A stretch of DNA of 23,931 nt, from the IMG/VR virus record IMGVR_UViG_3300021963_000646, positions 1-23,931 of that record; one strand, given 5' to 3'. Each line of letters starts with the position of its first letter. The stretch's first letter is position 1. Of the stretch, positions 1 to 23,931 are shown piece after piece. The notes under the pieces were generated by a model. It saw only the letters and a program-made list of their open reading frames with translations, did not search any database and was not told the DNA's origin. The translations under genes and the position numbers were made by a program. The DNA is from a virus.

Positions 1-777
1 TAAGTCTCTATAATAATCTTTCTTAGCTCTATTGATTATGTATTCTTGAACACCATACTTATTATTTAAGATAGCGTACTTAACATAACTATATAAGGCT
101 TGCTCAGCTAATTTATGCACCATTACTTCGTCTCCGTTATTATACTCAAGACCATCAGATACATATTCTAATACAATTACTCTACCTCCAATATTAGAAG
201 AGAATGACATTACACCTTTTCTCTTGTCTATACTAAAGTATCCATTTGCATTGAATGAAGGATTAAGACCATAGTTAGGACCAGTTAAGTCTTGATCACA
301 ATAACTATTATCCTTAATAACTATTCTTTCGTTGTATTTCTTGAATGTTTCTGTTTCATTAGCTTCTAAAGGATACCCATTTTCATCAAATAATATATTG
401 AATTCGTGGTCTTGTAAATAAGCTGTACCAATTAGTGTTCTCGAATCTTTAGATAGCGTTCTTAATAGTCCATCATTACCTAATACAGAAACCCTAACAT
501 ACGAAACAAAGTCGTGAGGGAGTGTAAGTAATAAAGAATCACTTAACTCTAATTCTACAACTTTTACTTCCTTTAACGTATCGTAATTAAATTCCTGAAT
601 ACCTCTCTTAAAATGCTGTAATACATTATATCTCTTTACATTAGATAGTAACCTATCGTCTCCAATTTGTTCTAACATAAAATTATTAACCAATTGAGAT
701 AGAGATACATACTGATAACTACCCCAATTATCCTCATTATTATAGTAATTTATTGGTGGTAAAATTTGGTGTGCCAT
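1..777 (-). CDS. Connector ring / tail-tubular protein (crAss-like), 3' end beyond window
   Basis: This reading frame starts at the ATG at 775-777 and stays open to base 1, giving 259 residues of a protein whose C-terminus lies outside the window. The start is 10 bases after the stop of the upstream 241-residue gene, so the two are probably co-transcribed. The protein begins MAHQILPPINYYN and is a soluble mix of strands and helices with no signal peptide or membrane segment. In crAss-like phages the genes that follow the capsid gene encode neck rings and tail-tube proteins, and both the length so far and the position fit that role. The assignment rests on gene order and general look of the sequence rather than on a catalytic motif. 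Alternatives are another neck or tail-stabilisation protein. Confidence 0.6.
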   Translation of the reverse strand, partial: MAHQILPPINYYNNEDNWGSYQYVSLSQLVNNFMLEQIGDDRLLSNVKRYNVLQHFKRGIQEFNYDTLKEVKVVELELSDSLLLTLPHDFVSYVRVSVLGNDGLLRTLSKDSRTLIGTAYLQDHEFNILFDENGYPLEANETETFKKYNERIVIKDNSYCDQDLTGPNYGLNPSFNANGYFSIDKRKGVMSFSSNIGGRVIVLEYVSDGLEYNNGDEVMVHKLAEQALYSYVKYAILNNKYGVQEYIINRAKKDYYRDL

Positions 778-787
778 CTATTATATT

Positions 788-1513
788 TTATAATTGTTCG
801 TTATTTATACTTGCGGTTTCCATTGCTTGCGCTATCTGTACCACGTCATTCTCTCTGATTTCAATACCACAATATCCTAATATCTTGATAACTAAGTCTG
901 AAAAGAATTGTTCTGGCAATTCAAAATCTTGATAGTCTGTTGCAGACGCATTAAACAAAGGGTTTCCTCCAACACTTAAGTAAGTCCATTTCGGTGCTTT
1001 AGGCTTTCTGATATAAGTACCTATGATTGTAGCTCCACTAACTATTGGGAATATTCTATATTTACCATCAATACCAACATAAACAGGATACTCTGTTGTA
1101 GGAGATATTAAATTATTATTAAGTAATTTAGTTATCTCTAACTTACTAACTTCTTCGACTTCTATTCTTCCAGAAAATTGATTTGCTCCAGTTGGTAATC
1201 TTTCTATCTTAACACCCTTGTAAAAATCAGTTGCAGTATATTGATGTAAGCCACTTTCAGTTATTAAGGATAAATTAGCCTCAGAAATAAATACGTCAAA
1301 TGCTTCTCTAATATGCTTTGGTATATCTGAAAATTCAGAGTGATACATTCTTGCATTCTGCTTAGATATAGCCTTAGAGTATTTATGGAACAACTCTTCG
1401 AATATAGCCATTTGCGCTAATTCAGAATATAAATTAAATTCCAAAGGACTAACATAGCCTCTATTGTCTTTATTTAATATAGCTAATACCGTAGTATATA
1501 CTTGATTTATCAT
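788..1513 (-). CDS. crAss-like neck/ring (tail stabilisation type) structural protein
   Basis: The gene encodes 241 residues and has its own promoter (TATCTTTG on the minus strand at 1533-1540) just after the terminator of the preceding gene. The N-terminus INQVYTTVLAILNKDNRGYVSP and the C-terminus, with GIEIRENDVVQIAQAME, resemble a conserved structural family that follows the capsid gene in crAss-like phages. It probably forms part of the head-to-tail connector. No enzymatic motif, membrane segment or signal peptide is seen. The helical N-terminal third is followed by a strand-rich middle and a helical C-terminus. Function is inferred from family resemblance and position between capsid-proximal genes and the next ring protein. 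Calling it virion-structural is fairly safe; the exact ring position is not known. Confidence 0.65.
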   Translation of the reverse strand: MINQVYTTVLAILNKDNRGYVSPLEFNLYSELAQMAIFEELFHKYSKAISKQNARMYHSEFSDIPKHIREAFDVFISEANLSLITESGLHQYTATDFYKGVKIERLPTGANQFSGRIEVEEVSKLEITKLLNNNLISPTTEYPVYVGIDGKYRIFPIVSGATIIGTYIRKPKAPKWTYLSVGGNPLFNASATDYQDFELPEQFFSDLVIKILGYCGIEIRENDVVQIAQAMETASINNEQL

Positions 1514-1532
1514 TTGTAAGTAAATTTATTTG

Positions 1533-1540
1533 CAAAGATA
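1533..1540 (-). promoter_or_regulatory. Bacteroidota-type -7 promoter element
   Basis: The minus strand reads TATCTTTG, matching TAnnTTTG, about 20 bases upstream of the ATG of the 241-residue gene. No clear -33 TTTG is visible because that region is the T-tract of the upstream terminator. Confidence 0.7.
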
Positions 1541-1550
1541 CAAAATAAAA

Positions 1551-1577
1551 AAAAGCCCCTAATCAATAGAGGCTTTT
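1551..1577 (-). terminator. Intrinsic terminator after the 249-residue gene
   Basis: The arms AAAAGCCCCT (1551-1560) and AGAGGCTTTT (1568-1577) pair with one mismatch around a 7-base loop. Read on the minus strand the stem is followed by an unbroken T run, as expected for termination of transcription coming from the gene at 1608-2357. The T run abuts the next promoter directly. Confidence 0.7.
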
Positions 1578-1607
1578 GCATTTCACATAAAACTAAATGA
1601 GTGCGTA

Positions 1608-2357
1608 TTATTTTATCTTACTTTGAACGTACTTGTTAAAGGCTTTTCCTTCGTCTGTATCATTCATCCATCTTGCAAGTGTATTGAACTTGTCTGTCTC
1701 ATCAAATGGAACTTTACATAATAATGTTTCACCATTATAGAATGCATTTCCTTTGTATTGAGCAAGATTTAATTCTGTAGCTCTTACAGCTAATCCCTTC
1801 AACTTTGTTAGATCATCTGAAGCTAACTTCATAAAACTTTCTGGGTTTGATTTAGCATATAAGAATACATCTCTCTTAACCTCTGCTGTTTTCTTAGATA
1901 ATACTGAACTACCATACAATGATAACGCAATACTTTCAATTTCAGGTAAGGTTAATGCCATAGCTGTTTGTAGTGATTCCATCTCAACCTCTAATGAACT
2001 TAACTCTTTCTCAGCAATTTCATCTGGTTTAAATTCTTCAAATACAATACCATTGTCAGGTGTAATCTCTAAGAATTTCTGCAATTGTGGGTTTGTTCTT
2101 GGAACAGTAAGTTTACCATTCTGGAAGATAATTGAACCTAAGATAACGTCTCCGCTTTGCTCATCTTCAAATACCGATTTTTGATTTGTTCCATAACACA
2201 AACTCTTTAATGTTCCTTCTCCTTCATCAAAGAATTGTAATGGAGACCCTTTCTTATGTCTATTTCTTAAGAATAGTTGCATAGGTGGATTCTTTGTAAG
2301 TAAGACGTATGTCTTGTCTTTGACTGCTTCTTCAGTCTTTTTAGCTTTTACTGCCAT
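1608..2357 (-). CDS. Capsid-proximal structural protein of unknown role
   Basis: This 249-residue protein starts with a lysine-rich segment (MAVKAKKTEEAVKDK) followed by a strand-rich half and then, from about residue 110, a mostly helical half that may form a coiled coil (EKELSSLEVEMESLQ). It has its own promoter at 2383-2390 and a terminator after the stop, so it is a single-gene transcription unit between the capsid gene and the neck genes. I do not recognise a characterised family with certainty. By position it is likely a virion protein, for example an auxiliary capsid or head-completion protein, and equivalents at this place are common in crAss-like genomes. The 251-base gap to the capsid unit that now holds the HNH gene suggests the endonuclease inserted between two originally adjacent genes. 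Confidence 0.55.
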   Translation of the reverse strand: MAVKAKKTEEAVKDKTYVLLTKNPPMQLFLRNRHKKGSPLQFFDEGEGTLKSLCYGTNQKSVFEDEQSGDVILGSIIFQNGKLTVPRTNPQLQKFLEITPDNGIVFEEFKPDEIAEKELSSLEVEMESLQTAMALTLPEIESIALSLYGSSVLSKKTAEVKRDVFLYAKSNPESFMKLASDDLTKLKGLAVRATELNLAQYKGNAFYNGETLLCKVPFDETDKFNTLARWMNDTDEGKAFNKYVQSKIK

Positions 2358-2382
2358 ATTAAATTAAATTAGAATTATTCTG

Positions 2383-2390
2383 CAAAGATA
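2383..2390 (-). promoter_or_regulatory. Bacteroidota-type -7 promoter element
   Basis: The minus strand reads TATCTTTG, followed by an A/T-rich leader repeating TTTAA to the ATG at 2357. It is the apparent promoter of the 249-residue gene. Confidence 0.7.
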
Positions 2391-2460
2391 CAAAATAAAA
2401 TAAGTTGTAATTTTTATTTGATTTATGTGTAAAAATATTTAACAATAACAAAATTATTAC

Positions 2461-2468
2461 TATCTTTG
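2461..2468 (+). promoter_or_regulatory. Bacteroidota-type -7 promoter element for the HNH gene
   Basis: The plus strand reads TATCTTTG, 18 bases before the ATG at 2487, with an A-rich leader between. It lies back to back with the minus-strand promoter at 2383-2390. Confidence 0.65.
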
Positions 2469-2486
2469 TAAAAAAATATAAATAAA

Positions 2487-3116
2487 ATGGAAGAATTAAA
2501 TTTAAAAAAGTGTACTAAATGTTACGAGGAAAAAAGTGTAGAATTGTTTTATTCTGGAAGGGCAGAATGTAAAAGTTGCAGTAAAGCAATAAGAACTAAA
2601 AGATATAAGGACAATCCTGAAGTACAAAAAGAAAGAAGTAGAAAAAGAAGAATAGAAAAAAATGAAGAAATAAATCAATACCTAAAAGAATGGAGGCTAA
2701 ATAATAAGGATAAGCAAAAAAAATATAATGAAGATAGATGGAACAACAAAAGAGATGAATGCGTAGCTAGAAACAAAAAATATTGGGCTGAAAATAAAGA
2801 AAAATACTCTGAAAAGAGCAAGGAATATCGCAAGAACAATAAAGAGATATTAGCTAAAAAAAACTCAGAATATCAAAAGAAAAGAAGTAAAGAAGATGAA
2901 CTTTATAGATTAACAAAAATATATAGAACAAGAACAAAGATTGCTTTTAAACAAAAAGGATTTAATAAACCAACAAAAACAACTGATTTAATAGGGTGTA
3001 GTCCATTAGAGTTTAAAAATTACTTAGAGTCTAAATTTACAGAAGGAATGACTTGGGAGAACAGAGGGTTAAAAGGATGGCATTTAGACCACATAATCCC
3101 CATTGTCGTCTGCTAA
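2487..3116 (+). CDS. HNH homing-type endonuclease, truncated by frameshift
   Basis: The frame encodes 209 residues. An N-terminal zinc ribbon is visible (C9, C12, C28, C31), followed by a long lysine/glutamate-rich helical DNA-binding region with repeated tyrosine-containing units (about residues 40-140), then the start of an HNH domain: W198, H199, D201, H202 in the motif WHLDH. The frame then ends abnormally in VVC and a TAA, just where the rest of the catalytic domain should follow. The missing half continues in the next frame at 3106-3210. Removing one C from the CCCC run at 3098-3101 restores the canonical HIIPLSSAK and a single 240-residue protein. Free-standing HNH genes of this type spread by cutting related genomes. 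As written the nuclease is unlikely to be active. It is one of three plus-strand genes in the window and converges on the capsid gene. Confidence 0.8.
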   Translation: MEELNLKKCTKCYEEKSVELFYSGRAECKSCSKAIRTKRYKDNPEVQKERSRKRRIEKNEEINQYLKEWRLNNKDKQKKYNEDRWNNKRDECVARNKKYWAENKEKYSEKSKEYRKNNKEILAKKNSEYQKKRSKEDELYRLTKIYRTRTKIAFKQKGFNKPTKTTDLIGCSPLEFKNYLESKFTEGMTWENRGLKGWHLDHIIPIVVC

Positions 3117-3210
3117 AAATGAAGAAGAATTAAAAACTTTGTGTCACTTCACTAATATTCAACCTCTTTGGTGGCAGGATAATTTAAGGAAAGGCAGTAG
3201 TATTGAATAG
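3106..3210 (+). pseudogene. Detached C-terminal part of the HNH endonuclease
   Basis: In the frame shifted by one base, codons from 3106 read SSAKNEEELKTLCHFTNIQP, then LWW and QDNLRKGSSIE with a TAG stop at 3208-3210. This is the usual second half of the phage HNH domain: a central helix, the conserved asparagine (N in TNIQPLW), and the final NLRKG motif. It has no start codon of its own and is intelligible only as the continuation of the upstream frame. Either the gene is genuinely broken or the C run at 3098-3101 carries a sequencing or assembly insertion. Confidence 0.75.
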
Positions 3211-3241
3211 AAAAAGGAGAGGTTTATATCCTCTCCTTTTT
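3211..3241. terminator. Bidirectional intrinsic terminator between HNH and capsid genes
   Basis: A perfect 12-base-pair stem, AAAAAGGAGAGG (3211-3222) and CCTCTCCTTTTT (3230-3241), encloses a 7-base loop. The stem starts right after the HNH stop and ends 29 bases before the capsid stop. The flanking A and T runs provide a T-tract in both directions, so it can end both convergent transcripts. Confidence 0.85.
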
Positions 3242-3270
3242 ATTTTATGTTGCTGAATATCAGCTAATTA

Positions 3271-4629
3271 TCAACCTTTAACGAGCACAAAATTGTTACG
3301 ACCCATCGTACATAAGGCTCTTTCCGTCAACATGTGCATTTGGTTAGCGTCTAAGTCAGAGTTGTTAGCTCCACCTGCTGAACCAGTAGCCCATACTTTA
3401 TAACGTCTATCTTCAGTAGCAGACTTACGGTATTTAACGTGTAAGAATGGTAAAGTAGCATTAGCTCCTAAAACTTCATCTCTAACTGTTTTTGTTCCAG
3501 AAGGACATAGAACAGAATTGATTGCAGAGTTACCAGTGAATAAACCACGAGCAGTTGGGTCATCTAAGTATTTCCATTGAGATTTGTAGATTTCGTAACC
3601 AGCAACTTTGAAACCTGAGAAACCTAAGTTTAAAGCTGTATCCTCGCTGTTATTGAAAGCTCCGTAAGAAGTACCTCCAACACCATAAGAATTTTGAGCA
3701 GCTAACAAGTAATCAATAGCTCTATCTTGTTCGAAATCATTCATCATCATATATTCAGAAATAGCACCTTGTTTATTTAAACGAGATAAGATTTCATCTA
3801 CATCATCCATAGTAGAGATTACACCAGAGAATACGTTACCTTGAGCAACAGCTTCGAAGAAACCTTCAGTACCTGTGTACCCAGCAGTAGCAGCAGCAGA
3901 ACCACTTTCGAAAGAAACACCCTCTACCATACCCATCTCGATATAGTCATCAAATCTTTGACGAGATTGCGCTCTTGATTTTAAGTACCATAAGTACCCA
4001 TTACCGTCTTCTCCTTCAACTTCAATCCAACCAACTTGAGCCATATCAGAACCATTAACTTCATCTAATTCTTTGATGATGATTGGTTTGTTGTCAAAGA
4101 TGTCTGGAGTAGCCTCTAAGGATTCAGCTCTACCATTAGTTCCTTTTCTATACTCATTAGAGTAAGTAAATACATTGATTCCTGTAGCAGCTAAAGCACC
4201 AGCATTACCAGCAGTACCAAAACCAGCAGATGTAGAAGCAGCAACTGTAAATGTATTTGCGTCTTCCGCTGTTACAATACCTTTCATTTCAACTGTACCG
4301 TCATTTAAGATTACAGTATCATTTAAACGGAAAGAATGTCCATTTAAAGTAAATACAGCTCCTGAACGAGTTACACCTGTACCAACTGGTCTTAAACGAC
4401 CTTCTTCAGACCATTTAATTAAGTCAGATTGGATAGCCATTTCTTGACCCATTTTCTCTAAGAAACCTTTTAATGATTGATTTCCGTAACGAGCGAATTC
4501 TTTCTCATACAATTCAGGTAAGAATTGATTTGTGAAGTCGAAATCAGAAGCATCTAAGTAGTTGCTATTTAAGATTTCTTTTGTTGCAGTAGGAGTTAAT
4601 TTTACTCCTGGACTTGAATTTAATGCCAT
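3271..4629 (-). CDS. Major capsid protein, HK97 fold, crAss-like
   Basis: The 452-residue protein builds the icosahedral shell. The strongest evidence is the C-terminus: a segment with LPFLHVKYRKSATEDRR, then a TGSAGG turn, then DLDANQMHMLTERALCTMGRNNF, closely matching the conserved end of crAss-like capsid proteins. Length fits that family (about 450-500). The N-terminal part is helical (roughly residues 15-75), and residues 80-165 form a Gly/Ala/Thr-rich strand region likely to be the E-loop or an inserted domain. The gene lies 36 bases downstream of the scaffold-like gene with no obvious promoter; the leader on the coding strand is almost pure A with a CACACACA stretch, typical of strongly translated Bacteroidota genes. 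The stop is TGA, followed by the strong terminator at 3211-3241. Codon choice is slightly richer in GC than its neighbours, as expected for an abundant protein. Confidence 0.93.
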   Translation of the reverse strand: MALNSSPGVKLTPTATKEILNSNYLDASDFDFTNQFLPELYEKEFARYGNQSLKGFLEKMGQEMAIQSDLIKWSEEGRLRPVGTGVTRSGAVFTLNGHSFRLNDTVILNDGTVEMKGIVTAEDANTFTVAASTSAGFGTAGNAGALAATGINVFTYSNEYRKGTNGRAESLEATPDIFDNKPIIIKELDEVNGSDMAQVGWIEVEGEDGNGYLWYLKSRAQSRQRFDDYIEMGMVEGVSFESGSAAATAGYTGTEGFFEAVAQGNVFSGVISTMDDVDEILSRLNKQGAISEYMMMNDFEQDRAIDYLLAAQNSYGVGGTSYGAFNNSEDTALNLGFSGFKVAGYEIYKSQWKYLDDPTARGLFTGNSAINSVLCPSGTKTVRDEVLGANATLPFLHVKYRKSATEDRRYKVWATGSAGGANNSDLDANQMHMLTERALCTMGRNNFVLVKG

Positions 4630-4665
4630 TTGTGTGTGTTTTTGTTTTTTTTTATTATTTCTTTT

Positions 4666-5685
4666 TTATACTAATTTAAACTTTGTGCCAGTAGATATGC
4701 TCTCTGGCGCTCTACGCATTCCCATATCTATATTCTTACTATTTCTAACCTCATCTTCGATAGCTTTAGCCTTAGCTGTTTCATATACGTTTGATAAGAT
4801 TGATTCGTAGTTCATAGCTACATACAATGCTTTGTGGTATCCTTCAGGGTCTTTAATAAAACCATTCTCGTCTAAGAACTTCCCTAAAAAATTCATCACG
4901 TTTGATTGTGTCTCTTTCGTAGATTGAATATTTGAAGGCTTGTGATTAATAACTTCTTCACCAACTTTAAACTCAAAACCTTTGAATTCATTGCTAAATA
5001 AATTATCAGTCTCCTTCAAGAATATTTCATTCTGTTTCTGAGATAATTCTTCCTGCCCTTTAATAGAATCTACAAACTCCTTAGCACTTTTATATTCAGC
5101 TGGAATTTCTGTATCACTAGACCCTAATGGTACAGCATATTTTTCCTTTTGTTTATTAAAGTATTCTAAGGCATCTGCGTGAGCCTTCTTAAATGCACGA
5201 GTCTTTTTTCTTATATCCTTATCGTCATCAAGGTCTTCATCATAAGCGTACGCATCTAAAAATTCATCTTGAATATCCTCATTATCGAATTCAGGATTCA
5301 TTTCTCGCATATACTTCTTAACGACATCTTGTTCGTCTAATTCAGAATAGTCTTTTTGGTATTCTAAAAAATCATTATACCCTCTACCAGTTTCCTCTTT
5401 AAACTCTAAGTACTTCTTAACATCTTCTGGTAATTCCTTGCTTTCGCTTTTAGGAGCTACCTTAGATAATAATTCTTCCTTAGTCTTAAGGTATTCTAAT
5501 ACGTCATCGTCATTATTAAATGTAAGAACTTTTTTATCTTCTATAATCTCATCAGGTGTATCATCTGTTGTTGTAACCGAATCTGTAATTTGGTCGTTCA
5601 CTTCAGGCACTCCTTCATTGTCAATGATCACATCATTATTTTGAACGTCAGAGTACTCAGACCCTTCTAATTTCATTTTAAACAT
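4666..5685 (-). CDS. Acidic scaffold-like protein between portal and capsid genes
   Basis: This 339-residue protein is very acidic in its first 180 residues, with runs such as DDDD and DEDLDDDKD, and predicted largely helical. It has no catalytic motif, signal peptide or membrane segment. A gene of similar character lies between portal and major capsid genes in many tailed phages, where it acts as internal scaffold during procapsid assembly, and crAss-like genomes have one here too. The C-terminal end GTKFKLV is short and basic, which would fit a capsid-binding tail. It has its own promoter (5715-5722) in the portal-scaffold gap, which would allow capsid and scaffold to be made in excess of portal. 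The start is the first ATG; a second in-frame ATG three codons later is possible. The scaffold role is inferred from position and composition. Confidence 0.6.
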   Translation of the reverse strand: MFKMKLEGSEYSDVQNNDVIIDNEGVPEVNDQITDSVTTTDDTPDEIIEDKKVLTFNNDDDVLEYLKTKEELLSKVAPKSESKELPEDVKKYLEFKEETGRGYNDFLEYQKDYSELDEQDVVKKYMREMNPEFDNEDIQDEFLDAYAYDEDLDDDKDIRKKTRAFKKAHADALEYFNKQKEKYAVPLGSSDTEIPAEYKSAKEFVDSIKGQEELSQKQNEIFLKETDNLFSNEFKGFEFKVGEEVINHKPSNIQSTKETQSNVMNFLGKFLDENGFIKDPEGYHKALYVAMNYESILSNVYETAKAKAIEDEVRNSKNIDMGMRRAPESISTGTKFKLV

Positions 5686-5714
5686 ATAGTATTTGATTTA
5701 ATTAAATTTCTCTG

Positions 5715-5722
5715 CAAAATTA
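5715..5722 (-). promoter_or_regulatory. Bacteroidota-type -7 promoter element for scaffold-capsid genes
   Basis: The minus strand reads TAATTTTG, matching TAnnTTTG, 30 bases before the ATG of the scaffold-like gene and 19 bases past the portal stop. It would give the capsid gene an internal promoter within the packaging operon. Confidence 0.55.
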
Positions 5723-5740
5723 CAAAATAATAGTTTTTAT

Positions 5741-8182
5741 TTATCGTGGTTCAAATTCTGATAAAGAAAACCCATCAAGACTATCTTCATTACTCTCGAA
5801 TGACACCGCAGGTAAATCTTTTTTACGTTGCTCTATCATCTTAGATTGCTGTGTAGCTTGTAACTTTGTTCTCTCGTCTTTTCTATCTTCCTTCATTTGC
5901 TCTTTGGTCTTCATACCATCAACCTCAATCCCTTTAAGTTGCATTTGGTATCCAAACTCTTTTTCCATAAGCATAAGCTTCATTTCAACTTCAGCCTTCA
6001 TCTTCTCTATCTCAGCAGCTACTCTTGCTTGTTCAACCATAGCCTTACTCTGACCCTCTAACTGAATTAACTGAGCCTTACCTTCTGAAGCAGCTTGAGC
6101 AGATTGCATATTACCTTGAGTTTGAGCATTAATCTCTTGCATTTTTTGCTCTTGTCTCTCCTTCATTCTTTTCTCCTTCTTAATAGAAAGGTATTTAGAT
6201 GCTAAGGATAAATTCTTAATACCAAGAATAGCGTACTTATCTTCTACTCCAAGATTACCTTGTTGAATTTCAAATGTAATATCTCCTTCTAATTTAGCTC
6301 TCTCTTCTTCATCAGGTGTTAATTCGATATTAATTGCGAAGTCGTGAATATACATATTCTTAATCTTATCCAACGCTGTAACATTGTTAGCTGATATTTT
6401 ATTTATCAAGTCTTGTTTGGTCTCAGAGAATTGTAATACGTCTGCAATACGAATTGTAATACATTTAGCTAACTCTCTAGTTACAAACATACTACCTGCC
6501 AATATGTGTCTTGTTGCTACGTTTGAGGAATACGCTGCCATCTTTTGAATACCAACTAAACTATTCTTATCAGGGTTACTAGCATCAATAGCTTGATTAA
6601 TTCCTGTTACAGAAGCAATCATATCCATAGATATCTGAATTGAATTCCATAACGAACTAATCTTATCTTGACCAGATGAATGTCTAATTTCTTGAATAGG
6701 TACTTTAGCGTTATTAAATTCACCGCCTACGTTAGAACTTCTACCGATAACAGAACCTGTTTGGAAGTACATATTCATTGCATCTTCTACGGTATATTTA
6801 TTTCCACCACCAAGATTAATACCTACTAGTCCATCAACATCAATGTATTGACCATCAGGAACAACTCTTTGTTTTATTTGCTGTAGTTTTAACCAAGACA
6901 TTTGAATATCATCTGCAAATGGTATCATTCTATTTACAGTTGAGTCGATATGTCCTTTATACATTTTAGGAGCAATACCAATGTAGTTAGGCTGTACTTT
7001 GTTTAGGTTTGATTTCTCCTTAACCATATTCTTACAAACCTCCCACTTTAATAAGATATTTGTACCTAATACTAATATACCTTCAAACCACACTTCTTCA
7101 ATCTTTGTTAACTTCTCGAAGTCAGCATCTCCTGTTCCTTTATATACAAAGTCATTGTCTTTTGCGATAACTTTTAATCCACCCTTTGAATTCTTCTTCT
7201 TCTTCCAAACTTTCTCTCTTGAGGTTTTATAGTTAAAGTATAACAAACCTAATTTACCATCTAATACATCTTGAGATTGACCATTAAGGTTTAATTCATA
7301 GTAGTTGTTCCAAGATGAAGATATACTTTGTAATCTTTGTTTTTGTTTTTCAGTTAGATTTGGAAACTCCTTATAAACTTCTGATAGGTTTGTATTCTTG
7401 TATTCACCATAGTAGAAGCAATCTTGAAAGTAAGGGTCTTCTGTATATGACCAAATTAAGTTTGCAGGGTCAACGTATTCGATTTTAATTCCGTCTCCAG
7501 GAACAAATCTATGTTTTCCAAAACCAACACCAATCTCAATTATATCCTTCTCTATTTTTCTTCTTGTAATTTCGTTGTAGTTGTTCTCTTTAAATACCGT
7601 TTCAACAGCTATCTCTACAGCTTGTTCAATTGGTGGCTTAAATTCAAACTCCATCTTAATATCTATTTCATCTTCACTTTCTGGTATCTGATCTAAAGGA
7701 ACAGAAGCTAAATCAAAACCTGTTTGTTTCTTAGCCTCTATAATAAAATCCTTAGCAATCATATCTGTCTTAAGATTCTCTCTTTTCTTTGATTTTTCTT
7801 CAACAGATGTAGGGTCTACTGCAATAGCATTAATAGAGAATTCTCTCTGAGCCATTCCATTAGCAATTATATCTACATACTTAGGGATAACTGGTATAAC
7901 CTTCCAATCTAAATTCAAATAAGACATATCTCCATTAACAGCGAAGTACTCCTTATATCTTGCAACACTCTGCAATCCATTAGCATACATTCTTCTCTTG
8001 TGAAATTCGTCTCTTTGTTGATAGTACTTACAGTTTTGACCTTCTCTCTTAAACCACTCGTATTGAATGGCTTCAGCAACTTGTCTACCAAAATCACTTC
8101 CCTTTTGAACCTCAAATGGTACGTTTTGATTTGGAAAACTTCTGTAAGTAATGGAAATACCTTCCGCTTTCTTCTTTATCAT
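5741..8182 (-). CDS. Portal protein, crAss-like
   Basis: The 813-residue product fits the large portal proteins of crAss-like phages, which form the dodecameric DNA channel at one capsid vertex and dock the terminase. It lies 8 bases downstream of the TerL gene, the standard portal position. The N-terminal 60% is a mixed alpha/beta region with the portal-like stretch on either side of MIPFADDIQMSWLKLQQ. The last 150 residues are Q/E/K-rich and strongly helical (for example VEQARVAAEIEKMKAEVEMK), consistent with a long coiled coil or barrel and a basic tail. No frameshift or interruption is seen. The start at 8182 is the only ATG close to the TerL stop. No alternative family fits this size and location. 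Confidence 0.85.
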   Translation of the reverse strand: MIKKKAEGISITYRSFPNQNVPFEVQKGSDFGRQVAEAIQYEWFKREGQNCKYYQQRDEFHKRRMYANGLQSVARYKEYFAVNGDMSYLNLDWKVIPVIPKYVDIIANGMAQREFSINAIAVDPTSVEEKSKKRENLKTDMIAKDFIIEAKKQTGFDLASVPLDQIPESEDEIDIKMEFEFKPPIEQAVEIAVETVFKENNYNEITRRKIEKDIIEIGVGFGKHRFVPGDGIKIEYVDPANLIWSYTEDPYFQDCFYYGEYKNTNLSEVYKEFPNLTEKQKQRLQSISSSWNNYYELNLNGQSQDVLDGKLGLLYFNYKTSREKVWKKKKNSKGGLKVIAKDNDFVYKGTGDADFEKLTKIEEVWFEGILVLGTNILLKWEVCKNMVKEKSNLNKVQPNYIGIAPKMYKGHIDSTVNRMIPFADDIQMSWLKLQQIKQRVVPDGQYIDVDGLVGINLGGGNKYTVEDAMNMYFQTGSVIGRSSNVGGEFNNAKVPIQEIRHSSGQDKISSLWNSIQISMDMIASVTGINQAIDASNPDKNSLVGIQKMAAYSSNVATRHILAGSMFVTRELAKCITIRIADVLQFSETKQDLINKISANNVTALDKIKNMYIHDFAINIELTPDEEERAKLEGDITFEIQQGNLGVEDKYAILGIKNLSLASKYLSIKKEKRMKERQEQKMQEINAQTQGNMQSAQAASEGKAQLIQLEGQSKAMVEQARVAAEIEKMKAEVEMKLMLMEKEFGYQMQLKGIEVDGMKTKEQMKEDRKDERTKLQATQQSKMIEQRKKDLPAVSFESNEDSLDGFSLSEFEPR

Positions 8183-8190
8183 TTTTTACT

Positions 8191-10821
8191 TTATTTATTA
8201 TAAGTCTTAAAATTTATAACTATATCCTCAGCTACTTTTTGAACTGGAGCATACATTTTTCTATTTACTGCCATTATAGCTAAACCAGAGCTAATAGAGG
8301 CATCAAATTTTGTTCTATTATTAATATCAAACTTCATCCAATCCTTCAGTGTGTCATTAAACACTATATTCTGTGGCACTTCATCGTCATCTACATTACT
8401 ACCAACATATTTCTCTATGTAAGATTCAATAGCTGTTGCGTGCATCTGCTTAACATCTTCAGAGGAGTTAGGCATACCTCCTAATTCTTTCTCTGTTGGT
8501 GAAAGCCTGTTCTCAGCCTTATCGAATCTTGTTATACTAAAGCCTCTATAACCTCTATTCTTAAAGTGATATAATAAACGTGGCTTATTGTTCTCTGCCA
8601 ATATAGGCATACCATAAAATACACACGCCATTAATACATCTTCAAAGAATATCTCTGCGGTCTTCGGTCTTGCTACATACTCTAAGAAGAACGTATGATT
8701 AGGTGCATTAGAAAAACTAAATCCTGTTAGTCCGTGTAAAGCTCCTTTTGAAGCTCTATTGGTGTCTTCATCATAAGACCCGTCTTTTCTAACGCCTTCT
8801 ACTGTTCCTGATATATCGTATGTATCACAACCGAAAGCCCCTATATCTCCATTTAATGGATATTTTGAGTGTCCTCCTGGACCACTTTTTGTTTCAAATT
8901 TATTCCTCATTTCTTCAGGTGGTATCCAAGATAGCTTAAATCTCCCTTTTTCATTAGGATGAAAATCAACTTTAGTATCTCTAACACCATATCTCCATTG
9001 GAAATTACCAACCGCAATTTTGCTATCAGCATCGTGGTCTTCATTTATCTTTATTTGATCTATTATCTTTTCTATGTTAAAGGTAGATTGTAATAATTCA
9101 TCTCTAAAGGCTTCGTCTATAGTCATAGGAAATGCTCTTAATTCCTCATTATAAGAAATATCACTTTCCTTTCTCTTACTACTTCTTTTAGCCTCTAGGA
9201 ACTGAACACTACCAATAGTCTTCTTATCACCATACACATTGTAATAAAAACTACCCTTCTCTATAACTTCGTGGCAAACACCATATTTATCTGTAAATTC
9301 CTCCATATTCTTGTGAGCTGGAAGAAAGTACGAATATAAACCTGATGGTGTTCTACCTGTAATCTTATTTCTCTTCTTAATACTTGATGACTTATAAAGT
9401 TTAAAGAATTCCTCTCCACCCTTATTCATTGCATTAACGGTTGAGCCTATAAATGCCTTACCTACAATTTTACCACCTGTATCAAATGTTGGTGATACTT
9501 GACCCCAATGCTTCTCGAAGTTAGCGGGCTTTTCCCACTTAGATGCCTCATCTCCAAGATATCTAAACATCTTTTGACCATCATAAGCTGAATCCTTTGT
9601 TGGTAAAAAGTCTACTAATGTATTTAAGTAGTCATCTGTATTTGTATCTCTGTTCTTCTTAGATAATTTACTCTTATCTTGCGGTCTCGCAAAGTCTAAT
9701 GCTTTCTTAGAATCTTCGATACCCCTTACAATAGGCTTAAAGAAGAATGGTAAATTAAGGAATGCGTAACTAAACTTAGAGAATGCCTTTGCAGCATCAT
9801 CATTAGTCTTTGATGTCATACCTATCCTTGCATTTGAAGTTGAGGTTGCATCATTAAGTAATTGACATATAATTTGATATGTATAACCTGTACGTCTTGA
9901 CTTTACAAATAATTCTCCTAAACATCGAGGGTCTACAATACAAGCCTCTGTGAAATAAAACATATCTCTTTGGGCTGTCCTGAAGTCCATATATCCACCT
10001 GAATCTTCCATCTTTACCCATTGAAGTGCAAAGTAGTGACTACCAGTTAGGTATTGAGGTTTTCCATTATTCATAAACCAAATACCCTCTCTTCTTCTTC
10101 TAAATTCCTCTATAATGTATTCGGTATACGCTTCTGCATTTTCTTGAGATAAACCACTTGGTACATCTAATCTTCTCCAATATTGATCTTCCTTCTTTTT
10201 ATCCCAAAATAATATATCTTTTCTGTAAGGTACTTTCGGCAGAGTTATATTTAAACCACTAAGATTTATTACTTCACCTTTTGTACCATTAGGGTCTAGT
10301 ATGATTGAGTCATTTTCTTCATCATACCATTCCTTATAATAGTTCTTTCTTGGTAGAAATTCTCCGCAAGCAAACTTTTCAGGATACCCTCTCTTAAATT
10401 CATTCTCCTTAAGATTAATTTTATCAGCATCTATCTGTAGTCTTAATTCAATAAGTGATGAATCAATTTCTACAATCGCTTGGTGAATTGAAGGCTTAAC
10501 TGAAATAGCTAAGTGGTGTTTTGAAGGATCTAAATCATCGTAGTCAATCTTTGAACGTAAAGCGTCTCTAAGGACTCCTAAGGCAATATCTCCAGCCTTA
10601 ACAAGTCTTACTACATATTTCTTGAATTTATCCTCAGAGGGAGCGTTTGTGCTATTCTGCCATCTAAGTAGTAATTCTTTACCATACTTAAATGAATCGA
10701 CTTTGGCTTTTACAATAGTCTTTACCTTATCAGGTTCAATTAAAGACATATCAGTGCTATACTCTAATCCTTCGATTACAGTTTCAACAGCTATCTCTAT
10801 ATCTTTACTTAATCCTATCAT
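8191..10821 (-). CDS. terL: Terminase large subunit (DNA packaging ATPase-nuclease)
   Basis: The 876-residue protein drives genome packaging. A Walker A-like segment VKSRRTGYT lies at about residues 306-314, Walker B RYLGDEA at 420-426, and a coupling-type GST at 459-461. The C-terminal RNase H-like nuclease shows the expected acidic residues: D666 in GCDTYD, E743 in PILAEN, and D840 in KFDASISSGLA. An N-terminal extension of about 250 residues precedes the ATPase, as in other large crAss-like terminases. No small subunit gene is recognisable nearby. The start overlaps the stop of the upstream tandem GroES-like gene by four bases (ATGA), so the two are translationally coupled. Portal follows 8 bases after the stop. 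The sequence-based assignment is strong. Confidence 0.92.
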   Translation of the reverse strand: MIGLSKDIEIAVETVIEGLEYSTDMSLIEPDKVKTIVKAKVDSFKYGKELLLRWQNSTNAPSEDKFKKYVVRLVKAGDIALGVLRDALRSKIDYDDLDPSKHHLAISVKPSIHQAIVEIDSSLIELRLQIDADKINLKENEFKRGYPEKFACGEFLPRKNYYKEWYDEENDSIILDPNGTKGEVINLSGLNITLPKVPYRKDILFWDKKKEDQYWRRLDVPSGLSQENAEAYTEYIIEEFRRRREGIWFMNNGKPQYLTGSHYFALQWVKMEDSGGYMDFRTAQRDMFYFTEACIVDPRCLGELFVKSRRTGYTYQIICQLLNDATSTSNARIGMTSKTNDDAAKAFSKFSYAFLNLPFFFKPIVRGIEDSKKALDFARPQDKSKLSKKNRDTNTDDYLNTLVDFLPTKDSAYDGQKMFRYLGDEASKWEKPANFEKHWGQVSPTFDTGGKIVGKAFIGSTVNAMNKGGEEFFKLYKSSSIKKRNKITGRTPSGLYSYFLPAHKNMEEFTDKYGVCHEVIEKGSFYYNVYGDKKTIGSVQFLEAKRSSKRKESDISYNEELRAFPMTIDEAFRDELLQSTFNIEKIIDQIKINEDHDADSKIAVGNFQWRYGVRDTKVDFHPNEKGRFKLSWIPPEEMRNKFETKSGPGGHSKYPLNGDIGAFGCDTYDISGTVEGVRKDGSYDEDTNRASKGALHGLTGFSFSNAPNHTFFLEYVARPKTAEIFFEDVLMACVFYGMPILAENNKPRLLYHFKNRGYRGFSITRFDKAENRLSPTEKELGGMPNSSEDVKQMHATAIESYIEKYVGSNVDDDEVPQNIVFNDTLKDWMKFDINNRTKFDASISSGLAIMAVNRKMYAPVQKVAEDIVINFKTYNK

Positions 10822-11360
10822 AAATGCAGTATAATTCTATTTTGATTAATCATATACAACTTCTCGTCAAATATCTTGAACTCGTATTCTGAATCTTTCT
10901 TAACTCCAATCAATGAACCTTCTTTTATGTCAGACATATCTTTGTTCTTGTATTTTAAGATACATATCTGTTCATTCTCTTTATATCCTTCGTATTTGTC
11001 ATTAATAGTTGTAGGCTCTATAAAACAAAATGGAGGTAATGCAATTTTATTATCCCCTTTTATAACCATATAAGCTAATTCCTTCTCAACATAAAATAAG
11101 TCATCTTTAATATGATATTTACTCTCCAAAGGAAACCCTTGATTATTATATTGAATTCTAAAGGTATTGTGGTGTACAACTATTGTATCTCCAACTTCTA
11201 CGTCTCCTTCATAACCAACAGGTGTTGATATTACCTCTGCTAACCTTTGAGTGAAGTTGTGGTCCTCAACAGATATATTTAAAATTAATCCATTAGATGA
11301 ATTATTCGAATACCTCTCTTTATTAAGCGGTCTAACTATAAAGTAATGTGGACTCCTCAT
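10818..11360 (-). CDS. Tandem GroES-like protein (two co-chaperonin barrels)
   Basis: The 180-residue product appears to contain two GroES-type beta barrels. In the first (about residues 5-101) the order of elements follows GroES: YFIVRPL at the start, a mobile-loop-like SSNGLIL (21-27), AEVISTP, then DVEVGDTIVVH (53-63), and a final strand LFYVEKELAYMVI. The second (about 106-180) repeats the pattern without the loop: FCFIEP, EQICILKY, SDIKEGSLIGVK, KLYMINQNRIIL. Known GroES relatives with two barrels exist in plastids (Cpn20), and phage T4 gp31 is a diverged single-barrel relative. Co-chaperonin function for this gene is inference from the alignment by eye. It lies 4 bases after a small gene and overlaps terL by 4 bases, so it is produced together with the packaging motor. 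Confidence 0.6.
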   Translation of the reverse strand: MRSPHYFIVRPLNKERYSNNSSNGLILNISVEDHNFTQRLAEVISTPVGYEGDVEVGDTIVVHHNTFRIQYNNQGFPLESKYHIKDDLFYVEKELAYMVIKGDNKIALPPFCFIEPTTINDKYEGYKENEQICILKYKNKDMSDIKEGSLIGVKKDSEYEFKIFDEKLYMINQNRIILHL

Positions 11361-11364
11361 AAAA

Positions 11365-11589
11365 CTATAATTGTGTATAATATTCGATATGAATTACATT
11401 GCTTAAATTAAAAGACTTCCATATAGCCTTTACATCGCTATCTATTTCCTTTACATAGATGTCAAAGAACATGTCTTCCTTTATTATATCTGAAACTACT
11501 CCAGAACCACTAAACACATTGCTGTTAACCTGGTAGTGCATAATATTATTATTATCCATCTTAACGGATATTTTTCTTACTAAATTCAT
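11365..11589 (-). CDS. Small conserved-looking protein of unknown function
   Basis: This 74-residue protein is the first gene of the packaging/head operon. It follows a clear promoter at 11614-11621 and ends 4 bases before the tandem GroES-like gene. It is a compact alpha/beta sequence with a hydrophobic C-terminal half (DMFFDIYVKEIDSD, then VIHIEYY) and no cysteine, zinc site, signal peptide or membrane segment. I do not recognise the family. Its place directly upstream of terminase genes makes a small terminase subunit or regulator conceivable, but it lacks the helix-turn-helix look of known TerS proteins, and I would not name it so. Confidence 0.6.
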   Translation of the reverse strand: MNLVRKISVKMDNNNIMHYQVNSNVFSGSGVVSDIIKEDMFFDIYVKEIDSDVKAIWKSFNLSNVIHIEYYTQL

Positions 11590-11613
11590 ATTAAATTAAA
11601 TTAAAAATATATG

Positions 11614-11621
11614 CAAAGATA
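11614..11621 (-). promoter_or_regulatory. Bacteroidota-type -7 promoter of the packaging/head operon
   Basis: The minus strand reads TATCTTTG, 25 bases before the ATG at 11589 and immediately downstream of the stop of the spanin-like gene. The leader repeats the TTTAATTTAA pattern also seen before the 249-residue gene. Confidence 0.65.
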
Positions 11622-11622
11622 A

Positions 11623-12168
11623 TTAAAATATAGGAATACCTATTCCTAATGAAATATAAGGCTTTAGGGTTTGTGTTTCATACCCTGCGCCTCCTTTAAG
11701 TAGTATCTTATTTTTTATATTCCAATCAACCCCTATATTTATTTGATTGTTGGTATTGTATGAAAACGAAGCAAAAGCCTTGCTTTTATTTTTGTATTTA
11801 GTAACAGTCGTCTCTATAATACTATCTTTAGTATCTATTTCTGCACACAAATCTAAAAGTTCTCCAGTTGTTGTTACGTGTACTACTCCCTTCATTCTTT
11901 TACCATAAATTTCTTGCGAGTATTTTTTAGCTTCAATAGAAGTAGAATCTGGTCTATCAATATAAACTATAGATGAATCAGTCTTGTGTATATAAACCTT
12001 TTTAAATTTAGTAGTTATAGGTCCTTTTAACTTTAAAGTATCTACTACCTTTATAGTCTTTATTTTAGTTACAACTTTATCTTCAGGTTTTTTACCTTCA
12101 CAAAAGTGTAATAGGGCTGCACAAAGTACAAACCCTACTACTAATGATATTATATTTCCTCTATTCAT
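11623..12168 (-). CDS. Membrane-anchored protein with outer-membrane-like C-terminus, spanin candidate
   Basis: From the ATG at 12168 the product has 181 residues. An N-terminal hydrophobic segment (about 6-22, IISLVVGFVLCAALLHFC) could be an anchor or an atypical lipoprotein signal with the cysteine in LLHFCEG. A charged periplasmic region follows (about 25-130). The last 45 residues alternate polar and hydrophobic residues in strand-like fashion and finish GIGIPIF, ending in phenylalanine as outer-membrane proteins do. It closes an operon with an endolysin and two membrane proteins. A protein tethering inner membrane to outer membrane would suit a spanin, but that is inference. The ATG overlaps the upstream stop as TAATG, which is why I prefer it to a TTG nine bases earlier. 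Confidence 0.6.
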   Translation of the reverse strand: MNRGNIISLVVGFVLCAALLHFCEGKKPEDKVVTKIKTIKVVDTLKLKGPITTKFKKVYIHKTDSSIVYIDRPDSTSIEAKKYSQEIYGKRMKGVVHVTTTGELLDLCAEIDTKDSIIETTVTKYKNKSKAFASFSYNTNNQINIGVDWNIKNKILLKGGAGYETQTLKPYISLGIGIPIF

Positions 12169-13364
12169 TATTCCCAAATATTAAAATACTTAATCTGAGA
12201 AGAAGGTGCGTGTCCATCAAAATAAACACCATCCTCAGAAATTAGACATCCTTGATATAAATTTATCTCAACATAAGATAATCTAGGCTCTGGGGATTCA
12301 GTCCAATATGTAACTAATGGAAATTTAACTCTAAGTTCGTCTGCCGAAATAACTGAGCCATCTAATTCGATTGGAGCTATTGCATTTCTTCCATCTTCGT
12401 AGTGAAATGCGTAATACCCAAAGTCAGTACCATTATCTTCTACATCGCAACTAAACTTAAAGTCTAATGAGTTTATAGGTGATGTTGTCGCATTGTATGC
12501 AAACTCACCTCCATTGGAAAAGAATGTTGTATCTGTTAAATTATTTGAAAGACCAGTACCTATTAGTTGTATTTCTTTTTTTGGTGTATAAGTTATAGTT
12601 ACTTCATCTCCAACTAAAGAAGAACTCAATTCGTCTCCCTCTGTAACCACACTTGATATATAATTTGTTGGTATGTCAGATAAGTACGCTATAGTTCCAG
12701 ATGCATTTTGAAGTGTAGCATTTCTATTTGCTGTTATTGAAGGGTATATTACGTTGTATGAGTATATACCAGATTTCATTTTTATTTCTTTATCACTAAT
12801 ACTTCCGATAAAAGAGCCTGATGCCTTATAAACATTAAGCGCTTCTTTTGATCCTTCTATAGCACAACCATAATCTGTATTATCCACATTATCCCACAAG
12901 TAAACTTTATTGATAAAAACATTATTATCAGAAGATTCATTACCTTCGTTTAATACTGAATCTAAATCTTGTCTATTTTCGTTAATAACTGATGTAATAT
13001 CTATCTCTGTAAAATCACTTGACACTACTTGAGTTTCGTCAACACCATAAGTATCGTTATTTTTTCTAAATATAAATGTTCTGCCATTTAGGATTAAGAA
13101 TACAATCTCGTATTGTAGTACAATAATTGGAGTAACTGAATTATTAAAGTAATCTTCAGGAGTTGTTTCCTCCGAATCATTATCTACAATTGTAGTTATC
13201 TTTAAATTTCCCCCAGTTTCAGGGTCTAAACCACTTAATACATATTCTCTTAATGTTGATACTTGATAATTCTTTGTTTGGTCAAAGTTATCGTTATCAC
13301 TTCCAATTATAATATCGTTATCTGATATTAAGTTATCTATTGTGTATGTCTTTATTCTTGCCAT
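12168..13364 (-). CDS. Phage appendage (tail or head fibre) protein
   Basis: This 398-residue protein is rich in Asn, Asp, Ser, Thr and Tyr with few cysteines, the composition of a beta-rich fibre. Its N-terminal 45 residues (IDNLISDNDIIIGSDND, then STLREYVLSGL) resemble the attachment modules that start many fibre proteins of Bacteroidota phages: a statement of a strand-turn unit followed by a short helix. A middle segment, IYPSITANRNATLQNASGTI ahead of AYLSDIP, is the short repeat-like motif often seen before receptor-binding domains. The C-terminal 130 residues look like a jelly-roll or lectin-type domain. It follows the endolysin gene by 7 bases and overlaps the next gene start. It probably contacts the host surface; the exact location on the virion is unknown. 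Confidence 0.6.
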   Translation of the reverse strand: MARIKTYTIDNLISDNDIIIGSDNDNFDQTKNYQVSTLREYVLSGLDPETGGNLKITTIVDNDSEETTPEDYFNNSVTPIIVLQYEIVFLILNGRTFIFRKNNDTYGVDETQVVSSDFTEIDITSVINENRQDLDSVLNEGNESSDNNVFINKVYLWDNVDNTDYGCAIEGSKEALNVYKASGSFIGSISDKEIKMKSGIYSYNVIYPSITANRNATLQNASGTIAYLSDIPTNYISSVVTEGDELSSSLVGDEVTITYTPKKEIQLIGTGLSNNLTDTTFFSNGGEFAYNATTSPINSLDFKFSCDVEDNGTDFGYYAFHYEDGRNAIAPIELDGSVISADELRVKFPLVTYWTESPEPRLSYVEINLYQGCLISEDGVYFDGHAPSSQIKYFNIWE

Positions 13365-13371
13365 AGTTACT

Positions 13372-13836
13372 TTATTCTTTTATTTCAAAATGTTGCCAAT
13401 CATAATTTTTCTCTCTACCTAATGATATAAATCCGTGTTTATAAAATATATCAATCATAGGTTCATATTCTGGTCTAGCAAATCTTGCTGTTTTTGACGT
13501 TTCTTTTAATTGGTTTCTTGCTGGGTCTAAGTCAATTGAAATTCCCCAAGAATGAGTACTCCAATCATTTCCTCCACGCATCTTTCTAAAGTTAAAACAA
13601 CCTCCAAATAAATCAATACCAAGCTCAACTATTTTATTGTAGCCATAAACTCTATGTATTTCATTAAATACAGCAAGGAATCTAGCTCCAACTAATTTGT
13701 GGCATCTCATCTTAGTAACCTTTGTATCTGTATCCCAAGCTAATCGCATAGGGTACGGAAGATTAACAGTCATAAGATAACCTTCCCCAGTTACATTAGG
13801 TTTTCCGTATTTAGAAATTATCTCCTTTGTTGTCAT
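13372..13836 (-). CDS. Endolysin, M15-family L,D/D,D-peptidase
   Basis: The 154-residue enzyme carries the M15 (VanY/Ply-type) zinc peptidase motifs: STHSWGISIDLD with H95 and D102 as metal ligands, and DWQHFE with H149 as the third ligand. An upstream arginine-containing segment, FRKMRGG before NDWSTHSWG, is also typical of phage members. It would cleave peptide stems or cross-links of peptidoglycan late in infection. There is no signal peptide, so export through a holin is expected, and two small membrane proteins lie directly upstream. The gene overlaps the 59-residue membrane protein by 26 bases in another frame. Length matches single-domain phage M15 endolysins with no separate wall-binding domain. 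Confidence 0.88.
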   Translation of the reverse strand: MTTKEIISKYGKPNVTGEGYLMTVNLPYPMRLAWDTDTKVTKMRCHKLVGARFLAVFNEIHRVYGYNKIVELGIDLFGGCFNFRKMRGGNDWSTHSWGISIDLDPARNQLKETSKTARFARPEYEPMIDIFYKHGFISLGREKNYDWQHFEIKE

Positions 13837-13990
13837 TTTTTCTATTCTTTAATAATTCTATGGTCTTCAATATGGTATAAACAATAGATACGCATAAAAG
13901 GAATATTTTTAAAGTAGCCTCTACATTAGAAAAGCTAATTGCCATTGTTACTGAATTCAATGCGTATAGTCTTAAATCGTTAATTGACAT
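13811..13990 (-). CDS. Small single-span membrane protein, holin or antiholin candidate
   Basis: This short frame runs from the ATG at 13988-13990 to a TAA at 13811-13813 and encodes 59 residues. It begins MSINDLRLYALNSV, has one clear hydrophobic helix at about residues 26-46 (LKIFLLCVSIVYTIL core), and ends with a charged tail (KNRKNDNKGDNF). Its start overlaps the end of the upstream holin candidate by 11 bases and its end overlaps the endolysin start by 26 bases, so it fills what would otherwise be a 143-base gap in a tightly packed operon. Size, topology and position suit a holin partner or antiholin. The gene call itself is supported by packing and composition only. Confidence 0.55.
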   Translation of the reverse strand: MSINDLRLYALNSVTMAISFSNVEATLKIFLLCVSIVYTILKTIELLKNRKNDNKGDNF

Positions 13991-14180
13991 TTCTTGTTTT
14001 CATTAAGCGTTCAACAATAGTAGTAACCCCTTCAATAGTTATGTAAGAAGTTCCAATAATTACCCAATCCGTTGACGTAATAACTCCGCTAAATAAACCA
14101 ACAGAAGCAACCACAAAAACAGTCAATTTGCGACTAACCCATTTTGATAAAAACAAGTCTATTTTTTCTTTTCTACTCAT
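13980..14180 (-). CDS. Holin-like membrane protein
   Basis: From the ATG at 14180 the product has 66 residues. A basic amphipathic N-terminus (MSRKEKIDLFLSKWVSRK) precedes two hydrophobic segments, about 18-34 and 38-56, separated by a short STDW turn, and ends in a positively charged tail (ERLMKTRNVN). Two spans with charged ends upstream of a leaderless endolysin is the classic holin arrangement. I chose the start MSRKEK because it overlaps the upstream stop by 8 bases; an ATG five codons earlier would add MNLYL. Whether this or the 59-residue neighbour forms the lethal hole cannot be told from sequence. Confidence 0.65.
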   Translation of the reverse strand: MSRKEKIDLFLSKWVSRKLTVFVVASVGLFSGVITSTDWVIIGTSYITIEGVTTIVERLMKTRNVN

Positions 14181-14370
14181 TAGGTACAAATTCAATAGTT
14201 TCTAATTGTGATAATTCGTGCCATATTTCATAAAAACATTCCGCAGTAAGTACATTCATTCCTACTATCCAATTATCGTTTCCGTCTTTTACAAACTCTA
14301 AAATATTTCCGTTATTTTCGTAATAATTTAAAGCGTTGTATTGCTTTGTATTTGCTTTTAATACTAACAT
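14173..14370 (-). CDS. Small protein of unknown function in fibre-lysis operon
   Basis: The 65-residue protein starts MLVLKANTKQYNALNYYENN and contains NDNWIVGMNVL in the middle. Small proteins with this pattern are frequent next to tail-fibre and holin genes of Flavobacteriia phages, but no function is established that I know of. It has no membrane segment or signal peptide. It starts one base after the stop of the 351-residue fibre protein and overlaps the holin candidate by 8 bases. A fibre-assembly helper is a possibility based on position alone. Confidence 0.6.
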   Translation of the reverse strand: MLVLKANTKQYNALNYYENNGNILEFVKDGNDNWIVGMNVLTAECFYEIWHELSQLETIEFVPNE

Positions 14371-14371
14371 A

Positions 14372-15427
14372 TTATAAAGAGTTTAAATAAGTGTTTATAG
14401 CGTTAACTATTGCGGTATTTTCAGCTACCATACTTGCACCATTCATATAAAATGAAATTGTATGCGCTCCATATCCCGAACCACTTCGCAATATCAACTG
14501 ATTTGATGAAGTCATTGAGGCTGAATTTGCAGTTCTACTTCCTTGCGTTGTGTCATTAAATAGCTCTACATTTGTTGAGCTTGTTCTATGTATCGACTTC
14601 ATTCCACGAGTTGCAGTAAAATCAAAAGACCCTCCTGTTAAAGCAGTTGTTCCTTGATTGATTCTTTGATTTGAAGAACTTGCTCTTAAAGAGTTGTTTG
14701 TATTAACAGCACTACGACCATCTAAAGCACCTGTTCCGCTTGCTGTGTCCATAAAAATATAACGACTTGCATTATTTTGAACATAGTTAACTCCATCAGT
14801 AACAGGATTGAAATTTGTATCTATATACGCACTACTTCCATTACCTTGAAAACCTTTTCCACTTACAAAATTTGGAGCATTAAATAAAGTCGCTAATCTA
14901 TTTGTGTTTTTCCAATCTATACGACCAAAATTTGAATTCGAAGTTGTAGCAGGAACTAAAATTAAATCGGCTTTTGTATATGCTCCTGCATTTTTCAAAT
15001 CAATCATTAAATTATTTTGTTTGATTTTTTCAGCATCACTTGGCAAAGTAAAAGTTAAAGCTATTGCTCTATCTAAAACATCTTTATAATTAGCGTCATA
15101 AATAATTAAACTATTGCTATTTACATAAGAACTTGTTCCGTCTGAATCAGTAGCAGCTACCTTACATAATATTGTTTTGCTTAAATCAGCAGTTACTGGT
15201 GTATAGGTGCTTGAAGTAGCGCCAGAGATATTGATACCATCTCTAGTCCACTGATATAAATACCCAGTAACCACTGTGTCGCTTGTCCAAGTTCCATTTG
15301 TAGAAGTTAAGACACTTCCAACTATATTATTTCCGCTAATTACTGGGGCAACAGTATTTACAGGAGGGTTTCCATCAGTCCTTACCCTTGTATTTCTACC
15401 TATTGCATTTGCTATTGCTATAAACAT
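14372..15427 (-). CDS. Receptor-binding or adhesion protein with Ig-like domain
   Basis: The 351-residue product has a short hydrophobic N-terminus (FIAIANAIG), then a bacterial Ig-like domain at about residues 24-108. The domain signature is visible as APVISG, GTWTSD, YLYQWTRDG, GATSSTYTP and LCKVAATDSDGTSS. The remaining 240 residues are Ser/Thr/Asn-rich with a lectin-like (LamG-type) appearance, for example GKGFQGNGSSAYIDTNFNP and NGASMVAENTAIVNAINTYL at the end. Such architecture suits binding to polysaccharide or protein on the cell surface. It is flanked one base away on each side by co-oriented genes. Virion location and target are not known. Confidence 0.65.
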   Translation of the reverse strand: MFIAIANAIGRNTRVRTDGNPPVNTVAPVISGNNIVGSVLTSTNGTWTSDTVVTGYLYQWTRDGINISGATSSTYTPVTADLSKTILCKVAATDSDGTSSYVNSNSLIIYDANYKDVLDRAIALTFTLPSDAEKIKQNNLMIDLKNAGAYTKADLILVPATTSNSNFGRIDWKNTNRLATLFNAPNFVSGKGFQGNGSSAYIDTNFNPVTDGVNYVQNNASRYIFMDTASGTGALDGRSAVNTNNSLRASSSNQRINQGTTALTGGSFDFTATRGMKSIHRTSSTNVELFNDTTQGSRTANSASMTSSNQLILRSGSGYGAHTISFYMNGASMVAENTAIVNAINTYLNSL

Positions 15428-15428
15428 A

Positions 15429-15695
15429 TTACCAAAGAGCTAAAATATTATCCGCTGTAGTATTTGTATCATAAACCCTAACAACTTGTACTGGCAAAAA
15501 ACTTCCGTCTTGAATGTTTGTGAAATTTACTTTATCACCGCCAACAGTTAGTACTTCTAAATTACCACCTGTACCAACATAAAGAACACATCCTCTATTT
15601 GGTGTTCCTGATTCAGAAGATAATGATGGGATATTATCTGTGTCGCTTGGCAATACTAACGAAGCTCTATTTGCTTGTAATTTTTGATATGACAT
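15429..15695 (-). CDS. Small virion-associated protein, fibre/spike type
   Basis: This 88-residue protein begins MSYQKLQANRASLVLPSDTD and contains GCVLYVGTGGNLEVLTVGGD and a FLPVQVVRVYDTNTTAD segment ending in IIALW-like DNILALW. Proteins of this exact style (LQ-R-A, PSDTD, GCVLYVG, FLPVQVVRV) occur widely beside appendage genes of Bacteroidota phages and are regarded as structural. All-beta character, no cysteine pairs, no membrane segment. It precedes the Ig-domain protein by one base and follows the small basic protein by 26 bases. Likely a decoration or fibre-base protein; this is inference from recurrence and context. Confidence 0.6.
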   Translation of the reverse strand: MSYQKLQANRASLVLPSDTDNIPSLSSESGTPNRGCVLYVGTGGNLEVLTVGGDKVNFTNIQDGSFLPVQVVRVYDTNTTADNILALW

Positions 15696-15721
15696 TTTAT
15701 TTTATATTTTTAAGTTATTAT

Positions 15722-15970
15722 TTACCATAATTTTGTGCAAGCTAAATGTCTTGGCGTTCCAGGTTTAGCTGTAGCACACTTGTGTCTTGCGTGAAAATTC
15801 TTTTTTCTTTTACTATCCTTATGTTTTGTGAAATCAGAATACCCTTTAGCGCCTGCGTGAACTAAAGTTTCCTTTCCGTTTACACAATACTTCTTCATTA
15901 TCTTCTTTCCTGGTCGAGTAGATTTCCTAACCTCTCCACACTTCATGTTGCTTTTTACTGATTCTCCCAT
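15722..15970 (-). CDS. Small basic virus protein (DUF5754-like)
   Basis: From the ATG at 15970 the product has 82 residues and is strongly basic. The central pattern KKYCVNGKETLVHAGAKGYS followed by DFTKHKDSKRKKNFHARHK matches a short protein type found in phages and giant algal viruses, usually listed as DUF5754 or similar and thought to be virion-associated; I recall this pattern from memory and could not check it. A longer frame to 16036 exists, but the promoter at 15989-15996 lies inside it, which rules out that start. It is the first gene of the appendage-lysis operon and is divergent from groEL. A nucleic-acid-binding or core role would fit its charge. Confidence 0.65.
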   Translation of the reverse strand: MGESVKSNMKCGEVRKSTRPGKKIMKKYCVNGKETLVHAGAKGYSDFTKHKDSKRKKNFHARHKCATAKPGTPRHLACTKLW

Positions 15971-15988
15971 AATTTTAATAAATCTCTG

Positions 15989-15996
15989 CAAAGATA
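15989..15996 (-). promoter_or_regulatory. Bacteroidota-type -7 promoter of the appendage-lysis operon
   Basis: The minus strand reads TATCTTTG, 19 bases before the ATG at 15970. It lies 16 bases from the oppositely directed groEL -7 element. Confidence 0.7.
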
Positions 15997-16012
15997 CGAA
16001 ATAAAAAAAGTG

Positions 16013-16020
16013 TATATTTG
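16013..16020 (+). promoter_or_regulatory. Bacteroidota-type -7 promoter of groEL-groES
   Basis: The plus strand reads TATATTTG, 23 bases before the groEL ATG, with an A-rich leader. No CIRCE or other heat-shock inverted repeat is visible between it and the start. Confidence 0.65.
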
Positions 16021-16043
16021 CAATATAAAAAATCAAATTTATT

Positions 16044-17606
16044 ATGGTTATAAAAGAAGTTAAATTTAATCAAGAAGCAAAAGAGCCTTTAATCAAAGGT
16101 ATCTCAACGGTTTGTGATGCAGTCGCTACAACTATGGGATATAGAGGTAGAACAGTATTAATTGAGAGTTCAGGAGGACTACCAATAGTTACAAAGGATG
16201 GTGTATCAGTAGCGGAAAGTATTTTCCTTGAAGATGCAACAGAAAGTTTGGGTTGCGAGTTTGTAAAACAAGCTTGTAGAAAAACAGTCAATGAAGCAGG
16301 TGATGGTACAACTGGTACAGCTGTACTTACAAAGGCAATTATCGACAATAGTCAGAAGTATTTAAAGAAAGGTGAATCAGCAATCGATTTAAAGAATGGT
16401 ATTGACTTTGCTGTAAAAGAAGTTGTTGAGTACATAAAGAGTACATCTAAAGAGGTAGACGATTCGTACTTGTTTGATGTTGCAAGAATATCTGCAAACA
16501 ACGATTCTGAATTAGGGGAGATAATTGCAAAAGCCTTTATATCTGCTGGTAAGAATGGCGTTGTATCTTACGAGCAATCAGAAAGTTCAGAAACCTATTT
16601 AGACTTTATTGATGGTATGCCAATTGCAAGAGGATATGAATTTGAGGGGTTTGTAAATAAACCAGAGAATAGATCAATTGAGTTTAACAACAACCCTTTC
16701 ATCTTACTATCAAACAGGAGATTTCAGAACATCACCGAATTACTTCCTGTTATAGAATTTTGTCACCACGCAAAGAAAGAGCTACTTATTATCTCTGAGA
16801 TGGAGTTTGAGGTTATGAAGGTTTTGTATGCTAACAAAAAGAATGGTCTTAAGGTAGCTACAATTATACCACCAAGTATAGGTGAGAAGCGTAGAGATTA
16901 CTTAACTGACATTTCCTTGGCAACAGGTGGTTTAATTATTGATTTAGATACCTCTACAAATATTGAAGGGTACGATATGAATGAATTACTTGGTAAATGT
17001 AGTCGATTGACTGTAAGTAAAGATGATACTGTATTGTTCTTTAATGAGAAACCTAATGCAGATAGGGTTCAATCAAAGATTGAAGAGCTAAACAAAGTAA
17101 TTAAGAATTCAAACAACAATTTAGAAAAAGAATATCTAAGAGACCGTATCTCAAAATTAGCTTGTGGTGTTTCTGTAATTAAGGTTGGAGGAACAACTGA
17201 AGTAGAAATTAAGGAGAAGATTGATAGAGTAGATGACGCAATTAATGCGGTTAAGAGTGCGATATCAGAAGGTGTAGTTGTAGGAGGTGGTTTAGCGCTA
17301 TATAACGCCTCTTTAAAGCTCGTTCCTGTATTAAAGGGATATAAGTGTCTATTAGAATCAATTCAAGCTCCTATGCGTACCATTTTAAGTAATGCTGGAA
17401 TTAAGTTAGAAGATATTGAAATGAATCTATTAACATATCAAGATAACTATGGATATGACGTTAAGGATTACGAAATTGTAGATATGTTTGAGAAAGGAAT
17501 TATAGACCCTTCAAAGGTTATTAGATTAGCCTTAGAGAATGCTGCAAGTGTAGCTACAACAGTTTTATTAACCAATACCACAATAACACATAAAAGAAGT
17601 AACTAA
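16044..17606 (+). CDS. groEL: Phage-encoded chaperonin GroEL
   Basis: The 520-residue product is a group I chaperonin that would form the ATP-driven folding ring in the cytoplasm. All three catalytic aspartates are present: D52 in VTKDGVSV, D87 in AGDGTTG, and D398 in RVDDAI. The nucleotide-binding VVVGGGLAL is also intact, while the usual LGPKGR loop is changed to MGYRGR. The apical domain is diverged: RGYLSPYF of E. coli corresponds to RGYEFEGF, and the PGFGDRRK stretch reads PSIGEKRR, so substrate and GroES contacts probably differ. The protein is about 28 residues shorter than E. coli GroEL and ends THKRSN without the Gly-Gly-Met tail. The stop overlaps the groES start (TAATG). This gene order is the reverse of bacterial operons. 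Both genes face against their neighbours. Confidence 0.95.
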   Translation: MVIKEVKFNQEAKEPLIKGISTVCDAVATTMGYRGRTVLIESSGGLPIVTKDGVSVAESIFLEDATESLGCEFVKQACRKTVNEAGDGTTGTAVLTKAIIDNSQKYLKKGESAIDLKNGIDFAVKEVVEYIKSTSKEVDDSYLFDVARISANNDSELGEIIAKAFISAGKNGVVSYEQSESSETYLDFIDGMPIARGYEFEGFVNKPENRSIEFNNNPFILLSNRRFQNITELLPVIEFCHHAKKELLIISEMEFEVMKVLYANKKNGLKVATIIPPSIGEKRRDYLTDISLATGGLIIDLDTSTNIEGYDMNELLGKCSRLTVSKDDTVLFFNEKPNADRVQSKIEELNKVIKNSNNNLEKEYLRDRISKLACGVSVIKVGGTTEVEIKEKIDRVDDAINAVKSAISEGVVVGGGLALYNASLKLVPVLKGYKCLLESIQAPMRTILSNAGIKLEDIEMNLLTYQDNYGYDVKDYEIVDMFEKGIIDPSKVIRLALENAASVATTVLLTNTTITHKRSN

Positions 17607-17857
17607 TGAAGGTAGTATTAAGTAACATTTTAGTTAAGGAAATTAAGGAAGACGTGAAGACAAGTAGCGGTCTTTATTTAGGAGATGGTCAAGACATTAA
17701 GTTTCACAGAGGTGAAGTAATTGAGATTGGAGAGAATGTAGATAAGGTTAATGTTGGAGAGACCATTTGGTTTGATAGACACAGAACATATCCGATTAAC
17801 TATCAAGGAATTGAATACTTGGTTATGGGGTATGAGAATGTAGTAATTGTAGAATAG
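17606..17857 (+). CDS. groES: Phage-encoded co-chaperonin GroES
   Basis: The 83-residue product matches the GroES barrel: start KVVLSNILVKEIKE, a mobile loop with the hydrophobic tripeptide LYL in SSGLYLGD (about 20-27), HRGEVIEIG, the hallmark KVNVGETIWFD (48-57), and the closing strand IEYLVMGYENVVIVE. It would cap the GroEL ring during the folding cycle. It is about 14 residues shorter than E. coli GroES; the roof region between GEVIEIG and VNVGE is reduced. Its start codon shares a base with the groEL stop, so the two are coupled. The stop is TAG, followed after 29 bases by a strong hairpin terminator. Confidence 0.92.
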   Translation: MKVVLSNILVKEIKEDVKTSSGLYLGDGQDIKFHRGEVIEIGENVDKVNVGETIWFDRHRTYPINYQGIEYLVMGYENVVIVE

Positions 17858-17886
17858 GCGTTTCAATTTTTTTAAAGAACACAAAA

Positions 17887-17912
17887 AAGAGAGGGTTTAA
17901 TTGCCCTCTCTT
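17887..17912. terminator. Bidirectional intrinsic terminator after groES
   Basis: AAGAGAGGG (17887-17895) pairs perfectly with CCCTCTCTT (17904-17912) around an 8-base loop. A runs on the left and a T-rich stretch on the right serve both directions. The stop codon of the convergent 230-residue gene lies in the loop. Confidence 0.8.
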
Positions 17913-18589
17913 ATTATTTCATCCTCCAAGTGATTTCCTAAGCCACCATTTAAAATTTCATTCCTCTTCTTGTTATACTCAACCATAAGTTTTGCAATCC
18001 TCTTATCCTTATAGCTTGTTTCGTAGCTATTAAAGAATTTATTGCTTGAAGAGTATTCACTAAGCTCTTCTTGCATAGTTAGTTTCTTATATATGCTAGA
18101 AACCCTTCTATTTGCCTTTATGGTTAATCTGTACAATCTATTTCCTGCAACCTTAATCATTGTATTACCAGGAAGAGCCTCTATCAATCCTAAATCAATA
18201 AATCTCTTTATACTCTTATTCTTTTGAAGCATTGCAGAGTTATATACGTCAAACTCCTTCTTTGAGAATAGTGGTTCTGAATAAAAGTACATAAGCATTT
18301 CTATTTCATCAATTGTTAAATCATACATTACAGAAGCCCATCTCTTTACAATACCATAAAACTTCATAAAGTCAAACTCCCTATTGCAAGAAATAACCTT
18401 TACAACCTTCTTCTTGAGTGGTCTTTTCTTTGACCTCTCATACTTCCGCTTCATTGGTCTATACTTCTTCGCTTTATGTATAGTACTATCTGCAATTGGT
18501 TTTATTAAGAAACTATTGATTTCAGACAAGACTTTCTCTTCCTTGAGTGTTTTTTCATTCTGCTCTAAAAAGTCTTTAAAATCGCTCAT
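17897..18589 (-). CDS. Probable winged-helix DNA-binding protein
   Basis: The 230-residue protein has a helical N-terminus, a highly basic patch at about residues 38-66 (KAKKYRPMKRKYERSKKRP), and a central region that reads as a MarR-like winged helix: LTIDEIEMLMYFYSEPLFSK, then a helix with NKSIKRFIDLGLIEALPG and a wing ending NRLYRLTIKANRRVSSIYK. The C-terminal third is charged and helical. It closes the accessory operon that starts at 19890 and converges on groES. It could be a phage transcription regulator or a DNA-binding virion protein; the basic patch suits either. The wing-like segment was judged by eye, so the fold is a moderate-confidence inference. Confidence 0.5.
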   Translation of the reverse strand: MSDFKDFLEQNEKTLKEEKVLSEINSFLIKPIADSTIHKAKKYRPMKRKYERSKKRPLKKKVVKVISCNREFDFMKFYGIVKRWASVMYDLTIDEIEMLMYFYSEPLFSKKEFDVYNSAMLQKNKSIKRFIDLGLIEALPGNTMIKVAGNRLYRLTIKANRRVSSIYKKLTMQEELSEYSSSNKFFNSYETSYKDKRIAKLMVEYNKKRNEILNGGLGNHLEDEIIREGN

Positions 18590-18592
18590 AAA

Positions 18593-18862
18593 CTATTTCT
18601 TTTTACCTCTTGCTCTGACATCGCCCGCTGAATCCTTGTTACTTCCCCGATTAACTGAAGCTTTCTTTTTTACAATACCATTTTTAGTATGCGACATATC
18701 AAGACCATCTCCATTTCCATAAGTTCCTCTATCTCGATTAACCTTATTCAATTCAACCCTCTTCTTAACTTGTTCAGGTTTTTTGTTGTACTCCTTTTGG
18801 TAGGAATCCTTCTTTGCTTTAGCCTTAGGATTGTCTTTATAATACTTAGCAGTTTCTTTCAT
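18593..18862 (-). CDS. Small highly basic protein, HNH-remnant-like motif
   Basis: The 89-residue product is extremely basic and low in hydrophobics. The first half is a lysine-rich helix (KETAKYYKDNPKAKAKKDSY). The second half has the ordered motif GTYGNGDGLDMSH, then SVNRGSNKDSAGD and RARGKKK. Proteins with this second-half pattern are common in phages and large DNA viruses. The D-x-S-H and N-R-x-S-N spacing recalls a cut-down HNH finger without an obvious active site. It probably binds nucleic acid, perhaps inside the virion. It overlaps the upstream gene by 17 bases and precedes the winged-helix gene by 3 bases. No function is established. Confidence 0.6.
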   Translation of the reverse strand: MKETAKYYKDNPKAKAKKDSYQKEYNKKPEQVKKRVELNKVNRDRGTYGNGDGLDMSHTKNGIVKKKASVNRGSNKDSAGDVRARGKKK

Positions 18863-19241
18863 ATTTCTTCATTTCGTTTAATAATTCATATCTTTCTCTT
18901 GTAATTAATTCATCTTCAATTAGTTGCTCCGCTTCATCAAGTTTTCCTTCATACACCAAGTCATCTAACTCATCAGAGAATACAATTGAGTTTGATTCTA
19001 ATAATACATCACCTCTTCTGTCGTATATAATATCCTCTTCTTGATTACACACAATAGAGGCTATAATTGATATTGGTATTGAAGTTGACATATAATCATC
19101 TTTATTTATGTTGTGTAGTTGGTCTATTGAGTCATAAATCATTCTTGCTAACTCGAAGTTATTATCTTCGTCTATAAAGTTATCTACTCGATTAAACAAT
19201 TCTACATTTATTGCAGTAAATTCTGGGCTGTTGCTTTCCAT
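18846..19241 (-). CDS. Acidic protein of unknown function
   Basis: The 131-residue product is acidic and mostly helical, with a central hydrophobic segment (STSIPISIIASIVC) too short and mixed to be a convincing membrane span. The C-terminal helix pair DELDDLVYEGKLDEAEQLIE and RERYELLNEMKK is typical of small interaction domains. I do not recognise the family. It overlaps the HAD phosphatase gene by 34 bases at its start and the basic 89-residue gene by 17 bases at its end, so it is fixed in the operon. No in-frame ATG would shorten the upstream overlap without losing the N-terminal helix. Confidence 0.55.
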   Translation of the reverse strand: MESNSPEFTAINVELFNRVDNFIDEDNNFELARMIYDSIDQLHNINKDDYMSTSIPISIIASIVCNQEEDIIYDRRGDVLLESNSIVFSDELDDLVYEGKLDEAEQLIEDELITRERYELLNEMKKYERNC

Positions 19242-19561
19242 TGATTGTCTGTTACGTTAATTACTTCTGTGTATGTGCTTCTACTTATTTCTCTTAATTC
19301 TGTTTCATCATTATCAAAGTGTATATCTACTCCTTCCATATAATGTTGCTTCTTATCTCCATCAGTGTAAACAATTTTGTTTATACCAAGTTTATCGGTT
19401 ACCTTTATTAAGTCTTGATTAAGGTATTTACTATGCCTTGTTGTAGTTACAATTACATTATATCCACCTTCAATTAACTCCTTAGCGTATTCTTGTACTG
19501 ACGGTAATGACAATGTAGCATCAAAATCAAAACTTACTGTTATATTATTATTCTCTACCAT
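19208..19561 (-). CDS. HAD-superfamily phosphatase
   Basis: The 117-residue protein shows the HAD motifs in order: motif I SFDFDATL with D12 (nucleophile) and D14 (acid/base), motif II VTTTR with T40 or T41, a lysine around residues 70-71 in GDKKQHY, and motif IV DIHFDNDETE with D79, D83 and D85. There is no room for a large cap domain, so it belongs with the small capless HAD proteins frequent in phages. Substrates in such phage enzymes are usually nucleotides or polynucleotide ends, but nothing here picks one. It follows the 108-residue gene by 2 bases. Confidence 0.75.
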   Translation of the reverse strand: MVENNNITVSFDFDATLSLPSVQEYAKELIEGGYNVIVTTTRHSKYLNQDLIKVTDKLGINKIVYTDGDKKQHYMEGVDIHFDNDETELREISRSTYTEVINVTDNQWKATAQNLLQ

Positions 19562-19563
19562 AT

Positions 19564-19890
19564 CTAATTTACATCATTAAAGTACATTTCATCATCATTC
19601 TCTTCGTACACAAAAGACCATTTAGTGTAATGGTAAAACTTTGTGTTTTGTAATATATTAAGTCTATCTAAAACTGAATAATCATCAACATTAATTATAT
19701 TATCGTCTATTTTACCAAACATATCATAGAAATCTGTACCTATTAAAACTACTACATCAGGCATAGAATCGTCAGATTGAAAATTAACTAATATTTCTCC
19801 CTTGAATTTATTTGCTAGTAGTAATGAGAATAAAAATACATTTGGTCTCTTTATCTGTGAGTTAAAATCCTCTATAAATCTTTCAATCAT
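19564..19890 (-). CDS. Protein of unknown function heading the accessory operon
   Basis: The 108-residue product is moderately acidic, alpha/beta, starting MIERFIEDFNSQIKRPNVFL and including PDVVVLIGTDFYDM. The strand VVVLIG and the downstream aromatic segment FYHYTKWSFVYEEN suggest a small globular domain. No metal site, signal peptide or membrane span. It is first in a five-gene unit behind the promoter at 19907-19914, and ends with TAG two bases before the HAD gene. I do not recognise its family. Confidence 0.55.
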   Translation of the reverse strand: MIERFIEDFNSQIKRPNVFLFSLLLANKFKGEILVNFQSDDSMPDVVVLIGTDFYDMFGKIDDNIINVDDYSVLDRLNILQNTKFYHYTKWSFVYEENDDEMYFNDVN

Positions 19891-19906
19891 AAGTTAAATC
19901 TTTTCA

Positions 19907-19914
19907 CAAAAGTA
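19907..19914 (-). promoter_or_regulatory. Bacteroidota-type -7 promoter of the accessory operon
   Basis: The minus strand reads TACTTTTG, matching TAnnTTTG, 16 bases before the ATG at 19890 and directly after the fibre-operon terminator. Confidence 0.55.
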
Positions 19915-19919
19915 ATAAA

Positions 19920-19948
19920 AAAAGACCAAACAAAATGAATGGTCTTTT
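19920..19948 (-). terminator. Intrinsic terminator closing the fibre operon
   Basis: AAAAGACCA (19920-19928) pairs perfectly with TGGTCTTTT (19940-19948) around an 11-base loop. On the minus strand it is followed by a run of seven T. It lies 27 bases past the 96-residue fibre gene. Confidence 0.8.
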
Positions 19949-19975
19949 AATTGTGATCTAATTAAGTAATTTAAT

Positions 19976-20266
19976 TTACGATACCGCAGTAACACTTTGA
20001 CTTACCCAAGCAGTAGCTGCTGTTTTTGTGTAAACTAAACCACCAGCAGAGATACTTCTACATACAACTCTTGTTCCAATAGGATTTGTTGCGTAAGTTG
20101 AGTTTAATGTTGCTAATGATAATGCAGATGTAGTTGTATTAACTACTAATGCTTGTAAATCATTTAAAGAATAATATTCAGTCTTACTATTGTTGACTGA
20201 GTCTTTTCTTTCTGTAAGATCAACTAATGTTGAATCTACACCTAAAAATTTAATTGTGCTTGACAT
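19976..20266 (-). CDS. Short fibre-module protein (N- and C-modules only)
   Basis: The 96-residue product is a miniature of the neighbouring 325-residue fibre. Its first 42 residues carry the shared head KFLGVDSTLVDLTERK and EYYSLNDLQALV. The next 54 match the C-terminal module of the longer protein (NTTTSALSLATLNSTYATN, GTRVVCRSISAGGLVY and AWVSQSVTAV). Nothing corresponds to the collagen-like centre. The fold is probably all-beta and the role virion-associated, perhaps a short fibre, fibre tip or trimerisation partner. Last gene of the fibre operon, 22 bases after its long paralogue. Confidence 0.65.
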   Translation of the reverse strand: MSSTIKFLGVDSTLVDLTERKDSVNNSKTEYYSLNDLQALVVNTTTSALSLATLNSTYATNPIGTRVVCRSISAGGLVYTKTAATAWVSQSVTAVS

Positions 20267-20288
20267 TTTTTATCTTATTTATTAATTA

Positions 20289-21266
20289 TTATACTACTGA
20301 GGTTATTGGCACTGATACCCAAGCGATTGGGTTTTGTTTTATATACATTAAACCTCCTCCAGATATACTAGGACATAACACCTTTGTTCCATTAGGGTAA
20401 GATGCATTTGGATACGTTGTATTTAAAGTAGATGCACTCAATGCAGATGTGGTATTATTTACCAACAAATCTGTTATAGTATATCCGTATGAAGCTCCTA
20501 TTCTTTTTCCATTATAGGTTATGTTAGTTCCTAAGACCATTTCAGCCATCCAAGAGTCACTACCTAAAGAAGTAAACTTAACTGTATCGTATGCATATAA
20601 AGAATACGAAGCAGCGCTTGAGTTCGATGAATTAATCGAAATAGTAGTTCCATCATTATAAGCCTTAATTATTAATGGATTTAAGTTGTTTGAAGAAACA
20701 GTTATAACTTTCCCTATTGGGGCGTTATTTGGTAATCTAACAATGTCATTAGATGACCCAGTAACAGTGTTTCTGTCGTATTCAAGAACATTGTACGGAG
20801 TACTTGTTCCACCAGATACTAATCCAGATGTTAATGCAGATACTATGCCTGAAGGTCCTTGAGGTCCAATTGGTCCTTGAATTCCTTGAATACCTTGCGC
20901 TCCTTGAGCTGCTAATAAAGCCCAATGTTCTGTATCTTCTTCAGGGTTTGAATTCCCAGTACCTGTTACGGCTGAAATACAAAACCAAGACGCTCCGTTA
21001 AAACCAACTGCATCATCTTCTGCATAAGAAGAGTCTGTATCCCAAGCTCCTTGCCATTCTAATCCTGCTGGTCCTACTGGTCCTGGAGGTCCTGCTGGTC
21101 CTTCTGGTCCTTCTGCACCTTGAGACCCTGTTCCTACAGCCGCTGTAATATCCTCTAATGTAAAGTATTCTGATTTTCTATCTACCTTAATACCTTTCTT
21201 TTCCGTTAGGTCTGTAAACGTAGGGTCTACACCTAAAAATTTTGTTCCACTTGGAATTGTTGCCAT
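20289..21266 (-). CDS. Collagen-like fibre protein with carbohydrate-binding insert
   Basis: The 325-residue protein has five visible parts. Residues 1-43 are the shared fibre head (KFLGVDPTFTDLTEKK, EYFTLEDI). Residues 46-68 are Gly-X-Y collagen-like repeats (GAEGPEGPAGPPGPVGPAG). Residues 69-118 read as a CBM5/12-like carbohydrate-binding unit (EWQGAWDTDSSYAEDDAVGF, ASWFCISA, HWALLAAQG). Residues 119-140 are a second collagen-like stretch (GAQGIQGIQGPIGPQGPSG). Then a beta-rich shaft leads to a C-terminal module shared with the 96-residue paralogue. Collagen-like triple helices trimerise phage fibres. The protein most likely projects from the virion and binds surface glycans. It lies 14 bases after the third paralogue. 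Confidence 0.8.
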   Translation of the reverse strand: MATIPSGTKFLGVDPTFTDLTEKKGIKVDRKSEYFTLEDITAAVGTGSQGAEGPEGPAGPPGPVGPAGLEWQGAWDTDSSYAEDDAVGFNGASWFCISAVTGTGNSNPEEDTEHWALLAAQGAQGIQGIQGPIGPQGPSGIVSALTSGLVSGGTSTPYNVLEYDRNTVTGSSNDIVRLPNNAPIGKVITVSSNNLNPLIIKAYNDGTTISINSSNSSAASYSLYAYDTVKFTSLGSDSWMAEMVLGTNITYNGKRIGASYGYTITDLLVNNTTSALSASTLNTTYPNASYPNGTKVLCPSISGGGLMYIKQNPIAWVSVPITSVV

Positions 21267-21280
21267 TTGTTATATTTTTT

Positions 21281-21925
21281 TTAAAATGTTTTACTTAATG
21301 TGAATATCTCTGAATAAATTGAGTCTGCTGCATTTGCCGAACCCCATTGAGCAGTTACATCTAATGTATTACTAATCGTTGTATCGAATGTATCATCATT
21401 TACGATACTAAAATTAGTTCCTTCAAAATTCAACCCAGAGTTCTTTGTGTATGAGAAGATACCACCAGAAGCAATAGATGCTGTACCTGCACCACCAATC
21501 GCCCTAATTGTAAAGTAAACATTGATTTCCCAATGCCTATTACTTATGGTATCTAAATCTATTATACCTGTATCGGCAAGTATTACAGAGCCTGCCTTAA
21601 TCTTTAATCTTAATGTGGCAGCTGAATTACAAGATATATGACCAATCAACTTTGCGTGATATGAATCTCCAACCTTAAATTGATTTGCAGGAACAGATAA
21701 TGATCCAACACCACTACCAATTAAACTACTCTCTGTAGCTGTATTTGCTATTGGAGTGCTACTTGTTGTTTGAGAGAATAGACCTACTAATGGATTTATA
21801 TAACCATAAATATCTTGTAGTGAGTAGTATTCTGTTTTTGCATTATTAACCCTATCCTTCTTCTCACTTAAGTCAACCTTAGAGGAATCTACACCTAAGA
21901 ATCTTGTATTGGTATCTATAGACAT
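21281..21925 (-). CDS. Fibre protein with jelly-roll receptor-binding domain
   Basis: The 214-residue protein starts with the shared fibre head (RFLGVDSSKVDLSEKKDRVN, EYYSLQDIYGYI; residues 1-43). The rest, from about residue 50, looks like the compact jelly-roll domain found at the tips of phage spikes: QTTSSTPIANTATESSLIG, SVPANQFKVGDSYHAKLIG, then paired strands with LRLKIKAG and WEINVYFTIRAIG, and a closing AQWGSANAADSIYSEIFTL. Such domains trimerise and bind receptors. Its ATG is three bases beyond the TAG of the preceding basic 44-residue gene and in the same frame. Confidence 0.75.
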   Translation of the reverse strand: MSIDTNTRFLGVDSSKVDLSEKKDRVNNAKTEYYSLQDIYGYINPLVGLFSQTTSSTPIANTATESSLIGSGVGSLSVPANQFKVGDSYHAKLIGHISCNSAATLRLKIKAGSVILADTGIIDLDTISNRHWEINVYFTIRAIGGAGTASIASGGIFSYTKNSGLNFEGTNFSIVNDDTFDTTISNTLDVTAQWGSANAADSIYSEIFTLSKTF

Positions 21926-21928
21926 AAT

Positions 21929-22063
21929 CTATTTCTTCTTGAACGCAGTACCCATCTTCTCTTTCTTCTCGAAAGCCTTACCTTCTTTTTTCTCGTGCTT
22001 AGCCTTAGCTGTTTTAGAAGTGTATTTTTCTTTTCCTGCGTATTCTTTAATCATTTTTTTCAT
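21929..22063 (-). CDS. Tiny lysine-rich protein
   Basis: From the ATG at 22061-22063 the product has 44 residues, nearly half Lys, Glu or Ala (MKKMIKEYAGKEKYTSK, then HEKKEGKAFEKKEKMG and FKKK). The longer frame to 22111 spans the promoter at 22092-22099, so that start is rejected; an ATG three codons into the chosen frame is also possible. Similar tiny KxxK-rich proteins starting with a Y-G-K-E motif are frequent in crAss-like genomes and may be packaged with DNA or act as scaffolds. First gene of the fibre operon. Stop is TAG. Confidence 0.6.
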   Translation of the reverse strand: MKKMIKEYAGKEKYTSKTAKAKHEKKEGKAFEKKEKMGTAFKKK

Positions 22064-22091
22064 ATAGTAGAATGTTTTTATTTTTGATTTG

Positions 22092-22099
22092 CAAAGATA
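22092..22099 (-). promoter_or_regulatory. Bacteroidota-type -7 promoter of the fibre operon
   Basis: The minus strand reads TATCTTTG, 29 bases before the ATG at 22063 and 5 bases past the end of the amber-interrupted ORF. Confidence 0.7.
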
Positions 22100-22103
22100 C
22101 AAA

Positions 22104-22316
22104 TTATTCAACCACCTTTATAAAGTTTCTATTCTTATCTTGCACCGTAGTCGACTCAAACTTCTTATCTAAACCACTAAGTACTACTTCGTTTAATTGA
22201 AATACCATCTGAAATACATTGAAGTCAACTGAACCTCCATTCTATTTGTAGTATCTGTAAAACCAACCTATATCGAAATGATTGGTATTTCTCATTTGTA
22301 TATATTGTTCTTTCAT
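22104..22316 (-). pseudogene. 70-codon ORF interrupted by an in-frame TAG
   Basis: Starting from the ATG at 22314-22316, three bases after the stop of the 65-residue gene, the frame reads MKEQYIQMRNTNHFDIGWFY then RYYK, meets TAG at 22242-22244 (codon 25), and continues without a break as NGGSVDFNVFQMVFQLNEVV, LSGLDKKFESTTVQ, DKNRNFIKVVE to a TAA at 22104-22106. Both halves look like one small protein of a type I recall from Bacteroidota phages (MRN-x-N, WFY-x-YY, NGG, FQMVFQ, LDKKF, FIKVVE). Deleting or inserting bases is not needed to join them, so the lesion is a substitution to amber or a recoded codon. Function unknown. Confidence 0.6.
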
Positions 22317-22319
22317 ATC

Positions 22320-22517
22320 TTATTCATTTACATATTTTAATTGCCAATATTCTTTTCCGTTATAAAATATCCCATCTAACTTACCAATTATTTCAGGTCC
22401 AAACTTATTAATTAAATATTCAGCGTACTCCTCTGATTTAACCTTAAAAAGTTCTTCACTCATTTCAATACCCTCTTTTAAGTGTATTCTTTCTGCAATG
22501 TATTTTTTATCTATCAT
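22320..22517 (-). CDS. Small protein of unknown function
   Basis: The 65-residue product is alpha/beta and acidic (MIDKKYIAERIHLKEGIEMS at the start, IFYNGKEYWQLKYVNE at the end). It starts 3 bases after the stop of the helix-turn-helix gene and ends 3 bases before the amber-interrupted ORF, so the three share one transcript. No motif, membrane span or signal is seen. Family not recognised. Confidence 0.55.
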   Translation of the reverse strand: MIDKKYIAERIHLKEGIEMSEELFKVKSEEYAEYLINKFGPEIIGKLDGIFYNGKEYWQLKYVNE

Positions 22518-22520
22518 ATC

Positions 22521-23432
22521 TTATTTGTTTTTAAATTCTCTTAACCAATTATTATACTCATCTAAAGAATCTTGTACCTCGTCTTCTAACCATAAATTAT
22601 ATACTGTATTTATATGTAGATTAGACTTTCCAGCTACTTTTCTCTTTGTAAGCCTTGTTTCCATTTCTTCTTTGAATTTTACTATAGATGAGCTTATGGT
22701 AAATACATTAGACATCTTTACGAATTCAGCATATATACTTGTCTTGAATACATCAGTATTATATTTATCTATATCATTCTTAAATAATGCATATACATTG
22801 CTTATTGTTTTCTTTGGTATACCACTTAATTCCTCTATGTCAGATATAGTTAAGAATGTATTCCCCTTATTACCTTCCTCTATTAATAGGTTAACAGCAT
22901 TCTCTATTTTATTTAATGTTTGTATTCTTTTACTTTTATTATATTGATTCATAACGAGCTTTCTTTTACCCTCATACAACACACCCTCTATAATTTTATC
23001 TTCACCACCAATATTAGTGTATGGTCTTACCCAAAAGTATTTTTTTATTATTGGTCTGACTTCATACAAACCACTCTTTACTTTCTTTATATTCTTTAGT
23101 ATTATGTTTCTATCAATATGAAAAGAATCTGTATCAAAATAAGTTTTACATACAAGGTCCATGTACTCAAATAAAACCTCATCTGATTTATCTATATTCA
23201 AAAATGCCACAACAGAAGCAACCCTAAATGCATTAGCAAAGTTACCTCTCGATACATTGCAGTATGCACTATAGTTATAATACCCATCATCTATGTAATA
23301 CCCTGCTAATGTTCCATTACTACTATAAACTTCTGTTCCTATTCTTTCTGCCTCATCTAAATCTATCTCACTACTCGTAAGTATTAATTTATTGGATACC
23401 AAACATTCACTTAACCTATCAATCAATTCCAT
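22521..23432 (-). CDS. Protein with two C-terminal helix-turn-helix motifs, candidate regulator or initiator
   Basis: From the ATG at 23430-23432 the product has 303 residues. The frame extends 33 codons upstream, but that stretch contains the promoter at 23454-23461, so the shorter start is chosen. Residues 46-140 form an alpha/beta region with many aromatics (YYNYSAYCNVSRGNFANAFR, KKYFWVRPYTN). Residues 192-216 (TFLTISDIEELSGIPKKTIS) and 260-285 (RLTKRKVAGKSNLHINTVYN) each read as a helix-turn-helix, separated by a similar-length helical spacer, as if one unit were duplicated. First gene beside the only long non-coding region, with an operator-like palindrome in front of it. A transcription regulator or origin-binding protein would fit; neither is proven. 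Confidence 0.6.
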   Translation of the reverse strand: MELIDRLSECLVSNKLILTSSEIDLDEAERIGTEVYSSNGTLAGYYIDDGYYNYSAYCNVSRGNFANAFRVASVVAFLNIDKSDEVLFEYMDLVCKTYFDTDSFHIDRNIILKNIKKVKSGLYEVRPIIKKYFWVRPYTNIGGEDKIIEGVLYEGKRKLVMNQYNKSKRIQTLNKIENAVNLLIEEGNKGNTFLTISDIEELSGIPKKTISNVYALFKNDIDKYNTDVFKTSIYAEFVKMSNVFTISSSIVKFKEEMETRLTKRKVAGKSNLHINTVYNLWLEDEVQDSLDEYNNWLREFKNK

Positions 23433-23453
23433 TATATAATTTATTTTACTACA

Positions 23454-23461
23454 CAAATATA
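23454..23461 (-). promoter_or_regulatory. Bacteroidota-type -7 promoter of the helix-turn-helix gene
   Basis: The minus strand reads TATATTTG, 21 bases before the ATG at 23432. The operator-like palindrome lies 26-42 bases upstream of it. Confidence 0.6.
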
Positions 23462-23467
23462 CGAAAA

Positions 23468-23532
23468 TATACAACGAAATTACACCCTTGTATAAGTATA
23501 CAACATACCACTTAATCGTTCTATAATACAAC
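23468..23532. repeat. Three regularly spaced TATACAAC-type repeats
   Basis: TATACAAC occurs at 23468-23475 and 23497-23504, and AATACAAC at 23525-23532. Starts are 29 and 28 bases apart. The middle copy is half of the palindrome at 23488-23503. They lie immediately upstream of the promoter of the helix-turn-helix gene. Confidence 0.5.
23488..23503. promoter_or_regulatory. Operator-like 16-base palindrome
   Basis: TTGTATA-AG-TATACAA is a perfect inverted repeat with 7-base arms. It overlaps the upstream side of the expected -33 region of the promoter at 23454-23461, the place where a repressor or activator would act. Confidence 0.5.
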
Positions 23533-23931
23533 CTATATCAATGGCTAAGGTGTATCTTGTATGTTTTTTATATTTTAGTTAGATAAGTGTGTTAGTGTGG
23601 TTATAACCCCGCCCAACGATCACACCCCTCTATCTCAAAACTCTCCCTCAAAGCCTACGGGGGTCTACTTTCAAAATGTTTCTTTCAAAGTTTTTACCTT
23701 TTTAGCCTGGATTAATTATATGGTATTTTTTAAACTACTTATTTAAGGCCTTATAATTGTACCTCCTTTATTAGTTGTTTTATAGTTCAAACTTTTAAAA
23801 CCAATGTACAAAGGTTTATTTTTTTGCTTACCTGGATAAATTGTTAATGTATTTTTTATTTATTGTTTGGGTCGTTTGTTGGCGCTACTAATTAAAAAAC
23901 CTAAATCAAAATTTCACTAAAATAACTATAT
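23533..23931. other. Non-coding region with palindromes, possible origin or arm boundary
   Basis: No reading frame longer than about 15 codons starts with ATG on the plus strand, and the trinucleotide needed for a minus-strand ATG does not occur here. A C-rich island (about 23605-23672) stands out in AT-rich DNA. Perfect palindromes are GGTTATAACC (23599-23608) and TAAGGCCTTA (23744-23753). Nested inverted repeats TTGTAC/GTACAA (23757-23762, 23806-23811) and GTTTTA/TAAAAC (23777-23782, 23796-23801) could form a structured element. CCTGGAT followed by an AT-rich stretch occurs at 23706 and 23831. No tRNA is seen. A replication origin or the boundary between genome arms is plausible. Confidence 0.5.

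Follow-up and report, generated by a model that had tools for sequence, protein, structure and literature searches.

A predicted double-barrel GroES-type co-chaperonin encoded beside the terminase large subunit gene of aquatic phages

RESULTS

The window analyzed here, which is the whole 23,931-nucleotide stretch of viral DNA in IMG/VR record IMGVR_UViG_3300021963_000646, is, across most of its extent, approximately 92% identical at the DNA level to Flavobacterium phage elemo (Elemovirus) and carries, at positions 10818 to 11360 of the minus strand, a gene for a 180-residue protein predicted from ORF calling, PHROG, the profiles of its relatives, AlphaFold, and Foldseek to be a double-barrel GroES-type co-chaperonin. 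The gene itself is known and named. In elemo, Calle, phi38:1 (RefSeq), phi13:2, and Panino the terL-adjacent gene already bears the label "chaperonin cpn10" or "co-chaperonin GroES," and cpn10 is a listed core gene of the Pervagoviridae (PMC8776804). Apparently new are the double-barrel build, the constancy of the linkage to TerL, the company of a single-barrel GroES, the optional GroEL, and the lineage-dependent loops. The original prediction knew of no such protein described upstream of a phage terminase; this did not hold for the gene but did for the two-barrel build, of which we found no description for phages in the literature (CC-licensed PMC papers).

The plus strand across 10818 to 11360 is full of stops, and the ORF lies on the minus strand. 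Its product contains all four peptides that had been picked out by eye as GroES elements (SSNGLIL, DVEVGDTIVVH, SDIKEGSLIGVK, and KLYMINQNRIIL). Measured against the elemo-phage ortholog, dN/dS was approximately 0.05 in each half of the gene; the ORF is under purifying selection on both barrels and is more than a chance reading frame. Viral relatives of the protein number in the hundreds. With the Panino homolog as the query against viral contigs, nothing was found. A cellular origin was considered and rejected, as a scan of 84,980 genomes yielded 12 contigs, all of them in MAGs and likely phage.

The AlphaFold model of the window protein was built from 65 homologs and had a pLDDT of 84.8 and a pTM of 0.79, with only residues 20 to 33 below a pLDDT of 50. 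When this model was compared with solved structures using Foldseek, the top match was Chlamydomonas Cpn20 (7ekq_R; E of 1e-5, 202 columns), which covered the full length of the protein, as expected for a Cpn20-type tandem of two barrels in one chain. Cpn23 ranked next, followed by GroES of several organisms, Cpn10/Hsp10, and T4 gp31, and matches were thus obtained to all three of the folds against which a search had been proposed (GroES, gp31, and Cpn20). In the viral library, a member of the family ranked first and the cpn10 of phi18:3 second. Three BFVD entries of approximately double length or more, A0A516LTQ1 (183 aa), A0A516L046 (304 aa), and A0A8S5S075 (200 aa), were also GroES-type fold matches.

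The two halves were then considered separately. The first barrel (residues 1 to 102; positions 11055 to 11360, minus strand) had a pLDDT of 86.5 when folded alone and matched M. tuberculosis Cpn10 (probability of 0.99), human Hsp10, gp31, and Thermus Cpn10; the E-values of these matches were modest (0.04 to 0.2), and probabilities of at least 0.89 were obtained only for Cpn10, Hsp10, and gp31, with other folds reaching no more than 0.54. For the second barrel (residues 103 to 180; positions 10821 to 11054, minus strand), profile-profile comparison with GroES gave 92 to 95%, and none of 60 column-shuffled alignments was equally good, whereas the N-terminal half was weak by sequence profile (best, 23%). 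Both halves are thus predicted to be GroES-type barrels. For the second, sequence and structure agree; for the first, the prediction draws mainly on structure. This bears out the earlier claim that the GroES order of elements occurs twice in a Cpn20-like build; of the per-half profile searches proposed for it, only that of the C-terminal half was positive. An internal duplication was also sought by comparing the N- and C-terminal profiles, and this was rejected as not significant (1 of 60 shuffles was equally good).

Used as a single sequence, the window protein gave no match above the cutoff to Pfam PF00166 (Cpn10), no match in the PDB, and a weak, nonsignificant GroES match in NCBIfam. Such searches were uninformative, and the kinship with GroES is visible only via profiles and structure. 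PHROG 13932, "co-chaperonin GroES," matched residues 1 to 172 (E of 4.6e-16). Pfam Cpn10 was found at an E of 1 or lower in 9 of 24 relatives (best, 2e-6), and its cutoff was passed by the C-terminal half in phi13:2, phi38:1, and the Callevirus-like contig G010. The family profile reached solved GroES chains via the C-terminal half, at an E of only 0.12.

In the model, the disordered residues 20 to 33 (positions 11262 to 11303, minus strand) coincide with the place of the GroES mobile loop and include G24-L25-I26-L27, numbered exactly as G24-I25-V26-L27 of E. coli GroES. The glycine-hydrophobic-x-hydrophobic pattern of this loop was strict in 49 of 65 relatives and was present in 57 when one residue of slack was allowed; even the relaxed pattern was missing in the other 8, the first barrel of phi38:1 among them. 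In barrel 2 of the window protein, the mobile loop is cut to an ordered hairpin that is approximately 10 residues shorter and lies between strands of high pLDDT (residues 111 to 121 and 125 to 137), and, as the original prediction had it, only the first barrel carries a loop. The absence of a second loop characterizes the window lineage. Second barrels of the Callevirus type and of the Pachyviridae have a GroES-length loop, and no lineage examined lacked such a loop in both barrels. The second-barrel loops of the Callevirus-like contigs L026 and L027 are of the GSIIVPNSGETHKG type, that of phi38:1 is NGLRVIEEEYKG, and that of G010, which holds L026, is GSIIVPNSGETHK. In the Pachyviridae (phi13:2 type), the first barrel has ESGLEL and the second SLIYIPEDNKEK, so that in these phages a mobile loop is present in both domains, as in Cpn20. 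The second-barrel loops nearest those of Bacteroidota-MAG GroES (SGIIIPDNAKEKPQ and ETKTASGIIIPDNAKEKPQ) were those of the Pachyviridae (SLIYIPEDNKEK) and G010 (GSIIVPNSGETHK), the lineages in which the GroEL gene is absent. Host-like loops in GroEL-less lineages would be expected of a loop that has to fit whichever GroEL the phage uses; the match between loop and GroEL is a correlation across few lineages.

Outside the loop triplet, several positions were strongly constrained. Conservation in the loop region was higher at Y17, N19, E32, and R39 than in the triplet, a hint of an additional binding role or one of another kind. The HHN motif (residues 63 to 65; positions 11166 to 11174, minus strand) occupies the place of GroES residues ~67 to 69, with N65 invariant and H63 and H64 present in 90% or more of the 65 sequences compared; in barrel 2, residues S157 to F161 of the DSEYEF motif (residues 156 to 161; positions 10878 to 10895, minus strand) were likewise kept in at least 90%. 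Like Tyr71 of GroES, both motifs come after the same barrel strand, in a region that is turned toward the cage and would bear on the choice of client. Loss of the roof hairpin was considered as a gp31-like trait and was set aside: this segment is shorter than in E. coli, but it is short in Bacteroidota-MAG GroES too.

The linkage of the gene to the terminase was examined in 80 loci gathered by TerL, to avoid selecting on the double GroES itself; these came mostly from the freshwater/marine clade around MW202828. The double GroES gene was upstream of TerL on the same strand in all 78 evaluable loci, and the contigs of the other 2 end before its position. In the window, the terL gene (positions 8191 to 10821, minus strand) encodes an 876-aa large subunit that matches phrog_6681 over residues 163 to 868 (E of 5e-158). 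The minus-strand junction of the two genes reads CTGCATTTATGATAGG, in which the TGA stop of the double GroES gene is overlapped by the ATG of terL to give an ATGA at positions 10818 to 10821. The coupling to terL that had been proposed from this overlap therefore stands for the window, but in most relatives it is not literal: a helical ORF of 91 to 99 aa lies between the two genes in 121 relatives, and a long terL follows directly in 28, the window included. Among approximately 190 relatives, at least 149 have an ATGA-type start overlap, in most cases with the small ORF preceding terL. The 91- to 99-aa ORF is a candidate small terminase. It seems to be fused to terL where terL directly adjoins the double GroES gene: codons 1 to 155 of the window terL (positions 10357 to 10821) form an extra N-terminal region, the MW202828 TerL aligns only from residue 156, and a separate helical ORF lies at the place of this extension in a related locus (L029:18566-18850). 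An hhalign comparison of the N-terminal region with a separate 93-aa ORF gave only 20%, which is no more than suggestive of homology. On the other side of the double GroES gene lies a 74-aa ORF (positions 11365 to 11589, minus strand) for which no meaningful family match was found in Pfam or PHROG; an ORF of 71 to 80 aa always precedes the double GroES gene (phi40:1 gp088, MW202828, Panino, and elemo).

Farther along the minus strand are genes for the portal protein (positions 5741 to 8182; phrog_6547, E of 1.5e-130) and for a virion structural protein (positions 3271 to 4629; phrog_13704, E of 7e-105) that is probably the major capsid protein, the annotation given to its Calle counterpart. 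This position inside a structural module, adjoining terminase and portal, would suit a virion protein for head completion or decoration that has adopted the GroES fold, as the original prediction had offered in the alternative. We consider this quite improbable, since the high-probability fold matches were all to co-chaperonins and the phi40:1 homolog, gp089, is without the MS/MS structural remark that many of its neighbors carry; the phi19:3 homolog has no such remark either, and a missing remark is weak evidence for a small protein. In phi38:1, GroEL is made during infection, and methylated GroEL was also found in free-virion samples (PMC13288928); the latter may be carry-over.

Other features of the window were recorded alongside these genes. 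Positions 2405 to 3292 are missing from the elemoF relative and contain an ORF (positions 2487 to 3116, plus strand) that had no Pfam match, resembles HNH-type endonucleases in its CxxC and LDHIIPI motifs, and is seemingly frameshifted near its end. Three tandem minus-strand genes (positions 19976 to 20266, 20289 to 21266, and 21281 to 21925) encode proteins with a common N-terminal block (FLGVD...DL.E.K......EYYSL.D), the middle one having collagen-like repeats and a CBM_5_12-like stretch below the cutoff; these are probably tail-fiber or adhesin parts.

The window also encodes an ordinary chaperonin pair on the plus strand, consisting of a 520-aa phage GroEL (positions 16044 to 17606; Pfam Cpn60, E of 1e-54), which keeps the nucleotide-site motifs TKDGV, AGDGTT, and VDDA when aligned to solved GroEL, and an 83-aa single-barrel GroES (positions 17606 to 17857; Pfam Cpn10, E of 8.5e-11) with the loop KTSSGLYLGDG. 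The double GroES is thus an extra co-chaperonin, and the earlier suggestion that it is the capsid-folding co-chaperonin of the phage holds for its fold and not for its being the only one. The pair is opposite in direction to the surrounding late genes, and the same inverted cassette is found in elemo. Upstream of groEL, positions 16013 to 16020 read TATATTTG, which we take to be a Bacteroidota -7-like element, and the two genes look like a separately controlled cassette. The ORF divergent from groEL (positions 15722 to 16036, minus strand) has a DUF5754 domain (E of 2.5e-11).

A phage that has its own GroEL and single GroES might use a second co-chaperonin, with one loop per two barrels, as a decoy or modulator: it would compete with host GroES, diverting or blocking host GroEL, and would form no productive lid. 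This is very unlikely: the late, packaging-operon context and the strong constraint on both barrels are unlike those of a host-takeover factor, and relatives without GroEL would poison the machine that they need.

Among phage records, the double gene was present in 25 of 26 tested, and its 25 bearers, some of which are near-identical, close relatives, or the same phage twice, all had a separate single-barrel GroES, with GroEL in 19. Tenacibaculum phage Gundel_1 has no double gene by annotation and neither GroES nor GroEL. GroEL is therefore optional among double-GroES phages, and the gene follows TerL, not GroEL. The inventory of L026 (in G010) and of L115 to L118 (phi13:2 group) is unusual in having two GroES-family genes and no GroEL gene, which implies the use of host GroEL.

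DISCUSSION

The reading that we favor, and hold to be moderately probable, is that the window protein is a GroES-family co-chaperonin dedicated to head and packaging proteins and acting on phage or host GroEL. The loop of barrel 1 would dock on a GroEL ring at its apical domains, the ring being the phage's own (positions 16044 to 17606) in the window and that of the host in relatives that lack a GroEL gene. Once docked, the barrels would serve as the lid of the cage in which late head and packaging proteins fold, with the capsid protein as the first suspect by analogy with T4, in which gp31 serves gp23 (PMC6318259). Plastid Cpn20 and Cpn10 form mixed rings of seven domains (PMC5780408; PMC3542282), and a similar ring, in which one single GroES joins three double chains (3 × 2 + 1 = 7), would be plausible for the phage proteins. 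Counting against this reading are that such a ring would have only four loops in the window, where barrel 2 has none, that the loop triplet is not strict, and that the gene follows TerL.

In a different role, the protein would be a GroEL-independent ring cap or adaptor on the portal or terminase, or an assembly factor without a folding cycle. The best solved match is Cpn20 from the algal Cpn11/20/23 complex, which sits on a ClpP core (PMC8889267). In addition, no evaluable TerL locus was without the gene while GroEL is optional, a separate GroES already serves GroEL, and the nontriplet loop-region residues, HHN, and DSEYEF are strongly conserved. Portal rings are usually twelvefold, which is ill-suited to a seven-barrel lid; moreover, loops with the length and residue pattern of GroES have been retained, and it is precisely in the two GroEL-less lineages that they look host-like. 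Overall, we judge this role to be unlikely, and slightly more so its specific form in which a double GroES ring caps a nonchaperonin ring (portal or terminase) in the manner of algal Cpn11/20/23 on ClpP, although this form, if true, would explain both the tie to TerL and the persistence of the gene in phages without GroEL.

Whether the protein acts in the favored co-chaperonin role or as a cap, its constant linkage to TerL suggests that head assembly in these aquatic phages depends on a folding or capping step of its own. Double co-chaperonins, until now described from plastids, form a large family in the phages. The family offers a natural series, with loops in both barrels, in the first only, or mainly in the second, and with or without a phage GroEL, for the symmetry question of even-numbered lids on a sevenfold cage.

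The closest relatives of the window protein are the PHROG 13932 products of Elemovirus, Callevirus (phi38:1, phi40:1, and Calle), Baltivirus (phi13:2 and phi19:3), and Maribacter phage Panino, which belong to the same family, have the same length (180 to 200 aa), and are likewise encoded upstream of terL; nothing about them is essentially different except for the distribution of loops by lineage, and their annotation is silent on the two barrels. GroES and Cpn10 share with the window protein the barrel fold, the loop triplet, and the C-terminal-half profile, from which the window protein departs in being a fused pair, in falling below the Pfam cutoff, and in its trimmed second loop. T4 gp31 (1g31) is a phage protein with a GroES-type fold that matches both the whole window protein and its N-terminal half; it is a single barrel that forms heptamers, whereas the window protein has two barrels, and T4 uses host GroEL with gp31 (PMC6318259), unlike the phages with the double gene, which encode a GroES apart from it and in many cases a GroEL. 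By this analogy, a head-protein client is likely to be shared with gp31. Plastid Cpn20 and Cpn23 (7ekq chains R and Q) are most similar in build, with two GroES-type barrels head to tail, and both Cpn20 and the phage protein co-occur with a single-barrel Cpn10 or GroES. They differ in sequence (approximately 12% identity), in the location of the phage gene in a packaging operon, and in that apicomplexan and plant Cpn20 has mobile and roof loops in both domains (PMC3542282), while the window protein has the first mobile loop only. The double co-chaperonin structure has been described as specific to eukaryotes of plant lineages (PMC3542282); the phage double GroES is probably of independent origin, its fusion having occurred separately from that of the plastid protein.
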